Assembly: GCF_002920915.1 (NCBI RefSeq)
Contig: NZ_PQVF01000011.1
Span: 62,308-126,307 of the forward strand
Source: Solitalea longa
GTDB lineage: Bacteria; Bacteroidota; Bacteroidia; Sphingobacteriales; Sphingobacteriaceae
Length of the DNA: 64,000 nucleotides
Reading direction: 5' to 3'
This document shows, in pieces, positions 1 to 64,000 of this stretch; position 1 is the first letter of the stretch; each line of letters begins with the position of its first letter. Under the pieces are notes generated by a model, which saw only the letters and a program-made list of their open reading frames with translations, made no database searches and was not told where the DNA came from. Both the position numbers and the translations under genes were made by a program.

Positions 1-461
1 TAACTTCCCACTTCAAGATTATTACTATTAAATGTTGAAACTGCCTCATTCTTTATATTGCCAGTTCCGTAAGCTTTCGAAGATACATCAATCAGCAATT
101 CGGAATGTGTGCGATAATCGAGCAGGATTTTGGCTGCGATCCAATTGATGGAAGTAGTACCAACCCAATAGTTTACATTCTGTGGATTTGCAAGAGGGGG
201 AATATGATAAAGCGTGCGGCTTTTGTTTAATGCATTATTTCGAAGTAAAGTATCTGCATCACCAAAAATCCTTGTATCGGCTGTAAATGAAGGAATGAAG
301 CAATTGAATTGAACCAAGTTACAATCACTTTTTAAAACTCTTATCGCAGGGTTTTCAAGCGATTCAAACAGTGTTCCAGAGCCAAACACAGCAATTCGTT
401 GCGCAAAAACCGCTGATGAAAGCAATAATAAAGTAATAATGAGCGTAAGGCGTTGTTTCAT
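1..461 (-). CDS. Secreted protein, N-terminal part (cut by window edge)
   Basis: An open frame runs from an ATG at 461 to the left edge with no stop, giving about 153 residues. It begins with a signal peptide (MKQRLTLIITLLLLSSAVFA, then Q), so the product is exported. The mature start (GSGTLFESLENPAI and so on) resembles the opening of the Bacteroidota DUF5723-type outer-membrane proteins, but this is a weak resemblance from memory. The C-terminal part lies outside the window, so no function can be assigned. The gene is transcribed away from its neighbour at 595 with a 130-base gap. Confidence 0.6.
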   Translation of the reverse strand, partial: MKQRLTLIITLLLLSSAVFAQRIAVFGSGTLFESLENPAIRVLKSDCNLVQFNCFIPSFTADTRIFGDADTLLRNNALNKSRTLYHIPPLANPQNVNYWVGTTSINWIAAKILLDYRTHSELLIDVSSKAYGTGNIKNEAVSTFNSNNLEVGS

Positions 462-594
462 ACGATACAAGCAGTTAATAAAGGCAGACGTTTATGATTA
501 ATTATTTTTATACTGAACGCCAAACAGATAGTTTCATTCAAAAACGAAAAAATATTCAATTGTTACACAACACTATATAAGTTTTTTCTCTTGA

Positions 595-3321
595 TTATTT
601 CTTGTAAATGATCACCTTTTTATTTGAAGTACCCGTTATAACCGTTGCGTTCTTGTACAATTTTGAATTATATACAGTAAAGAGAGAATTGCCATTTATC
701 GGAAAACCGGAAACCAGTTCACCTTTCTCGGTTAATTCAATTAGCTGACTAGTTTCAGGCAGATGCACACCTATACTATATTTATCAGGAGTCTGTTCAA
801 AAAATTGAATCTTCGGAGAAACCTGACCAACTTCAGGTTCGTAATCATAGATCAATGAGCCGTCGGTTGAGTAAACAAACAAATGGTTTTTGTCGAAGAA
901 AACATATTCCGGCTTTTGATCCCCCACAATATTACGCATAGCGAACAAATGTTTTTCCGACCAGGTGCCCAGGCTTTTGGAGCGTAATCGTCCATCAAAA
1001 AATATAGTTACGATGTTTCCTGCTGTATCAGTACTAACGAATTTTGAATCAGTTGCCGAGCGATTCGTCACTGGATAAAAATCATTATTCACTTTATTAG
1101 GAAGCTTTCCATTTGTTAAAGTTTTTCCTTTTCGGTCGTAAAAACAGAATTTATTATCCTTGGTGACTGTAAATAAAAAGGTAATTCCAGCCACCTTCGC
1201 CATTTGGAAGCCTTTCTCAATGTAGCCTGCATTTTGTTTCGGATTCCAGCCTTCCACGGCCTTTGCCGAAAGATCAAATACATATACTGATTTATTATTA
1301 AAGCAGGTGAAAATCCGGTAGTCCTGCGTTCCTTCGTAATCAAAAACCGACACAGGAGCTGTACATTTCTTTTTAAATACTATTGGGAACCCAGGTAAAG
1401 GTTTGGCATTCTCATCACAGGCATACAGCTTTGACGAAGTATTAAAAATCAGGATGGGTTTTCCATCCCTTTCTTTAACGTTTACATTTCCTAAAAGCGG
1501 ATTGTCCAGTTTCAGTTTCCAAAGTAACCTTCCCGCTTCATTTACCAAATACATTTGATTTTGCTTATCCACTAAAACAAAGGCATCATCGCCTTTTTCA
1601 AGCTTCAAATTCAATGGCTGCTTTAAAAGGTCGGCATCCAGGTTAAAGGTGGTTGCTATTTGGTAAGAAGCAGAATCGATTGTTTCCTTGGGCTTTTCTG
1701 AATGAGGCAAATAAAGCAGGTTTAAATTGCTAAAGAATTCCCCTTCGCTTGAGTTTAACTGAAATGTTAATCCATAGTAATTTGAAAAACCATTTGCGCC
1801 TTTTACAAAATCAGTAAACTCCTTATTTATCCCACCAGCTAGCATATTTTGACTATTGGCTCTATTCAGGTAAATGTAAATGTTCGACTGTTCATTAATA
1901 TAATTTGCAAATGATTGATAGTCTTTATCGCTTTGCAAGGGGTTAACCTGCAAATATTCATCTATAAAATTTTGAAGACTACTTTGAGAAATTGCCGCGA
2001 TCAAATATTTATCGACAATAGCCATATAAGGTCGTTTAATTTCTTTAAAAATCGGGCCTAATGCATTCGTCAAAACATCAGGATAATTAAGATAAATAAC
2101 AGAAAACCCTTTATACTGGGTAGTACGGTTCGATAGCTGATCGCGTTTGCTGCCTTTTTCAATAATTTTCTGAAAATATTCGATTGCTTTTGATGTGTCC
2201 TTTAAAGCTATGATAGCTAGTTGTTCTTCAGACGCCCGAGCACCGCTGTTTTCATAAATTGCAAGGGCAAACTCATTACCCATAAAACTGGCCCAATCAT
2301 TTTCAAAATCAGCTTTATAAGCTTTGTTAAACTCGCCCAACCATTTTTCATAAGAGGCCATTTGCTTTTTCTGCCCTAAATAAACTTTCTGATCTTTTTT
2401 AAACTGTCCATAATTATCAATTCCAAAATCAATCAAAACAGCTGTTTTAGCTGAAACTACTCTGGGAATTTTAACAATTTGGGGCTTTTGATTTAAAAAC
2501 ATAGCCAGATACTCAGAGTTGGTTAAACTTGCCTCGGTAATTCCATTAAACATCAAAGCATCACTCTTATAGTTCAAATTCAAATTGCTCGATTTCGCAA
2601 TCTCCGTTAAAAAAGAAAACGTTTCCTTATTTGGTTGCGGAAGAAATATATCAATGAAAGAGCTCAAATTGCTGTAATTTATATACAAGCTAGCCTGAAC
2701 AGCCCGGGTTTGATTATTATCAACTTTAATTAAGTTTTCCAGCGCTTTTCCTTCTTGATGTAATTGGAGGTCCAGACTCTGCTCCAGGAGGTGCTTATCG
2801 AAACTACCCACTAACAAACCATTATAACGACAAAAAACAAATGGTTCGTTATTGGTGGTTTGCATGGTATAGATAGTGATATCTGAAAATTTGGAAGCGC
2901 TATATCTTCCTTTGTTTTCCTCATCGATTAAATGCTCAAAAAATTTATCCGACAAATTATCCTCAATCGGTATAATAAATAACATTCCGGCTTTGCCAGA
3001 GCTATCCACATGTGAGGAAATAAGAATTCGCTGATCATTTAAAACCTGGTTTAAATCGGCATGCTGAAGGAATGACTTATTCAAATCATTCAGTTTATTT
3101 AATTGTTGAGCAGTGAATAGGTTTTCAAGTAATTTACTTTTCTTAACCAGGGTAAAAAACTCATTGCTATGCTGAAGATCAACCACCAACGCTGCCGACG
3201 CCGGTATAGCTTTTAATGGTTGCGATTGTGCAAGACTGGAATTGAGGCTTCTGAAATAGAAAAAGACAATGGTGACCACTGCCACCACCAAAACTATAAC
3301 TGCTGCCAGAAATTTGTTCAT
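595..3321 (-). CDS. Membrane-anchored DUF3352-like protein with C-terminal propeller-like region
   Basis: This is a 908-residue protein with one N-terminal membrane anchor (residues about 5-23) and a long extracytoplasmic part. The first two thirds (PASAALVVDLQ, ALAIYENSG and similar) look like the DUF3352 type of Bacteroidota envelope protein. From about residue 580 there are short beta-blade repeats (for example VDKQNQMYLVNEAGRLLWKL) and two GFPI motifs (PLPGFPIV, VSGFPING), which suggest a PQQ/FG-GAP-like beta-propeller. No catalytic residues are recognisable. It is divergent from the DUF423 gene at 3430. The cellular role is unknown; a scaffold or binding protein at the cell envelope is an inference. 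Confidence 0.6.
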   Translation of the reverse strand: MNKFLAAVIVLVVAVVTIVFFYFRSLNSSLAQSQPLKAIPASAALVVDLQHSNEFFTLVKKSKLLENLFTAQQLNKLNDLNKSFLQHADLNQVLNDQRILISSHVDSSGKAGMLFIIPIEDNLSDKFFEHLIDEENKGRYSASKFSDITIYTMQTTNNEPFVFCRYNGLLVGSFDKHLLEQSLDLQLHQEGKALENLIKVDNNQTRAVQASLYINYSNLSSFIDIFLPQPNKETFSFLTEIAKSSNLNLNYKSDALMFNGITEASLTNSEYLAMFLNQKPQIVKIPRVVSAKTAVLIDFGIDNYGQFKKDQKVYLGQKKQMASYEKWLGEFNKAYKADFENDWASFMGNEFALAIYENSGARASEEQLAIIALKDTSKAIEYFQKIIEKGSKRDQLSNRTTQYKGFSVIYLNYPDVLTNALGPIFKEIKRPYMAIVDKYLIAAISQSSLQNFIDEYLQVNPLQSDKDYQSFANYINEQSNIYIYLNRANSQNMLAGGINKEFTDFVKGANGFSNYYGLTFQLNSSEGEFFSNLNLLYLPHSEKPKETIDSASYQIATTFNLDADLLKQPLNLKLEKGDDAFVLVDKQNQMYLVNEAGRLLWKLKLDNPLLGNVNVKERDGKPILIFNTSSKLYACDENAKPLPGFPIVFKKKCTAPVSVFDYEGTQDYRIFTCFNNKSVYVFDLSAKAVEGWNPKQNAGYIEKGFQMAKVAGITFLFTVTKDNKFCFYDRKGKTLTNGKLPNKVNNDFYPVTNRSATDSKFVSTDTAGNIVTIFFDGRLRSKSLGTWSEKHLFAMRNIVGDQKPEYVFFDKNHLFVYSTDGSLIYDYEPEVGQVSPKIQFFEQTPDKYSIGVHLPETSQLIELTEKGELVSGFPINGNSLFTVYNSKLYKNATVITGTSNKKVIIYKK

Positions 3322-3364
3322 TGAAGATGATTTTAAACAAAAATATACTTTTACATTTTCTATT

Positions 3365-3381
3365 GTTTACTTATTGTAAAC
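3365..3381. promoter_or_regulatory. Inverted repeat in divergent promoter region
   Basis: GTTTAC-ttatt-GTAAAC is a perfect 6-bp inverted repeat with a 5-base spacer between the divergent genes starting at 3321 and 3430. A Bacteroidota-type -7 box (TAATTTTG, 3388-3395) lies just downstream, so the repeat falls where the -33 region of the rightward gene would be. It could be an operator. No regulator is linked to it. Confidence 0.35.
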
Positions 3382-3429
3382 TGTTGCTAATTTTGTTTCC
3401 TATACATTAATCAAGTTAACCTTCCGTAC

Positions 3430-3822
3430 ATGCAAAAACAAGTTTTAATGACTGCGGCTTTTTCAGGAGCCTTAGCAGTTGGTTTAGGCGCCTTTGGAGC
3501 GCATGGCCTTAAACCTTTATTAACTGACTACCAGATTTCTATTTGGGAAAAAGGTATTCAATATCAGTTTTACCATACCATTGTCTTACTTGTTCTTGCA
3601 TTTTATCCTAAAATCTCTGTTAAAAGTTCATTTTTACGGGCTGTTTGGTTCTTCATTGCCGGCATTATTTTATTCTCAGGCTCCCTCTATTTTTTGGCTA
3701 TAAAAGATGTAATTGGTCTTGAAAATGCAAGATTTATAGGCATACTTACCCCTATAGGAGGTATTGCTTTTATTTTAGGCTGGATGTCTATCTTTATAGG
3801 AGCAATGCGCGAGCGCATTTAA
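3430..3822 (+). CDS. DUF423 family small membrane protein (YgdD-like)
   Basis: This 130-residue protein has four hydrophobic segments and the family hallmarks FGAFGAHGLK near the N-terminus and KGIQYQFYHT before the second segment. The length is normal for DUF423. The family lies in the inner membrane and has no established function. A -7 type promoter box (TAATTTTG) lies about 35 bases upstream of the ATG. priA follows after about 80 bases on the same strand, so the two may be cotranscribed. Confidence 0.85.
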   Translation: MQKQVLMTAAFSGALAVGLGAFGAHGLKPLLTDYQISIWEKGIQYQFYHTIVLLVLAFYPKISVKSSFLRAVWFFIAGIILFSGSLYFLAIKDVIGLENARFIGILTPIGGIAFILGWMSIFIGAMRERI

Positions 3823-3903
3823 TTACCATTTAGAAATTTGAGCTGCGATTTATATTTTAGATTGACGCAGATTAAAACTTCTAAAACCACACTTCAAACT
3901 TAT

Positions 3904-6387
3904 ATGCTAAAACTCCATACGGGTGAATATAACGATCGGGTAACTCTATTCGCTGAAGTTATTTTACCCTTAGCCATTTCACGCAATTACACCTATCGGG
4001 TACCCTACGAATATAACCAAAGCATTCAGATTGGTCAGCGTGTTGTGGTTCAGTTTGGCAAAAACAAGATCTATACCGCTTTGGTTCATCAATTGACAAC
4101 CGATGCACCAGCCCTTTACGAGGCAAAATACATCATCTCTATTCTCGACGAAAGGCCGTTGGTTACAGAAAACCAGTTGAGATTATGGCAATGGATTTCG
4201 TCGTACTATATGTGCTATATAGGCGAGGTGATGAATGCGGCCTTGCCAACTGCCATGAAATTGGCAAGTGAAACCAAAATTTTGCTAAACCGTGAACAAG
4301 AGTTTGATAAAAACCTTTTAAACGACAAAGAGTTTTTAGTGGTTGAAGCGTTGGAAGTAAAGGATGAATTGAGTATTAATGATGTAATGAAAGTGTTAGG
4401 CCAGAAAAGCGTAATGCCGCTCATTAAATCACTTACTGAAAAACAAATTGTCTTAATTTCTGAAGAGTTAAATAACCGTTATAAGCCTAAAATTGAAACC
4501 TTTGTAAAGCTTCATCGGGTTTATAATGATCAGAATCAGCTTAAGGAGTTGTTCTCTATACTGGAAAGGGCTCCTAAGCAAGTTGACCTGCTGATGGTTT
4601 ATCTTCGACTTTCTAAAATGCAGCCTTCAATTACTAAAAAACAACTGATGGAAGAAAGCGGTTCATCGCCTGCAGCTTTCAATGCCTTGGTTGAGAAGGA
4701 CATCTTCCGATTAGAAAAAAAAGAAGTAAGTCGTTTTTCAGAACCAGAGATCGAACTGATAAAAAATTATACATTATCAGCTGCCCAGCAAACCGCCTTC
4801 GAAGAAATCTCGGAAGGACTCAGTGAAAAGAAACCTGTTTTATTGCACGGTGTTACTGCTTCGGGCAAGACTCAGATCTATATAAAACTAATTGAAAACT
4901 GCATAAAGGAAGGTCGGCAGGCTCTTTATCTTTTGCCGGAAATTGCACTTACCGCTCAAATGATTCAACGCTTACAAGCTTATTTTGGCGACAATGTAGG
5001 TGTTTATCACTCTAAATACAACGATAACGAACGTGCCGAAGTGTGGCAAAAAACGCTGAACAATCAATACAAAATAATCTTAGGCGCTCGTTCTTCTGTT
5101 TTTTTACCCTATGCTAACTTAGGTTTGATCATTGTTGATGAAGAACACGAAAACTCATTTAAACAGTTTGATCCCGCCCCTCGTTACAATGCACGAGATA
5201 CAGCTTTGTTTCTTGCCAATTTGCATGGTTCTAACATTTTGTTAGGCTCAGCAACACCATCTGTTGAAAGTTATTACAACGCCACCAGTAATCGCTATAA
5301 ATTGGTTTCATTGAACGAGCGTTTTGGAGGTGTTCAACTTCCAGAAATACAAGTTGCCGATTTACAGCAGGAACGCAAGCAAAAGTCAATGCGTTCACAT
5401 TTTTCCGGACTACTTTATACCGAAATTGAGCTGGCCCTTAACCGCAAGGAACAAGTAATTCTTTTTCAAAATCGCCGTGGATATGCACCTATGTTAATGT
5501 GTGGTACCTGTGGATTTACACCCAAGTGCGTTAATTGCGATATAAGTCTTACCTATCATAAGCACGACAACAAGCTTCATTGTCATTATTGCGGATTTAA
5601 GGAGGATATTTTTTATCGATGCCCGGCATGCGGAAGCACACAGGTAGAACAAAAGGGATTTGGAACCGAAAAAATTGAAGATGAGTTGGCCATTCTTCTT
5701 CCAAACGCCCGTATTGCTCGTATGGATCTCGATTCCACCCGTAGCAAATACGGTTACCAGCAGTTGATTAACGATTTTGAGGAGCGGAAGATAGATATTT
5801 TGGTAGGCACCCAAATGGTTACTAAGGGCCTTGATTTTGAGAACGTAAGTTTAATTGGCGTTTTAAATGCTGATGCGATGCTAAACTACCCTGATTTCAG
5901 GGCATTTGAGCGAAGTTATCAGCTGATGACACAAGTTAGCGGGCGAGCAGGAAGAAGAGCTAGCAGAGGCAAGGTAATTGTTCAGAGCAACCAACCTAAT
6001 CATAAGGTTATAGAATGGGTAATGTACAATAAATACGATCAGCTTTTTAAATCGGAGCTGGCAGAACGTAGCGGATTCCAATACCCCCCGTTTTACCGTT
6101 TAATTCAAATTGATATTAAGAATAAGGATTTAAATCAGGTGAATGAATCGGCCGAGTTTTTGGCTAAAGAATTAAAAGGACAACTGGGTAAACGCGTTCT
6201 GGGACCCGAATTTCCACTGATAGGTCGTATCCGTAATTACTATATCAAAACGTTGCTGATAAAAGTGGAAAAAGAAGGCGTTTCGATAACGAAAGTTAAG
6301 CAGGTTATTCAGGCAGCCATAGATCTTTTTTATACACAAAAAGAAAACCGAAACAGCCTGATTAAAATTGATGTTGATCCGTATTAG
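3904..6387 (+). CDS. priA: Primosomal protein N' (replication restart helicase PriA)
   Basis: PriA is the 3'-to-5' DNA helicase that recognises stalled forks and reloads the replisome. The 827-residue product has an N-terminal fork-binding domain (AEVILPLAISRNYTYRVP), Walker A GVTASGKT near residue 316, a DEEH Walker B box near 411, and the helicase-embedded zinc clusters (CGTCGFTPKC, CDI, CHYC, CPAC) from about 533. C-terminal helicase motifs such as GTQMVTKGLDF follow. I chose the ATG at 3904 because the homologous region begins there. A TTG at 3838 would add 22 residues without family similarity. The stop overlaps the end of the convergent gene at 6384 by four bases. Confidence 0.95.
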   Translation: MLKLHTGEYNDRVTLFAEVILPLAISRNYTYRVPYEYNQSIQIGQRVVVQFGKNKIYTALVHQLTTDAPALYEAKYIISILDERPLVTENQLRLWQWISSYYMCYIGEVMNAALPTAMKLASETKILLNREQEFDKNLLNDKEFLVVEALEVKDELSINDVMKVLGQKSVMPLIKSLTEKQIVLISEELNNRYKPKIETFVKLHRVYNDQNQLKELFSILERAPKQVDLLMVYLRLSKMQPSITKKQLMEESGSSPAAFNALVEKDIFRLEKKEVSRFSEPEIELIKNYTLSAAQQTAFEEISEGLSEKKPVLLHGVTASGKTQIYIKLIENCIKEGRQALYLLPEIALTAQMIQRLQAYFGDNVGVYHSKYNDNERAEVWQKTLNNQYKIILGARSSVFLPYANLGLIIVDEEHENSFKQFDPAPRYNARDTALFLANLHGSNILLGSATPSVESYYNATSNRYKLVSLNERFGGVQLPEIQVADLQQERKQKSMRSHFSGLLYTEIELALNRKEQVILFQNRRGYAPMLMCGTCGFTPKCVNCDISLTYHKHDNKLHCHYCGFKEDIFYRCPACGSTQVEQKGFGTEKIEDELAILLPNARIARMDLDSTRSKYGYQQLINDFEERKIDILVGTQMVTKGLDFENVSLIGVLNADAMLNYPDFRAFERSYQLMTQVSGRAGRRASRGKVIVQSNQPNHKVIEWVMYNKYDQLFKSELAERSGFQYPPFYRLIQIDIKNKDLNQVNESAEFLAKELKGQLGKRVLGPEFPLIGRIRNYYIKTLLIKVEKEGVSITKVKQVIQAAIDLFYTQKENRNSLIKIDVDPY

Positions 6388-7070
6388 TCTTGCGAACCGA
6401 AGTTATAGGTTATTGTTAATCCCGCAACAGGGTTAAATATCGAATCATAATGATAGTCGCCGGGTGTAGTAGTCCTGATACCCGTGCTCACTTGCTCTGA
6501 TTTTATACTTTCATGATACCAAATCCCGGCAAAGCTGGTGGTAGCTGTTAGGGTAATAAAATCAACCGGAAATATTTTAATACCTACAAAAGGAGAATAC
6601 CCCGCTCCGTTTCGATTATTGGTCAATAAAATTTCATTTGCAGTTCCTACGGCAGAATTCCCTTTATAATCAGATCGGTAATAAAACAGGTCAAGACCAA
6701 GAATAGGTCTTACCTTCCCATAAAAATACTCCTTTTCAAAACCTGCACCGATCCTAAACGTTTCATATTTGCCAGTGCTTTGAGGACAAGTTGCACATTC
6801 GGCAGTTGAATTATTATCCTCATAACGGTTATACTGAAATCCGGATCTCCATAAAAACAAATTATTTCTTACTTTAAATACTAATCCATTAATATAATTA
6901 GCCACGTAATTATTATCATTAAAGTCAGAACCGGTTATTGGAAGTTGCTGATTATAACTCATTACATTCAATCCTAAACTAAATTTGTAGGGCGAAATGT
7001 CCTGGGCTTTTACAGCAATAGAAACAAATAATAGAAAAATAAATATGGTTACTGGTTTAAAGTTAGACAT
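6384..7070 (-). CDS. Outer-membrane beta-barrel protein, uncharacterised
   Basis: The 228-residue product has a signal peptide (FIFLLFVSIAVKAQ) and alternating hydrophobic/polar strands ending in a typical barrel C-terminus (VAGLTITYNFGSQD). It contains a CATC motif near residue 93, which may form a disulphide. The length and strand pattern fit a small eight- to ten-stranded outer-membrane barrel of the Bacteroidota type. No specific family is recognised. It converges on priA with overlapping stop codons, so no terminator separates the two. Confidence 0.65.
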   Translation of the reverse strand: MSNFKPVTIFIFLLFVSIAVKAQDISPYKFSLGLNVMSYNQQLPITGSDFNDNNYVANYINGLVFKVRNNLFLWRSGFQYNRYEDNNSTAECATCPQSTGKYETFRIGAGFEKEYFYGKVRPILGLDLFYYRSDYKGNSAVGTANEILLTNNRNGAGYSPFVGIKIFPVDFITLTATTSFAGIWYHESIKSEQVSTGIRTTTPGDYHYDSIFNPVAGLTITYNFGSQD

Positions 7071-7190
7071 GAATTTCAGATTGAGTTATGAAGTAAAAAT
7101 AGAAAAGCATAACAAATAAACCGCGCTGGCATCAAAAATTGAACCATTTTTTCGTAATTTTGATTTTTTATTAACTATAGTTTAAAATTA

Positions 7191-7835
7191 ATGCTCGATT
7201 CGTATAAACATAAAGGATTAAGAAAGGTACTGGTAAAGCAACTTAAGGAAAAAGGCATTAAGGATGAGCTGGTTTTAAAGGCTATTGAGAAAATTCCCCG
7301 TCATTTTTTTATTGAAAAATATGCTGCTGAAGTGGCTTATGCGGATAAGGCTTTGAAAATTGATGCAGGCCAAACGATCTCTCAACCCTACACCGTTGCC
7401 TACCAAACCGAACTTTTGCATATCCAGTCAGGGGAAAAGGTTTTGGAAATTGGTACAGGTTCAGGGTATCAGACTTCAATTTTAATGGAACTTGGTGCCA
7501 ATGTTTATACGATTGAACGCCAAAAAGAATTGTATGATAAAGTTTCCGTGTTTTTACCTAAACTGGGTTATAAACCCAATTTTTATTTAGGTGATGGGTC
7601 AATGGGAATAGCCGATAAGGCCCCATTTAACAAGATCTTGGTAACTGCAGGAGCCCCTAACATTCCGGATACATTATTGAAACAGTTAGCTGTTGGTGGA
7701 GTTATGGTTATTCCGGTAGGCGATGAAAATGTGCAAACAATGACCACCGTTATAAGAGTTTCAGAAACAGAATTTGAAAAGGTAGAATTCGCCCAATTTA
7801 GATTCGTACCATTAATTGGCGACAAAGCCTGGTAA
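7191..7835 (+). CDS. pcm: Protein-L-isoaspartate O-methyltransferase
   Basis: Pcm methylates the abnormal L-isoaspartyl residues that form in ageing proteins, using S-adenosylmethionine, so that they can be repaired. The 214-residue product has the family's conserved pre-motif (GQTISQPYTVAYQTELL), the SAM-binding motif I (VLEIGTGSGYQTSIL) and the post-motifs ILVTAGAP and GGVMVIPVG. The length is standard. It is a single gene, divergent from the barrel protein at 7070 and converging on smpB. Confidence 0.95.
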   Translation: MLDSYKHKGLRKVLVKQLKEKGIKDELVLKAIEKIPRHFFIEKYAAEVAYADKALKIDAGQTISQPYTVAYQTELLHIQSGEKVLEIGTGSGYQTSILMELGANVYTIERQKELYDKVSVFLPKLGYKPNFYLGDGSMGIADKAPFNKILVTAGAPNIPDTLLKQLAVGGVMVIPVGDENVQTMTTVIRVSETEFEKVEFAQFRFVPLIGDKAW

Positions 7836-7846
7836 ATTTATTAATA

Positions 7847-7896
7847 TAGATTTACGATTACAGATTGGGGCAATTCAATTTAAAATCGTAAATCTA
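7847..7896. repeat. Intergenic palindrome (13-bp arms)
   Basis: TAGATTTACGATT (7847-7859) and AATCGTAAATCTA (7884-7896) form a perfect inverted repeat with a 24-base loop, between the convergent pcm and smpB genes. The following bases CTACAATTTACG continue the same word pattern into the end of smpB. It could act as a terminator stem, but there is no T-run. The wording resembles the intergenic element at 50775-50855. Confidence 0.55.
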
Positions 7897-7900
7897 TCTT

Positions 7901-8353
7901 CTACAATTTACGCAATCGTCCCATTTCCACTTTAGCATCTCTTTCCTTAATGCTTTCTCGTTTATCGAACTCTTTTTTACCCTGAGCCAGCGCAATTTCT
8001 ATTTTAGCGAAGCCGCGTTCGTTAACAAACATGTATAAGGGAACAATTGTAAAGCCTTTTTCCTTGGTTTTTTGAACGAGTTTTTTCAGTTCCTTTTTTT
8101 GTAAAAGCAACACTCTATCGCGTTTGGCTTCATGATTATAAAATGACCCATGCGAATACTCCGCAATATGCATGTTACGGATGTATAACTGATCATCCAT
8201 AAATGCGCAAAATGCATCATTTATATTGACTTTACCTTCTCTAACCGATTTAATTTCGGTACCCAGCAATTTAACTCCAGCCGAATACTTATCGATAATA
8301 TGGTATTCGAAATAAGCCTTCTTATTTTTTATATTGATATTGTTTGATGACAT
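7901..8353 (-). CDS. smpB: SsrA-binding protein SmpB
   Basis: SmpB binds tmRNA and carries it to ribosomes stalled on broken messages (trans-translation). The 150-residue product shows the family core (AYFEYHIIDKYSAGVKLLGTEIKS), the middle signature YSHGSFYNHEAKRDRVLLL, and the basic C-terminal tail (KKEFDKRESIKERDAKVEMGRL) that enters the mRNA channel. The length is typical. Its RNA partner, the tmRNA gene, is at 58221 in this same window. An AT-rich palindrome separates it from pcm. Confidence 0.97.
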   Translation of the reverse strand: MSSNNINIKNKKAYFEYHIIDKYSAGVKLLGTEIKSVREGKVNINDAFCAFMDDQLYIRNMHIAEYSHGSFYNHEAKRDRVLLLQKKELKKLVQKTKEKGFTIVPLYMFVNERGFAKIEIALAQGKKEFDKRESIKERDAKVEMGRLRKL

Positions 8354-8442
8354 GCAAATAAAAACGAATGGATTCCGCGTTGTTAAGAATGAGTTTTAAT
8401 TCATTTTTTAACTGATACGGCATTTTGTAAATTCAACCTTTA

Positions 8443-10323
8443 TCATTTCACAATTAATACAGGCACATTTACTTTATGCCTAACCGTGTCAACTGTGGCC
8501 CCAAAGATAACATCTTTTAAGGCTTTATGCCCATGCGCACCCATTACTAAAAAATCAATATCATTGTTATTTACAATTTGAGAGATTGCCTTTGCGGGAT
8601 TTCCATAACCTATTTGCGCATTTACCTTATAACCGAGATTGGTGATTCTGGCAACATATTTATCAAGGTTTTCGGCATCACTACGGGTTTCAAAGTCATT
8701 TATTTTACTGCCAAGGTATTGCGCTCCGGCCGATTCAACAATATGTATAAGCGTGTATTGCGCATTTTTACCGCCCTGCCCTAATGCATTGCGGATGGTA
8801 TTTTTATCTATCTCCGAAAAGTCAACCGTAATAGCAATATGCTTGTACTCGATAATATCTGGATTTTCAATTGAAATTGCTTCGCCATGTGGCACAAAAT
8901 CATCAATTGCACTCTTACGACGAACAAAAGGTGCAAAGATTACATATACTAACAAGCAGCCTGTTAGAATGGCAATCGGAATAACAAAGATGTAAATATA
9001 GATCACATTTGAATCGGCAGCTTTTATCCAGCCGCTAATTTCTTCAATAACTAATTTAACATTTAATGAGATGATCAGTGCAGCACTAACCCAAGCCAAT
9101 ACTTTAACCCATGATTTTATGGCGAAACCGTTCATTTGAGTTTTGTCGCTACAAAAATGAATTAGCGGGATAATTGCAAAACCTAGTTGCAAGCTCAATA
9201 CAACCTGACTCAACACCAACAGTTCACCTAGTTGATCTTCTCCAAACCATAAAATGGTAATAAGCGCCGGTACAATTGCAATTAAACGCGTCATCAATCG
9301 TCTCAACCATGGACGGATTCGAAGGTTCAAATAACCTTCCATAATTATCTGGCCAGCTAGGGTACCTGTAATTGTTGAACTTTGGCCCGAGGCAATAAGG
9401 GCAATGGCAAACAGTGCTGGTGCTAATGAACCAAATATAGAGTTCAAAAGTTCATGTGCATCTTCGATATCAGCAACCTCGTAATAACCATTTTTATGAA
9501 ATGCGGCAGCAGCTAAAATAAGAATGGAAGCATTCACTAAAAAAGCCAGATTAAGCGCAATCGTCGTATCAAAGAGATTAAACTTCAGGGCTTCTTTCAA
9601 ACTTTTATACTCATTGGCAATTTTACGGGTTTGAACTAATGACGAATGCAGGTAGAGATTGTGCGGCATAACGGTGGCACCAATAATTCCAATGGCAATA
9701 TATAAGGCATCGCCGCTAAGTATAGAAGGTTTAAAACCTTTTGCAACTTCATGAAAGTTGGGTTGCGCAATAAAAACATCCACCAAAAACGACATCCCAA
9801 TAATGAATACCATCGAAACAATGAAAACTTCCATTGTCCGGATGCCTTTATTCATTAGAAAGAGAATGATCAACGTATCTAAAACAGTGATTGACACACC
9901 CCAAATCAATGGAAGACCAAACAACAATTTAAGACCTATTGCCATACCAATAACTTCTGCTAAATCACATGCGGCAATGGCAATTTCGGCAAGAATATAT
10001 AAGGGAATGTTAATGTATGCAGGATAGGTTTTTCGGGAAGCCTGAGCCAAATCCAACCCGCGCACGATGCCCAGTCGGGCGCTTAAGCTTTGCAGTAATA
10101 AAGCCATAAGGTTCGACATCACTAAAATCCAGATCAACTGATACCCAAATTTGCTCCCTCCTGCTATATCCGTGGCCCAATTTCCGGGATCCATATACCC
10201 AACGCTCACTAAATAAGCCGGACCAATAAAAGCAAATAGTCGTTTCCAGGTGCTTTTATTTACAGGAATATCCACACTCGAATGAACCTCTCCTAATGAA
10301 CTAGTACTGTGAACTTCAGACAT
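8443..10323 (-). CDS. mntH: Nramp-family Mn/Fe transporter fused to a UspA domain
   Basis: This is a proton-coupled divalent-metal importer of the inner membrane. Residues about 30-470 form the Nramp core with eleven or so membrane segments, including the metal-site motif DPGNW (near residue 46) and MPHNLYLHSSLVQTR. The last 140 residues (about 487-626) are a universal-stress-protein domain with its nucleotide-loop motif GAHGH followed by GATVDTVRHK and VPVLIV. The 626-residue length exceeds plain MntH (about 410) because of this fusion. The gene follows the DtxR-type repressor at 10326 with a two-base gap, so they form an operon under the operator at 11013. Confidence 0.9.
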   Translation of the reverse strand: MSEVHSTSSLGEVHSSVDIPVNKSTWKRLFAFIGPAYLVSVGYMDPGNWATDIAGGSKFGYQLIWILVMSNLMALLLQSLSARLGIVRGLDLAQASRKTYPAYINIPLYILAEIAIAACDLAEVIGMAIGLKLLFGLPLIWGVSITVLDTLIILFLMNKGIRTMEVFIVSMVFIIGMSFLVDVFIAQPNFHEVAKGFKPSILSGDALYIAIGIIGATVMPHNLYLHSSLVQTRKIANEYKSLKEALKFNLFDTTIALNLAFLVNASILILAAAAFHKNGYYEVADIEDAHELLNSIFGSLAPALFAIALIASGQSSTITGTLAGQIIMEGYLNLRIRPWLRRLMTRLIAIVPALITILWFGEDQLGELLVLSQVVLSLQLGFAIIPLIHFCSDKTQMNGFAIKSWVKVLAWVSAALIISLNVKLVIEEISGWIKAADSNVIYIYIFVIPIAILTGCLLVYVIFAPFVRRKSAIDDFVPHGEAISIENPDIIEYKHIAITVDFSEIDKNTIRNALGQGGKNAQYTLIHIVESAGAQYLGSKINDFETRSDAENLDKYVARITNLGYKVNAQIGYGNPAKAISQIVNNNDIDFLVMGAHGHKALKDVIFGATVDTVRHKVNVPVLIVK

Positions 10324-10325
10324 AT

Positions 10326-10982
10326 TTAAATCGCTACCAAAATATTATTTGCTACTTCCTTACTTAAGAATATTGCTCTACCGTCGGCAGTGGTTATGAC
10401 CACCGATTGATCATACTCATTTTTTTCTGTTAAGGAGATAGAGGTGCCCAATCCCAATTTTTGCTTTTCGAGGTATTGCAGAAAAGTATTACTGTGATCG
10501 CAAACCCCTGCTACTTTACCAATATCGCCCTCATTCAGCTTGAGCAGTTTATAAAAATTATTGGCTGAGAAAATACCGTTTTTAGAAGGTATCGGATCGC
10601 CATGGGGATCAAATTTGGGAAAACCTAAAAACTCATCGAGCCGGTCGACCAAAGTTGTTGAATTAATATGCTCCAATTCTTCGGCTATATCATGCACTTC
10701 ATCCCATTTGAAATTGAGCTTATTAACCAAAAAACACTCCCATAAGCGATGCTTTCTGATAATTTGAATGGCTATATCTTCCCCTTTTTTAGTTAACCGA
10801 ACCCCTTGGTATTTAGCATAATTCACGAGTTTTTTATCGGCTAGTTTTTTAACCATGTCGGTAACAGAAGCCGCTTTGGTATTCATTACTTCAGCAATGG
10901 CGTTGGTGGTAATATTGCCCTCACTTTGTTCGGTTAATTTATAGATAGCCTTTAAATAGTTCTCTTCTGTATATGAGTTCAT
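10326..10982 (-). CDS. DtxR/MntR-family metal-dependent repressor
   Basis: The 218-residue product has an N-terminal winged helix (EENYLKAIYKLTEQSEGNITTN, KAASVTDMVKKLADKKLV), the dimerisation and metal-binding segment (HRLWECFLVNKLNFKWDEVHDIAEELEHI) and a C-terminal FeoA/SH3-like domain (LNEGDIGKVAGVCDHS). Family members bind DNA when loaded with Mn(II) or Fe(II) and shut off uptake genes. It lies two bases upstream of the Nramp gene. A DtxR-like palindrome covers its own promoter, which points to autoregulation. Whether it senses Mn or Fe cannot be read from the sequence. Confidence 0.92.
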   Translation of the reverse strand: MNSYTEENYLKAIYKLTEQSEGNITTNAIAEVMNTKAASVTDMVKKLADKKLVNYAKYQGVRLTKKGEDIAIQIIRKHRLWECFLVNKLNFKWDEVHDIAEELEHINSTTLVDRLDEFLGFPKFDPHGDPIPSKNGIFSANNFYKLLKLNEGDIGKVAGVCDHSNTFLQYLEKQKLGLGTSISLTEKNEYDQSVVITTADGRAIFLSKEVANNILVAI

Positions 10983-10996
10983 AATTGCAGTTATGA

Positions 10997-11028
10997 CAAA
11001 TCTAACATATAATTTAGACTAACCTAAA
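10997..11028 (-). promoter_or_regulatory. Promoter with overlapping DtxR-type operator for the repressor-Nramp operon
   Basis: On the minus strand a -33-like TTTA (11028-11025) is followed 20 bases on by the -7 box TAGATTTG (11004-10997). A 16-bp interrupted palindrome TTTAG-ACTAAC-CTAAA (11013-11028) overlaps the -33 element and the spacer. Its reverse strand, TTTAGGTTAGTCTAAA, closely matches the actinobacterial DtxR/IdeR box (TTAGGTTAGSCTAACCTAA). Start of transcription would be near 10990, only about eight bases before the repressor ATG at 10982. Binding there would block RNA polymerase. Confidence 0.75.
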
Positions 11029-11102
11029 ATATCCAAAAAATATTTTGACCAAATATTGTTTGGCGATGAATTTATTCGCTCCTTTGTAGCAAATAAAAAA
11101 CA

Positions 11103-11579
11103 ATGAACGGACATCATCTCGATAAAATAGACCTGCATATTATCAAGCTTTTACAAAAAGATGGCAGGATCACCAACCTTCAATTATCCAATGAAATTGG
11201 TTTATCTCCGGCTCCTACTTTAGAGCGTGTTCGTAAACTGGAAAATCAGGGCTATATAAAAAGCTATCATGCTTCAGTTGATGAAGAAGCACTTGGATTT
11301 ACTGTTAAGTGCTTTATTCAGATCACTATTAACCTAAACATTCCGGATTCCAGAAATAGATTCATCAAGAAAATCAATGAGATCGATGAAGTGGTAGAAT
11401 GTCACCACGTAACTGGTTCATCCGACTTTGTGGTTAAACTGGTTGCCAAAGACATGAAAAGCTACGAAAGTATTATTTTAGAAAAATTGAGCAAGATTGA
11501 AGAAATTGGTCACCAAAGCACCATGATGATTCTTTCCAGCAATATCAAGCCTTCATTACCAATTCTTATTGAGAAGTAA
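11103..11579 (+). CDS. Lrp/AsnC-family transcriptional regulator
   Basis: The 158-residue product has an N-terminal helix-turn-helix (LDKIDLHIIKLLQKDGRI, LSNEIGLSPAPTLERVRKLE) and a C-terminal RAM/ACT-like ligand-binding domain (VVECHHVTGSSDFVVKLVAKDM). Such regulators form dimers to octamers and respond to amino acids. It is divergent from the metal repressor operon and converges on ung with a 14-base overlap. No target is evident. The ligand is unknown. Confidence 0.93.
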   Translation: MNGHHLDKIDLHIIKLLQKDGRITNLQLSNEIGLSPAPTLERVRKLENQGYIKSYHASVDEEALGFTVKCFIQITINLNIPDSRNRFIKKINEIDEVVECHHVTGSSDFVVKLVAKDMKSYESIILEKLSKIEEIGHQSTMMILSSNIKPSLPILIEK

Positions 11580-12246
11580 TTTGCCAGTTAACAGGTGCAA
11601 AACCTTGTTTAACCAGTAATTCATTGGTTTTAGAAAAATGCCTGCAGCCTAAAAATCCATTATAGGCCGAAAACGGTGAGGGATGGGCTGCAGTCAATAT
11701 AAAGTGCTTTTTCTCATCGATTAGTGCTGCTTTTGCTTTCGCATAATTTCCCCATAAGATAAAAACCAATCCTTCTTTTTTATCCGACAGGCATTTAATA
11801 ACAGTATCGGTAAATTGCTCCCATCCTTTATTTTGATGTGATCCTGCCTGATTTGCACGAACGGTAAGCGTTGCGTTCAATAATAAAACACCTTGTTGTG
11901 CCCATTCAGTTAAAGAGCCATGCCCCGGCGCCTTAAGTCCTAAATCGGCTTCAAGTTCTTTATAAATATTTTTGAGTGAAGGCGGCACTGCTACATCCTT
12001 TTGAACCGAAAAACATAATCCGTGAGCCTGCCCTGCCCCGTGGTAAGGATCCTGGCCTATAATTACCACCTTTACCTTATCAAATGGAGTATAGTTAAAA
12101 GCATTAAATATCTCTGTTGCCTTGGGGTAAATTACCGTACCATTATCTTTCTCTTGCTGCAAAAAAGCCTTTAACCGGATCATGTAATCCTTTTCAAATT
12201 CATCTTTTAATTCAACAAACCACGAAAATTCAAGGGCATTTAACAT
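11566..12246 (-). CDS. ung: Uracil-DNA glycosylase (family 1)
   Basis: Ung removes uracil from DNA and starts base-excision repair. The 226-residue product carries the catalytic water-activating motif GQDPYHG near residue 65, the uracil-binding region LLLNATLTVRANQAGSH, and the minor-groove intercalation loop HPSPFSAYNGF with its catalytic His. The length matches E. coli Ung (229). The 3' end overlaps the Lrp-family gene by 14 bases in convergent orientation. Confidence 0.97.
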   Translation of the reverse strand: MLNALEFSWFVELKDEFEKDYMIRLKAFLQQEKDNGTVIYPKATEIFNAFNYTPFDKVKVVIIGQDPYHGAGQAHGLCFSVQKDVAVPPSLKNIYKELEADLGLKAPGHGSLTEWAQQGVLLLNATLTVRANQAGSHQNKGWEQFTDTVIKCLSDKKEGLVFILWGNYAKAKAALIDEKKHFILTAAHPSPFSAYNGFLGCRHFSKTNELLVKQGFAPVNWQITSQ

Positions 12247-12409
12247 ATACTTTTATTTAGGCGGCCAAGATACAAAATCAACCCATTTACTTATGGATCC
12301 AATCTTTTCAACCTTTATGCAACAAACAAGCGTAACTATCGATCCTCCTTTTGCGTAATAAGGATTATAACTATTGTTCATTTTTAATTAACTATAAAAC
12401 AAGTATAAT

Positions 12410-12847
12410 ATGAAAAAAGGCCATCTTTTGTTGATCGCTATTTTAGGATGCCTAACCTTCTTCTCTTCATGCCACAAAGACGAGCCTGTTTTAACATTCG
12501 ATGGTACGTGGATGCTTCAAAGTGCCGATGTTAAGGTTTATGATTCGCACAACCAATTGACCAATCAGTTTAATATTCCAATAACTCAATATGCCGAAAA
12601 AAACAAACTGGAAATTCAGTTTAAAGGCGACAAGATCAAAACGCAGGTTGACGCCCATGGAAATGCTGCAATTACTACATTAACATATAGAATTGATGGG
12701 AATAAAATTTTGGTAAAAGCTTCGGCAGATGGACCTGAAAACTTATTGGGAGAGTATACTTTAACCGAAGAGAACTTCACTCTAAAAACTGCTGAAACCA
12801 GCCCGGATGGAACTACCGAGGCATTACTTGTTTACAGACACAAATAA
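12410..12847 (+). CDS. Small lipocalin-like lipoprotein
   Basis: The 145-residue product starts with a lipoprotein-type signal peptide ending near Cys21 (TFFSSC, then HKDEP). The mature part begins with FDGTWMLQSADV and continues as beta strands ending in LLVYRHK, which fits the lipocalin-like lipoproteins common in Bacteroidota. No function is known. A strong bidirectional terminator follows at 12865. The neighbour lysS converges on it. Confidence 0.65.
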   Translation: MKKGHLLLIAILGCLTFFSSCHKDEPVLTFDGTWMLQSADVKVYDSHNQLTNQFNIPITQYAEKNKLEIQFKGDKIKTQVDAHGNAAITTLTYRIDGNKILVKASADGPENLLGEYTLTEENFTLKTAETSPDGTTEALLVYRHK

Positions 12848-12864
12848 CATAAGCCAGTTAATAA

Positions 12865-12904
12865 AAAATGAAAGCCCCGAAAATTTCGGGGCTTTCATTT
12901 TTTA
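12865..12904. terminator. Bidirectional intrinsic terminator
   Basis: A near-perfect palindrome has the core GAAAGCCCCGAAA / TTTCGGGGCTTTC, with A-tracts to the left and T-tracts to the right. It lies between the convergent lipoprotein gene and lysS and can end both transcripts. Confidence 0.9.
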
Positions 12905-12918
12905 TTAAGATGCTGATC

Positions 12919-14631
12919 TTATGCAAACCAGGCTTTTACTTCTTCCAACGAAGGATTTTTAATATCCAGCTTCATTTTCTTTTTCAATCCGCCCATATCG
13001 TTAAACACTTTATTTGGATTCGCTGTCTTAAAATCATCGGTAGTATTGAAACCCATTTTACGGATAACCTGAACCCATTCTACTGGAACACCCAACGCAA
13101 CAAAATCTTCATCAGTGCTTACTGCGGCTTTCTTTTCTGGTCGCATTTGAGGAAAGAACAATACTTCCTGAATCGTGCTTTGGTTGGTCATCAACATTGT
13201 TAAACGATCAATACCAATACCCAAACCTGCCGTTGGCGGCATCCCGTATTCCAAAGATCTTAAAAAGTCATCATCCATCGCCATTGCTTCATCATCACCT
13301 CTGGCTGCTAATTTCAACTGCTCTTCAAAGCGTTCACGCTGATCGATAGGATCATTCAACTCCGAGTACGCATTGGCAATTTCTTTACCGTTTACAAACA
13401 GCTCAAAACGCTCCACCAAACCGTCTTCGGTACGATGTTTTTTAGCCAAAGGAGTCATTTCAATTGGATAATCGGTAATAAAGGTTGGCTGAATTAACAA
13501 ATGTTCAACTTTTTCACCAAAAATTGCATCCACCAATTTTCCTTTACCCATGGTTTCGTCCACTTCAATATGCAATTTATTACATACCTCGCGCAACTGA
13601 TCCTCGTTCATTTTCGAAACATCGATACCCGTATATTTTTCAATTGACCCATACATGGTTAAGCGCTCATAAGGACCTTTGAAATCAATTTCATTGCCCC
13701 ATGCCTGCACTTTGGTAGTTCCATGCAAAGTCAATGCTATTTTTTCAATTACTTCTTCAGTCATGGTCATCATCCATTTGTAGTCTTTATAAGATACATA
13801 GATTTCCATAGAAGTAAACTCAGGGTTATGAGTGCGGTCCATTCCTTCATTACGGAACATTTTACCGAACTCGTAAACACCATCAAAACCAGCCACAATT
13901 AGGCGCTTTAGATACAATTCATTAGCTATGCGCAAAAATAAAGGCATATCTAAGGTATTGTGATGCGTATTAAATGGACGTGCAGCTGCACCACCATGAA
14001 TAGCTTGCAAAATCGGCGTTTCCACTTCCAACCAGCCATGCGAATCGAAATATTGGCGCATGGTGCTGATTAACTTAGAACGAGTAATGAAAATATTTTT
14101 AAATTCCGGATTAACCGTTAAATCAACATAACGTTGACGATAACGCAATTCCGGATCAGTAAATCCATCAAAAACATGACCTTCTTCATCACGCTTAACT
14201 ACAGGAAGAGGTTTTAACGATTTACTTAATACCGTCAATGAGCTGGCATGAATAGAAATTTCGCCGGTCTTTGTGAAGAAAACGTAACCTTTAATCCCAA
14301 CAAAATCACCAATATCCAAGATCTTCTTAAATACGGTATTATAAAGGGTTTTATCTTCTCCTGGGGCAATTTCATCACGAGCAATATATACCTGAATACG
14401 ACCTGAAGCATCCTGCAATTCAGCAAAAGAGGCGTTGCCCATAATGCGCTTGCTCATTATACGGCCGGCAATCGAAACCGACTGAAACTCAGTACTACCT
14501 TCCTTAAAAGTATCTTTTATCTGTTTAGCGTGAGCATTAACTTCAAATAATTCAGCTGGATATGGGTTGATGCCCAATTGGCGTAATTCTTTCAACCCTT
14601 CGCGACGTTGAATTTCTTGTTCGTTTAGCAT
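12919..14631 (-). CDS. lysS: Lysyl-tRNA synthetase, class II
   Basis: LysS attaches lysine to tRNA-Lys. The 570-residue product has an N-terminal OB-fold anticodon-binding domain (residues about 55-160, with [21 protein letters not shown]), class II motif 2 ([20 protein letters not shown]) and motif 3 ([13 protein letters not shown]). About 65 residues follow the usual end (FPQMRPEK), a helical tail often seen in Bacteroidota LysS. I chose the ATG at 14631 because of the purine-rich AAGAAG just upstream and because homology starts at [14 protein letters not shown] frame extension to 14709 is unlikely. A -7-like box (TATATTTG on the minus strand, 14671-14664) precedes it. Confidence 0.96.
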
Positions 14632-14734
14632 GTTTCTTCTTCTTAACTTTTTAAAACGGATTGCAAATATAGGAATTTGAATAGTAGCAGAAAATAAGTC
14701 AAAAATCAATATTTTTAACGCTCATCCTAATCAT

Positions 14735-16690
14735 ATGCCAAAGAAACTCTTACTTTTCAACCTGATCCTATTAGTGGGCTATACCTCTAAAGCCCAGGAA
14801 TATTCGGTTACCTCTCCGAACCATCAACTGAAATTAACGATCAGTACCAATAATAATTTGAGCTATAAAGTAGATTTCAACAACCAAACAGTTGTGCAAT
14901 ATTCGTCAATTGGGTTGCAACTCGCTGATGGTAAAATACTGGGTAGTGTTCCTGTGGTTAAAAAGAGTTCATCAAACGCAGTTAATTCTGAAATAAAACC
15001 ATTATACGGCACCAATTCCTCCTATAAAAATAATTACAACGAGCTGATCTTGAACTTTAAAGGAGACTACTCATTGGCCGTCCGGGCTTATAATGAAGGA
15101 GTTGCCTATCGATTTATTACATCCTTTAAAAATCCGTTTTTTATTAAAAATGAACAGTTCGAACTCAACTTTAATGAAGATTATCCCATAACCGCATTAG
15201 GCCAAAAAGGGAACTGGCATGGTTATGAAACTGTATATGCGACAAAAAAATTATCAACTCTCGATTCGCTTTATGCCTGCTTACCAAGTATAATTAATGT
15301 CGCTAACAATATTAAAATAGCTATTACCGAGGCTAATTTGTACAGCTATCCAGGTATGTATTTAGTTGAAAATAAGAACAAACCTTATTCATTAATGGCT
15401 GAATTCCCTAAATATCCTCACGAAACACAGTTGGGTGGTATGAATAATTTCAACCTGAATGTGATAAAAACGGAAGATTATATTGCAAAAGCCGAAGGGT
15501 CAAGGATGTTTCCATGGAGAATAGTTACGATTACTGATGATGAAAAATCATTACTTAACAATCCTATTGTTTTTTTGCTGGCTGAGGATAAAAATTCCGA
15601 TGATTTTTCATGGGTAAAACCGGGCAAAGTTGCCTGGGATTGGTGGAATGCTAATACACTTCAAGGTGTTGATTTCAAATCTGGAGTTAATACTGAAACT
15701 TATAAATACTTTATTGATTTTGCTGCTCGTAATAATATTGAATATGTAAATCTGGATGAAGGTTGGTCGGAACAAACGGACCTATTGAAGTTATCTGACA
15801 AGATCAATATGCTCGAAATTGTTGATTATGCTAAAAAGAAAAATGTTAAGCTGATTGTTTGGATGGTTTGGCATACGCTCGACAGACAGTTGGAGCAGGC
15901 GCTTGATCAGTTTCAGAAATGGAACATTGCGGGCATAAAAGTGGATTTTATGGACAGAGATGATCAATTGGTTATGGAATTTTATGAACGAATTGCCCGT
16001 GAAGCCGCTAAAAGAAAGCTTATGGTTAATTTTCATGGAGCTTGTAAACCCACGGGCTTGGAACGCAAATACCCAAATGTGATCAATTACGAGGCGGTGT
16101 ATGGCCTTGAACAGAACAAATGGGAAGCCATGAAACCAGGACATGATACCCAACTCCCCTTTTTAAGAAATCTTGCAGGCCCAATGGATTATACCCCTGG
16201 TGCCACCCGAAATGCTACTGAAGCTAATTTCCGGTCTGTTTTCGAACGACCTATGAGCATGGGCACGCGTTGCCATGAAATGGCTAAATTTGTATGTTTT
16301 TATGCCCCTCTGCAAATGTTAGCCGATTCTCCAACCGATTATGAAAAAGAGCCCGACCTGTTAAATTTTCTTTCCACAGTTCCGGTTGTTTGGGACGAAA
16401 CGGTGCCATTATCTGGGAAAATTGGAGAGTATTTGGCTATTGCTCGAAGAAAAGGAGAAACCTGGTATATTGCGGCGTTAACAAATGAGAGCGCAAGAGA
16501 TATTCAAATTTCACTTGGCTTTTTAAAGAACAAGAAGTTTACAGCCACTTATTTTGAGGATGGTATCAATGCCGACCGTATAGGTACAGATTATAAGCGG
16601 AAAACAGAAAGTGTTAACGGAAATCAAAATATAACTATAAAAATGCAGCCAGGAGGCGGCTTTGTAGCAGTTCTTAATCCAGAAAATTAA
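14735..16690 (+). CDS. Glycoside hydrolase family 97 (alpha-glucosidase/galactosidase-like)
   Basis: The 651-residue secreted enzyme begins with a signal peptide (LLLFNLILLVGYTSKA, then Q). It has the GH97 order: an N-terminal beta-sandwich (YSVTSPNHQLKLTIST), a central barrel with YVNLDEGWS (residues about 337-345) and VDFMDRDDQ (403-411), the signature NFHGACKPTGLERKYPN (432-448) with NYEAVYGLE after it, and a C-terminal beta domain. The VDF Asp at 404 sits where retaining GH97 members have their nucleophile, so a retaining mechanism is possible, as an inference. It probably acts in the periplasm on alpha-linked glucosides or galactosides. It is divergent from lysS and has no SusC/D pair nearby. 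Confidence 0.9.
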   Translation: MPKKLLLFNLILLVGYTSKAQEYSVTSPNHQLKLTISTNNNLSYKVDFNNQTVVQYSSIGLQLADGKILGSVPVVKKSSSNAVNSEIKPLYGTNSSYKNNYNELILNFKGDYSLAVRAYNEGVAYRFITSFKNPFFIKNEQFELNFNEDYPITALGQKGNWHGYETVYATKKLSTLDSLYACLPSIINVANNIKIAITEANLYSYPGMYLVENKNKPYSLMAEFPKYPHETQLGGMNNFNLNVIKTEDYIAKAEGSRMFPWRIVTITDDEKSLLNNPIVFLLAEDKNSDDFSWVKPGKVAWDWWNANTLQGVDFKSGVNTETYKYFIDFAARNNIEYVNLDEGWSEQTDLLKLSDKINMLEIVDYAKKKNVKLIVWMVWHTLDRQLEQALDQFQKWNIAGIKVDFMDRDDQLVMEFYERIAREAAKRKLMVNFHGACKPTGLERKYPNVINYEAVYGLEQNKWEAMKPGHDTQLPFLRNLAGPMDYTPGATRNATEANFRSVFERPMSMGTRCHEMAKFVCFYAPLQMLADSPTDYEKEPDLLNFLSTVPVVWDETVPLSGKIGEYLAIARRKGETWYIAALTNESARDIQISLGFLKNKKFTATYFEDGINADRIGTDYKRKTESVNGNQNITIKMQPGGGFVAVLNPEN

Positions 16691-16707
16691 CCTTAAATTA
16701 TTTGTAA

Positions 16708-17019
16708 ATGACGCAGGAAAGAAAATATAAAAGCTTTAATGAGTTTTATCCATTCTACTTATCGGAGCACCAAAATACCACAAGCAGAAGATTACATTTT
16801 ATAGGCACCGGAATAGTTGTTTTGATCATTCCAGCTGCGGTATTGTTTCATAAAGCATCCTTATTATTATTGATCCCTGTTGTGGGATATGGATTTGCCT
16901 GGGTAGGACATTTCTTTTTTGAAAAGAACAAACCTGCCACATTTCAGTATCCTTTATGGAGTTTAGGCAGCGACTTCAAATTATTCTTTCAGATTCTTGC
17001 CGGAAAAGAAAAGCTATAA
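16708..17019 (+). CDS. DUF962/Mpo1-like membrane protein
   Basis: The 103-residue protein has the DUF962 signature: an N-terminal FNEFYPFYLSEHQNTTSRRLHFIGT followed by hydrophobic helices and GFAWVGHFFFEKNKPATFQYPLWSLGSDF. The family includes yeast Mpo1, a dioxygenase acting on 2-hydroxy fatty acids, and the His-rich motifs (EHQN, RLHFIG, GHFFFE) that would bind iron are present here. Lipid oxidation is therefore possible but unproven for the bacterial members. It lies 17 bases after the GH97 gene on the same strand and ends in a strong terminator. Confidence 0.85.
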   Translation: MTQERKYKSFNEFYPFYLSEHQNTTSRRLHFIGTGIVVLIIPAAVLFHKASLLLLIPVVGYGFAWVGHFFFEKNKPATFQYPLWSLGSDFKLFFQILAGKEKL

Positions 17020-17021
17020 AT

Positions 17022-17057
17022 AAATAAGAGCCAAAGTTTAACCTTTGGCTCTTATTT
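17022..17057. terminator. Bidirectional intrinsic terminator
   Basis: AAATAAGAGCCAAAG and CTTTGGCTCTTATTT form a perfect 15-bp stem with a six-base loop between the convergent DUF962 gene and the lipoprotein gene at 17066. Confidence 0.9.
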
Positions 17058-17065
17058 GATATCGT

Positions 17066-17536
17066 TTATTTTACTGCTTCATCAACACTTACTCTTAGGT
17101 TTTTAAAGCTGCTTCTTAAGTCCATATATTGTTTCACCAGTTTTTCTTGTGTTTGTTTCATTAAAACCTGATCAGCCAAAACCTGTTGCCTGCCACTCTC
17201 AAGTACAGGTATACTATCTAATAATTTTTTGTGATGATCTACAACAATTCCCATAGAGTCAATTAATTCTCGTTGACGAAGCAACACGCCTTTGGCGCGA
17301 TTACGCAAAGCTAAATAAGCACTATCGCTTTCAGATTTAACAACCTTTATTAATGAGTCACGTTCAGTTATCGTACGAATCTGTTGCGCGATCATCAAAT
17401 TATAAAGTGAATCCATAGTTGCTACTTTGGATTCGGTAATTTTATGAGCCGCTGCTATTTGCTCCTGATTTTCTTTGCGTTTACAGGCTGCAGCTATAAC
17501 TAAAGTGGCTGTAATTAGAACTAAAATTCTTTTCAT
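17066..17536 (-). CDS. Helical lipoprotein, uncharacterised
   Basis: The 156-residue product has a lipoprotein signal peptide ending near Cys18 (VIAAAC, then KRKENQEQ). The rest is strongly alpha-helical and coiled-coil-like, rich in Lys, Glu, Leu, Gln and Ser (for example RDSLIKVVKSESDSAYLALRN). No family is recognised. It is probably anchored in the outer or inner membrane facing the periplasm. It is a single gene with its own terminator. Confidence 0.6.
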   Translation of the reverse strand: MKRILVLITATLVIAAACKRKENQEQIAAAHKITESKVATMDSLYNLMIAQQIRTITERDSLIKVVKSESDSAYLALRNRAKGVLLRQRELIDSMGIVVDHHKKLLDSIPVLESGRQQVLADQVLMKQTQEKLVKQYMDLRSSFKNLRVSVDEAVK

Positions 17537-17697
17537 AAGATTGAGCGTTTACTTACTTAAATATAAATTAAAAATCTCTCAAACAAGCGATTAGGGCTTA
17601 TGAAATGAAAAAAAATAAAGCGGTAATTAAATCAGGAGACTAATTCAAACTATTACTTCGCCACGATTAATAAATTCTCTTCAGTAAAAATTCAGAC

Positions 17698-17730
17698 AAA
17701 AAAAAGCTGCATCGTTTCCGACACAGCTTT
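17698..17730 (-). terminator. Intrinsic terminator of proline dehydrogenase gene
   Basis: On the minus strand AAAGCTGTGTCG-GAAA-CGATGCAGCTTT folds into a 12-bp stem (two G-U pairs) capped by a GNRA-type GAAA tetraloop and is followed by a T-run. It lies 60 bases after the stop of the gene at 17790. Confidence 0.85.
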
Positions 17731-17789
17731 CAATGTATTTTCTGTAAACATGAGTTAAAAGAATAGGCTCTTTCAACCAGTTTCATTTA

Positions 17790-18986
17790 TTAAATTCCTC
17801 TTCGTTTTTTCTCTTTTAAAATAAGGCCTAATTCCCTTCCCATTTGTCCGGCAATAGCGGTATTCTCCTGAGCACGACGGAACAGATAAGGCAATACTGA
17901 CTTAACAGGACCATAAGGCACATATTTTACAACATTGTATTTTTCGTGCGCCAGGTTAAAACTTAAATTGTCGCTCATACCCAACAGTTGCGAAAAGTAA
18001 ACTTTTGGATTATGCGAGTCAATATCATGCTCTTGCATAAGCTTAACCAGCTTTATACAACTAGTTTCGTTATGTGTACCTGCGACAAAAGCTATTCGAT
18101 GCAAATGTTCAATACAAAACTTCACTGCTTCATCGTAGTCGCGATCGGTAGCTTCTTTATTAGGTTGAATGGGTGATTCGTAACCCATAGCTGCAGCACG
18201 TTCACGCTCTTTTTCCATATAAGCACCACGTACTAATTTAGCCCCTAAATAATAGCTGCCAGATTCAGCATCTTGAGTATGCTTTTTCAATAAGGCCAAA
18301 CGATCATGGCGGTAAATCTGGTAGGTTATATAAACTATTGGGTCGATGCGGTTGTATTTCTGCATCATCTCAATAGTAACATCATCAATTGGATCCTGAA
18401 TCCAGGTTTCTTCGGCATCAATCATCACAGGAATTCCTGCCTGAAAAGCAGCATGACAAATCATATCTACGCGAGAACGTACTCTTAACCATTCTTCACT
18501 TTCGCGTGCAGACAACGATGCGCGTTGTTGAATTTTCTCAAGCAGTTCTAATCGGCCTAAACCGGTAACTTTAAATACCGAAAAAGGTACCTTGTGATCT
18601 TTGGTAGCACGATTAATCGTAGCAATAATTTCATGACAAGTCTCATCAAAGGCCTTTTCATTGTTTTCACCTTCAACAGAGTAATCTAAAATAGTACCTA
18701 CTTTTGATTTTGCTAACAGATTAATGGTTGATTCACAGTCCTTAATACTCTCTCCACCACAGAAATGGCTGAAGATTGTTTTACGAATGATTCCTTCGAT
18801 TGGCAGGTTCAATTTTAAAGCAAAAAGGGTCAATGGGGGACCAACTTTTACTAAAAAATTTACATTAATAACTTTAAATAGCCAATACGCTTTTTTCAGC
18901 TCGCTATCCGACATATGCGAGAACGCAATTTCTGTATTGTCGAATGATAGAGCTGATGGTTTATTGATGGTGGGGCTCTCTATCAT
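17790..18986 (-). CDS. Proline dehydrogenase (PutA N-terminal-type, monofunctional)
   Basis: The enzyme oxidises proline to pyrroline-5-carboxylate with FAD and passes electrons to the quinone pool. The roughly 398-residue product contains the barrel motifs VPVMIDAEET-like (IPVMIDAEETWIQ), AKLVRGAYMEKER and VAGTHNE, and the substrate-binding C-terminal RRAQEN. There is no aldehyde dehydrogenase domain, so the second step must be encoded elsewhere. I chose the ATG at 18986 (MIESPTINKPS) because related proteins start near there. An in-frame ATG at 19001 would add five residues. It is divergent from aroB. Confidence 0.93.
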   Translation of the reverse strand: MIESPTINKPSALSFDNTEIAFSHMSDSELKKAYWLFKVINVNFLVKVGPPLTLFALKLNLPIEGIIRKTIFSHFCGGESIKDCESTINLLAKSKVGTILDYSVEGENNEKAFDETCHEIIATINRATKDHKVPFSVFKVTGLGRLELLEKIQQRASLSARESEEWLRVRSRVDMICHAAFQAGIPVMIDAEETWIQDPIDDVTIEMMQKYNRIDPIVYITYQIYRHDRLALLKKHTQDAESGSYYLGAKLVRGAYMEKERERAAAMGYESPIQPNKEATDRDYDEAVKFCIEHLHRIAFVAGTHNETSCIKLVKLMQEHDIDSHNPKVYFSQLLGMSDNLSFNLAHEKYNVVKYVPYGPVKSVLPYLFRRAQENTAIAGQMGRELGLILKEKKRRGI

Positions 18987-19141
18987 GCCCCAAATATACA
19001 TTTTTTACAAAATGTAAAACAAAACTGTTCATCTTTTAAATCACTGTATTACAATGCATTGACACAAATAATGCAATTTGAACCTCGTAAGCAGGCCTAT
19101 AAAACGCTAAGCATTTTATACAGAAATTGTAATTTAGCCTT

Positions 19142-20212
19142 ATGAGTTTACAAGCTATTCAAAGTTCGGGGTATGAGGTAGTATTCGGAGATGCCTCAGA
19201 ACTATTGATCAACTTCCTACAACAACGCAATTACTCCAAAATATTTTTCCTTGTTGATACCAATACGTCAGAGCATTGTTATCCGGGAATTGCCCTACAT
19301 ATTGCAGGTGACATTCCACACGATATTATTGAAATTGATCCAGGTGAAGAAAACAAAAACATTGATATCTGTATAGGCATCTGGAAGATGCTTTTGGACT
19401 TCGGAGCAGATCGTAAAGCATTGATCATTAACTTAGGAGGCGGTGTTGTTACTGACATGGGGAGTTTTGCTGCAGCAACTTATAAACGAGGTGTTGATTT
19501 CCTTCAAATTCCAACCACCTTGTTATCTCAGGTTGATGCTTCAGTAGGAGGAAAAACAGGAATTGATGTGGATGCGGTTAAAAACATGGTAGGAACATTT
19601 ACTAATCCTCAAACAGTTATAATCGATACAAATTTCCTTCAAACTTTACCTAAACGTGAAATTGTTTCGGGCTTTGCAGAAATCATAAAGCATGGTTTAA
19701 TTGTTGACAAAGACTATTTCAATTCAATTAAAACTATTGATTTCGATAACATTGATGATAAGATCATTCATCGTTCGGTTGAAATTAAAAACGAAGTAGT
19801 TACCACCGATCCTCATGAAAAAAATATCCGCAAGAAATTAAACTTCGGTCATACTATCGGTCATGCAATCGAAAGTTATTCATTGCAACATGATAAAGCC
19901 CCCTTATTACACGGAGAAGCAATAGCCATAGGAATGATCGCCGAAAGCTGGCTTTCCGCCCAGTTTGCAGGTTTAAGTGATAATGAACTAAACGAAATCT
20001 GCAAATTCATTTTATCTGTATATCCATCCTATAAAGTTAATGAGGAAAGCTTTGATGACTTGATAGCTTACATGAAAAATGACAAGAAAAATGAAGACGA
20101 TAAAATCAACTTCACCTTGCTAAATGCAATTGGTAGTTCAGAAATCAACTTTAGTTGCAGCCAGGAGGAGATATTAAATTCGATAATATTTTACACTAAC
20201 CTTATTAAATAA
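19142..20212 (+). CDS. aroB: 3-dehydroquinate synthase
   Basis: AroB makes 3-dehydroquinate from DAHP, the second step of the shikimate pathway, using NAD and a metal ion. The 356-residue product has the NAD and substrate motifs LGGGVVTDMGSFAAATYKRG and PTTLLSQVDASVGGKTGID, and the metal ligands in GFAEIIKHG, NFGHTIGHAIE and LHGEAIAIGM. The length is typical. It stands just upstream of the attenuated pheA-aroA-aroC block but before that block's own promoter and terminator, so its transcription is probably separate or only partly shared. Confidence 0.96.
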   Translation: MSLQAIQSSGYEVVFGDASELLINFLQQRNYSKIFFLVDTNTSEHCYPGIALHIAGDIPHDIIEIDPGEENKNIDICIGIWKMLLDFGADRKALIINLGGGVVTDMGSFAAATYKRGVDFLQIPTTLLSQVDASVGGKTGIDVDAVKNMVGTFTNPQTVIIDTNFLQTLPKREIVSGFAEIIKHGLIVDKDYFNSIKTIDFDNIDDKIIHRSVEIKNEVVTTDPHEKNIRKKLNFGHTIGHAIESYSLQHDKAPLLHGEAIAIGMIAESWLSAQFAGLSDNELNEICKFILSVYPSYKVNEESFDDLIAYMKNDKKNEDDKINFTLLNAIGSSEINFSCSQEEILNSIIFYTNLIK

Positions 20213-20263
20213 ACAATAAAAATTAGGTTTGATTAAATTTTTTATAATTTTTAATAAATATTT

Positions 20264-20294
20264 TTTGTTTTATATAAAAAGACTTTTACATTTG
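20264..20294 (+). promoter_or_regulatory. Promoter of the pheA operon leader
   Basis: TTTG (20264-20267), a 19-base spacer and TACATTTG (20287-20294) exactly match the Bacteroidota housekeeping promoter pattern (-33 TTTG, -7 TAnnTTTG). Transcription would start near 20301, about 20 bases before the leader-peptide ATG. Confidence 0.75.
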
Positions 20295-20321
20295 TATAAA
20301 TACGAAATCAGAAAACAAACA

Positions 20322-20387
20322 ATGACATACAACAACGCATATTGGTTCTTTGGTTACTTTTACTTTTTTAGTAAGAGCCGGGACTAG
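20322..20387 (+). CDS. Aromatic leader peptide (pheA attenuator)
   Basis: This 21-codon frame (ATG at 20322, TAG at 20385-20387) holds ten aromatic codons: five Phe, four Tyr and one Trp, concentrated in YWFFGYFYFF. It starts about 20 bases after the predicted transcription start and precedes a Rho-independent terminator and pheA. Its last codons (20377-20384, GCCGGGAC) are the exact complement of the terminator's 5' arm (GTCCCGGC, 20421-20428). A ribosome that reads through to the stop would cover that segment and let the terminator form. One stalled at scarce charged aromatic tRNAs would leave it free to form an antiterminator. It is too short for ordinary gene calling. Confidence 0.88.
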   Translation: MTYNNAYWFFGYFYFFSKSRD

Positions 20388-20419
20388 TATGTAGATATAC
20401 AAGATAAACTTACATAAAA

Positions 20420-20451
20420 GGTCCCGGCGCAAAAGCGACGGGACCTTTTTT
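20420..20451 (+). terminator. Attenuator terminator upstream of pheA
   Basis: GGTCCCG-gCGC-AAAA-GCGa-CGGGACC folds into a GC-rich stem followed by six T residues (20446-20451), 15 bases before the pheA ATG. Its 5' arm pairs alternatively with 20377-20384 in the leader-peptide frame. Confidence 0.9.
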
Positions 20452-20465
20452 ATTATCAGCATTTT

Positions 20466-21293
20466 ATGAACAAAAAAAGGGTTGCAATACAAGGAACAAG
20501 AGCATCTTTTCATGAAGAAGCGGCATACAAATATTTCGGTGATGACATTGAAATTGTGGAGTGCGTTACGTTCAAGCAAACATGTGAAGCCGTAAAACAC
20601 AACAAGGCCGATTATGCTGTTATGGCTATTGAAAATTCAATAGCAGGCAGCCTGCTACCAAATTACAACCTCTTGCAGGAATTTAACTTTCCTATTGTTG
20701 GCGAAGTTTACCTGCATATTCAATTACACTTACTGGCATTACCGGGAGTTAAATTTGAAGATGTAAAATATGTTCACTCGCATCCAATTGCCATCCGTCA
20801 GTGCAACGATTTTTTTGAAGACTTTCCGCATTTGCAAGTTCTTGAAAAAACAGATACTGCCGCTTGTGCAAAAAATATCCGCGAAAATAATCTAACTGAT
20901 ACTGTTGCAATAGCCAATTTAACTGCAGCTAAAATGTACGATTTAGAAGTTCTGGAGAGACGCATCGAAACAAACAAAAAGAACTTCACCCGTTTCCTGA
21001 TTTTGTCAAAAGAAAGTGTTGAATCGAAAGATAACAATAAAGCCTCTATCTGTTTCCAGGTTGGAAACACCATAGGATCTCTGGCTAAGGTTTTAAATCT
21101 TTTTGTTGAAAACCATATTAATCTTACTAAAATTCAGTCGATGCCAATAATTGGAAAACCAAACGATTACAATTTTTACGTTGATCTGGAGTGGGAAAAA
21201 GAAAACGATTATGATCACTGCATGAGAAAACTATTAAAAGTGGTAGTAAACCTGGCAGTACTAGGTGAGTATGTAAAAAATCCCATGAAATAA
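20466..21293 (+). CDS. pheA: Prephenate dehydratase
   Basis: The enzyme converts prephenate to phenylpyruvate, the committed step to phenylalanine. The 275-residue product has an N-terminal catalytic domain (RVAIQGTRASFHEEAA, AIENSIAGSL, and the catalytic KKNFTRFLIL) and a C-terminal ACT domain (SICFQVGNTIGSLAKVLNLF, NLTKIQSMPI) that normally binds phenylalanine for feedback inhibition. It has no chorismate mutase domain; that activity is in the next gene. It is the first structural gene behind the aromatic leader-peptide attenuator. Confidence 0.95.
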   Translation: MNKKRVAIQGTRASFHEEAAYKYFGDDIEIVECVTFKQTCEAVKHNKADYAVMAIENSIAGSLLPNYNLLQEFNFPIVGEVYLHIQLHLLALPGVKFEDVKYVHSHPIAIRQCNDFFEDFPHLQVLEKTDTAACAKNIRENNLTDTVAIANLTAAKMYDLEVLERRIETNKKNFTRFLILSKESVESKDNNKASICFQVGNTIGSLAKVLNLFVENHINLTKIQSMPIIGKPNDYNFYVDLEWEKENDYDHCMRKLLKVVVNLAVLGEYVKNPMK

Positions 21294-21381
21294 TGCCAGT
21301 GAATCGCCATAAATCGGTAAAATCACCCTAAATAAAGAAGCAAACAAACAATTATAAAGGTTAAATTTAAAACAATACAAC

Positions 21382-22485
21382 ATGAAATCATTCAACGTCC
21401 TTCCCTTAAACGATTGGTTCCCAGCCGGAAACGAACCATTAATAATTGCAGGTCCGTGCAGTGCCGAAACTGAGGATCAGGTAATGGCCACTGCCCATGA
21501 ACTGAAAAAAACAGGAAAAGTTCGCCTATTCCGTGCCGGTGTTTGGAAACCTCGTACTCGTCCCGGAGAATTTGAGGGCCACGGAGCAGAGGCTTTGAAA
21601 TGGTTACAAAGAGTTAAAGCTGAAACTGGTTTTCCGGTAACATGTGAAGTGGCAACAGCCAAACACGTTGAAGAATCATTAGAAGCAGGCGTTGATGTTT
21701 TATGGATTGGAGCTCGTACAACAGTAAATCCTTTCTCTGTTCAGGAAATTGCTGACGCATTAAAAGGCGTTGATATTCCGGTAATGATCAAAAACCCAGT
21801 TAATCCTGATCTTTCATTATGGATCGGTGGTATTGAGCGTTTACACCGTGCAGGTATCAACAAAGTGGTAGCCATTCATCGTGGTTTCTCTTCATTCGAA
21901 AAATCGGCGTTCCGTAATGAGCCAATGTGGGAAATGGCTATCAACCTAAAAACCCAACACCCTGAGTTACCTATTATTGTTGACCCTAGCCACATTTGTG
22001 GAAATCGTGAGCTGTTGCCTTACATTTCGCAAAAAGCAATGGATTTGGATATGCAAGGATTAATGATCGAAAGTCATATTAACCCTGCTACCGCTTGGAC
22101 TGATGCCAAACAACAGGTTACCCCTGAAAACTTAGCTGTATTAGTTAATAACCTTACGTTGCGCAAACCAGAGTCTCAAAACGTTGAGTTTGTTAGCAAA
22201 CTGGAACAATTGCGTCAGAACATTGATAAATTGGATGATCAAATCATTCAAAAAATGGCTGAGCGTATGTCGATTGTTGAGAAGATTGGAGAATATAAGC
22301 GCGATAATGACGTAACCATTTTACAGGTGAATCGTTGGGAGGAAATTATAGGCAAACGCACAGCATTTGCAAAAGCGTTGAATTTAAGTGAGTCATTCAC
22401 TCACCGTCTACTAGACTTGATCCATAGCGAATCTATCCGTCGTCAAACCGAGATCATGAACACTAAAGTGGAACAACAAGCATAA
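21382..22485 (+). CDS. Bifunctional DAHP synthase / chorismate mutase type II
   Basis: Residues about 1-260 are a DAHP synthase of the KdsA-like subgroup (IIAGPCSAETEDQV, FRAGVWKPRTRPGEFEG, MIKNPVNPDLSLWIG, VDPSHICGNR). They catalyse the entry step of the shikimate pathway. Residues about 275-360 are an AroQ-type chorismate mutase (LRQNIDKLDDQIIQKMAERM, IHSESIRRQ). The 367-residue fusion is the usual Bacteroidota form. It supplies prephenate for PheA directly upstream. Fusion with the mutase commonly allows feedback control by prephenate or chorismate; this is family knowledge. Confidence 0.94.
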   Translation: MKSFNVLPLNDWFPAGNEPLIIAGPCSAETEDQVMATAHELKKTGKVRLFRAGVWKPRTRPGEFEGHGAEALKWLQRVKAETGFPVTCEVATAKHVEESLEAGVDVLWIGARTTVNPFSVQEIADALKGVDIPVMIKNPVNPDLSLWIGGIERLHRAGINKVVAIHRGFSSFEKSAFRNEPMWEMAINLKTQHPELPIIVDPSHICGNRELLPYISQKAMDLDMQGLMIESHINPATAWTDAKQQVTPENLAVLVNNLTLRKPESQNVEFVSKLEQLRQNIDKLDDQIIQKMAERMSIVEKIGEYKRDNDVTILQVNRWEEIIGKRTAFAKALNLSESFTHRLLDLIHSESIRRQTEIMNTKVEQQA

Positions 22486-22511
22486 ATTAAAAGATTTCAC
22501 AGATTAATACC

Positions 22512-22538
22512 GATTACACCGAATCTTTCGGTGTAATC
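22512..22538. repeat. Perfect hairpin inside the aro operon
   Basis: GATTACACCGAA and TTCGGTGTAATC form a 12-bp perfect stem with a three-base loop, in the 82-base gap between the DAHP synthase and aroA genes. No T-run follows, so it is unlikely to be a terminator. It may be an mRNA-stabilising or processing stem, or part of a dispersed repeat (flanks read AGATTTCACAG and TCTCAAATCAGTG). Confidence 0.7.
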
Positions 22539-22567
22539 ATTTCTCAAATCAGTGCAATCAATTTAAT

Positions 22568-23839
22568 ATGAACAGTATACTTGTAAAAAAAACTACCGAT
22601 GTACTTAAGGGAGAAATTATTCTTCCAGGTTCAAAGAGCGAAAGTAACCGGGCTCTAATTATGCAAGCCCTTTGCAAGCAACCTTTTGAAATAAAAAATC
22701 TTTCTGTTGCTGACGACACTGTTACGCTCGAACATCTGCTAAAAACAAACATCGCCTCTAATAACACAGAAATTAATGTTGGCCCAGCAGGAACTGCTAT
22801 GCGTTTTTTAACTGCTTTTTTAGCAGTGACACCGGGCGAATGGTTATTGACCGGAACTCATAGAATGCTCGAGCGCCCAATTAAATTATTAGTTGACGCA
22901 TTGCGCAACCTGGGTGCCGATATTGAATATGCCGGTAATGAAGGCTTTCCTCCATTAAAAATAAAAGGGAAGGATTTAAACCTGACGAATAAGATATCGA
23001 TAGATGGAGGTGTTAGCAGTCAGTATATTTCAGCTTTATTAATGATTGCCCCTACCCTGCCTAATGGGCTGGATTTGACGTTAGATGGAGTAGTTGCCTC
23101 AAGACCTTATATTGAAATGACGCTGGCAATGATGGCTGAGCTTGGTATTGAACATACCTGGAACGACAATAACATTAGCATAAAACCGCAAGCATATAAG
23201 TCCAATGATCTGTTTATTGAGCCCGATTGGAGTGGTTCGTCCTATTGGTATTCCTTAACGGCTTTATCAAAAGTAGCTGATATTAAACTTACCGGATTAA
23301 AAGGTCATAGTTTGCAAGGCGATAGCGTTATTGCCAACATCATGGAAAACTTTGGGGTTAAAACTGATTTTCTGAAAGATGGAATTCGATTAACAAAGGT
23401 TTCTGACAAGGTTACGGCTGATTTTATCGATTTTGAACATTGTCCGGATATAGCTCAAACCATCGCGGTTATTTGTGCAGGATTAAATCATAATTGCACT
23501 TTTACGGGTTTAGAAAGTTTGAAAATAAAAGAGACAGACCGTGTTGCCGCATTGCAAAATGAGTTAGGAAAATATGGCGTTACTATTACTCAGGAGGGCT
23601 TAAACTATCACATCGACTGTTCAGGAAGTAGTATTAATAAAACAGTTCAAGATACTATCCTTATTAATACGTACCATGACCATCGAATGGCCATGGCTTT
23701 TGCTCCCCTTGTGCTAAAAGTTAATTCAATGGAGGTTGAAGACCCTAAGGTTACAGGCAAATCTTACCCGCATTTTTGGGAAGATCTCGAAAAGGTTGGA
23801 TTTGAATGCACTCAGTCAGAACTTAAGACTACTAATTAA
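22568..23839 (+). CDS. aroA: 3-phosphoshikimate 1-carboxyvinyltransferase (EPSP synthase)
   Basis: AroA joins shikimate-3-phosphate and phosphoenolpyruvate. The 423-residue product has the shikimate-binding GSKSESNRALI, the loop GPAGTAMRFL (Pro replaces the Asn of the common GNAGTA form), GGVSSQYISALL and the C-terminal TYHDHRMAMAFAPL. Length and motif order are normal. It is the third gene of the attenuated operon. The glyphosate-loop variation is of interest only as a family trait. Confidence 0.95.
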   Translation: MNSILVKKTTDVLKGEIILPGSKSESNRALIMQALCKQPFEIKNLSVADDTVTLEHLLKTNIASNNTEINVGPAGTAMRFLTAFLAVTPGEWLLTGTHRMLERPIKLLVDALRNLGADIEYAGNEGFPPLKIKGKDLNLTNKISIDGGVSSQYISALLMIAPTLPNGLDLTLDGVVASRPYIEMTLAMMAELGIEHTWNDNNISIKPQAYKSNDLFIEPDWSGSSYWYSLTALSKVADIKLTGLKGHSLQGDSVIANIMENFGVKTDFLKDGIRLTKVSDKVTADFIDFEHCPDIAQTIAVICAGLNHNCTFTGLESLKIKETDRVAALQNELGKYGVTITQEGLNYHIDCSGSSINKTVQDTILINTYHDHRMAMAFAPLVLKVNSMEVEDPKVTGKSYPHFWEDLEKVGFECTQSELKTTN

Positions 23840-23910
23840 AACGATTAATAAAATAATAATGGGCGATCAAAATAGTTCAGCTCTTATTTCTTACTTCTTA
23901 CATCAATAGA

Positions 23911-24984
23911 ATGGCAGGCAATACATTTGGAGAAGCATTTAGAATAACCACTTTCGGCGAATCACATGGAACCGCTATTGGAGTAATTATAGATGGTTGT
24001 CCGGCTGGTTTAATACTCGATCTGGATTTTGTACAAGCTGAACTGGACCGAAGAAAACCAGGACAATCAAAAATCACCACACAACGAAAGGAATCGGATA
24101 CGGCTCAAATTTTATCAGGAATATTTGAAGGAAAGTCAACTGGAACTCCTATCTCATTCCTGATTCCTAATGAAGATCAACGCTCAAAAGACTATGATCA
24201 TAACGTTGGTCCGTTTCGCCCCTCCCATGCCGATTATACCTATCAAGCGAAGTATGGCATCAGAGATCATCGCGGCGGAGGAAGATCATCAGCTCGTGAA
24301 ACAGCTGCCAGAGTAGCTGCCGGAGCCGTGGCTAAACTCTTCTTAAAGCAAGTTGCAGGTATTACGATCAATGCTTATGTAAGTGCCGTAGGTAAAATGA
24401 AGGTTGAAAAACCTTATACCGAACTGGATCTATCATCGGCAGAAAACAATATTTTGCGCTGCGCTGATCCTGAAAAAGCCGAAGAAATGATAGCCTATAT
24501 TGATGGTGTTCGTAAAGCGGGTGATACTGTTGGTGGAATACTAACTTGCGTGGCCCAAAAAGTTCCGGTTGGTTTAGGTGAGCCCGTTTTCGATAAACTA
24601 CATGCCGATTTGGGAAAAGCAATGCTGAGCATTAATGCGGTGCATGGCTTTGAATACGGATCGGGTTTTGAAGGAGCAACATTGTTAGGTTCTGAACACA
24701 ATGACCTATTTGAAACTGATTTTTCTACCCGTACCAATAATTCCGGAGGTATTCAAGGAGGAATTTCCAACGGAGAGGATATATACTTTAAAGTTGCCTT
24801 TAAACCGGTGGCGACTATAATGAAGGGGCAAGATACAGTTGACAAAGATGGCAATAAAGTAGAATTACATGGCAAGGGCCGGCATGACCCATGCGTAGTT
24901 CCCCGGGCGGTGCCAATTGTTGAGGCAATGGCGGCATTAGTTTTGGCCGACCATTATTTACGAAATAAAAATGCAAAAATTTAA
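23911..24984 (+). CDS. aroC: Chorismate synthase
   Basis: AroC makes chorismate from EPSP with reduced FMN, the last shikimate step. The 357-residue product shows the three family signatures: [39 protein letters not shown] and [16 protein letters not shown]. The length is typical. It is the last gene of the aromatic operon and ends at a terminator directly after its stop. Confidence 0.96.
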
Positions 24985-25010
24985 AAAGGGGCCTCTAGCC
25001 TCTTTTTTTT
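24984..25010 (+). terminator. Intrinsic terminator of the aromatic operon
   Basis: AAAAGGGGC-CTCTA-GCCTC and a run of eight T residues begin at the aroC stop codon. The stem is short (five GC-rich pairs plus A-T) but well placed. Confidence 0.75.
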
Positions 25011-25071
25011 GAGCTAATAAATAGCCAAATATAACTTATCAACAAGTATTTATACTTAAAGTTATTTTTGA

Positions 25072-25103
25072 TTTATAATAATTAAGATTTTATTCTATGT
25101 TTG
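25072..25103 (+). promoter_or_regulatory. Promoter of the outer-membrane protein gene
   Basis: TTTA (25072-25075), a 20-base spacer and TATGTTTG (25096-25103) match the Bacteroidota promoter pattern. The start would be near 25110, about 19 bases before the ATG at 25129. Confidence 0.6.
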
Positions 25104-25128
25104 AGCCATTCAATTAAAAACATTAACA

Positions 25129-25698
25129 ATGAAAAAATTCTACTTATTAATTGCCGCAGTAATGATGGCAGGCGCATCAATGGCTCAATCGCCAGTTAAA
25201 TTTGGTATTAAAGCAGGTGGTAACCTTGCAAATAATACAATTAGTGGTAATGGTGTATCAGCAAGCTTTTCAAACTTAACCAGTTATTATGTTGGGGGTT
25301 TAGTTACAGCTTCATTTGGTAGCAAATTTGCGTTTCAACCAGAGGTATTGTTATCATCACAAGGAACTAAAGTTGATGGTGGTTCATTGAACACACTTTA
25401 TGTAAATGTTCCCCTAATGTTTAAATACAATGCTGTAGCAGGTTTAAATTTACAAGCAGGTCCTCAAATTGGATTTTTGGTAAGTGCTAAAGAAAAATTT
25501 GATGGTGAGTCAATAGATAATAAAAGTGATTACAACAACCTGGATTTAGGTGCTAACATTGGAGCTGAGTATAATTTCCCTATGGGTTTATTTGCTGATC
25601 TTCGTTATACATTTGGCCTGGCAAATATCGCCAAAGATTCAGGAGATGCAACTATGAGAAATACTGTATTCTCTCTAGGACTTGGATTCCGTTTCTAA
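25129..25698 (+). CDS. PorT/OmpA-like outer-membrane beta-barrel protein
   Basis: The 189-residue product has a signal peptide (LIAAVMMAGASMA, then Q) and the typical opening VKFGIKAGGNLANN, followed by barrel strands (FAFQPEVLLSSQG, LNLQAGPQIGFLVSA, LGANIGAEYNF) and a C-terminal aromatic strand (LGLGFRF). This fits the PorT-family (outer-membrane beta-barrel) proteins of Bacteroidota. The exact role is unknown. It has its own promoter and a strong terminator. Confidence 0.85.
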   Translation: MKKFYLLIAAVMMAGASMAQSPVKFGIKAGGNLANNTISGNGVSASFSNLTSYYVGGLVTASFGSKFAFQPEVLLSSQGTKVDGGSLNTLYVNVPLMFKYNAVAGLNLQAGPQIGFLVSAKEKFDGESIDNKSDYNNLDLGANIGAEYNFPMGLFADLRYTFGLANIAKDSGDATMRNTVFSLGLGFRF

Positions 25699-25717
25699 TA
25701 AAAACATATTTCAACTC

Positions 25718-25753
25718 AAAAAACGCCTTAAGTTAGACCTTAAGGCGTTTTTT
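25718..25753. terminator. Intrinsic terminator
   Basis: AAAAAACGCCTTAAG and CTTAAGGCGTTTTTT form a perfect 15-bp stem with a six-base loop and an adjoining T-run, 20 bases after the outer-membrane gene. Confidence 0.92.
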
Positions 25754-25924
25754 ATTTTCAAGAATGTCACGTCCTGAAATAACGATTCGTACTAATGAAT
25801 TAATACCTGGTCGTAATTGGTTTTATTTTTTGCAATCATATATTCACCCAAATGTTTCCTATATTTAATATTACACACTTATAATCAAACAAATACACAT
25901 TCATCTAAATTACTGCTACCTCTT

Positions 25925-27640
25925 ATGAGCGATCAAAAAACTTTTCACCTGGGCCTTTGTATGGCCGGTGCAGTTTCGGCTGGTGCCTATACAGCCGGAG
26001 TTATTGATTATCTGATAGAAACCCTGGAACGCTGGGAAGAAGCAAAAAAAACTGGCGATCCATCGATTCCCTCTCATCAAGTTGTTATCGAAGTAATAGG
26101 TGGAGCTTCCGCAGGGGGAATGACCTCCATAATTGCCGGAGCTGCCATGCAAAACCCGATTGGCCATATTACTCCCGATAAGCGAAATGACGAAGCCTTT
26201 AAAAACAACAACAAACTTTATGATTCGTGGGTGAACCTGGCCGCAGATGATATGCTGCCATTAATGCTTAAAAACGATGACATCAAGAAGAACAATAAGG
26301 TTATCTCGCTTTTTAACTCCGACTTTATAAAGGGCATTGCCGATAAAGCGGTAACTGTTAATCCCAATACTCCTTATTCTCGTCCTTATTTATCTGACGA
26401 TGCTGATATTCTGGTAACCTTAACCAATCTGCAAGGCATCCCCTATTCGTTAGGTTTTTTGGGAGGAGTTAGCAAACTTGATCAGTATAAAACCTCCTCT
26501 CATCGCGACTTTGGCCATTTCGTATTAAATAAAACAACATACAACAACGACGGTCGCATTCCACTTTCATTTCTAAACAACATTAACCTGGATATTGCCA
26601 AGAGTTGTGCTATGGCCACTGGAGCATTTCCTATTGGACTTTCAGCCAGAGAAATTATACGAGATAAGCAACAGGTTTTTGACAACCGGTTTATCAATCT
26701 GCTGAATGAGATGGAAAAAAAATATAACACCAATGTTCCAAAATCAATTGTAACAGATAACCTCATTGCCCAAAAATCATTTCTACATGAAATAATTGAT
26801 AAGCTTCAAAATCAGAATACATATACCACCTTAAATGTTGATGGAGGCATGCTTAATAATGAGCCATTTGAAATTATCAGAGATGTCATCATCGATAAGA
26901 CAAAAGAAGACAGGGAGGCAAATAATAATTACGATACCTGTAGAAGCAGTATTTTAATGATTGACCCATTTCCGTGTGAGGACCCGGACGTTGAATTTGA
27001 TACCAGCATTGGAATTATGAATGTCATTAAACAAACCTTTAAAACCATGCGGGGGCAATTATTATTTAAACCGCAGGATATTGAAAAAGCAATGAACCCT
27101 AAAAACATAAGTCGTTTTTTAATTGTTCCGGAACGAGAAAACGGCACTGATGATATTTCCGGAAGCATGGCCATTGCTTGTGGTTCATTTGAAGGATTTG
27201 GAGGTTTCTTTGATAAATCATTCAGGGTTCACGATTATTTTCTTGGTCGGAGAAATTGCCAGTACTTCCTACAGGAATGGCTTACTATCCCAGCCGACAC
27301 GACCAACCCTATTTTTACAGAGAATTATTCCGCTGAAGCTAAAAATCGTTTTTTGTCAAAAAGAGGAAGCTTGGCAATTATCCCAGATACCAATAAAGGA
27401 AACCCAAATATGGAAGAAACGGCTTTAATATGGCCTCAAATTGAAGCATCAAAGGTTGAAAGTTGGCGAAAACTTTTCAGAGAACGAATAAAAGAACTTA
27501 CATTTAGGTTAGCCGACCTGAAAGGGATCGATAAATTTTTGTTAAATATTGGTTATGGTCTTTTAATAGGTCGAAAAGCCACCGATGCTGTAATAAACAT
27601 GATAACCAATGACCTTAAAAAACATCATCTTATTAAATGA
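25925..27640 (+). CDS. Patatin-like phospholipase
   Basis: The 571-residue product has the patatin fold markers: the glycine-rich oxyanion loop CMAGAVSAGAYTAGV near residue 15, the nucleophile elbow GGASAGG (GxSxG, Ser near residue 62) and the catalytic-dyad Asp in VDGGMLNNEPFE. Patatins cleave acyl chains from lipids. There is no signal peptide, so a cytosolic or membrane-associated enzyme is likely. The C-terminal third is specific to this subgroup. I chose the ATG at 25925 because the frame extension to 25817 adds 36 residues with no family similarity. Its stop overlaps the VOC gene start (ATGA), which points to translational coupling. Confidence 0.87.
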   Translation: MSDQKTFHLGLCMAGAVSAGAYTAGVIDYLIETLERWEEAKKTGDPSIPSHQVVIEVIGGASAGGMTSIIAGAAMQNPIGHITPDKRNDEAFKNNNKLYDSWVNLAADDMLPLMLKNDDIKKNNKVISLFNSDFIKGIADKAVTVNPNTPYSRPYLSDDADILVTLTNLQGIPYSLGFLGGVSKLDQYKTSSHRDFGHFVLNKTTYNNDGRIPLSFLNNINLDIAKSCAMATGAFPIGLSAREIIRDKQQVFDNRFINLLNEMEKKYNTNVPKSIVTDNLIAQKSFLHEIIDKLQNQNTYTTLNVDGGMLNNEPFEIIRDVIIDKTKEDREANNNYDTCRSSILMIDPFPCEDPDVEFDTSIGIMNVIKQTFKTMRGQLLFKPQDIEKAMNPKNISRFLIVPERENGTDDISGSMAIACGSFEGFGGFFDKSFRVHDYFLGRRNCQYFLQEWLTIPADTTNPIFTENYSAEAKNRFLSKRGSLAIIPDTNKGNPNMEETALIWPQIEASKVESWRKLFRERIKELTFRLADLKGIDKFLLNIGYGLLIGRKATDAVINMITNDLKKHHLIK

Positions 27641-28029
27641 AAAGAGTAACCGGTATTGGCGGGATCTTCTTTAAATGCGAAGATCCTGAAAAGCAAAAAG
27701 AATGGTATGCAAAGCACCTTGGAATTGATTCAGGTGAGTACGGTGCTACATTTGAGTGGAGAGAAAAAGACGACCCTAACCAAATTGGTTATACAGCTTG
27801 GAGTACGTTTAAAGCTGATTCGAAATACTTCTTCCCAAGCACAAAACCTTTTATGTTCAATTATCGGGTTGAAAACCTGAAAGAACTTCTAAAAGCCTTA
27901 AAAGATGAAGGAGTGACGGTAGTTGGAGAGGTAGAAGAGTTTGAATTTGGAAAATTTGGCTGGATAATGGACCCCGAAGGAAATAAAATTGAATTATGGG
28001 AACCAAATGACGAAAACTATTTAAAATAA
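27637..28029 (+). CDS. VOC (glyoxalase/bleomycin-resistance fold) family protein
   Basis: The 130-residue product is a single VOC domain: GIGGIFFKCEDPEKQKEWYAKHLGI at the start, FNYRVENLKELLKALKDEGV in the middle and GWIMDPEGNKIELWEP at the end, the last supplying the usual metal-binding Glu. Substrates of such proteins vary widely, and none can be named here. It overlaps the patatin gene by four bases. Confidence 0.88.
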   Translation: MKRVTGIGGIFFKCEDPEKQKEWYAKHLGIDSGEYGATFEWREKDDPNQIGYTAWSTFKADSKYFFPSTKPFMFNYRVENLKELLKALKDEGVTVVGEVEEFEFGKFGWIMDPEGNKIELWEPNDENYLK

Positions 28030-28163
28030 TTACAATTCATGGATGAAAACCCGTTGTTTTTCAATTCATCTATTCATTATTTGTATATTTAGATAATTTT
28101 ATTTACCGAATTGAATAACTGATGCCATAAACTTATAAAAACAAACTAACTCTTCGCTCTAAC

Positions 28164-28784
28164 ATGAAAATAATTGTTTTTGGCGCTTCCGGCCGAACTG
28201 GATCTCAAATATTAAAGTCAGCTTTAAGTAGAAATATTCATGTTACCGCTTTTGCACGTAATCCGTACGGAGTACATGTACAGCATCAACTGCTCGAAAT
28301 TATCATGGGAGATGTACTTGATTACGAAAAAGTACATGAAGCAATTGAGGGTCATGATGCAGTATTATCGGCTCTTGGCTTTGTGAACCCTGAACATCAG
28401 CTAATCGGTTACAGCAATATTTTAAAAGCGATGAACAATTTAGAAATTAAACGGATAATTGCCGTTGGCGGCATGGGTGTTTTACAGGCCACAGCTGATA
28501 CCATTATCTCCAAAACCTACAATTTCCCTTCTCAATTTTTGCCTATATCCGAAAGTCATTATAAAGTTTACGAGGCTTTAGAGCACAGTAAACTCGATTT
28601 CACCTTTGTGTGCCCTCCGGATATTATCCCCGGAGACAAAACAGGTACCTACCAGGTAAAAACAGATTACCATCCAGGAGGAATGTCTATATTCAGTGGG
28701 GACCTTGCTGATTTCATGTTAAATGAAATAAAAGACAAAGCCTTTATCAGAAAAAAGGTGGGGATAAGTAATAACTTGAAATAG
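28164..28784 (+). CDS. NAD(P)-binding atypical SDR family protein
   Basis: The 206-residue product starts with a Rossmann motif (IIVFGASGRTGSQILK, GxxGxxG) and continues with the atypical-SDR pattern IMGDVLDYEKVHEAIEGHDAVLSALG and RIIAVGGMGV. It resembles the NmrA/biliverdin reductase-like group of small NAD(P)-binding proteins. No Tyr-x-x-x-Lys catalytic pair is evident. The substrate is unknown. It converges on the CobW gene with only seven bases between the ends. Confidence 0.82.
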   Translation: MKIIVFGASGRTGSQILKSALSRNIHVTAFARNPYGVHVQHQLLEIIMGDVLDYEKVHEAIEGHDAVLSALGFVNPEHQLIGYSNILKAMNNLEIKRIIAVGGMGVLQATADTIISKTYNFPSQFLPISESHYKVYEALEHSKLDFTFVCPPDIIPGDKTGTYQVKTDYHPGGMSIFSGDLADFMLNEIKDKAFIRKKVGISNNLK

Positions 28785-28791
28785 CTTTTTA

Positions 28792-29772
28792 TTATACAAA
28801 AGAAAAATCACTGTAACAGTTTTTCAATCCTTTTTCTAAAAGATCGCGTCGGAGTTTTTTGCCAATAAATACGATCTTACTTGTACGTACCATTCCTTGT
28901 TCCCAGTCACTTCCGAGTGTATAAGTTGCATTTTTCATTACTGATTGAACAATATGACGTTCGTCTAATCCGGCAAAATTCATAACACCTTTTACCCGGT
29001 AAAAACTTTCACCCTGAATAACCAAAAGCACATTGAGCCAATGCCTGAACTTTAATAAATCTAAAGGCTGGTCAAAAACAAAGGCATGCGAAACAACATC
29101 CTCGTGACTCGTTTGCAAGTTTATAGGTAAAAATCGGAAGCCCTGTTCTACCTTTCGTGCTTCATAAGCATCTAAATTCAATAGGTCAACCGTATTTTGT
29201 TCACCATATTTAGCAGTTATTAACTGTACATAAGGATTGATATTTTTAATTGCCTTCTCAACCAAAGTTAATTGTTGAGCATCAACCAAATCAACCTTAT
29301 TGACTACCACTACGTCAGAAAAGGCGATTTGTTTCGTCACTTCCTCCCTTTCTGTTAATTGTTCTTGTAAATTTTGTGCATCTACTAAACAAATAACTGC
29401 ATTGAGTTTAAAGTGAGCCTGTATAATATGATCGCCTACAAAGGCGGCGGCAATTGCGGAAGGATCAGCAATACCTGTACTTTCAACAACCAAATGATCA
29501 AAAACGGGAAACTCCTGTACCAGTTTGGCCAGCGTTTCATTGAACTCACCATTCATTGAACAGCAAATACATCCGCTCGAAATTTCAAAAAGCTCATTAT
29601 CACCTTTAAAAACCAACTCACTATCTATGCTTATGTCTCCAAATTCATTTTCCAGAACCACCAAACGTTTATCTCTATTTTGCTTAATCAGTTGGTTAAG
29701 CACCGAAGTTTTACCTGCACCTAAAAAACCGGTTAAAACGGTAACTGGAATGGGATAATGAGAATTTTGCAT
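28792..29772 (-). CDS. CobW/COG0523-family GTP-binding metallochaperone
   Basis: The 326-residue product has the P-loop GFLGAGKT near residue 16, the metal-binding CICC motif (GCICCSMNGE, near residue 68), the Walker B region ESTGIADPS, the NKVD specificity motif (VVVNKVDLVD) and a C-terminal CobW domain. COG0523 proteins deliver Zn, Co or other metals to client enzymes. The metal is not evident. I chose the ATG at 29772 because a terminator hairpin for the upstream gene lies at 29814-29841, inside the frame extension to 29844. Confidence 0.92.
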   Translation of the reverse strand: MQNSHYPIPVTVLTGFLGAGKTSVLNQLIKQNRDKRLVVLENEFGDISIDSELVFKGDNELFEISSGCICCSMNGEFNETLAKLVQEFPVFDHLVVESTGIADPSAIAAAFVGDHIIQAHFKLNAVICLVDAQNLQEQLTEREEVTKQIAFSDVVVVNKVDLVDAQQLTLVEKAIKNINPYVQLITAKYGEQNTVDLLNLDAYEARKVEQGFRFLPINLQTSHEDVVSHAFVFDQPLDLLKFRHWLNVLLVIQGESFYRVKGVMNFAGLDERHIVQSVMKNATYTLGSDWEQGMVRTSKIVFIGKKLRRDLLEKGLKNCYSDFSFV

Positions 29773-29808
29773 GCTCAAAAGTACTGATAATCTGTTTTTA
29801 TAAGTAAA

Positions 29809-29841
29809 TAAAAAAGGGCACCATTTCTTAATGGTACCCTT
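29809..29841 (-). terminator. Intrinsic terminator of the beta-helix lipoprotein gene
   Basis: On the minus strand AAGGGTACCATT-AAGA-AATGGTGCCCTT is a 12-bp stem with one U-G pair, followed by a T-run. It lies between the beta-helix gene stop (29864) and the CobW start (29772). Confidence 0.88.
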
Positions 29842-29863
29842 CATATCATAAATTTCAGACTCA

Positions 29864-31003
29864 CTAATAACTAATTAACGCCACAACAAGTGATTTTACA
29901 GGAATTGAATAAACATTACCTGTAACGGTTTTGTTGGTAGTTGCCGCATCTAAACGGATAGCTTCAAATTCAGTTTTTTGAATAAAACTATTGTTGGTAA
30001 CTTTTACGCCATTAACCGGTACACCATTAATTAAAACGGTTCTAAAACCGGTAAAGTAAGATGTATTGTGGTGAATGTAAACATAACTACCGGCAATATT
30101 AGTTCCGTCCTTTCTGTCTTTCCCTCCATGCATATCAAAAGGTTCAGCAATGAAATGATTGCCAAGTGTATTGTAGCTTGATTCATACTCCTCTCCTACA
30201 ATACCTGTTCCTGCGATAGCATGGCGCATCCAGTCGAAAGTGTTTCTGGTAACCAATGCGGTTCCTCCATTCAAACAAACGCCATAGCCTGTTCCGTATC
30301 GTTGAATATGGTGGAAGTTATTGTCATGAATGGCCGCATTTTTACCGCCCGTAAGGTAAATACCAGCATGAGACCAACCCGCGATTTCACAGTTATCCAC
30401 TTCTAAGTAATCATATGATGATTCGATTGCTCTTGAATAAGCATATTTCCATTGCGTACCTGCAGGAATAAGCTGTTTCATTAAAGCAATATTTGCAGCC
30501 GTATCAGGCCCTAAAATGCGGATACCTGATATGCGCACATTCGGACCCATAATTTTGAACAATGGATGGATATTTTTGTTATTGGTAATAATTTTAGCGC
30601 CAGCACTTCTACTTGTACCCGAATAAATACGGTTACGAGAACTATAAATGGTTACGTTTGCCGGGATTTTAATTGTAGCATAATTGGTAAAATCAAAAAC
30701 ACCATTGGCTGATAGGAAAATAGCCTCGCCTGCTTTTACTTTTGCCAATGCAGCCACAAAACCAGCTGCATTGCTAACAGTGTAATTATAAGAGGTAGGA
30801 ACAGCTTTTACAGTTGCGCTTAGTGACATTAACGTTTCAGTACCTTTGCTTGCTAACGCTTCAACCGCAATAGCCTTTTGTGGTTCAATTACTTCTTCTG
30901 TTTTATCGCAAGAAGCTGTTATTAATGTTATAGTTCCTAAGAAGAGCGCGCTTTTAATGATCGTTTTGGTCGCACGTATTGCGTGAATTGTTGTATTCGT
31001 CAT
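29864..31003 (-). CDS. Right-handed parallel beta-helix lipoprotein (possible polysaccharide lyase)
   Basis: The 379-residue product has a lipoprotein signal peptide ending near Cys32 (TLITASC, then DKTEE). From about residue 75 it shows stacked beta-helix turns rich in Asn, Gly and Ile (FKIMGPNVRISGIRILGP, YLEVDNCEIAGWSHAGIYLTGG, AIHDNNFHHIQRYG). This is the architecture of pectate/alginate lyases and chondroitinase B-like enzymes. Catalytic residues cannot be assigned with certainty. A surface polysaccharide lyase is an inference. A promoter region of about 500 bases precedes it. Confidence 0.7.
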   Translation of the reverse strand: MTNTTIHAIRATKTIIKSALFLGTITLITASCDKTEEVIEPQKAIAVEALASKGTETLMSLSATVKAVPTSYNYTVSNAAGFVAALAKVKAGEAIFLSANGVFDFTNYATIKIPANVTIYSSRNRIYSGTSRSAGAKIITNNKNIHPLFKIMGPNVRISGIRILGPDTAANIALMKQLIPAGTQWKYAYSRAIESSYDYLEVDNCEIAGWSHAGIYLTGGKNAAIHDNNFHHIQRYGTGYGVCLNGGTALVTRNTFDWMRHAIAGTGIVGEEYESSYNTLGNHFIAEPFDMHGGKDRKDGTNIAGSYVYIHHNTSYFTGFRTVLINGVPVNGVKVTNNSFIQKTEFEAIRLDAATTNKTVTGNVYSIPVKSLVVALISY

Positions 31004-31501
31004 TTTACAATAACTGTTAGTTTTTTAATAATGGATGGGTTTAACAACCAATTAATTGTAGAGAGACATAAAATAGGTGGAGAGCAAAAATTGTTAGTTT
31101 GTAGTAGTTGGTGGGTTTGGTTTTAACGCCGATTTAACATAGTTCCTCCTTTTTTTTGTTTTTGATAAATTTTGGTCATTGTCGGCCTTTTAATTGCAAT
31201 AATTCCACCAGTTTATTGAATCCTTTTTAATACCCTTAATGATAAAAACCATATATTAATTTTATAAATCAGCACGAATATTTTTTAAATATTAATTTAT
31301 TCAAACGTTGTTCTCATTCAAATAACTTTATAATCAGTTTTATTTTTTTTATTCAGTTAAAAAACTAATTATCAAATAATTATAAGCCATTATTAGTAGA
31401 TTTCCCCAGTTGATAGATATTATTCCTCAGGATGTGGGTCAAATAATCTACCTAAAGTATTTTACTTTGTATTTAATCTGTTTAGTCCCTAATTTCAGCT
31501 T
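31004..31501. other. AT-rich intergenic region between divergent genes
   Basis: These 498 bases hold no credible reading frame. They must contain the promoters of the beta-helix gene (leftward) and the Gfo/Idh operon (rightward). A near-consensus -7 element (TTACTTTG, 31462-31469) lies about 33 bases upstream of the rightward ATG, without a clear -33 box. The middle is very AT-rich (31240-31400), and I see no repeat or RNA structure in it. Confidence 0.5.
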
Positions 31502-32548
31502 ATGTTTCAACCTATAAATACGGGTATCTGTTCATACGGATATTCAACAAAAGTTTTTCATGGACCCCTCATCAGCAATGATCCAAATTTTAAATGGACA
31601 GCTGTTGTGGAGCGTCATCATCAGGATTCAAAAGAAAAATATCCTCATCTTACTATTTATAAAAGCATTGAAGAATTGCTCAGTGATGATTCAATAGAAT
31701 TGGTAATTGTTAACACCCCAAATCAAACCCATTACTCAATTGCAAAACAGGCTTTATTAGCCGGCAAACATGTAATTATTGACAAACCATTTGCTGCTAG
31801 TTCAGAAGAAACAAAAGAGTTGATAACATTGGCCAATCAACAGCAAAAAATGCTTACGGCTTTCCATAATCGTCGTTGGGATGGTGATTTTAAGATTGTA
31901 AAAGAAGTTATTGACTCGGGACAATTAGGGCGATTAATTGAAGTAGAGTTTAAATTTGAACGCTACCGATCAAGTTTGAATCCAAAGAAACACAAAGAAG
32001 AGGCAGCATCTGCTACGGGACTTTTATATGAAATTGGCACTCATATAATCGATCAGGCGATAGTGTTATTTGGAACACCGCAAAAGGTTTATGCCGATAT
32101 CTTGAAGACACGTGATGGTTCATTGGTAGATGATTATTTCGAAGTAATTCTCTACTACCCTCAGCTCCGACTCAAGCTCAAAAGCACATTGCTGGCAAAA
32201 GAAGAATTACCGGGTTACATTTTAAACGGCACAAATGGTTCGTTTGTAAAAAAACGAATGAACCTGCAGGAAGACCAACTGAAAGCAGGAATACTCCCTG
32301 ATGACGAAGGTTATGGAATTGAACCTGAAACAGAATGGGGAATTTTGAATGTAGATAAGAACGGAGAAACTAAAAGAAATTCAGTACCAACACCACCCTC
32401 TAATTACAAGCAGTTTTTCGATTTGGTTTATAACCATTTGCGAAATGACGGACCTATACCAATTGACCCTTCAGATGCATTAACAGGCATTAAAATAATA
32501 GAAGCTGCATATGTTAGCAATACCAACAAATGCGCTGTTGACCTTTGA
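31502..32548 (+). CDS. Gfo/Idh/MocA-family oxidoreductase
   Basis: The 348-residue product has an N-terminal NAD(P)-binding Rossmann domain (IELVIVNTPNQTHYSIAKQALLAGKHVIIDKPFA) whose conserved EKP-type motif here reads DKP, and the C-terminal Gfo/Idh domain (ATGLLYEIGTHIIDQAIVLFG). These enzymes oxidise or reduce sugars and cyclitols. The substrate is not evident. It is followed after 44 bases by a ROK-family kinase-like gene, so a small sugar-metabolism operon is likely. Confidence 0.9.
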   Translation: MFQPINTGICSYGYSTKVFHGPLISNDPNFKWTAVVERHHQDSKEKYPHLTIYKSIEELLSDDSIELVIVNTPNQTHYSIAKQALLAGKHVIIDKPFAASSEETKELITLANQQQKMLTAFHNRRWDGDFKIVKEVIDSGQLGRLIEVEFKFERYRSSLNPKKHKEEAASATGLLYEIGTHIIDQAIVLFGTPQKVYADILKTRDGSLVDDYFEVILYYPQLRLKLKSTLLAKEELPGYILNGTNGSFVKKRMNLQEDQLKAGILPDDEGYGIEPETEWGILNVDKNGETKRNSVPTPPSNYKQFFDLVYNHLRNDGPIPIDPSDALTGIKIIEAAYVSNTNKCAVDL

Positions 32549-32592
32549 TAGGGTTTTAGAATTGGCTATCTTCCACCCAATTTATTGAAATC

Positions 32593-33468
32593 ATGAATAA
32601 AAAGTTTGCTATTGGTGTAGATATTGGCGGCTCTCACATAACCTCTGCTGTTATCAATCTCGAAAATGGGAGCATTTTAAACAACAGCCATCACCGTATG
32701 CGTGTAAACGCCAACGGAACCCCAGACAATATTATAGCAGTTTGGAGTGAGTGCATTAACAACTCTATCGAACAAATTGGAAAAGACCAAATTGCTGGAG
32801 TTGGCATTGCTATGCCTGGCCCGTTTGATTATGATTTAGGTATCTGCTACATTAAAGATCAAAATAAATATGATTTACTGTTTGGTTTAAATATTAAAGA
32901 ACTTCTTGCTAAATCGTTACAGCTTTCTTTAAATCAACTTAAATTTTTAAATGATGCGGCTTGTTTTTTAAAAGGTGAAGCTTTTAGCGGAGCGGCTGCC
33001 GGAAGTAAAAAGGCAATAGGATTTACTCTGGGCACAGGCCTTGGTTCGGCTTATTATTTTAACAATAAAGCTGAAGATGCTAATTTATGGTGCAGTGCAT
33101 TCAGGGATAAAATGGCCGAAGATTTTATTTCGACGCGCTGGTTTGTTAAGAGATACGAAGAATTAGCAGGACGTGAGGTAGCCGACGTAAAGCATTTAAC
33201 TGAACTGGTTCCAACAGATGGAACTGCTCAAATGGTATTTGAAGAATTTGGAGAAAGTTTATGTGAATTCATATTACCAATTATAAAGGACAAACAACCG
33301 GAATATGTTGTTATTGGAGGCAATGTGGCCAATGCCTGGGAGTTGTTTATTGGTAAATTACAAACTGAACTAAAAAAAGAAGCTCCCGAAACTAAAATAG
33401 TAAAGGCACAACTTTCGGAAGAAGCCGCATTGTTCGGTGCTGCCTCACTTTTTCTTGAACCTCTGTAG
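32593..33468 (+). CDS. ROK-family sugar kinase-like protein lacking the zinc motif
   Basis: The 291-residue product has the ROK phosphate-binding start (AIGVDIGGSHITSAV), the catalytic Asp region (LKFLNDAACFLKGEAF) and the second phosphate loop (GFTLGTGLGSAYYF). The usual zinc site (CxCGxxGCxE) expected after the EPGH motif is missing; the region reads DANLWCSAFRDKMAEDF. It may still be a kinase, since some ROK branches lack zinc, or a sugar sensor. It has no DNA-binding domain. It is probably cotranscribed with the Gfo/Idh gene and ends at a hairpin at 33493. Confidence 0.83.
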   Translation: MNKKFAIGVDIGGSHITSAVINLENGSILNNSHHRMRVNANGTPDNIIAVWSECINNSIEQIGKDQIAGVGIAMPGPFDYDLGICYIKDQNKYDLLFGLNIKELLAKSLQLSLNQLKFLNDAACFLKGEAFSGAAAGSKKAIGFTLGTGLGSAYYFNNKAEDANLWCSAFRDKMAEDFISTRWFVKRYEELAGREVADVKHLTELVPTDGTAQMVFEEFGESLCEFILPIIKDKQPEYVVIGGNVANAWELFIGKLQTELKKEAPETKIVKAQLSEEAALFGAASLFLEPL

Positions 33469-33492
33469 AATTATTTCCTTGGTATACCTTTT

Positions 33493-33526
33493 AGAAGCGC
33501 CCGTTCATTAAAAAACGGGCGTTTCT
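33493..33526 (+). terminator. Likely terminator hairpin
   Basis: AGAAGCGCCCGTT and AACGGGCGTTTCT form a 13-bp stem (one G-U pair) with an A-rich loop, 25 bases after the ROK gene. The T-tract after it is weak (CTCGTTT). Confidence 0.65.
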
Positions 33527-33591
33527 CGTTTAGCCTATTTTTTGTAGCTTATCTGGCAAATGTTTCTGGAAACCATTTAAATAGTATTGAC

Positions 33592-34719
33592 ATGAAAAAT
33601 CTCTTCTTCATCTTGATTGCAATAGTAAATATGGGTTCGTGTAAAAAAGGATCGACCGAAACAGCTACTCCCACGGAAACCGACACCACAGTAACATTAA
33701 AAGTTACAACGCTTGTAAAAGGCCTTGATACACCATGGGAAATGGCACAATTGTCAGACGGAAGAGTACTGATCACCGAACGTCAAGGCAGAATACGAGA
33801 AGTAAAAAATGGAGCATTAACAGCGGCACCATGGTTAGACCTGACTGCCAATGTTTCGGAGCAGGGAGAATCAGGTTTATTGGGCATCTGTGCTGATCCG
33901 GATTTCAATTCCAATAAATATGTTTATGTAGCCTATACGTATGTTAAGGGCGGCAATCTTGTTATAAATTTAGTAAGACTTAAAGAAAATGCTTCAGGTA
34001 AAGGAGCGGTTGACAAAGTGCTGATCGATAATATACCTGGAAATACTGTTCATGATGGTGGGGCTGTAAAAATAGGGCCGGATAAAAAAATTTATTGGAG
34101 TGTTGGGGATGCCGGCAATACCGCCTATGCACAGAATCTAACTTCATTAAATGGAAAAATACTTCGTTTAAATACAGATGGTAGCATCCCCGCTGATAAC
34201 CCCAATCCAAACTCTTATGTGTATTCATATGGTCATAGAAATCCACAGGGTTTGGCGTGGCAACCCGAAACTCAGCAATTGTATGCAACAGAACACGGGC
34301 CTTCGGGTAGTCCGGCTTGTTGCAGGGATGAGCTCAACCTTATAGAACGCGGGAAAAACTATGGCTGGCCCACTATCTATGGCGATCAAACCGCTTCAGG
34401 AATGATTTCACCTTTAATTATGAGCGGAAACGATTATACCTGGGCTCCCGGAGGTTTAACTTTTGTGACTAAAGGTAAATGGAAGGGCTCGATTTTATTC
34501 ACCGGCTTAAGAGGCCAATCATTGTACAGGGTAATGCTCGACCCTAATAACAATCGAAAAGTGCTACATATTTTAAAAATTTTTGAAAATGAATATGGAA
34601 GATTAAGGGATGTTATGGAAATGCCGAACGGCGATTTATGGCTTGCGGTTAGTAATAAAGACGGCCGTGGATCTCCCGGAGCCGACGATGACAGGATATT
34701 AATAATTAAAGTAGAATAA
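33592..34719 (+). CDS. PQQ-dependent sugar dehydrogenase (Gdh/sorbosone type) lipoprotein
   Basis: The 375-residue product starts with a lipoprotein signal peptide (VNMGSC at the lipobox, then KKGST). It shows the soluble glucose/sorbosone dehydrogenase six-blade propeller motifs: TPWEMAQLSDGRVLITERQG, ESGLLGICADPDF, HDGGAVKIGPD, YSYGHRNPQGLAW, and EHGPSG followed by CCRDELNLIERGKNYGWP. The enzyme oxidises sugars at the periplasmic face using PQQ. The final 11 codons are part of a sequence that recurs in inverted, decayed form near 39.4 kb. Confidence 0.88.
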   Translation: MKNLFFILIAIVNMGSCKKGSTETATPTETDTTVTLKVTTLVKGLDTPWEMAQLSDGRVLITERQGRIREVKNGALTAAPWLDLTANVSEQGESGLLGICADPDFNSNKYVYVAYTYVKGGNLVINLVRLKENASGKGAVDKVLIDNIPGNTVHDGGAVKIGPDKKIYWSVGDAGNTAYAQNLTSLNGKILRLNTDGSIPADNPNPNSYVYSYGHRNPQGLAWQPETQQLYATEHGPSGSPACCRDELNLIERGKNYGWPTIYGDQTASGMISPLIMSGNDYTWAPGGLTFVTKGKWKGSILFTGLRGQSLYRVMLDPNNNRKVLHILKIFENEYGRLRDVMEMPNGDLWLAVSNKDGRGSPGADDDRILIIKVE

Positions 34720-34794
34720 GGGTATGGTTAAATGATTAAATGGTCATAGGTATTTTTGAAACAACAATTTAACAGTTTAACAATTTTGCCATTC
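34687..34794. repeat. Duplicated junction, copy 1 (3' end of sugar dehydrogenase gene and downstream)
   Basis: From GATGACAGGATATTAATA in the last codons of the dehydrogenase to GCCATTC beside ykgJ, the sequence is very similar to the reverse complement of 39337-39443. Shared words include AAACAACAATTTAA and AGTTTAACAATTT. Weaker similarity continues into the 3' end of ykgJ. Confidence 0.75.
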
Positions 34795-34796
34795 TA

Positions 34797-35288
34797 TCAA
34801 GCCGGAAAATACTTTTTCATTCGCTCTACAATCTCATAAACTGCAGGGCAAATAGCTGTATTTTTTAGGGTGATATCTAAAATTTGAAGCATGGGCGAAT
34901 GATCTGTGTGCGGGTATTCACGACAAGCCTTGGGACGATCCTCATAAACTGAGCAATAGTTATCACTGCCTAAAAATGGACAAGGAACTGATTGAAGAAC
35001 ATAATCATTTTCTTCATCAATTCTCAGGTATTTTTCTACAAAATCTCCGGGCTTCAACTTTAACCTTGAGGCTAAACGCTCAATGTCTCTTTGGGTAAAA
35101 AGAGGGCCGGTTCCCCTGCAACAATTAGCACAGGTTAAACAGTCGGTTTTAGCAAAAACGATCTCGTGTTGCTCCGCAAAAGCAAGATCCACCTCGCGCG
35201 ATTTTTTATTCTTTAACCGCTCAAAGTACTTCTTGTTTTCCTTCCTCCGCTTTTGCGCTTCGCCTTTAAGTTGCTTTAAATCGATCAC
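34797..35288 (-). CDS. YkgJ-family cysteine cluster protein
   Basis: The 163-residue product has the family Cys pattern CLTCANCCRG near residue 55, then VPCPFLG, YCSVYEDRPKACREYPH. These Cys residues are thought to bind Zn or an Fe-S cluster. The N-terminal 50 residues are basic and helical. The molecular function of the family is not established. It converges on the sugar dehydrogenase gene, and its last codons adjoin the repeated junction sequence. Confidence 0.88.
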   Translation of the reverse strand: MIDLKQLKGEAQKRRKENKKYFERLKNKKSREVDLAFAEQHEIVFAKTDCLTCANCCRGTGPLFTQRDIERLASRLKLKPGDFVEKYLRIDEENDYVLQSVPCPFLGSDNYCSVYEDRPKACREYPHTDHSPMLQILDITLKNTAICPAVYEIVERMKKYFPA

Positions 35289-35378
35289 TGTTTTTACACT
35301 GTTTACAAACCTCTAATCTGATATAAAACACAATTACCCCACGCAAAGGTGAGGTAAATGCATTTTGTTTTTATGAGA

Positions 35379-35394
35379 AAGGGCTTAATAGCCC
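35379..35394 (-). terminator. Short terminator hairpin
   Basis: On the minus strand AGGGCT-ATTA-AGCCCT is followed by TTTCTC. It lies 12 bases beyond the stop of the small gene at 35407 and supports that gene being real. Confidence 0.55.
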
Positions 35395-35406
35395 TGTAAC
35401 AATTTA

Positions 35407-35610
35407 CTATTGATTATTTTCACGTTCTTGAGAAACGCTCAATACACGAGCAATAGCTGTTAAGCATAATACCGCACCAACAGCAACGAATCCCCAGCAA
35501 ACCAATGATAATAAATGAGAATCAATAATAAAACGGGCAAAAGTGCCAATTAATACAACAATTACACCTACGGCTAAAAATGCGAAGTCTTTATCTAGTT
35601 TGCTTTCCAT
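35407..35610 (-). CDS. Small two-helix membrane protein
   Basis: The 67-residue product has two hydrophobic helices (FAFLAVGVIVVLIGTFARFI and LLSLVCWGFVAVGAVLCLTA) and charged ends, with no recognised family. Evidence that it is real is the good membrane topology, its isolated position with no overlapping gene, and a small hairpin after its stop. Function unknown. Confidence 0.6.
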   Translation of the reverse strand: MESKLDKDFAFLAVGVIVVLIGTFARFIIDSHLLSLVCWGFVAVGAVLCLTAIARVLSVSQERENNQ

Positions 35611-35749
35611 TGTTTTAAAATTTTGCCAAAAATAGGTTTTAACAACTATTGATGCAAATACTTCAAACCGATTAAAAAAATTTTCAAGGATTATTCAACA
35701 TTACCAATTTATTAATTAAAATTGGGGTAACGTAAATGAGTTCGATAAG

Positions 35750-36739
35750 ATGCAGAAAAGAATTAATTCAGCTAAAGGAAAAATTGCCCGCTCTCTACTA
35801 TTTTCAGCCTTGTTAATATGCAATTTTTTAAATGTTAACGCACAGGTAAACAAATCAAAAACCATAAGAACCATTATCATTGATCCGGGCCATGGCTATC
35901 CTACCCTAAATGCTCATGGTAAGTACAGCTATGAATCGGATTTAACATTAAGTTTTGGCCAACAGCTTGCCAAAATGATCAGGGATTCACTGCCTGACAT
36001 TAAAGTGCTGATGACCCGTAACGATAGGAATGATGCCGGAGGTTTTACCAGTCCGCGTGAAGCCAACCGTTACCGTGCCCGCTTTGCCAATGAAAACCAT
36101 GGCGATTTGTTTATCAGTATTCACTGTAACTGGGCTCCGGGTCGAAAAAACTCTGAAATTATCGATTATAAAACCACCACCTATTATACCGGTAAAGGCA
36201 AAAAGAAGAAGAAACATACCAAAAAAGTACCTATATATAAAACCTGGACCAGCCCAAGTGGAACCACTGGTGTAGAAACCTTTATTTGGGCGGTGAACAA
36301 AAACGATTCGAAAGTTCAGTTTGTTCAAAGCAACAATACCGATTCAACGGAGTTGCATGGAGAGCAAGGCGAAAATGGTTCGGCGGATGATATGTTTGAT
36401 TCACCTGAAGCTAAAATCATGGCTTCATTGGTAACCCGCAAATTTTTCGACCAGAGTTTAATGCTTGCCGACATGGTTCAAACCGAATTTGTAAAACAAA
36501 ACAGGGTAAACCGGGGTGTTAAGCAGCGTAACAACGAAGGCATTTGGGTATTACAGGCTACTGCAATGCCTAGTATATTAGTTGAAGCAGGATTTGTTTC
36601 TAATCCTGAAGAAGAAGATTACATGAACAGCGACAAAGGGAGAGAAGAAATCGCTTCGGCTATTTTCAGAGCTATTATCAATTACAAAAAGAATATGGAA
36701 TACAGCTCGTCGTACGTTCCAACCAATACATCAGAATAA
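35750..36739 (+). CDS. N-acetylmuramoyl-L-alanine amidase (Amidase_3)
   Basis: The enzyme cuts the amide bond between MurNAc and the stem peptide in peptidoglycan. The 329-residue exported product (signal peptide ending LNVNA, then Q) has zinc ligands in IIDPGHG and SIHCN and the catalytic Glu in LVEAGFVSN. A Lys-rich, low-complexity insertion (GKGKKKKKHTKK, residues about 145-156) precedes a stretch that may form the autoinhibitory helix known in AmiC-type enzymes; this is an inference. It is a single gene and ends in a strong terminator shared with tex. Confidence 0.92.
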   Translation: MQKRINSAKGKIARSLLFSALLICNFLNVNAQVNKSKTIRTIIIDPGHGYPTLNAHGKYSYESDLTLSFGQQLAKMIRDSLPDIKVLMTRNDRNDAGGFTSPREANRYRARFANENHGDLFISIHCNWAPGRKNSEIIDYKTTTYYTGKGKKKKKHTKKVPIYKTWTSPSGTTGVETFIWAVNKNDSKVQFVQSNNTDSTELHGEQGENGSADDMFDSPEAKIMASLVTRKFFDQSLMLADMVQTEFVKQNRVNRGVKQRNNEGIWVLQATAMPSILVEAGFVSNPEEEDYMNSDKGREEIASAIFRAIINYKKNMEYSSSYVPTNTSE

Positions 36740-36756
36740 TATTTCAGGTTGATCAT

Positions 36757-36802
36757 AAAACAAAAAACGGAGCTGTTAAAAACAGCTCCGTTTTTTGTTT
36801 GT
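36757..36802. terminator. Bidirectional intrinsic terminator
   Basis: AAAACAAAAAACGGAGCTGTT and AACAGCTCCGTTTTTTGTTT form a long perfect stem with a three- to four-base A loop between the convergent amidase and tex genes. Confidence 0.93.
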
Positions 36803-36815
36803 TTTATCTGGATGT

Positions 36816-39107
36816 TTATTTCCATTTATTCTTCAATGCGGCAAGCATTGAGTTCATATCTTGTGGCTCCTCTGCTTTCGGTTTACTTTGCTGCTGTTGC
36901 GACGGACGATTTGTTCTATCATTGCGCATTTTTTCCTTCTCAGCTTTCGTACGCTGCACCGGAGCACTCTCATCTTTCATTGTCAATGCAATACGCTTGC
37001 GATCAACGTCAACTTCAGTAACCGTAACCAAAACTTGTTGAGCAACCTTAACCACTTCATTCGCATCAGTAATAAAACGGTTCGAAAGCTGGCTCAGGTG
37101 CACCAATCCATCCTGATGGACACCCACGTCAACAAAAGCTCCGAAATTGGTTACATTGGTAACTATACCGGGTAAACGCATTCCCACTTTTAAATCAGCG
37201 ATCTCATTCACATCATCAGCAAATTTAAACGCCTCAAATACCTTACGAGGATCTCGTCCAGGTTTATCTAACTCCTGCATGATATCATTCAGGGTAGGCA
37301 AACCAACTGTTTCAGAAACATATTTTTTAAGGTCGATCTTCTTGCGCACCTCTTTATCAGCTATCAGGTCATCAACTTTGCAGCCAAGGTCTTTTGCCAT
37401 TTGCTCTACAATATGGTACGATTCAGGGTGAACTGCACTTGAATCCAAAGGATGTGTTCCGTTTAGAATACGCAAGAAGCCGGCAGCCTGTTCAAATACC
37501 TTTTCACCCATACGTGGAACCGCTTTCAGGTCTTTACGTGATTTGAAAGCGCCATTTTCATTACGGTAGTTGATAATATTTTGTGCTAATGCAGGGCCTA
37601 AACCCGAAACGTAGGTAAGTAACTGCTTACTGGCAGTATTTACTTCCACTCCAACCGCATTCACACAAGAACCAACAACCTCGTCCAATTTATTTTTTAA
37701 AGCAGTTTGATCAACATCATGCTGATATTGACCAACACCAATTGATTTAGGATCGATCTTCACTAATTCAGCCAAAGGATCAGCCAGGCGACGACCAATA
37801 GAAACTGCACCTCGAACGGTTACATCATAATCAGGAAACTCCTCACGTGCAACTTCCGAAGCTGAATAAACAGATGCCCCTGCCTCATTTACCATTACTA
37901 CAGAAACATCTTTAGGCAGATCTTTTATTCCACGGACAAAGGTTTCTGTTTCGCGGCTGGCGGTACCGTTACCGATGGCAATGGCTTCGATTTGGAAACG
38001 CTGACATAAAGCCAAAACCACAGCCTCAGCCTCTATCATTTTACCCTGAGAAGATGCCGTTGGATAAATTACTGTATTCTCTAAAAGTTTACCCTGCGGA
38101 TTTAATACCACAACCTTACAACCTGTACGGAAACCTGGGTCAATTGCTAAAATGCATTTTTGTCCCATTGGTGCGGCTAATAATAACTCGCGTAGGTTAT
38201 CGGCAAAAACAACAATGGCTTTTTCGTCGGCTCCTTTTTTGGTTAATAAGCGCATCTCCGTTTCAATTGACGGAGCCAATAATCGCTTATAACAATCGTC
38301 TATAGCAATTTTGATCTGTTCAGCAGCTTCACCCCTGCTCTTCACAAAAACACCTTCAATTATATCAATTGCATCGTCCTTAACCGGAGCAATGTCTAAA
38401 CTTAAGATCATTTCCTTTTCACCACGGCGCATAGCTAACAAACGATGCGAAGGAGTGTTTTTCAACAATTCTGACCATTCGAAATAATCACGGTATTTAA
38501 CGCCTTCTTCCTCCTTGCCTTTCATCACTGTTGATGTGATCATCGCCTTATCGGTAAATAGTGTGCGCATTTTATCACGACAAACCGCATCCTCATTGAT
38601 CATTTCGGCAATAATATCACGTGCCCCTTGTAAAGCCTCACTTTCATTGTTCACCTCTTTTTCGGCATCAATAAACTTAGCTGCTTCTGCATCAATATCT
38701 TTTACCTCTTGCGAGAAAATGGTCAAAGCCAACGGTTCAAGGCCTCGCTCGCGAGCGATAGTTGCCTTGGTGCGGCGTTTAGGTTTGTAAGGAAGGTAAA
38801 GATCTTCCAGGCGGCTCATGGTTGCTGCTGCCAGAATATCTTTCTCTAACTCATCGGTCAGTTTGCCTTGCTCTTTAATAGAGTTCAGGATGGTGTCGCG
38901 GCGCTTATCCAACTCACGCAAACGTTCAATTTCATCGCGAATAGCAGCAATGGCTACTTCATCGAGACTGCCCGTTAATTCCTTACGGTAACGAGAAATA
39001 AAAGGAATCGTAGCTCCTTCGTTCAACAACCCAACCGTTGCTTCTACCTGGCGGCTGCCGATGCCCAAATCCTGGGCAATCTTCAGAAAGTACTTTTGTT
39101 CTGACAT
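36816..39107 (-). CDS. tex: Tex-family RNA-binding transcription accessory protein
   Basis: The 763-residue cytosolic protein has the Tex order: N-terminal helical domains (TVGLLNEGATIPFISRYRKE), a YqgF/RNase H-like domain (ILAIDPGFRTGCKVVVLNPQG), helix-hairpin-helix motifs (VSGLGPALAQNIINYRNENG) and a C-terminal S1 domain (VGMRLPGIVTNVTNFGAFVD). Tex binds nucleic acid and affects transcription and stress survival in several bacteria. I chose the ATG at 39107 (MSEQKYFLKIAQDLG), where homology starts. The C-terminal tail is Gln- and Lys-rich. Confidence 0.94.
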   Translation of the reverse strand: MSEQKYFLKIAQDLGIGSRQVEATVGLLNEGATIPFISRYRKELTGSLDEVAIAAIRDEIERLRELDKRRDTILNSIKEQGKLTDELEKDILAAATMSRLEDLYLPYKPKRRTKATIARERGLEPLALTIFSQEVKDIDAEAAKFIDAEKEVNNESEALQGARDIIAEMINEDAVCRDKMRTLFTDKAMITSTVMKGKEEEGVKYRDYFEWSELLKNTPSHRLLAMRRGEKEMILSLDIAPVKDDAIDIIEGVFVKSRGEAAEQIKIAIDDCYKRLLAPSIETEMRLLTKKGADEKAIVVFADNLRELLLAAPMGQKCILAIDPGFRTGCKVVVLNPQGKLLENTVIYPTASSQGKMIEAEAVVLALCQRFQIEAIAIGNGTASRETETFVRGIKDLPKDVSVVMVNEAGASVYSASEVAREEFPDYDVTVRGAVSIGRRLADPLAELVKIDPKSIGVGQYQHDVDQTALKNKLDEVVGSCVNAVGVEVNTASKQLLTYVSGLGPALAQNIINYRNENGAFKSRKDLKAVPRMGEKVFEQAAGFLRILNGTHPLDSSAVHPESYHIVEQMAKDLGCKVDDLIADKEVRKKIDLKKYVSETVGLPTLNDIMQELDKPGRDPRKVFEAFKFADDVNEIADLKVGMRLPGIVTNVTNFGAFVDVGVHQDGLVHLSQLSNRFITDANEVVKVAQQVLVTVTEVDVDRKRIALTMKDESAPVQRTKAEKEKMRNDRTNRPSQQQQSKPKAEEPQDMNSMLAALKNKWK

Positions 39108-39279
39108 GATTTTTAAATGAGGCTGCAAATATAATCGCGTGTTTTTAGCAAACAGAGAGTTTTTTCAAAAAATGTTTAACTGGTTTAATCTGAATAATTT
39201 GAAGTTTTTTGTTGAAGTATTTTCAGAGGTAACATGCCGTATTTAACGCGGTTTGGCCTGGGATTTTCACTCTACAACC

Positions 39280-39443
39280 AGCCTTTTTACCTGACAGCAT
39301 TTTATCAAGTATGGAAAGATATTCTCCAGCTAGAATGGCTAAATTGTTAAACTATTAAATTGTTGTTTCAAAATACCTATAATCATTTACCAACCTTCTT
39401 ATTCCACTTTATTTATTAAGAATCTGTCATCTCTTACAATTAT
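39280..39443 (-). pseudogene. Duplicated junction, copy 2 (remnant of sugar dehydrogenase and ykgJ 3' ends)
   Basis: On the minus strand, bases 39443 down to about 39413 read GATGACAGATTCTTAATAAA and end in GTGGAATAA. This translates as DDRFLINKVE-stop against DDRILIIKVE-stop in the intact sugar dehydrogenase at 34719. The following 80 bases match the intergenic sequence after that gene with a few changes and a seven-base deletion. On the plus strand the frame before TAGAATGG reads MERYSPA, against MKKYFPA at the end of YkgJ. Homology fades further out. Confidence 0.65.
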
Positions 39444-39464
39444 AACCTTCATGTGTTTAATAAG

Positions 39465-39499
39465 AAACCCTGAAATTTGCTTTACAAATTTCAGGGTTT
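39465..39499 (-). terminator. Intrinsic terminator
   Basis: AAACCCTGAAATTTG and CAAATTTCAGGGTTT form a perfect 15-bp stem with a five-base loop, 60 bases beyond the stop of the lipoprotein gene at 39561. A short T-rich stretch follows on the minus strand. Confidence 0.8.
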
Positions 39500-39560
39500 A
39501 CACTTATAAAAAGTGCTACAAAAAAGCCGATATAAGCTTTATGAACTTGGTTTTATAGTT

Positions 39561-40088
39561 TTATTTTAACTGCAATTTTACACTGGTTCTTGTCTGATCA
39601 TAGAATAAATTCAATGCAACCGGTTTTGCTCCCGCTGGAATTACAAATTTATCTTCACCCGAAAGAGTTGTTGCTTCGGGTGCCGCACTAACATACACTG
39701 AACTTGGTGCTATTTTACTTCCATTATCCAATTCAAGTCTGAAATCAGTGGTTGCAATTCCAATCTGATTCCCTCCAATAGCATTTTTGTTGGTCAATTC
39801 AACTTTATAAGTTAGTTCGATGCCTGTATTTTGTCCATCCGGATTGGATAATTCAATTGCTTTAAGGTCTTTTATTCTTATAAATGCCTCTTTGTCTTTG
39901 CCCAGGAATACGCTGTCGGGAGAGGTGGTTACCTCATATGATTTGGGTTCAGCTGAAGTTGTACTTTCTGCTGCAGGTTCAGAGTTTGATCCCTGTTCAG
40001 TCTGTTCTTCCTGTTTTTTGTTTTCCTTGCAAGAATAGGTTGTAACTAACCCAGCAATAAGTGCAATTGCGATTACGGTTTTTTTCAT
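39561..40088 (-). CDS. Lipoprotein with low-complexity linker, uncharacterised
   Basis: The 175-residue product has a lipoprotein signal peptide ending near Cys20 (LVTTYSC, then KENKK). A Glu/Gln/Ser/Ala-rich linker (residues about 22-48) is followed by a beta-sandwich-like domain (GIELTYKVELTNKNAIGGNQIG, KFVIPAGAKPVALNLFYDQ) like the DUF4352/Telokin-like immunoglobulin-fold modules; this is only a resemblance. It probably faces the periplasm or surface. Function unknown. Confidence 0.6.
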   Translation of the reverse strand: MKKTVIAIALIAGLVTTYSCKENKKQEEQTEQGSNSEPAAESTTSAEPKSYEVTTSPDSVFLGKDKEAFIRIKDLKAIELSNPDGQNTGIELTYKVELTNKNAIGGNQIGIATTDFRLELDNGSKIAPSSVYVSAAPEATTLSGEDKFVIPAGAKPVALNLFYDQTRTSVKLQLK

Positions 40089-40324
40089 GTTGTGTATTTG
40101 TTTGAAGATTGAAAATTTTTCAACGTTAAATGTTTAATTTCTATAAAGACAGATGCGTTGCAGGAATCATAAGTAGGTATGATTCACGCGTTTATTTGCA
40201 AGTTAAAAAATTGGTTCAAATTTTCAGACTAAAGAATGTTTTTTCGCAGGCAGCTAACAAGGTATTAAACTTCCTTGAAATGGACCAAATTACATGGTTT
40301 TCATATACCTAAAGTCAGGTATTT

Positions 40325-41095
40325 TCAACTGATCATAGATGGAAAAGAAATTGAAATAAAAGCCTTGGCTTCTTCTTGGGTTAAAGCCGAAAAATTGCGA
40401 TAACGATGATGCACATCAATAATTTCAGCTAATGCCTCCTTAACTATTTGAGTATTTCCCCAACTCTTCAAATGCTCAACCACTGTTTTTAAGCATCCTT
40501 TTTTATAAGCAATTTGACCCAATACATGTACCAGTGTATTACGCACTCTGACCGTTTTGTCAAATTCCAATTCTTTCAATAAAGGAAGAATATCCTGGGG
40601 ATATTTCCTTCCCCGAAGCTCAATGCCATGACATATTTCCCTGCGTATTTCCTTATCAGGATGATGAAGATACTCTTTGGCCCATTTTAAAACGGGTACC
40701 GGATTTACCTCCCCCATTTTCTTTATTGAACCTATAACTGCATTACGCGGTGAATGGTGTGCATCAAACAAGCCCCGCTCAAAAATCAATTGTACCTGCT
40801 CGAAACTGACTTTACCAATTTCGCCGGCTGCATTAATTACGGTTTGTCGAATTTTAAAATCAGATGAATTTTGCATTTCTTCCAGCATGGAAATAATTGC
40901 ATGATGAAAATCGGTATGAGTCAAATAAATTTTACCAATTGCCAAATAGGCTGCTTTTCTAATATAAGTGTCATTATGAGAAAATGAGAAGTTAGCTTTT
41001 GAAAAATCCCTGAATTGCAACGCGCATAACACCTCAGTGCGAATTGTTTCAACAACTTTTACTCTTTCTGCTTTGGTTAAATTATAAAAGGCCAT
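40325..41095 (-). CDS. HEAT-repeat protein
   Basis: The 256-residue product consists of paired helices of about 30 residues with HEAT character (RKAAYLAIGKIYLTHTDFHHAI, KIRQTVINAAGEIGKVSFEQV, SPRNAVIGSIKKMGEVNPVPVL, KTVRVRNTLVHVLGQIAYKKG). Such solenoids bind proteins or, in the AlkC/AlkD branch, DNA. The length (about 250) is near that of AlkD-like DNA glycosylases, but no catalytic residues can be assigned. A scaffold role is equally possible. There is no signal peptide. Confidence 0.65.
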   Translation of the reverse strand: MAFYNLTKAERVKVVETIRTEVLCALQFRDFSKANFSFSHNDTYIRKAAYLAIGKIYLTHTDFHHAIISMLEEMQNSSDFKIRQTVINAAGEIGKVSFEQVQLIFERGLFDAHHSPRNAVIGSIKKMGEVNPVPVLKWAKEYLHHPDKEIRREICHGIELRGRKYPQDILPLLKELEFDKTVRVRNTLVHVLGQIAYKKGCLKTVVEHLKSWGNTQIVKEALAEIIDVHHRYRNFSALTQEEAKAFISISFPSMIS

Positions 41096-41439
41096 GAGAC
41101 GCTAATTAAATAAAACCATAATCCACCTTAGGCTTTATTCTCCCAATTTAAGTTTTTCAGAAACCCCAATGTTGAAATTTCGACGGTTATTGGTTTTAAA
41201 AACTATTTATATTTCTTCTACAACTCTTTTATATACAATTTTATACCACTAATTTTATCTAACCAAAGCAACCAACATTTTACTCGTTACGTATTCTTCT
41301 AAAGAACCAGCAGCATATTTCAATTCAAACCATAGTTCTTTATTAACACCTCATAATTCGCCGTTAAAATTCATTTTATATCCATCTTCACAGTAACTAA
41401 GGTCTCTTAATTAGTCGTTTAATTCAAAGCCTTAAAAAA
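41096..41439. other. AT-rich intergenic region between divergent genes
   Basis: These 344 bases have no credible frame. They must hold the promoters for the HEAT gene (leftward) and the TIGR03118 gene (rightward), but I cannot find a consensus -33/-7 pair. No repeat or hairpin stands out. Confidence 0.5.
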
Positions 41440-42570
41440 ATGAAAGCAAAAACAAAAAATTCCGATGAAAAACCATTGGTTGTTTACGGAACACAGATGT
41501 TTTTTTTACCTGTTACTCTTTTACTCCCTATTTTTCTCACCCTGCTACTAACGGGTTGCACAAAAAATGACACCATTATGCAGAATACCGCTGCAACGCC
41601 AAGTTACCAGGAAGTTGACCTGGTAATGGATACGGTATGCGACGGGGCACGTGTTGACGCCAATCTTTCCAATGCCTGGGGAATTGCCATTGGCCCAAGC
41701 GGTGCATTTTGGATCGCCGCCAACCACACCGGCAAAACCACTATCTACGACAGGAATGGTAATGAGTTGCTGGCTCCTGTAAACATCCCATTTCAGGGAG
41801 CTGTTAACGGAGGTTCACCTACAGGAGTGGTTTATAATAACACATCCGATTTTCTTATGCCGGGCACCAGTCAAAAGAGTTTATTTATTTATGTTGCCGA
41901 AGATGGTACTGTAACCGCCTGGAACGCGGGAAGTTCGGCCATAACAGTGGCCGACAATTCAGCTGCTGATGCAGTTTATAAAGGTGTTGCAATTGGAACC
42001 GACGGTGCCGATAATTTTTTATACGCCGCCAATTTTAAAGGAGGAACGATCGATGTTTTCGACAAAACCTTTCATGAAGTTTTCGGCAAATCATTTACCG
42101 ATCCTTCTTTACCAGCCGGATTTGCTCCTTTTAACATTCAGAATATCGACGGAATGTTATACGTTGCCTACGCTAAACAAGAAGAACCTGATAAAATAGA
42201 TGATGAGAAAGGCGTTGGAAACGGGTATGTAGATATTTTCAAACCTGATGGTTCATTGGTGAAGCGCTTGATCTCTGGCGGCATGCTTAATTCCCCATGG
42301 GGAATGGCGGTGGCTCCTGAAGGTTTTGGTTTAGGTCAGAATGTGCTTCTTATTGGAAACTTTGGAGATGGGAAAATCAATATTTATGACAGCGACGGAA
42401 ATTATAAAGGGCAGTTAATGGACGGAAGTAAGGTAATTTCTATTGACGGTTTGTGGGAAATAGTATTTCCGAAGAATAATGTTCCTGCCGGTGATCCGAA
42501 CCAGCTCTTCTTTGCCGCCGGACCCGATGATGAAACGCATGGTTTGTTCGGTTATATTAAGCAACGTTAA
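41440..42570 (+). CDS. TIGR03118-family beta-propeller lipoprotein
   Basis: The 376-residue product has a lipoprotein-type signal (LTLLLTGC, then TKNDT) and then the TIGR03118 signature pattern (NLSNAWGIAIGPSGAFWIAANHTG, GVVYN, NSPWGMAVAPEGFG, NVLLIGNFGDGKINIYD). This predicts a six-bladed NHL-like propeller at the cell surface or periplasm. The family's function is unknown. The start is uncertain: ATG at 41440, or ATG at 41497, which gives a more usual short lipoprotein leader. Confidence 0.8.
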   Translation: MKAKTKNSDEKPLVVYGTQMFFLPVTLLLPIFLTLLLTGCTKNDTIMQNTAATPSYQEVDLVMDTVCDGARVDANLSNAWGIAIGPSGAFWIAANHTGKTTIYDRNGNELLAPVNIPFQGAVNGGSPTGVVYNNTSDFLMPGTSQKSLFIYVAEDGTVTAWNAGSSAITVADNSAADAVYKGVAIGTDGADNFLYAANFKGGTIDVFDKTFHEVFGKSFTDPSLPAGFAPFNIQNIDGMLYVAYAKQEEPDKIDDEKGVGNGYVDIFKPDGSLVKRLISGGMLNSPWGMAVAPEGFGLGQNVLLIGNFGDGKINIYDSDGNYKGQLMDGSKVISIDGLWEIVFPKNNVPAGDPNQLFFAAGPDDETHGLFGYIKQR

Positions 42571-42607
42571 CTATAAATTGTAACAGCTCTTATACTCCTT
42601 TAAAAAG

Positions 42608-42648
42608 AACAAAACGGCTACATTGATATATCGTGCAGCCGTTTTGTT
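42608..42648. terminator. Intrinsic terminator
   Basis: AACAAAACGGCT and AGCCGTTTTGTT form a perfect 12-bp stem around a 17-base loop, 37 bases after the TIGR03118 gene. It can serve both directions. Confidence 0.8.
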
Positions 42649-42709
42649 TAATTGCCTTATGTAGCTATCAAAAGTAAACATTACCTTTTTACCTACTGCA
42701 TTAACCCAT

Positions 42710-43045
42710 CTAGAGTCGTAAAAGCCTGGTTATTTTATCGTTATCAACTTCCATAATGATTACCTGTTCCAAAGGTTCTTCACTGCCATAACGCCCATAG
42801 ATCAGCTCATGTACTACAACTTTAGTATGATAATCAATTCGATTGATCACTTTGGCAAATAGTTTTGGTGAGCTGGCAAATAAATTATGATACATTTCCC
42901 GGCAGGCCTCTATCCCATCAATTAAAATTGCCCCATCAGCCAGGTTTATTGTTTGAAAATCATCACTAAACAATACCATATTGGCTTCCAAATCGCAGTT
43001 ATTATAGGCTTCTATTTGCAGTGTAACAATTTCGGATGGTGTCAT
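42710..43045 (-). CDS. NTF2-like/SnoaL-fold protein
   Basis: The 111-residue product fits the NTF2 alpha+beta cone fold: IVTLQIEAYNNCDLEANMVLFSDD, a central IDGIEACREMYHNLF and the C-terminal strands VVVHELIYGRYG and QVIIMEVDNDKITRLLRL. Members serve as small-molecule isomerases, cyclases or binding proteins. No catalytic residues can be named. It lies in a run of short minus-strand genes. Confidence 0.75.
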   Translation of the reverse strand: MTPSEIVTLQIEAYNNCDLEANMVLFSDDFQTINLADGAILIDGIEACREMYHNLFASSPKLFAKVINRIDYHTKVVVHELIYGRYGSEEPLEQVIIMEVDNDKITRLLRL

Positions 43046-43084
43046 CTATCTGTTTCTACTTGAATTATTTTATTCCTGAGATCT

Positions 43085-43711
43085 CTATTTATTAAAATGA
43101 TTCACCCAAGTGACATTATTGAATAAGGTTGAATGATAAATGCGCCCTTTGTATTTTGGGTTAATGGCCATTAACGATTCTTTGAGGCTTTTAAAAACAA
43201 CTTCAGGAACCTTATTACTGATGGTTACCTTACGGATAATGCTTAAATCAATATCGATATCGAAAGTAGCTTGCTGAGGTTCATCAGAAACAGCAATCAG
43301 ACGATACTCATTCTCAGGTTTAAACGGAAAACGTTTTAAATACGGCAAATCATCAAGGGTGGAGTTAAGCGTCGGAAGATCCTGTATCCGTTTATATTGA
43401 ACCTTGCCATGATGAACACCCTCCAGCTTATCAAGCGTTTTAAATAGCTTTTCAGGACTAAACTCAATACAACAACCCGCGGTACCGTTGGCAAAAGCAT
43501 TCCAGTGGTGTATGGTTTCGTTTTGATGCGTTAAGCAAAGCGCGTATATGCTTTGAGCTTTGCTCTTATTTCGATAAACCTCCATGGTTGCCCTGTCGTT
43601 ATAATCTTCCCAAATACTTGGATTGATCAGTGCCAGCTTTTCCCTTTTTAGCAGGTCAATTAAAAACGGAATGGTTGTAAACCGATTTAGCTTTTTTAAC
43701 TCCGGTTTCAT
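43085..43711 (-). CDS. DUF2971 domain protein
   Basis: The 208-residue product has the DUF2971 pattern: an N-terminal KLNRFTTIPFLIDLLKREKLAL segment, a variant of the S-L-S-ex-W region (ALCLTHQNETIHHWNAFANGTAGCCIEF) and the later PFKPENEYRLIAVSD. Its function is not established. The family is frequent in accessory regions and defence neighbourhoods of other genomes, but here the neighbours are ordinary small genes. Confidence 0.75.
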   Translation of the reverse strand: MKPELKKLNRFTTIPFLIDLLKREKLALINPSIWEDYNDRATMEVYRNKSKAQSIYALCLTHQNETIHHWNAFANGTAGCCIEFSPEKLFKTLDKLEGVHHGKVQYKRIQDLPTLNSTLDDLPYLKRFPFKPENEYRLIAVSDEPQQATFDIDIDLSIIRKVTISNKVPEVVFKSLKESLMAINPKYKGRIYHSTLFNNVTWVNHFNK

Positions 43712-43731
43712 AGGTACAAATTATTTCAATT

Positions 43732-44133
43732 TTACAAACTCTGAATCACCTGCATCATATCGTTGATGCCCCAGTGATCAATGTATTTCCCATTTTTTAA
43801 ACGCACCATGTCCATCACTTTTATGGTTACTTTTTTACCCGTTGGCTGACGTCCCATAATTTCACCCATATGAGTGGCTGTAATTGTTTTGCGGGTAGCA
43901 ACCATATCGTTCTCGGCTATCTGTTCCTCAATTTGAATACTTAAGTCGGAAAATCCTTTATGCAAAATGCTTACAAACTGAATAAGACCGCTCACATCAT
44001 TTGGCATATTGGGAGGAATGGTGTGGTTCACAAAATGTTCATCCACAAGCTCTGCTAATACTTCCGTATTTCCTTTTTGCAGAAATTCTTTATTAAACCG
44101 AATGACGATCTCTTTGTTGTTTTCAGTACTCAT
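43732..44133 (-). CDS. SnoaL-like ester cyclase family protein
   Basis: The 133-residue product resembles SnoaL-type polyketide-cyclase-like proteins: EIVIRFNKEFLQKGNTEVLAELVDEHFVNH at the start, DMVATRKTITATHMGEIMGRQPTGK in the middle and DMVRLKNGKYIDHWGINDMMQ at the end. Most such bacterial proteins have no known substrate. It lies 20 bases upstream of the DUF2971 gene on the same strand, so cotranscription is likely. Confidence 0.85.
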   Translation of the reverse strand: MSTENNKEIVIRFNKEFLQKGNTEVLAELVDEHFVNHTIPPNMPNDVSGLIQFVSILHKGFSDLSIQIEEQIAENDMVATRKTITATHMGEIMGRQPTGKKVTIKVMDMVRLKNGKYIDHWGINDMMQVIQSL

Positions 44134-44183
44134 TTCTGATGATCAATAAAAAACTGTTGGCAAATAATTAAGGCTAAACCAAA

Positions 44184-44948
44184 TTAAAGCGGTAAAAAAT
44201 CAGCTTTAAAACTGGTTTCATGCATAGATACATAGGAATAATGCCGTGGAAGAAACCAACCGATGGATCTCATAATACTTTCATAGTGATCTTCTGATTG
44301 GAATTTATCCGGAGTTAAATTAAATACCAGCTCCTGCAAATTTCCTTCAGGCCTTGAACGATTCATCAGCAGTAATTTAGCGTTATGTATTCCAAATGTT
44401 TGAAGAAAGCCGCGCATGACAAGTCGGGTTTCTAATGGCAATAGCATTTCAGAGGGTTGCCCGATCAATATCTTCTCTTTCTCCTGAATTACCTCATGCT
44501 TGGGTAAATCCCAGGAAACCGATTCACTGTAAAATTCATTGCGAAGATGAAAATTAAGAATATCGCCGTAAGAGAACACCCAATCAGGGTTACCAATACC
44601 GGCATTAATAACTATACCCAAGCCCTTTTGAAGTAAGAAATCAGTTACCATGTGCTTTATCACATAACACTGAAATGGTTGATTGGGCTTTGGTATTTCA
44701 AGATGAAAGTAAGGGAAACCGTCTGGGCCTTCGATCACCTGTGGGTTACCACATGCGAAACTTGCATCGTTCACATTCCCCAAAAATGCATCTTTCCAAA
44801 AATCATCACGCTTTTCAAATGGCGTTTTAATTAGTCCGGCTAAAATTTTAGTCTTGTTCAGGTCGCCTTCATAAGGCTTACTCTCAGGCTCAGGTAAAGG
44901 AGCGACACTTTTCTCCCCCTTACTTTTATAGAAATTAAATAATCCCAT
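44184..44948 (-). CDS. Uncharacterised protein with an SseB C-terminal-like segment
   Basis: The 254-residue soluble product has no signal peptide. The C-terminal half (ILIGQPSEMLLPLETRLVMRG, FGIHNAKLLLMNRSRPEGN) loosely resembles the SseB C-terminal domain, which begins with a GxP segment and contains an Ala-Tyr/Leu-Leu strand. I would not name it on that basis. The N-terminal half (DGFPYFHLEIPKP, IVINAGIGNPDWVFSYGDIL) is unrecognised. I chose the ATG at 44948 (MGLFNFYKSKGEK) over the frame extension to 44999, which would give an unrelated hydrophobic lead-in. Confidence 0.5.
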   Translation of the reverse strand: MGLFNFYKSKGEKSVAPLPEPESKPYEGDLNKTKILAGLIKTPFEKRDDFWKDAFLGNVNDASFACGNPQVIEGPDGFPYFHLEIPKPNQPFQCYVIKHMVTDFLLQKGLGIVINAGIGNPDWVFSYGDILNFHLRNEFYSESVSWDLPKHEVIQEKEKILIGQPSEMLLPLETRLVMRGFLQTFGIHNAKLLLMNRSRPEGNLQELVFNLTPDKFQSEDHYESIMRSIGWFLPRHYSYVSMHETSFKADFLPL

Positions 44949-45002
44949 AGATGGATGTAGGTGTGTAGATAATAGCACAATAATACAAACTATTTGCAAT
45001 AT

Positions 45003-45776
45003 CTATTTTTTAGGCAGCACTAAACCTTGTCCGGGTACCCATTTATCATATTCCATATATTCGGCTACTCTTTTTGCAAAGTCACGGCCTCCAAATTTTT
45101 CAACCAGGTATAAGGCCCCGTCAATTCCTGCCGAAATACCTGCGGTAGTAATAACAGTTCCATTATCAACAAAGCGTGTATTAGGCAGCACCGTTGCACT
45201 TGGCACGGCTTTTTTCAAATCGTCAATGCTATCATGGAAAGTGGTTACGGTAAGGCTATCCAATAAACCGGCTTTTCCCAAAATAAAGGCGCCGGTACAA
45301 ACCGAAAAATAATACTCTGTAGTAGGTTGTCTCGCTTTGATCCATGCAATTACCTCCGGATCATCGGCAGCCCTTCCTGCATTTCCACCGAAAACCGCCA
45401 AAACATCAAATGGAGGCGCATCCTTAAGATCATAATCAGGAGTTATCTGTAAAACACCTTGTGCTTTAATGGGTTGTTTTGTTTTCGAAACAGTAAAAAT
45501 AGTCGCTCCGGCATAAGAAAAAACTTCCATCGGGCCGGCAAAATCCAATACTTCTACCCCATCCTGTAAATAAAAACAAATGGTATGGTTCTTTTTGATA
45601 GTTTCTGATTTTTTCATCAGCGGCATCTTACAATGCGGACAATTACCAGCTTTATTAAAGGTTAGTTTATCACATTGATTTCCGCAAGGAGGACAAACGT
45701 AAACCTCTGATTCATCGGTTTGACCGTAACATGAGATGGTTACCAGTAGTAAGAAGATTGAAAAAAGTGTTTTCAT
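45003..45776 (-). CDS. Exported DJ-1/PfpI-family protein with N-terminal metal-binding domain
   Basis: The 257-residue product has a signal peptide (FSIFLLLVTISCYG, then Q). Next comes a small Cys-rich domain, YVCPPCGNQCDKLTFNKAG, ending in NCPHC, resembling heavy-metal-binding or zinc-ribbon modules, and then a DJ-1/PfpI domain (residues about 65-250) with the nucleophile Cys in FSVCTGAFILGKAGLL and FAGPMEVFSY near its start. Family members are transcription-factor-like sensors, isonitrile hydratases or deglycases. Here the periplasmic location and the added metal site are unusual. Substrate unknown. Confidence 0.82.
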   Translation of the reverse strand: MKTLFSIFLLLVTISCYGQTDESEVYVCPPCGNQCDKLTFNKAGNCPHCKMPLMKKSETIKKNHTICFYLQDGVEVLDFAGPMEVFSYAGATIFTVSKTKQPIKAQGVLQITPDYDLKDAPPFDVLAVFGGNAGRAADDPEVIAWIKARQPTTEYYFSVCTGAFILGKAGLLDSLTVTTFHDSIDDLKKAVPSATVLPNTRFVDNGTVITTAGISAGIDGALYLVEKFGGRDFAKRVAEYMEYDKWVPGQGLVLPKK

Positions 45777-45875
45777 GGTGATTTATTTACTATTAAGTTG
45801 CAGTATTAAAAGTAAAAAAATCACTGGAAATCAAGCATTTGAAAAACAGGCAAAAGAAAGTTCTTTATAGTTAAA

Positions 45876-46382
45876 TCACTCACTATATAGCAGCAACTCT
45901 TCGTTTCCACCTGGAGAACTTATCTTTTTAATAAAATGCATCCCATTTTTTTCCAGCAACCGGATGGATTTTTCGTTATCAGGTAGTGTAATTGCTGATA
46001 GTACCGGAAGATTGAGCTTTTCTTTGGCATATCTTAAAATGGCTGCCGTGATTTCCATCCCAAACCCTTTTCCTTCAAATGCAGTCAAAAAGGCAAATCC
46101 AATATCCGGATTTTCGAGATGTTCACGCTTTATAATACCACTCATACCAATTTTGGAGGTACTGCTTTTTTCTTCCACCAGCCACAGCCCAAAGCCTTTT
46201 TCAGCATAGCTTTTCATCGGGCCGTTACCTAAATACTCAATAGCCTGTTCATGGGTTTTCACATTTCTATCACCAATAAACCTTATCCATCCATCGCTAT
46301 TAAGCAACTGAATAATAAAATCGGTGTCGTTTAGCGTAAATTCTTTTAAAATTAAGCGCTCAGTTTCAAGGATATTTTTCAT
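45876..46382 (-). CDS. GNAT-family N-acetyltransferase (RimJ/RimL-like)
   Basis: The 168-residue product shows the GNAT pattern: LETERLILKEFTLND at the start, GLWLVEEKSSTSKIGMSGII, the acetyl-CoA loop FEGKGFGMEITAAILRYA and LPDNEKSIRLLEKNGM at the end. This arrangement matches the RimJ/RimL-type acetyltransferases. Target not evident. Single gene with about 300 bases of open space downstream of the neighbouring exporter. Confidence 0.9.
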   Translation of the reverse strand: MKNILETERLILKEFTLNDTDFIIQLLNSDGWIRFIGDRNVKTHEQAIEYLGNGPMKSYAEKGFGLWLVEEKSSTSKIGMSGIIKREHLENPDIGFAFLTAFEGKGFGMEITAAILRYAKEKLNLPVLSAITLPDNEKSIRLLEKNGMHFIKKISSPGGNEELLLYSE

Positions 46383-46695
46383 TCCAATAGTTTAATGGTT
46401 GGTAATCTTACACCAAATATTGCAGATACAATGGAGCGAACACGCAACACGAATACAACATCAGGACTTAGGGTTAGTTTTAATATCAATATAGATCATA
46501 AAATGGGCGGAGTTTAAGGTTAGAAACAACCTTTTAAGCAATGGTTCAGATTGAAAAAATTAAGCGTTAGGAAGTATAGTTTTATCCACCTAAAATATTA
46601 GCGTTTGTGTTAAAGGTAGAGGGAAACGTGAAGAAAGGAAGTCAATAATTTTCCCCTTACTGTAACCAGCGGTAAGGGGAAAGCCCTTAAACGAA
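46383..46695. other. Intergenic region with terminator stem
   Basis: These 313 bases precede the GNAT gene and follow the TauE/SafE gene, both on the minus strand. A stem TTTCCCCTTAC (46650-46660) with GTAAGGGGAAA (46672-46682) is the likely terminator of the exporter gene. Apart from the GNAT promoter I see nothing else in it. Confidence 0.5.
46650..46682 (-). terminator. Probable terminator of the TauE/SafE gene
   Basis: A perfect 11-bp stem (TTTCCCCTTAC / GTAAGGGGAAA) lies 14 bases beyond the gene's stop. The following minus-strand bases are A/T-rich but not a pure T-run. Confidence 0.6.
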
Positions 46696-47661
46696 TTAAA
46701 TTACTTTTAAAAGGAAGGTAATAATACTCTTTAAGCTTACCAGAATAACAATTATACCTACTAAAAACATGATTGTTTTTGCCGGAATTCTGTAAGAAAC
46801 TTTTGCCGCTATTGGAGCTGCAAGGGCACTCCCTATCACCAAGCCCGTTACAATGTCCCAATGGATTGTTTTTGCCATGGTAAAAAAGGTTAGAGAGCTT
46901 AAAATTGCAATAAAGAACCGTGTGGCTTTAACGGTTCCTAATGAAGTTCTTGGGTTTCGACCGCCTGCGATTAAAGAAGATAAAACGATGGAACCCCAAC
47001 CACCTCCTCCTACTGCATCAATAAAACCTCCTCCAAAACCCAATACAGAGATTTTTTTTATTTTTTCTCCGCGAAACGTTTTGGATCTATTTCTAATGGA
47101 TTTTGTCAAAATCATGGCACCTAAACAAAGCGTATAGAGTGAAACAACGGGTTTTGTATAACTACTATAATGTTCTAATGAAGATAAAAGATAAGCTCCC
47201 AATACGGCCCCGCCTATCCCCGGAATAATTAACAACCAGAACAGCCTTTTATTAATATTCCTCATTCTTTTATGCACCCAGGCACCTAAACCACAACTCA
47301 ATATTTCAGAGAAATGAACTGCTGCGCTCGAAGACACAGGAGGCACACCCATAGACAGGGCAAACGTGGTTGAAGTAACACCGTAGGACATACCTATGGC
47401 TCCATCTATCATCGCAAAAATAAATCCCGCAATCAGGAAATAATAAAATACAGGACTTACACTTTCAACGTACATCCTGAATTTCAGATCAATTGCAAAT
47501 GTTGCTATCAAAGCAATCACAAGAAATGCAAAAGCGATGATCCAAATAATGCCTTTATTACCTTTTTTAGAACTATCAGAAGGTGTGGTAACTGGAGTGA
47601 TTGGTAGCTGAATTGCAGCCGCAGGAAGGTTCTCTCTCGAAGTTAAATTAGTTTCACTCAT
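46696..47661 (-). CDS. Sulfite exporter TauE/SafE family membrane protein
   Basis: The roughly 321-residue product has about eight membrane helices and the family repeats, IAGFIFAMIDGAIGMSYGV early and GFGGGFIDAVGGGGWGSIVL in the second half, each with the G-rich half-site typical of TauE/SafE. A cytosolic N-terminal tail of about 40 residues precedes the first helix. The substrate may be sulfite, sulfonates or other organic anions. No sulfur genes are adjacent. I chose the ATG at 47661 (MSETNLTSREN). Confidence 0.88.
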   Translation of the reverse strand: MSETNLTSRENLPAAAIQLPITPVTTPSDSSKKGNKGIIWIIAFAFLVIALIATFAIDLKFRMYVESVSPVFYYFLIAGFIFAMIDGAIGMSYGVTSTTFALSMGVPPVSSSAAVHFSEILSCGLGAWVHKRMRNINKRLFWLLIIPGIGGAVLGAYLLSSLEHYSSYTKPVVSLYTLCLGAMILTKSIRNRSKTFRGEKIKKISVLGFGGGFIDAVGGGGWGSIVLSSLIAGGRNPRTSLGTVKATRFFIAILSSLTFFTMAKTIHWDIVTGLVIGSALAAPIAAKVSYRIPAKTIMFLVGIIVILVSLKSIITFLLKVI

Positions 47662-47830
47662 AAAATCAGGACACATTTAACAAAGGTGCGCTCCAAATAT
47701 ACATAATCTACAGACTGAATAGATTACTGTTGGATTTTTTTTATTATGGCGCTGAAGCCAAACAAATCAATCATGAGCCAAACATTTTAACCTTTGAAGG
47801 GATTATTTATCTTACGCAAAAAGAAATCAC

Positions 47831-48499
47831 TTGGAACCCTCACAAACCGGCTCAATCACCAAAAGCTTTATCATCAGCTTTTACCTGGTTCTCATTTTAT
47901 GGATTGTAAAATGGCTGGAATTTAAGTTTGATATTAGTTTTGCTCCATATGGAATCATTCCACGTAAAGTTGAAGGTATAATTGGCATTTTTACTGCACC
48001 GTTTATCCATGCTGATAATCCTCACTTACTTTCCAACTCATTTCCTTTATTGATCACAGGAACCATGCTATGGTACTTTTTTAAAGAGTTAGCCTTGAAA
48101 GTTATTGTTGGGGTTTATCTTCTGTCGGGAATCAGTGTTTGGCTTTTTGGAAGGCCAGCTATACATATAGGTGCTTCGGGAGTGGTATACGGTTTAACCA
48201 GTTTTTTGTTTTTCAGCGGACTTTTCCGTCGCGACCCACGACTATTAGGATTGTCTTTTTTAGTGGTCTTTCTTTATGGAAGCCTGTTTTGGGGATTATT
48301 CCCATTTGTACACGAAGTTTCGTGGGAGTCACATATTGCTGGTGGAATAGCCGGTGTCTTGTTCGGCTTTTTGTATAAAAATAAAGGCCCGCAACGGAGA
48401 GTTTTCGCTATTGAAACGGAAGAGGAGGAAGACACTGATGAAGAAGAAGACCGGTACTGGGAGATAAAGGATAAGCCTGATGAGGAGCAAGCACAATAA
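47831..48499 (+). CDS. Rhomboid-family intramembrane serine protease with acidic tail
   Basis: The 222-residue product has six membrane helices, the catalytic Ser in GASGVVYG (near residue 116) and the catalytic His in ESHIAGGIAGVLFGF (near residue 165), with a His-Asn pair HADNPHLLSNS in helix 2. Rhomboids cut membrane proteins within the bilayer. The tail (residues about 195-222) is very acidic (EEEEDTDEEED). The only start after the upstream in-frame stop (TGA, 47795-47797) is a TTG at 47831. Confidence 0.85.
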   Translation: MEPSQTGSITKSFIISFYLVLILWIVKWLEFKFDISFAPYGIIPRKVEGIIGIFTAPFIHADNPHLLSNSFPLLITGTMLWYFFKELALKVIVGVYLLSGISVWLFGRPAIHIGASGVVYGLTSFLFFSGLFRRDPRLLGLSFLVVFLYGSLFWGLFPFVHEVSWESHIAGGIAGVLFGFLYKNKGPQRRVFAIETEEEEDTDEEEDRYWEIKDKPDEEQAQ

Positions 48500-48583
48500 G
48501 GGCTTACACTAAATGTTTTCAATTAAAAAATCTTTTATGAATATTTGTTTCATATAACGATTAATTGTTAGCTATTATATAAA

Positions 48584-50068
48584 ATGTTCTTGAAGAAGAC
48601 TCTACTAATTTCTACCTTATTTATTTCTTTTATTTCTAATGGTTTATCTCAGTCTATTGCGGCTAAAATAGATATGGATCTGGATTTTTTTGCCCGAACT
48701 ACAACTCTTGCTATTGAGAATAAAAATGGCAAAACCACTTTATTAACCGCCGACCGAAATAAAATTCATTGCCTGCATTTAAATGATAGCTTAAAAGTAA
48801 TAAACAAGCTGTTACTCTTGGATGATCCGGATATTTTGGTCAAAGCAAAATACATGGGCAGTTTTTGTAATGGCAATTCATATTCGTTATTCTTCTATGA
48901 TGATAAAAAGAGAGACATTATTAACTATAAAATCAATTACGATTCGATAAGTGTTTCATCAATAAAAAGGCTTGATTTAATTAATGACGATGAATTTTAT
49001 TTTGATGCCACCAATTTGAATGATAAAATTCAAATTATTACCTGCAATGTTAACAATAGTGATATCATTATAAATGAGCTTAATGAAGATGGTAGCTCAT
49101 CCCGAAAGGTATTTTCAGCACTCTCACTTGATAAAGCGTCATTTGATATTATAGTTAAATATATGCTTGATCGAGAAAATGATTATGAGCAGATAAACTA
49201 TAAGTATGATATGAATTTGAATATTACTCAAGCTTATAATAAACTATATGCTTTCGATGATCAATTAATAGTTACTCATGAAGATTTAAAGAATAACAAA
49301 ACTGATATTTTAACATTAAACCTAAAAAGCAATCAAATAAGCTTTAGAAGTGTTTCAAAACCAAATGTTAAATTTTACAGTACCCATTTAAATCCTTCTA
49401 ATTCCCTGATTTTTGAGGATAAATTATATCAAATAGTTTGTGGCCAGACTATGATAAGACTGGCTGTAAAAGATTTTTACAGTGGAGCAACAATTAAAGA
49501 ATTTAAAATTGAAGAAGATGAGGAGATCAGTTTTAAAAACGGCCCTATACTTTTCGAAGCCGTGACTTCCGATCCTCCTATCAGTAGAGAACTAAAGGAT
49601 AGTAAACAATTAATTAAAAAGATTTTTAATTCAACAGCAGCAATTTCATTGACTAAAAGTGCTGACTCTATTATTCTTATGAAATTAGGTGCTTTTTTAG
49701 GTTTTAAAGCATATCCAAGGGGAGTAAATGGAGAAGGAACTATTTATAATCCTTCATCGGAATCAGCTGTTATAACCGGTGGTCTTCAAACCTTTCCACC
49801 TGCAAATAACATTGCCGACAGCTATAGCAAGCATATATTTATAAAATCAATCTATTCTAAACTCGCTTTTATTAATTCATTTCTGCAAGAAAACACTTAT
49901 ATCCCTATCAAAGGCGAAATATATCAGTCTGTAAATGAAAAGATGGTTGACTATCAAAACATTATTATAACCAATAAAGCGTCAATGGTTACTTTCCCTC
50001 ATAAGAACTCTTATATATTAGGTTATTATGATGACGATAAAAAGAAATATAATCTAGTTGAGTTCTAA
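48584..50068 (+). CDS. Secreted protein of unknown function
   Basis: The 494-residue product has a signal peptide (LLISTLFISFISNGLS, then Q). The rest is rich in Asn, Asp, Ile, Lys and Ser, with beta-strand character and phrases such as TTLAIENKNGKTTLLTADRN and KLYAFDDQLIVTHEDL that hint at a propeller, but I do not recognise a family. It is more AT-rich than its neighbours. It has its own terminator. No operon partners. Confidence 0.5.
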   Translation: MFLKKTLLISTLFISFISNGLSQSIAAKIDMDLDFFARTTTLAIENKNGKTTLLTADRNKIHCLHLNDSLKVINKLLLLDDPDILVKAKYMGSFCNGNSYSLFFYDDKKRDIINYKINYDSISVSSIKRLDLINDDEFYFDATNLNDKIQIITCNVNNSDIIINELNEDGSSSRKVFSALSLDKASFDIIVKYMLDRENDYEQINYKYDMNLNITQAYNKLYAFDDQLIVTHEDLKNNKTDILTLNLKSNQISFRSVSKPNVKFYSTHLNPSNSLIFEDKLYQIVCGQTMIRLAVKDFYSGATIKEFKIEEDEEISFKNGPILFEAVTSDPPISRELKDSKQLIKKIFNSTAAISLTKSADSIILMKLGAFLGFKAYPRGVNGEGTIYNPSSESAVITGGLQTFPPANNIADSYSKHIFIKSIYSKLAFINSFLQENTYIPIKGEIYQSVNEKMVDYQNIIITNKASMVTFPHKNSYILGYYDDDKKKYNLVEF

Positions 50069-50089
50069 TTGATTAAAAAAATAATAAAG

Positions 50090-50126
50090 CAAAAAGGAGC
50101 TTATTGACATACTAAGCTCCTTTTTG
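50090..50126. terminator. Intrinsic terminator
   Basis: CAAAAAGGAGCTTA and TAAGCTCCTTTTTG form a perfect 14-bp stem with a nine-base loop between the convergent genes ending at 50068 and 50145. Confidence 0.9.
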
Positions 50127-50144
50127 TTTATGAAGTTTTATCAA

Positions 50145-50705
50145 TTACATTCTTTTACGGCCGTGGTAACTTTGCATGCCTACTTTTTGCATACCTACCA
50201 TACCCATTTGCTGTTGCATCATTTTAATTTGCTCAGCCAGCATTTTGTTTTTATCCAGCTTTTTAGCTTCTGCCAATAAGTTTTGAGCTTCGCGCTTATT
50301 GCCTTTACTCATGGCAATACCGGCTAAGCTTAATTTGGCCATGGCAATATCATGATCCATGCGTAAACCAATAGCTAATGCTTTCTTAAAGTATTTTTCA
50401 GATTGAAAAATGCTGCCTTTGGCTTCACAAGTTCCCACTAAAAAATAATAGTAAGCTTGCTGACCTTTTAATAAAACAGCTTCCGGATTTTTGATGCGCT
50501 TTAAGAAATAGTGCGCTTTTTCCATATTATTCTTTCTCATATAGAAAAATGCGGCCAGCATATTTTCGTTGCGGAAAAAGAAAACCACAAAAAGAATAGA
50601 GAACAAAATAGCTAGCAAACCCAATGCAATTTGTCCGATAGTGAACAGATAAATTGCCAGTATCAGTGCAACAACACCTAACGCTAAACGTGAATACTTT
50701 AACAT
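50145..50705 (-). CDS. Membrane protein with TPR-like helices
   Basis: The 186-residue product has two N-terminal hydrophobic helices (LALGVVALILAIYLF and IALGLLAILFSILFVVFFF), then TPR-like helix pairs (MEKAHYFLKRIKNPEAVLLKG, AYYYFLVGTCEAKGSIFQSEKY, AMAKLSLAGIAMSKGNKREAQ). The tail is rich in Met and Gln (KMMQQQMGMVGMQK). It probably faces the cytosol as a small docking protein. No named family. It lies 150 bases downstream of the E1 gene, which is on the same strand. Confidence 0.55.
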   Translation of the reverse strand: MLKYSRLALGVVALILAIYLFTIGQIALGLLAILFSILFVVFFFRNENMLAAFFYMRKNNMEKAHYFLKRIKNPEAVLLKGQQAYYYFLVGTCEAKGSIFQSEKYFKKALAIGLRMDHDIAMAKLSLAGIAMSKGNKREAQNLLAEAKKLDKNKMLAEQIKMMQQQMGMVGMQKVGMQSYHGRKRM

Positions 50706-50774
50706 GTATTTGAATCAATTATAAATTAAATGCCTTAAGCGTTAATACCCTTAAAACGAGGTGCAAAATTAGCT

Positions 50775-50855
50775 ATTGATTTTAGAAGTAAGAAGTACAA
50801 TTTTAGATTTAAATACATATTTCTACAATCGCACTTCTAAATTCTACAATCGTAC
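50775..50855. repeat. Imperfect palindromic intergenic repeat
   Basis: Words of the type AGAAGTACAATTTTAGA and their complements (TCTACAATCGCACTTCTAAA, TCTACAATCGTACTT) form an imperfect palindrome with two direct units between the E1 gene and the TPR-like gene. The unit TACGATTGTAGA recurs in looser form at 7847-7910, which suggests a dispersed repeat family. Confidence 0.5.
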
Positions 50856-50856
50856 T

Positions 50857-53271
50857 TTAATAGAGTTTTGGAAATTGCTGAGGATTTACCTCATTCATCA
50901 TTTCATAAACTGTTTCTACTACGTCTTCAATATTTGGTTTTGAGAAGTAATCACCATCTGAACCATAAGCCGGACGATGTTCTCTTGCCGTTAAAGTACG
51001 CGGTTCGGCATCGAGGTAACGGAAACCTTTTTGCTCCTCAATTACTTTCTGAACCATAAACGCGGTTGCTCCACCTGGCATATCTTCGTCGAGGAATAAA
51101 ACACGGCTGGTTTTTTTCAACGATTCTACAATGGTATGATCAATATCAAAAGGCAATAAAGTTTGAACATCGATCAACTCTACTTCGATATCCATTTCTG
51201 CCAATTGATGAGCAGCTTCTTCGGCAACACGCACGCATGAACCATAAGTTACCAGCGTAATATCTGTTCCTTCTCTCAATACCTCAGGCTGACCTAGCTT
51301 AAGCGTAAATTCACCGATATTTGAAGGCATTTTTTCTTTTAGGCGGTAACCATTTAAACATTCGATCACCAAAGCAGGCTCATCTGAACGCACCAATGTA
51401 TTATACATACCGGCCGCTTGGGTCATATTGCGGGGCACACATAAATGCATACCTCTTAAAGCGTTAATTAACACCCCAATTGGCGACCCTGCGTGCCATA
51501 TACCTTCCAGCCTATGCCCACGTGTACGGATAATTAAAGGCGCTTTTTGCCCGCGTTTGGTACGATAAGTTAACGAAGAAAGGTCATCCGCTAAAGGCTG
51601 CAAACCATAATAAATATAGTCGAGGTATTGAATTTCAGTAATCGGGCGTAATCCACGCATTGCCAATCCTATACCCTGCCCTACAATGGTTGCCTCACGA
51701 ATACCGGTATCGAAAATCCGGTTTTCGCCAAATTTCTCCTGCAAACCGGCAAAGCCCTGGTTTACATCTCCGATTTTGCCTACGTCTTCGCCGAAAGCTA
51801 CCAAACGAGGATCGCGTGAGAAGTTGGCATCAAAACAAGCCTGTAAAACTTCACGTCCATCCACCGTTTTAGGTGTTTCCGGAAACTCCGCTTTTACTTC
51901 AGCAATTTTCATTGGAGAATCAGCTGTATCGCTAAACAAGAAGGTATTATAACGGTCAACATTTGCTTCACGCGCTGCCTTAAACCATTTTATCAGTTTG
52001 TCTTTACCAGCGATTTGCTCATTTCTGATAATACGCAGTACGCGTCGTAGTGCCGACAGTACATCCTTACGGGTTGGATCAATACTTGAGCGTAAGACAT
52101 TTTTATAGTATTTCACATCGGTAGCGAAGCTACTTTGCGATTCGATCTCTTCAAAAATAGAAACTACCTCGGTAATCTCCTGTTTGATAGGTGCATTGAA
52201 ATTTACCCAGGCTTGCTTTTGCACTTCACGAACATGGCGTTTAGCCTGCTCTTCAATCTCATCCAACTCCTCATTACTTGCCATTCCTGTTTCGGTTATC
52301 CACTCACGCATCTTTTTTATACAGTCGTGGTCGGCTTCCCATTCCAAACGCTCCTTTGATTTATAACGTTCATGAGAACCCGAAGTAGAATGCCCCTGAG
52401 GTTGAGTAACCTCTTGCACATGCACCAAAACCGGAATATGATGGGTACGGCAAAGAGAAGCCGCTGTTTCGTATGCTTCCACCAAGGCGGCGTAATCCCA
52501 GCCTTTCACCCTGATTATTTCAAAGCCTTCGCCATTTTCATCGCGTTGAAGACCTTTTAATAATTCGGATATATTTTGTTTTGTAGTTTGATATTTCTGA
52601 CTTACTGAAATTCCGTAGCCATCATCCCAAACAGAGATCAGCATAGGAATTTGCAGAACTCCGGCTGCATTCAGGGCTTCAAAGAAGTGACCTTCAGAAG
52701 TACTTGCATCTCCAATTGTCCCGAAAGCGATTTCATTACCATTATTAGAGAAATGGGTCATGTACGAAAGCTCTTTGTTTTGGCGATAAAGCTTTGATGC
52801 CTGGGCCAAACCCACCAAACGTATCATCTGACCAGCAGTACATGAAATATCTGCCGACGAATTCTTCATCTGGGTTAAATTGTTCCAGTTTCCGTTATCG
52901 TCTAAGCTGCGTGTACCAAAGTGACAGGTCATACCGCGGCCTGCTGTTGAACTTTCGGCATTAACGTCGGCATGTGCATAAAGCTGAGCGAAAAACTCAC
53001 TGATCGAATACATACCTGAAGCAAAGTGGAAGGTTTGATCGCGGTAATAACCCGAGCGAAAATCCCCTTCTTTAAACACTTTTGCCATTGCAATTTGGGC
53101 AAGTTCTTTTCCGTCGCCAAAAATCCCGAACTTGGCTTTACCGGTAAGCACCTCTTTGCGGCCAAGCAAACTTGCCTGCCGGCTTTCCTGTACTAAACGG
53201 TAATCGGTAAGCACCTCCCGTTTAAACTCTTCAAAGCTTAGCTCTTTGTTCTCTAATACAGATGTAACCAT
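50857..53271 (-). CDS. 2-oxoacid (branched-chain type) dehydrogenase E1, fused alpha and beta subunits
   Basis: The enzyme decarboxylates 2-oxoacids with thiamine diphosphate and passes the acyl group to E2. Residues about 1-430 are the alpha part, with the ThDP motif running from FGTIGDASTSEGHFFEA to WDDGYGISVSQ, and the phosphorylation-type loop HSTSGSHERYKSKERLEWE. Residues about 490-804 are the beta part (LVAFGEDVGKIGDVNQGFAG, TGIREATIVGQGIGLAM, EYGTP-like C-terminal region). The fusion is standard in Bacteroidota and is often annotated as 2-oxoisovalerate dehydrogenase; pyruvate is also possible. E2 and E3 are not adjacent. Start uncertain: ATG at 53271 is the best fit; 53292 or 53295 are alternatives. 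Confidence 0.88.
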   Translation of the reverse strand: MVTSVLENKELSFEEFKREVLTDYRLVQESRQASLLGRKEVLTGKAKFGIFGDGKELAQIAMAKVFKEGDFRSGYYRDQTFHFASGMYSISEFFAQLYAHADVNAESSTAGRGMTCHFGTRSLDDNGNWNNLTQMKNSSADISCTAGQMIRLVGLAQASKLYRQNKELSYMTHFSNNGNEIAFGTIGDASTSEGHFFEALNAAGVLQIPMLISVWDDGYGISVSQKYQTTKQNISELLKGLQRDENGEGFEIIRVKGWDYAALVEAYETAASLCRTHHIPVLVHVQEVTQPQGHSTSGSHERYKSKERLEWEADHDCIKKMREWITETGMASNEELDEIEEQAKRHVREVQKQAWVNFNAPIKQEITEVVSIFEEIESQSSFATDVKYYKNVLRSSIDPTRKDVLSALRRVLRIIRNEQIAGKDKLIKWFKAAREANVDRYNTFLFSDTADSPMKIAEVKAEFPETPKTVDGREVLQACFDANFSRDPRLVAFGEDVGKIGDVNQGFAGLQEKFGENRIFDTGIREATIVGQGIGLAMRGLRPITEIQYLDYIYYGLQPLADDLSSLTYRTKRGQKAPLIIRTRGHRLEGIWHAGSPIGVLINALRGMHLCVPRNMTQAAGMYNTLVRSDEPALVIECLNGYRLKEKMPSNIGEFTLKLGQPEVLREGTDITLVTYGSCVRVAEEAAHQLAEMDIEVELIDVQTLLPFDIDHTIVESLKKTSRVLFLDEDMPGGATAFMVQKVIEEQKGFRYLDAEPRTLTAREHRPAYGSDGDYFSKPNIEDVVETVYEMMNEVNPQQFPKLY

Positions 53272-53529
53272 ATGGTCTTTCTCGCTAATCATCATAAAGG
53301 TGAAATTGGTGGGCAAAAATAACAAAATTAGCTTGCAATAAGCATTTGACAAAAAAGCTTTAATCACTTTTCTATCAAGCTGTTAACCTTTCGACATTCA
53401 TTATTGGCAATTAACTCACCGTTATAAATCGCCAACAAAAGTTATTTAACTACAAGATGTCGAAAAACTGTATCATCAAACTGTTACAATCAGATAAACC
53501 TGTTTTGCAACTAATTAAGCTTGTAAACG

Positions 53530-53561
53530 TTTAACTGTATAATATTATGGTATTATATTTG
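53530..53561 (+). promoter_or_regulatory. Promoter of the DUF1573 gene
   Basis: TTTA (53530-53533), a 20-base spacer and TATATTTG (53554-53561) match the Bacteroidota promoter pattern, giving a leader of about 55 bases before the ATG at 53624. Confidence 0.55.
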
Positions 53562-53623
53562 AACATTTTTGTATCATTGAAATATTAAATACAACTAAAA
53601 GAAACAACAAAAAATCAAACAGT

Positions 53624-54019
53624 ATGAAAAAGTTATTATTGTTAGTGTTCATCATGTTTGCAGGTTTTAACCTTGCAAAAGCACAGTCGGCCGAATTTAA
53701 ATTTGAAAAAGAAGTGCATGATTTCGGTAAAATCAAAGAAGGAACAGTGGCTACTTACGATTTCAAATTTGTGAATGTAGGCGATGAGCCATTAATCATT
53801 ACTAACGTTACTGCTCCTTGTGGATGTACCGTTCCTAAATGGACTAAAGAGCCTGTGAAAAAAGGAGAAACCGGTATCGTTACTGTTTCATATAACAGTG
53901 CCGGCCGTCCAATGCCTTTTAATAAAAACGTAACGATCACTTCAAACTCAAAAACACCTAGTAAAGTACTTTATATTAAAGGTGAAGTTGAGCCAGCAGC
54001 TAAACCAGCCGGAAAATAA
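53624..54019 (+). CDS. DUF1573 family exported protein
   Basis: The 131-residue product has a signal peptide (LVFIMFAGFNLAKA, then Q) and the DUF1573 core: FEKEVHDFGKIKEGTVATYDFKF, the hallmark NVTAPCGCTVPKWTKEPVKKGETG and an immunoglobulin-like ending. The family is periplasmic or surface-attached, with unknown function. It ends in a Pro/Ala-rich tail (EPAAKPAGK). A terminator follows at 54047. Confidence 0.92.
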   Translation: MKKLLLLVFIMFAGFNLAKAQSAEFKFEKEVHDFGKIKEGTVATYDFKFVNVGDEPLIITNVTAPCGCTVPKWTKEPVKKGETGIVTVSYNSAGRPMPFNKNVTITSNSKTPSKVLYIKGEVEPAAKPAGK

Positions 54020-54046
54020 TTCGGTTTGGGTTTCGTATAAAAAATA

Positions 54047-54078
54047 AAAAAGTCCTCTGCTTAGCAGGGGACTTTTTT
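54047..54078 (+). terminator. Intrinsic terminator abutting the next start codon
   Basis: AAAAAGTCCTCTGC and GCAGGGGACTTTTT form a 14-bp stem (one T-G pair) with a TTA loop and a T-run. Its end is only about 12 bases before the aminotransferase ATG at 54091. Confidence 0.88.
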
Positions 54079-54090
54079 ATTTTTGTGGAA

Positions 54091-55317
54091 ATGCCCAAAA
54101 TATCGACCAAAGGGCTTCAAATGCCCGCTTCGCCCATCCGTAAGTTGACCCCTTTTGCTGAAAAAGCTAAAAGTGAGGGAAAAACCGTTTACCATTTAAA
54201 TATCGGTCAACCTGATATTGAAACGCCTGAAGGCATGCTTAATGCCATCAAATCCATTGATTTTAAAGTTTGGGCCTATACCCAATCAGAAGGTACTGTT
54301 CAGTACAGAAATAAGCTGGCCGAGTATTATCAGCATCATGGTTATACGATCAGCCCTACTGATATCCTGGTAACCGATGGAGGTTCAGAGGCTTTGACCA
54401 TCGCCATCAGTGCCTGCATTGATCATGGTGAGGAAGTTATTGTGCCTGAACCATTTTATGCTAACTACAACGCTTTCACCTGTTTATCGGACGTGGTGAT
54501 CAAACCTATTCAATCTTACATTGAGACTGGATTTGCCCTCCCTCCCATCAGTGAGTTTGAGCGAATGATCACGCCAAAGACGAAAGCCATCCTTATTTGC
54601 TCGCCAAATAACCCAACAGGTTATTTATATTCCAAAGAAGAGCTCATAGAGCTTAAAGAACTGGTAATCAAACACGACTTGTTTTTAATTTGTGATGAGG
54701 CCTATCGAGAGTTTTGCTATGATGGCAAAGAATTCATTTCTCCAGGACACCTTGAGGGACTTGAAGATCATTATATTATGATCGACACGGTTTCGAAAAG
54801 ATACAGTGCTTGTGGTGCTCGCTTAGGGGCAATGGTTACCCGTAATAAAGAGGTTTTTGCAGCTGCACTAAAATATGCACAGGCTCGTTTAGCACCTCCA
54901 GCCGTAGCTCAAATTGCTGCAACGGCCGCTATTGATACTCCACAAGCTTATTTCGATAAGGTAATTAATGAATATACTGAACGCCGTAATTTGCTGGTGA
55001 GCACACTTAATAAAATTGATGGTGTTTATTGCCCGAATCCGGGTGGGGCATTTTATGCCATTGTACGTTTACCTATAGATGACAGTGACCGTTTTTGCGA
55101 ATGGATACTTGACAAGTTTTCGTACGAGAACCAAACCGTAATGATGGCACCTGCTACCGGTTTTTATTCAACTCCGGGAGCTGGGCGCAACGAAGTTCGT
55201 ATGGCTTATGTGATCAACCAAAATGATTTGAAAAAGGCCTTGATCTGTTTGGAAAAGGCATTGCTCGAATATCCAGGAAGAATTGTTTCTGCTAAATCTG
55301 AAAAAGCTTCCTACTAA
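54091..55317 (+). CDS. PLP-dependent class I aminotransferase
   Basis: The 408-residue product has the fold type I signatures: YHLNIGQPDIETPEGML, LVTDGGSEALTIAISA, CSPNNPTGYLYSKEEL and the PLP-binding Lys region DTVSKRYSACGARLGAMV. Members act on aspartate, aromatic or branched substrates, which the sequence does not decide. The ATG at 54091 (MPKISTKGLQMPASPIRKL) fits relatives better than the GTG at 54085. The start lies directly after a terminator, so its mRNA leader must be very short unless the gene is read through from DUF1573. Confidence 0.9.
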   Translation: MPKISTKGLQMPASPIRKLTPFAEKAKSEGKTVYHLNIGQPDIETPEGMLNAIKSIDFKVWAYTQSEGTVQYRNKLAEYYQHHGYTISPTDILVTDGGSEALTIAISACIDHGEEVIVPEPFYANYNAFTCLSDVVIKPIQSYIETGFALPPISEFERMITPKTKAILICSPNNPTGYLYSKEELIELKELVIKHDLFLICDEAYREFCYDGKEFISPGHLEGLEDHYIMIDTVSKRYSACGARLGAMVTRNKEVFAAALKYAQARLAPPAVAQIAATAAIDTPQAYFDKVINEYTERRNLLVSTLNKIDGVYCPNPGGAFYAIVRLPIDDSDRFCEWILDKFSYENQTVMMAPATGFYSTPGAGRNEVRMAYVINQNDLKKALICLEKALLEYPGRIVSAKSEKASY

Positions 55318-55336
55318 AAGAATTTGACCCTAATTT

Positions 55337-55367
55337 AAAACGCCATTACTTAACAGTTTGGCGTTTT
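55337..55367. terminator. Intrinsic terminator
   Basis: AAAACGCCA and TGGCGTTTT form a 9-bp stem around a 13-base loop, followed by ATTTTT, between the convergent aminotransferase and moeB genes. Confidence 0.8.
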
Positions 55368-55382
55368 ATTTTTCCGGTTAGC

Positions 55383-56480
55383 TTAATATAATTGCATCGA
55401 ATCATCCACTTCCCTTGCCCACCGATCGATACCGCCGGTAAGGTTATACACTTTCGAAAACCCTTTGCTCATTAAATCCTCTGCGGCATGGCGGCTTCTG
55501 ATGCCATGATGGCAAATTAACACTACAGGTTGCTCTGAATTTAGTTCATTGATCCTTAAAGTTATTTCACGCAAAGGAATATGCACAGCCCTATCTATTT
55601 TACAGATCTCCAATTCAAACTCTTCACGTACATCAACCAATTGAATACCTGGTTCCAAAACCAGCCTTTCTGTTAACTCAACTGGTGTAATGTTATTTAG
55701 TATAAAGCTTGAACACAATGACTGGTAGTCATCAGGTTTAAGTTCGGTTATATTTTGATTTTCTTTTTTAGCCTGAAAATTGAAGATCAGGTGAGAATTA
55801 TCGAGAATATTGATAACCAACATTTTGTTGAACAAGACCTCACCTGTACCGGTGAGTATTTTAACCACTTCATTTGCCTGATAGCAACCCACAATGCCGG
55901 GCAAAACTCCTAACACACCATTAGCATTACAATCGGCAACCAAGCCATTTTCAGGTGCTGAAGGAAATAAACAGCGGTAAGTAGCGCTCGCTTGATAATT
56001 AAAAACACTGATCTGCCCTTCGTACTGATGAATGGCACCATAAACAAACGGTTTGTTCAACACTACACAGGCATCATTAATAAGGTAGCGGGTTTGAAAA
56101 TTATCGGTACAATCAACAACCACATCAAACAAGCTGATCAGCAACAGTGCATTTTCCACCCTTAAATGATCATTAAAAGGCAAAAGCTCAACATCGGGAT
56201 TTAAGGCATGCAAACGTTCAGTTGCCACCTGTACCTTTGATTTTCCTACATCAGCTACCGAATATAAAACCTGGCGATGAAGGTTACTCTCGCTTATCAG
56301 ATCCTTATCAATAATTCCAATTTTACCCACACCCATGCCTGTAAGGTATTGCAAAACAGGAACGCCTAAACCTCCAGCGCCAACTACTAAAACCGATGAG
56401 TTCAACAGTTTTTGCTGGGCTTCCTCTCCAAAGCCGATTAAAAGCAATTGACGATTGTATTTTTCTTTATTAAAATCCAT
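55383..56480 (-). CDS. moeB: MoeB/ThiF-family adenylyltransferase with C-terminal rhodanese domain
   Basis: The 365-residue product has an E1-like adenylation domain (VLVVGAGGLGVPVLQYLTGMG, IDKDLISESNLHRQVLY, DCTDNFQTRYLINDAC) and a rhodanese domain (residues about 270-362, VDVREEFELE and the active Cys in LICHHGIRSRHAAE). This fusion activates the C-terminus of MoaD or ThiS and provides sulfur for it. The nearby moaA argues for molybdopterin synthesis. It is divergent from the DUF7009-moaA pair, with an FNR-like palindrome between them. Confidence 0.9.
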   Translation of the reverse strand: MDFNKEKYNRQLLLIGFGEEAQQKLLNSSVLVVGAGGLGVPVLQYLTGMGVGKIGIIDKDLISESNLHRQVLYSVADVGKSKVQVATERLHALNPDVELLPFNDHLRVENALLLISLFDVVVDCTDNFQTRYLINDACVVLNKPFVYGAIHQYEGQISVFNYQASATYRCLFPSAPENGLVADCNANGVLGVLPGIVGCYQANEVVKILTGTGEVLFNKMLVINILDNSHLIFNFQAKKENQNITELKPDDYQSLCSSFILNNITPVELTERLVLEPGIQLVDVREEFELEICKIDRAVHIPLREITLRINELNSEQPVVLICHHGIRSRHAAEDLMSKGFSKVYNLTGGIDRWAREVDDSMQLY

Positions 56481-56662
56481 TTTTCCTTAGCGATATTAAC
56501 TAAAATAGCCAGAAACTACTATTCATTTGTAACTTTCATTTATGCTATTGCAACTAACTTGATCTTTAATCCAAACTTCTAAATAAAATCCTAAAAACAA
56601 TCCATAAAATCAATCCAAAACATTTTAAAAATCAAAAAACATTCAATATTCAACCAAGTTAG

Positions 56663-56676
56663 ATGATCAAGATCAT
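56663..56676. promoter_or_regulatory. FNR/CRP-like palindrome between moeB and the DUF7009-moaA pair
   Basis: ATGATC-AA-GATCAT is a perfect inverted repeat whose core TGAT-N4-ATCA matches the inner bases of the FNR/CRP-family site TTGAT-N4-ATCAA. It lies 70 bases before the DUF7009 ATG and about 180 bases before moeB. Oxygen- or nitrate-responsive control of molybdenum-cofactor genes would be sensible, but no regulator is present in the window. Confidence 0.5.
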
Positions 56677-56745
56677 GATTTACCAAAATCAATATCGCTA
56701 ATTGTATTCAAATGATTTATATTAGCCTTATTCTTATAAAGGGAT

Positions 56746-57117
56746 ATGAAAATCAGAATAAAAGCAAATACGATCAGGTTTCGATTAGACAAAAACGACA
56801 TTTTATTGATCAATGAAAGCGGGCACACAAAAGAAGAAACATCAATAGCGAATGGCAAACTTCATTTTTGTATAAAATCAAAGCCTATTGAAACTGCAGT
56901 TATAAAGCTCGATCCATTTTCTGTTCACCTTTTAGTGCCTGAAACGCAACTACTCAACTGGAGTAAAAGTGATGAAAACGGCTTGTATTTAAGCTTAAAA
57001 AACGATGATCAATCGGAATTAAAGATCGCTATTGAAAAGGATTATAAATGCCTGACCGAGCGAAATGAAGATGAAACTGCATCATTTGATAATCCTTTAT
57101 CGGCTCATAACTGTTAA
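56746..57117 (+). CDS. DUF7009 family protein
   Basis: The 123-residue product begins MKIRIKANTIRFRLDKNDI and ends with a conserved tail CLTERNEDETASFDNPL, then HNC. This is the pattern of a small Bacteroidota family (DUF7009) often next to molybdenum-cofactor genes, an assignment made from memory. The C-terminal Cys and acidic residues could bind a metal; that is an inference. It is three bases from moaA and certainly cotranscribed with it. Confidence 0.72.
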   Translation: MKIRIKANTIRFRLDKNDILLINESGHTKEETSIANGKLHFCIKSKPIETAVIKLDPFSVHLLVPETQLLNWSKSDENGLYLSLKNDDQSELKIAIEKDYKCLTERNEDETASFDNPLSAHNC

Positions 57118-57120
57118 AAC

Positions 57121-58098
57121 ATGCTGATCGATAAATTCGGACGTGAGATAAACTACCTGCGATTGGCCATTACCGACCGTTGTAATCTGCGTTGCAGTTA
57201 TTGCATGCCCGAACACCAGCATTTTTTGAATCGTGAAGAACTGCTTTCATTCGAAGAAATTTTGTTTTTGACAGATTCCTTAAGTAAAGCCGGTATTAAT
57301 AAGGTAAGAATCACGGGTGGGGAGCCTTTTGTGCGCAAGGACACAGCCTATTTGATTCGGGAGATCTCAAAAATTGAACGCATCAACCAGCTTTCTATAA
57401 CCACCAATGGGGTTTTAACCAATCAATATTTAAATGAACTGCAGGACGCAAATGTTTCAGGAGTTAATTTGAGTTTGGATACCTTAAACCCTAAAAAGTT
57501 TTTTGCTTTAACTAAGCGCGATGAGTTTGATTCGGTTCAACGATCGTTTCATTCGTTAATTAACCATGGTTTTAATTTGAAATTAAACGTGGTGGTTATG
57601 AACCATTTTAACACCGATGAGATCTATGATTTTATTGAGCTAAGCCGGAATCATCCTATTAGCATTCGTTTTATTGAAGAGATGCCTTTTAACGGCCAGG
57701 GAAATGATTATTCGGGAATTACATGGAACTACACTACCATTTTAAATCATATAGAACAACACTATAAGCTGGTTAAACTCCCAGAACAGGCTAATGCCAT
57801 TTCATTTAGTTATCGTGTTGAGGGTTTTGCCGGAACGATTGGCATTATCCCAGCTTACTCCCGTTCATTATGCGGAAGCTGTAACCGATTACGCGTTACA
57901 CCTACCGGCGGATTAAAGCTTTGTTTATACGGGAAAGATGTACTGAACGTAAGGGATTTAATTCGCTCGGGCATCAGCGAACAAAACCTTATCAGCACCA
58001 TCCAAAACGTTGTTTTAAACAAGCCAATAAATGGCTTTGAGGCTGAAAAGCAAAACGATCTCCCCATTCACGAGAGTATGTCAATGATCGGTGGGTAA
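57121..58098 (+). CDS. moaA: GTP 3',8-cyclase (MoaA)
   Basis: MoaA is a radical-SAM enzyme that starts molybdopterin synthesis by rearranging GTP. The 325-residue product has the radical-SAM Fe-S motif CNLRCSYCMPE (Cys 21, 25, 28), the SAM-binding ITGGEPFVRKD and the second Fe-S cluster in CGSCNRLRVTPTGGLKLCLYG. Length and motifs are normal. moaC and moaE, which would complete the pathway, are not in the window. The frame ends 120 bases before the tmRNA gene. Confidence 0.95.
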   Translation: MLIDKFGREINYLRLAITDRCNLRCSYCMPEHQHFLNREELLSFEEILFLTDSLSKAGINKVRITGGEPFVRKDTAYLIREISKIERINQLSITTNGVLTNQYLNELQDANVSGVNLSLDTLNPKKFFALTKRDEFDSVQRSFHSLINHGFNLKLNVVVMNHFNTDEIYDFIELSRNHPISIRFIEEMPFNGQGNDYSGITWNYTTILNHIEQHYKLVKLPEQANAISFSYRVEGFAGTIGIIPAYSRSLCGSCNRLRVTPTGGLKLCLYGKDVLNVRDLIRSGISEQNLISTIQNVVLNKPINGFEAEKQNDLPIHESMSMIGG

Positions 58099-58173
58099 GT
58101 TCCATCGAACGTTTTTTATAAATCCCCCTTCCATTTAAAACAGAAAATAAAGACAAAGGCAATCACATCCGCA

Positions 58174-58205
58174 CTTGCTAGAGAGCAGCTAATGCCCTAT
58201 ATTTG
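58174..58205 (+). promoter_or_regulatory. Promoter of the tmRNA gene
   Basis: CTTG (58174-58177), a 20-base spacer and TATATTTG (58198-58205) match the Bacteroidota promoter pattern. Transcription would begin near 58212, just before the mature tmRNA 5' end at 58221. Confidence 0.75.
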
Positions 58206-58220
58206 CAACCTTACACAAAT

Positions 58221-58615
58221 GGGCTCGACCGGAATTGACAGGGTGGAAGATTTGTGTGTAAGCATGCCAGGCGTTGTTGGGAGTGCCTGTAAAAGAAAAC
58301 CTTCAATCTATAAACGGCGAAAATAACTACGCTCTTGCTGCGTAATTTTTACAGATGTAAAAATCACTTTTATCTGGCATAGTGCCAGAGGCAAGATGTT
58401 CCCCAAAAGCGCAATCCTTCCGCGTTTGACCAGGGGGCACTAAAAAGAAGGAATAAGGTTAGTAACGCTTCGCAGCTAACCCGACAATTAAAGAAGCTAA
58501 GCTGTAATTAGCCTGTAGGCGGGCAGGTTACGGTCGAAAATTAAACACCAACTAAGCACGTAGAAAGCGCAACAAATCCCATGTTTGGACGAGGGTTCGA
58601 ATCCCTCCGGGTCCA
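58221..58615 (+). ncRNA. ssrA: tmRNA (trans-translation RNA)
   Basis: tmRNA rescues stalled ribosomes and tags the broken proteins for proteolysis. The 5' end GGGCTCG pairs with CGGGTCC (58608-58614) as a seven-pair acceptor stem with two G-U pairs. The T-arm GAGGGTTCGAATCCCTC precedes it. CCA is not encoded; after the discriminator A comes CAA. The tag frame is GGC GAA AAT AAC TAC GCT CTT GCT GCG TAA (58316-58345), giving (A)GENNYALAA with the standard LAA end. Pseudoknot sequences fill the interior. SmpB is encoded at 7901. Confidence 0.96.
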
Positions 58616-58647
58616 CAATTTAATTTAAAAAACATCATTTAAACGCC

Positions 58648-58675
58648 AAAAAGAGCCGTTTCAAGGCTCTTTTTT
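58648..58675 (+). terminator. tmRNA terminator
   Basis: AAAAAGAGCC and GGCTCTTTTT enclose a seven-base loop and run into ATTT, 33 bases after the tmRNA 3' end. Confidence 0.88.
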
Positions 58676-58682
58676 ATTTGGG

Positions 58683-58702
58683 GTACAACATAGGTACAAC
58701 AT
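58683..58702. repeat. Tandem GTACAACAT repeats beside tmRNA
   Basis: GTACAACAT-AG-GTACAACAT lies 68 bases beyond the tmRNA 3' end. Two 9-bp direct repeats at an 11-bp period are the kind of array to which integrases bind near tRNA/tmRNA attachment sites. They mark the start of the accessory-looking region. Function is inferred from position only. Confidence 0.4.
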
Positions 58703-58808
58703 TTTAAAATATTATTTCTTTGCATCCTTCTGTGCTTTTTTGCACTACTATAATTTTCTAAAAACCTTACCCCTCCCCTTTCTTTGTCATAATCAAATAT
58801 TTAAATCT

Positions 58809-59612
58809 ATGGCAAGACAAAAAGGCTCCTTAAAGTATGTGGGCACCCTGGGCGATATCCGCCACTTCAAAATCAAAGGTCAAAAAGGTTACTTTGCCGG
58901 TATGGTTGGCGGTCCAACTGGTGAGCAAGTAAAAACTGCTAACGAGTTCCGTCGAACCCGCGAAAACATGAATGAGTTTGGCGGTTCGGCCAAAGCCGGT
59001 AAATCGTTGAGAACAGCATTTGCCTCATTACTTAATTCAATGTCTGATCCGCAGCTAACTGGCCGGGTAACTGCGGTAATGAAAAAAATCAACCTGGAGG
59101 ATCAATCAGAAGCTCGTGGTTACCGCGCTATCCTCATTTCTCAGCAACCTCAGTATTTATTGGGTATTCAGTTTAATCGCAAGATTAATTTTGACACCGT
59201 GTTTAATGTACCGTTTACTGTAACTCCTGCAGTTAACCGTTTAAGTGCCGATTTACAAGTGGAAGCATTTGATCCGTTTAGCAAGATAAGAGCTCCCTTA
59301 GGTGCTACCCATTTTAAAGTAGTCCTGGCATTAGGTGTGGTTTCGGATTATGCCTATAATGAAGCTACAAAAACTTATGAGCCTTTGGCTGCAGCGGAAA
59401 ACGAAGCTTCGGCCGTAGCAATCTCTGATTACCAGGATTTGAAACAAGCGGTACCAGCTTTGAACTTAAGCACAGCTTTATCAAACTTGGCAACGGTTTC
59501 AACCGATGCAACTGTAATGGCTGCTATTGGGGTAGAATTCTACCAGCAAGTTGGCGCCAATTACTACTTGTTGAGCGGAAGCAATGCGTTAAAACTGATT
59601 GCTACCTTTTAA
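58809..59612 (+). CDS. Uncharacterised phage-like protein (267 aa)
   Basis: The 267-residue soluble protein has no signal peptide. It starts MARQKGSLKYVGTLGDIRHF and continues with a Gly/Lys-rich N-terminal region (KGQKGYFAGMVGGPTGEQ) and a beta-rich rest (YLLGIQFNRKINFDTVFNVP). I know no named family. Similar openings occur in Bacteroidota next to DUF5675 genes, from memory. I chose the ATG at 58809 because the 23 residues before it in the frame are unlike the family start. It is the first gene of a four-gene run with gaps of two bases or small overlaps. Confidence 0.55.
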   Translation: MARQKGSLKYVGTLGDIRHFKIKGQKGYFAGMVGGPTGEQVKTANEFRRTRENMNEFGGSAKAGKSLRTAFASLLNSMSDPQLTGRVTAVMKKINLEDQSEARGYRAILISQQPQYLLGIQFNRKINFDTVFNVPFTVTPAVNRLSADLQVEAFDPFSKIRAPLGATHFKVVLALGVVSDYAYNEATKTYEPLAAAENEASAVAISDYQDLKQAVPALNLSTALSNLATVSTDATVMAAIGVEFYQQVGANYYLLSGSNALKLIATF

Positions 59613-59614
59613 AG

Positions 59615-60067
59615 ATGGCACTTATTGAACTTAAACGAATGGCTCAGGGAAAATCATCCACCCTGAGCCATTTATATGTTAACGGAATTTTTGCGTGTTA
59701 TCTTTTAGAAGATGCGATACGTAAAACTAAAGTACCAGGTAAAACGTGCATACCGGAAGGTTCTTACAAACTCCTGTTAAATACATGGGGAGGCATGAAC
59801 TTGGATTACCGAAAGCGATATCCAATAATGCATAAAGGAATGATCGAGATCTCGGGCATCCCTAATTTCAAATCGGTCTACCTGCATATTGGCAATACCA
59901 TTAATGACACTGCAGGTTGCCCGCTATTTGGTTCCTGGTATAATTTGGTGAATGACGAATTTGAAGTTTACCAATCACGCCTGGCTTATGAACGCATCTA
60001 TCCCGTACTAACAAGAATCGTTGCTGCTGAATCTGTTCATTTAACAGTTACCAATCAACACCTCTAA
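59615..60067 (+). CDS. DUF5675 family protein
   Basis: The 150-residue product matches the DUF5675 pattern: LYVNGIFACYLLEDAIRKTKVPGKTCIPEGSY, a central YPIMHKGMIEI and the signature VYLHIGNTINDTAGCPLFG. The conserved His and Cys spaced as HIGN-x5-AGC recall the His-Cys arrangement of L,D-transpeptidase-like enzymes, so a peptidoglycan role is possible; this is speculation. The gene is two bases after the 267-aa gene and two bases before the next. Confidence 0.75.
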   Translation: MALIELKRMAQGKSSTLSHLYVNGIFACYLLEDAIRKTKVPGKTCIPEGSYKLLLNTWGGMNLDYRKRYPIMHKGMIEISGIPNFKSVYLHIGNTINDTAGCPLFGSWYNLVNDEFEVYQSRLAYERIYPVLTRIVAAESVHLTVTNQHL

Positions 60068-60069
60068 TT

Positions 60070-60318
60070 ATGTCAGAACTTGGAATTTTCTTTGGGTCCT
60101 TAATAAGTTTGCTCCTTTCGGTAGTAGCCTATTTCATCCGACAGCTGCATACTGATTTCAGAAAAGTAGAACGCGATTTATCAGAAGTAAAAACCACTAC
60201 CTCGCTGATCAAATCTGAATTTAAAAACGGTTACGATCTACTAAACCAGAAAGTAAGTTATCTGGAAAAACGAATTGAAATTTTAGAACATCAACAATTT
60301 AAAAACTATGAACACTGA
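60070..60318 (+). CDS. Small membrane protein with coiled coil (holin-like)
   Basis: The 82-residue product has one N-terminal hydrophobic helix (LGIFFGSLISLLLSVVAYFI) and a charged coiled-coil tail (VERDLSEVKTTTSLIKSEF, VSYLEKRIEILEHQQF). The shape is that of several phage holin-accessory or hemolysin XhlA-like proteins. It overlaps the start of the next gene by 11 bases. Confidence 0.6.
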   Translation: MSELGIFFGSLISLLLSVVAYFIRQLHTDFRKVERDLSEVKTTTSLIKSEFKNGYDLLNQKVSYLEKRIEILEHQQFKNYEH

Positions 60319-60529
60319 TAAAAAAATTACCCTGGTTGACCGGGTAAAGTCTCCAACTCCTAAATTCTTCCGCAAGGTCCGCACAATTGGTCTTATGATT
60401 GGCGCTATCGGCGGAGCACTATTGGCCGCTCCTGTTGCACTGCCTGCCGTGGTTGGAACCATTGCAGGTTATCTGGCAACAATTGGCGTGGTGGCCTCGG
60501 CCGTCAGCCAAACGGCTGTCAGGGATTAA
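60308..60529 (+). CDS. Small two-helix membrane protein (holin-like)
   Basis: The 73-residue product has a basic N-terminus (KKITLVDRVKSPTPKFFRKV) and two hydrophobic stretches rich in Gly/Ala (IGLMIGAIGGALLAAPVALP and VVGTIAGYLATIGVVASAV). This is the topology of a small class II holin, although no family is certain. It is the last gene of the four-gene cassette and is followed by a terminator at 60554. Confidence 0.6.
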   Translation: MNTDKKITLVDRVKSPTPKFFRKVRTIGLMIGAIGGALLAAPVALPAVVGTIAGYLATIGVVASAVSQTAVRD

Positions 60530-60553
60530 ACAAATACTTAATTGATTTAAAAC

Positions 60554-60582
60554 AAAGTCCTGGGCTTACCACTCAGGACTTT
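60554..60582. terminator. Intrinsic terminator of the phage-like cassette
   Basis: AAAGTCCTG and CAGGACTTT form a perfect 9-bp stem around an 11-base loop, followed by TTA, 24 bases after the last cassette gene. Confidence 0.75.
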
Positions 60583-60659
60583 TACTTAGCGGCCTAGCCG
60601 GATATGAAATATGTATGCTTTACATAAGGCTTAAATGTTGTTTAAGGCATTAAGTGGCC

Positions 60660-61070
60660 TTAGCGCAGCAGTTTGTATAGCAATACCTTTTTAGCTTCTT
60701 TAATGAGCTTAATTTGGCTTTCTATGATTTTACTGTGTTGGTTAAGGGATCGAATAACCGAAACGCTCTGCTTGAACTCTAATGGTTTTTCATTGATTTT
60801 GATTAGAGCGGTTTTAATGACTGTTGATAGATCATCTAACCGGATAAAAGGAATAACTGAACCGGTTATGAATGGCAGAAAATAACCGCCCTGCCAAAGA
60901 CCAAAACATAGAGTGAAAAGCTGCTCTTTTTCTTGTTCATCCTTACAAATACAGGTAAAGCAATTTGGGCAAGGATTTTCTAACGGTTTTCCTGAATTGC
61001 AGCCTTTTGAAAGTAGATAGAATTCAAAGGTTGACTTGGCGTTTTTCTGAGAATAGGTTTTGAGGCGCAT
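60660..61070 (-). CDS. Cys-containing conserved protein (possibly DUF6943)
   Basis: The 136-residue product has a central Cys-rich segment (CPNCFTCICKDEQEKEQLF), preceded by LLSKGCNSGKPLENP and followed by WQGGYFLPFITGSVIPFIRL. I recall a Bacteroidota family (DUF6943) with this same pattern, often on mobile elements, but I cannot confirm it. The CxxCxxCxC motif could bind zinc. The rest is helical. It is the first of the minus-strand genes of the island and has no close neighbour. Confidence 0.6.
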   Translation of the reverse strand: MRLKTYSQKNAKSTFEFYLLSKGCNSGKPLENPCPNCFTCICKDEQEKEQLFTLCFGLWQGGYFLPFITGSVIPFIRLDDLSTVIKTALIKINEKPLEFKQSVSVIRSLNQHSKIIESQIKLIKEAKKVLLYKLLR

Positions 61071-61342
61071 AACTTGAGTTTTAAAGTTTTGCGCTTCGCG
61101 CTCTAATTCTAAAAGAGAGAAAGAAAAAACTAGAAAAAAGAAAAGAGAAAGCCGCTAGTTTAGGGGCGCGGGTTAGCCTCCAAAAGGAAACGGAATAAAT
61201 GGGCTTGGGGGCAAAGGCCTTGTGGGTTTATGCCGTAGTCTTTTGGAGGGTATAAGAAAGGGGCTTATGCAAGCCCCTTAACTTTGGTGTATCTTTTATT
61301 TTTGGAAATTAAGCCCTTATAATTAACGAGTTTGTGGGCGCG
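61071..61342. other. Non-coding island tract with stems
   Basis: Within these 272 bases the tract 61140-61280 is markedly richer in G on the plus strand than the surrounding genome. It contains GCGCTTCGCGC (61091-61101), a 10-bp inverted repeat CCTCCAAAAG/CTTTTGGAGG (61176-61185 and 61240-61249), and a hairpin AAGGGGCTT-ATGC-AAGCCCCTT (61258-61279), which may terminate the S1 gene. No protein is apparent. It could be a structured RNA or a mobile-element control region. Confidence 0.45.
61258..61279. terminator. Hairpin beyond the S1 protein gene
   Basis: AAGGGGCTT and AAGCCCCTT form a perfect 9-bp stem with an ATGC loop, 64 bases beyond the stop of the minus-strand gene at 61343. A and G rather than a T-run follow on the minus strand, so its terminator role is uncertain. 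Confidence 0.55.
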
Positions 61343-63163
61343 TTATTTTTTGTTTCTTTTAAGGTCTAGTCGAATACGTTGTTTTGCTATAAATACTTTT
61401 GATACATATACGTCAATACCTTGTCCTACTACTACATTTTCATGAAAGTTTTTGTATTCATGACCAGCTGCTTCTAAGGATTCTTTTGGAATAATACCAA
61501 AAAAATTATTAGCTAACTTAACTTGTAAATAGTGGGGAGTAATATCAGTAACCTTTCCATTAAAGTCCATTCCAACTTTTAAACTTTCATGTATTTTTGG
61601 CCAAGGGTCAGATTCAATTTGTCTCAGACTACAAAATACCTTTTCGTTTTCATCGTCAACATTCAATACTTTAACCCTTTGCGTTGTCCCGATAAGTTCT
61701 CTACTTTGATTGGGTGTTAGAAAGAACCACGATATTTCATCTGTGGGGATATAAATTTCCAGTTTGTTTTGATAAACAGCTTTAAAATTAATTGAATTAA
61801 ATGAGCTAATGACTACTTCAATTGTTTCATTTGTTTTAGGTAATTCAATTTGTGTCCAAGGGTTGTTTTCGTCTGTTTTCATGGTTAAATAAACCATGTT
61901 GGCAGATTTATCAATTTTCTTAATTACGAAATCATATTCCTGATTTTTAACTAAAACATCTTCGCAACTTACGATACTTATCCACGAGCATTCATTTCTC
62001 TGAATGTAAGCTCTCATTCCTAAAACATTTACTAAAGTCTCATTATGAGATATATCATCTACAATCCCTTTTACTTTAGAACCTTCATGAAGATTGTATT
62101 CAAGTAGTTTTTGCTCAAATGATTCATCAGCAAATACTTCATTCTTTGTTAGTATTGCAATTTTAAGGTCTCTTTGACCAGGGTACGATTCCTTGTAGTA
62201 TTGAGCTTTTACAACTTTTTTTATAAAAATTCTTTCATGGTTATCTAATGTAGATAAAAGTCGTTTGAAGAAATCAAAAGCAGGAGGGAATGATATAACG
62301 TAGATTGACTCACTTCCTTTATCAAGGTTAATTTTAAGTCTTCTCAAATATGGCTTTAATCCTTGTGTATCTGCTCGCTGAGCCTTAGCAAGTAAAATGG
62401 TACTCACTTTAAAAGGTGAATTAAGATATTCCAATTGGATTTCTTGACCGACTTCTCTATTGACTATTTTTAATAAGTATTCGAGAAATAGCAAGGTTTG
62501 TTCTGAATAATCAGTAATATCATTATCTGCGAATAATCCTTCACTAAGGAGTTCTAGCTCATTTATAAAAATTGGCAGTAGAAACCCATGGTCGTCTAGT
62601 GATTGTAACTTAATTATTAATGCATTAATTTTTGAATCAATTTCAGTTTCAGGGTCTAAAAAATATTTTTTAAATGTCAACTTGCCATGCTTACCAAGTT
62701 TGTTAGATAGCTTTTTCAGAATAGCCAAATCAATCGACTTCTCACAAGTTTTATTGATATTTTTTCTAATTAAGGGACATACAACATGAGGTAAAGCTGT
62801 ATGAACAGCTGCTAATATATTTCTTGTTTGGTCATCCTCCTCCTTCATTCTTAGGATTAACGTGCCGTTTTCGGAAAGAATGGGATCGTTAACCTCTTTA
62901 ACCCATTTTACCTTTAAATTATACCTTTCAGTATGGGTAAGTTGGGAGAATATAGATGAATTTAAGAACTCATTTGCCTGGGAGGACACTTTTGATGATA
63001 TGTGCTCTTTTGAAAACCACTTGAATAGTTTAAAAAAAGGCTGGGTTATAATTGCTTTTAACTTATTGGCCCTTTCCGGTTCTTGTATTATTAAATACAG
63101 AATAACCAAAAGGAAAGTAGGAACTAAACCGATTTTTAAAATCTCTTTTATTATTTGATCCAT
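61343..63163 (-). CDS. Membrane-anchored protein with three C-terminal S1-like domains
   Basis: The 606-residue product has one N-terminal membrane helix (VPTFLLVILYLIIQ, residues about 12-27), a helical middle region of unknown fold (about 60-350), and three S1/OB-type repeats: about 356-433 (LHEGSKVKGIVDDISHNETLV), 441-517 (ETIEVVISSFNSINFKAVYQ) and 524-602 (LKVGMDFNGKVTDITPHYLQVKL). The last is the clearest. S1 domains bind single-stranded RNA. A membrane-tethered S1 array is unusual. It follows a small zinc-ribbon gene by one base. A role in RNA surveillance or phage defence is a hypothesis only. Confidence 0.7.
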   Translation of the reverse strand: MDQIIKEILKIGLVPTFLLVILYLIIQEPERANKLKAIITQPFFKLFKWFSKEHISSKVSSQANEFLNSSIFSQLTHTERYNLKVKWVKEVNDPILSENGTLILRMKEEDDQTRNILAAVHTALPHVVCPLIRKNINKTCEKSIDLAILKKLSNKLGKHGKLTFKKYFLDPETEIDSKINALIIKLQSLDDHGFLLPIFINELELLSEGLFADNDITDYSEQTLLFLEYLLKIVNREVGQEIQLEYLNSPFKVSTILLAKAQRADTQGLKPYLRRLKINLDKGSESIYVISFPPAFDFFKRLLSTLDNHERIFIKKVVKAQYYKESYPGQRDLKIAILTKNEVFADESFEQKLLEYNLHEGSKVKGIVDDISHNETLVNVLGMRAYIQRNECSWISIVSCEDVLVKNQEYDFVIKKIDKSANMVYLTMKTDENNPWTQIELPKTNETIEVVISSFNSINFKAVYQNKLEIYIPTDEISWFFLTPNQSRELIGTTQRVKVLNVDDENEKVFCSLRQIESDPWPKIHESLKVGMDFNGKVTDITPHYLQVKLANNFFGIIPKESLEAAGHEYKNFHENVVVGQGIDVYVSKVFIAKQRIRLDLKRNKK

Positions 63164-63164
63164 C

Positions 63165-63386
63165 TTATTTTTCAGTTGAGTTATCTACACAGTCAGCCTC
63201 ATCGCAAAATAATACAAGTTTATTTTCGACTACTTTTAAAGCAAATAAATTGTCCCAAGTGATTAGCTTGCAGCAATTAACACAGAACAATTTGCCTTCT
63301 TGAAGGTCTTCAAGTATGCCAAGGTCACTGAGGACTTGTTTTAAGTCTTTTTCGTGGATGGCTGGAATGTCAATTTTTTTATCCAT
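63165..63386 (-). CDS. Small zinc-ribbon-like protein
   Basis: The 73-residue product (from the ATG at 63386, MDKKIDIPAIHEKD) has a helical start and a four- to five-Cys ribbon, FCVNCCKLITWDNLFALK and LVLFCDEADC, likely to bind one zinc ion. A start at 63416 would add ten residues. It ends one base before the S1 gene, so the two are cotranscribed and probably act together. No named family. Confidence 0.65.
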   Translation of the reverse strand: MDKKIDIPAIHEKDLKQVLSDLGILEDLQEGKLFCVNCCKLITWDNLFALKVVENKLVLFCDEADCVDNSTEK

Positions 63387-63416
63387 AGTGTTTTCTTTTA
63401 AAATTCCCGCTAACAA

Positions 63417-63879
63417 TTAAATAGACGCAATAAAGCTGCACCAATTAGTCTTTCAGGGTTGAATTACGCTAAAATACTTAATTGTTTTTGCTGTGCAAGG
63501 GTTGTGGAAAAACGAAGGTAAAGCAGCCTTGAGCGTGTGTTGGCCTTGTGGCGAGAGCCGCTTGCGAGTGGAGGGAATGAGGGGAGCAAACGACAGCCCA
63601 AGGAAAGAGGGCGGTTTGCAACCTATGAAGAAAGGCCGTGACTTTTGGAAGTCGAGGTTGTGAGCAGGCAAAGGCTTTGAGAATTTATACAGGACGCTGC
63701 TGGATGGAATAAGTTGACAAAGTATGAAGTATCGAATATTACTAATATGATTCCGAGATTGGATCAACCTAAGTTTGATTGAAAATAGTTTCAAAGTCGC
63801 TAAAAGAGGCTTTTCATTTATTACCACATCCAACCCCACTTATAGCAGTTCGAATTTATTTAGTGTCTGAAACTATTGT
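63417..63879. other. Non-coding tract with structured-RNA features
   Basis: About 460 bases separate the zinc-ribbon gene from the partial gene at the right edge. Positions about 63490-63700 are purine- and G-rich on the plus strand, unlike the AT-rich surroundings. They contain GTGGC-GAGA-GCCGC (63548-63561) with a GNRA loop, and a nested stem GCAAAC/GTTTGC enclosing GCCC/GGGC (63586-63619). A minus-strand frame across it (63453-63839) looks like an artefact. The promoter of the zinc-ribbon/S1 operon must also be here. Confidence 0.5.
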
Positions 63880-64000
63880 TTAGGTTGCGATTGTATTCCA
63901 AAGTTCCTTTTTCAGGCAGAGTATTCGGTATTCTAAAGTTGGAAAATCAATTTCGTTCCGTCCCATTAATTCATTAATATAAGATTCTGTAATGTTTTTC
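63880..64000 (-). CDS. C-terminal end of a protein gene (cut by window edge)
   Basis: On the minus strand a frame enters from the right edge and ends at TAA (63882-63880) after 39 whole codons. The residues (NITESYINELMGRNEIDFPT, then LEYRILCLKKELWN) have normal composition and helical character, so a real gene is likely. Nothing can be said of its function. Confidence 0.5.
   Translation of the reverse strand, partial: KNITESYINELMGRNEIDFPTLEYRILCLKKELWNTIAT

Follow-up and report, generated by a model that had tools for sequence, protein, structure and literature searches.

A predicted phenylalanine/tyrosine leader-peptide attenuator upstream of pheA in Solitalea longa and its relatives

A pheA leader family, Phe_leader, is known from Enterobacteria, in which pheA is preceded by a frame of Phe codons, alternative hairpins, and a terminator. 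A single attenuator can respond to more than one amino acid, as do the thrL (Thr and Ile) and ilv leaders of E. coli. Going by its title, a survey by Lopatovskaya from 2010 (doi 10.1134/S0026893310010164) compares how amino acid operons are attenuated, and Bacteroidetes cases may well be among those covered; no claim of first description is therefore made here.

For the phylum itself, a trp leader RNA of Bacteroidetes appears in the motif table of PMC2864571. Table 7 of PMC1173090 (2005) lists, from Merino's web database, a putative attenuator before pheA > hisHb > aroAIbeta-aroQ > tyrA of B. thetaiotaomicron; the passages on it mention neither a leader peptide nor codons, and the attenuator is probably orthologous to the element analysed below. 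In PMC9723704 (2021), the 5′ region of pheA in Flavobacterium psychrophilum and other Flavobacteriaceae was reported to hold a conserved structured element with no Rfam match, and 'strong clues' were given that amino acid operons are attenuated by leader peptides; the passages on the pheA element give no peptide, alignment, or spread beyond the family. For B. thetaiotaomicron, PMC7366714 describes short frames that resemble leader peptides and lie within long 5′ UTRs, in passages that do not name pheA, and the passages of PMC8305728 on his attenuation deal with enterobacteria only. A preliminary description of the present locus, made from the letters alone, had called attenuation much less studied in Bacteroidota than in Proteobacteria, a statement that has to be qualified by the Bacteroid-trp family (Rfam) and by the entries in PMC1173090 and PMC9723704. 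In a literature search, outside which most subscription journals lay, no Phe/Tyr leader before pheA was found described for Bacteroidota. The parts that are fresh here are the class-wide spread and the joint Phe/Tyr design, the mechanism itself being long known from other bacteria.

The window, i.e., the whole stretch of DNA that was analysed (64,000 nucleotides of Solitalea longa contig NZ_PQVF01000011.1), was searched against Rfam. At cut-off, only a tmRNA gene was returned (RF00023, 58221-58618, 126.9 bits), and neither a T-box nor an amino acid riboswitch was found in the window. The element before pheA belongs neither to Phe_leader (RF01859; 21.9 bits against a cut-off of 55) nor to Bacteroid-trp (RF01692; 22.4 against 49); these sub-threshold plus-strand matches, like one to PyrR (22.8 against 54), are evidence in neither direction. 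The element resembles Phe_leader in its Phe-codon frame, its alternative hairpins, and its terminator before pheA, but it carries about as many Tyr as Phe codons, and its operon also carries DAHP synthase, aroA, and aroC. Bacteroid-trp is likewise a leader-peptide attenuator of the same phylum, but one that senses Trp before trpE. The multi-input reading is shared with thrL and the ilv leaders of E. coli, the pair at the window's pheA being Phe and Tyr.

The gap between the end of aroB (20212) and the start of pheA, of which the nearest named homologue (Solitalea agri) is 95% identical, holds a promoter, a 21-codon frame, and a terminator (Table 1). The frame contains 5 Phe, 4 Tyr, and 1 Trp codons, with the control codons mainly at codons 9-16. 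The features given in the preliminary description were borne out base for base, among them the octamer GTCCCGGC in the 5′ side of the terminator, which is the exact reverse complement of GCCGGGAC at 20377-20384. The 'consensus promoter' noted there is also present, in the Bacteroidota sigma-A form, for which a box at -12 to -5 is given in PMC9723704; a scan for E. coli-type promoters was blank at the leader site. Transcription is expected to start at about 20299. Of 50 family loci, 47 had the box TAnnTTTG no more than 80 nt ahead of the leader ATG, against 7.5% of base shuffles, and 45 had in addition a TTG 17-23 nt before the box, against 0.7%. The terminator pairs 20416-20426 with 20439-20449, with an inner CGC/GCG and U residues up to 20451. 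A mechanical terminator scan returned none at the leader site, which probably reflects the mismatch that separates the inner stem from the outer one.

Table 1. Coordinates of the predicted attenuator and of the downstream genes in the window.
Feature	Position	Strand	Basis or detail
Bacteroidota sigma-A promoter	20264..20294	+	TTTG 20264-20267, 19 nt, TAcATTTG 20287-20294
Leader frame, pheL-like, MTYNNAYWFFGYFYFFSKSRD and stop	20322..20387	+	ATG 20322, TAG 20385-20387; sequence, family comparison
Segment 1, 5′ arm of hairpin 1:2	20337..20364	+	Folding, alignment
Segment 2, frame end and first bases past the stop	20370..20392	+	Folding, alignment
Segment 3, 5′ side of the terminator	20416..20430	+	Can pair with segment 2 through GTCCCGGC (20421-20428)
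Segment 4 with U-run, 3′ arm of the intrinsic terminator	20435..20451	+	Folding, alignment
pheA, prephenate dehydratase (PF00800)	20466..21293	+	Pfam
DAHP synthase fused to chorismate mutase type II (PF00793 + PF01817)	21382..22485	+	Pfam
aroA, EPSP synthase (PF00275)	22568..23839	+	Pfam
aroC, chorismate synthase (PF01264)	23911..24984	+	Pfam
Terminator-like hairpin with U-run past aroC, where the operon likely ends	24983..25010	+	Weak: z -1.6, 13/200 shuffles as good

Folding of the leader predicts the classical four-segment layout, in which a 1:2 protector, a 2:3 antiterminator, and a 3:4 terminator exclude one another. Segment 1 covers the codons Ala-Tyr-Trp-Phe and Tyr-Phe-Tyr, and segment 2 can pair either with segment 1 or, as GCCGGGAC, with segment 3. 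The exclusion of 2:3 by 3:4 had been proposed in the preliminary description, which overlooked the 1:2 hairpin, so that three structures rather than two have to be considered. The whole leader folded at -44.9 kcal/mol (z -8.2; 0 of 200 shuffles equally good). Folded alone, the three structures were of similar strength, at -22.0 kcal/mol for 1:2 (z -4.8), -22.2 kcal/mol for 2:3, and -22.9 kcal/mol for 3:4 (z -5.4).

Pairing and covariation were counted on an alignment (A1) of 50 family sequences, from which G008 (L197) was left out. Since the named structures were read off the window's own fold, which the counting favours, and the shuffles ignore the relatedness of the sequences, the following values are to be read accordingly: 1:2 was paired in 88.4% of cells with a covariation of 0.180, against 0.139 when shuffled (0/500 as high) and at most 0.082 when slid, and 3:4 was paired in 85.3% of cells with 0.181 against 0.127 (0/500). 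The main helix of 2:3 was paired in 92.9% of cells and is so nearly invariant that covariation of the whole structure was weak (0.139 against 0.124 when shuffled, 20/500 as high); its inner half (20388-20394 / 20410-20416) was paired in only 54.3% of cells. All three structures exceeded every slid version in both cells paired and covariation score. RNAalifold on the same alignment returned the terminator and the inner leader hairpin, and did not return the long 1:2 stem. The outer 1:2 pair was A-U in 17, G-C in 15, G-U in 9, and unpaired in 9 of the 50 sequences, the swap between A-U and G-C changing the peptide between Thr and Ala, and a Tyr codon (TAC/TAT) co-varied with AGT/AAT (C-G 40, U-A 8, other 2).

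Beyond this alignment, the 2:3 match was tested at a fixed offset against dinucleotide shuffles in 136 leaders, which come from three partly overlapping sets (L031 apparently lies on the same contig as L002). It was significant (p ≤ 0.05) in 116 of them, namely 46/50 from the family, 49/58 from named loci, and 21/28 from a draw across the phylum, and was not significant in 20, including L027, L116, L122, and L197 of the family. An earlier version of the test, which started past the last aromatic codon, missed aromatic codons inside or after segment 2 and was replaced. A terminator-like hairpin by a lenient criterion followed each of the 136 leaders; the last 130 nt before control genes gave one by the same criterion in 53/392.

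PheA was found in 51 of the 61 family genomes, and all 51 loci were scored for a leader. At least 7 aromatics per 10 residues were present in 50/51 when GTG starts were allowed, as L013 requires, and in 49/51 with ATG only. The same density in ATG frames was found in 0/392 control regions, taken upstream of other long frames and scored with ATG starts only, and in 5/3820 dinucleotide shuffles. At least 6 aromatics per 10 residues were present in 51/51, so that conservation of the short frame in relatives, like that of the 2:3 main helix, bears out the point on which the preliminary description had staked its reading. Among 77 named loci, which were chosen by similarity and are thus non-random (80 minus L070, L086, and L100, for which upstream sequence was lacking), 58 had a leader at the threshold of 7 and 19 were below it. 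The phylum draw contained a PheA match in 138/158 genomes; 63 loci were scored, fused genes with long frames being mostly left out. Outside the family, a leader at this threshold was found in 24 of the 29 Bacteroidia genomes scored (below it: L144, L158, L162, L165, and L166), and outside the class in 4/34 (L138, L139, L148, and L150). In these four, PheA is Bacteroidia-like and 45-46% identical to the query, and operon and attenuator may have been transferred together from Bacteroidia. The 130 nt directly preceding pheA contained a strong terminator-like hairpin in 50/51 family, 54/77 named, and 16/29 class loci, and in 3/34 loci outside the class; among control genes, 14/392 had one in the corresponding stretch.

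A covariance model (R1) built on the family's element matched 24/149 class genomes at E ≤ 0.001. Among 19 matches inspected in 18 regions, 5 preceded a PheA homologue and 1 preceded thrA, which has its own Thr/Ile leader (3 and 1, respectively, among the 16 below 50 bits); the other 13, with no aromatic-rich leader and no PheA homologue found by script, look like chance. Judged from these comparisons, the exact RNA appears to be mainly a family-level trait and the leader principle class-wide; Cytophagales-type loci, for example, have a quite different leader such as RFYFSFYFYP. In Saprospiraceae (L081, L087, L093, and L102), a conserved Phe/Ile/Asn-rich frame (MKNNFFINFIIICFYKPL and similar) stands before pheA in place of the dense aromatic run.

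Measured from where the last aromatic codon starts, the CGGG-type motif in segment 2 lay 12, 13, or 15 nt away in 50/50 family leaders, a spacing of about the reach, or footprint, of a stalled ribosome. Within 30 nt of the motif (a zone of our own choice, counting the codons that start within it), both Phe and Tyr codons were present in 50/50 and Trp codons in 2/50, and Phe and Tyr are therefore the predicted conserved input. Codon totals in the 50 family leaders were 196 Tyr and 192 Phe. The preliminary description had spoken of an attenuator with ten aromatic codons, which overstates the input; its Phe and Tyr part stands, and Trp, found anywhere in the leader in only 49/136, is not a conserved input. 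The single Trp codon of the window is codon 8, 36 nt from the motif, and stalling there might still contribute a little. In 9/50 leaders (L007, L025, L029, and L114-L119), a shift just past the aromatic run moves the stop codon forward to a place before the CGGG-type motif, and segment 2 persists although it is untranslated, which argues that the RNA rather than the peptide end is conserved. What is kept is the aromatic codons and the RNA segment, and not the SKSRD tail as such.

The features found at this locus are a conserved short frame rich in codons for the products of the pathway, an intrinsic terminator before the first gene, a 2:3 antiterminator and a 1:2 protector hairpin that exclude each other, and control codons within reach of segment 2. 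With high confidence, 20264-20451 is read as a ribosome-mediated transcription attenuator responding to charged tRNA-Phe and tRNA-Tyr, and the aromatic genes would very probably be switched on only when Phe or Tyr is short. Promoter use, leader translation, ribosome stalling, termination, and the starvation response are here inferred from sequence. Transcription would begin at about 20299. With ample Phe and Tyr, the leading ribosome would proceed to the stop codon and cover segment 2, the 3:4 terminator would form, and the transcript would end at about 20451. When either is short, the ribosome would stall in the YWFFGYFYFF run and keep segment 1 unpaired; segment 2, being free, would pair with segment 3, and the terminator would not form, so that transcription would continue into pheA and DAHP synthase-chorismate mutase, and probably also into aroA and aroC. 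On a leader without a ribosome, 1:2 would form and termination would be the default.

An element of the same anatomy might respond to one amino acid alone, Phe being sensed, or the reverse, and we regard this as an unlikely alternative. In the Phe-only form, the Tyr codons would interrupt runs of U or contribute to the UUUUAC/GUAAGA helix; the Tyr-Phe-Tyr codons do also form the inner leader helix, and RNA pairing alone could keep them. Such a role sits poorly with the codons of the whole sample, since all 136 leaders, quite different lineages included, carry both Phe and Tyr, and 133 of them at least two of each, and also with the other leaders of this genome (thr, his, and trp), each of which uses its own cognate codons.

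It is far less probable that no codons are read at all. A structured 5′ region with a terminator and an antiterminator could belong to a riboswitch, a T-box, or a target of a TRAP-like protein, but the window holds no Rfam family at cut-off other than the tmRNA elsewhere, and sensing of a ligand or protein would leave the codon content unexplained; this explanation is given very little weight. Slightly less still is given to a plain, leaky intrinsic terminator of the aroB transcript with a frame and a complementarity that arose by chance. A hairpin with a U-run between genes can be just that, and aroB does lie upstream on the same strand. The frame, its spacing, and the alternative pairing are, however, conserved across the family, the promoter box precedes the leader in nearly all of its loci (the 47/50 given above), and the element is present with or without an upstream aroB, a same-strand AroB match being found in 19/51 family loci (within 1.5 kb; 0.7 kb for L197).

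The relative weight of Tyr codons was compared with the presence of tyrA. A TyrA match above 100 bits was found in 20 of the 51 pheA-bearing family genomes, and a strong match was absent in 31. The share Y/(F+Y) in the leader was 0.59 in the 31 and 0.37 in the 20 (p 2e-6 by genome, p 0.001 by genus); the TyrA label needs only two changes on the PheA tree, and the link is therefore not independent evidence. In 29/61 family genomes, there was a frame of 539-653 aa that contains two weak Biopterin_H (PF00351) pieces and is perhaps a divergent phenylalanine hydroxylase; 13 pheA genomes had neither a strong TyrA match nor this frame. Among the genomes without TyrA, splitting by the hydroxylase-like frame added nothing clear (4.7 Tyr codons per leader in positive and 4.4 in negative genomes). 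Without tyrA, PheA, with the phenylalanine hydroxylase-like protein, may be the sole gate to tyrosine. As a speculative suggestion, to which we give a low probability, Bacteroidia may ancestrally have had an attenuator with two inputs, Phe and Tyr, whose weighting was retuned by evolution, with relatively more Tyr codons where tyrA was lost.

Pfam bore out the identities that the preliminary description had given to the four downstream genes, and its proposal that they are controlled as a unit is likely on present evidence: none of the three internal gaps (pheA-DAHP synthase, DAHP synthase-aroA, and aroA-aroC) contained TAnnTTTG, and past aroC there is a terminator-like sequence, so that one transcript is likely. 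The proposal is weakened by a hairpin at 22512-22538, between DAHP synthase-mutase and aroA, with a perfect stem of 12 bp (-16.8 kcal/mol, z -7.1) and without a good U-run, which is possibly a partial terminator or a processing site and could lower expression of aroA and aroC. A same-strand DAHP synthase-mutase gene followed pheA in 49/51 family loci; of the two exceptions, none was seen at L121 and the region of L197 was too short.

Other amino acid operons were inspected for leaders. The window's genome carries MITKQHIALHHHTHLHHGHHHHCA before hisG, MNNKNTNIFAWWRCNN before trpE, and MKIAQSTINTTVITAPVVICAISIITTTIITPWGV before thrA. Leaders with adjacent Trp codons preceded trpE in 10/10 genomes, hisG leaders were found in 7/7 genomes with a placeable start (3/10 were not placeable), and thrA leaders in 7/9 regions (not L301 and L303), plus L282; by eye, none was evident at ilvD (12 loci), tyrA (7), or a second homoserine dehydrogenase gene (9). 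The occurrence of cognate Thr/Ile, His, Trp, and Phe/Tyr leaders in one genome suggests that control by leader-peptide attenuation is general in Bacteroidia, a major gut and environmental group. The phylum starts translation mostly without Shine-Dalgarno sequences. An attenuator of this kind needs a ribosome close behind RNA polymerase, and its conservation is thus indirect evidence for transcription-translation coupling. The element before pheA is also a candidate for a new Rfam family and would provide a native sensor of Phe and Tyr.

Several of these leaders have features of their own. At L206 (reverse complement), a leader about 200 nt upstream of hisG has His at 11 of its 24 residues, and the hairpin past it lies near the hisG start without a U-run; this leader may therefore act on translation or through another kind of termination. 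The trpE leader of a class relative (G116, L234) matches Bacteroid-trp at 62.4 bits against the cut-off of 49, and that of the window's own genome (L237) is below the cut-off. The latter leader, MNNKNTNIFAWWRCNN, lies 195 nt upstream of trpE (reverse complement) and is followed by a strong terminator; by eye, TGCGAC past its stop is complementary to GTCGCA in the 5′ side of the terminator. Thr/Ile-rich leaders precede aspartokinase-homoserine dehydrogenase at L300, 210 nt upstream of thrA, and at L282 in a relative, the latter being the one picked up by the pheA covariance model.
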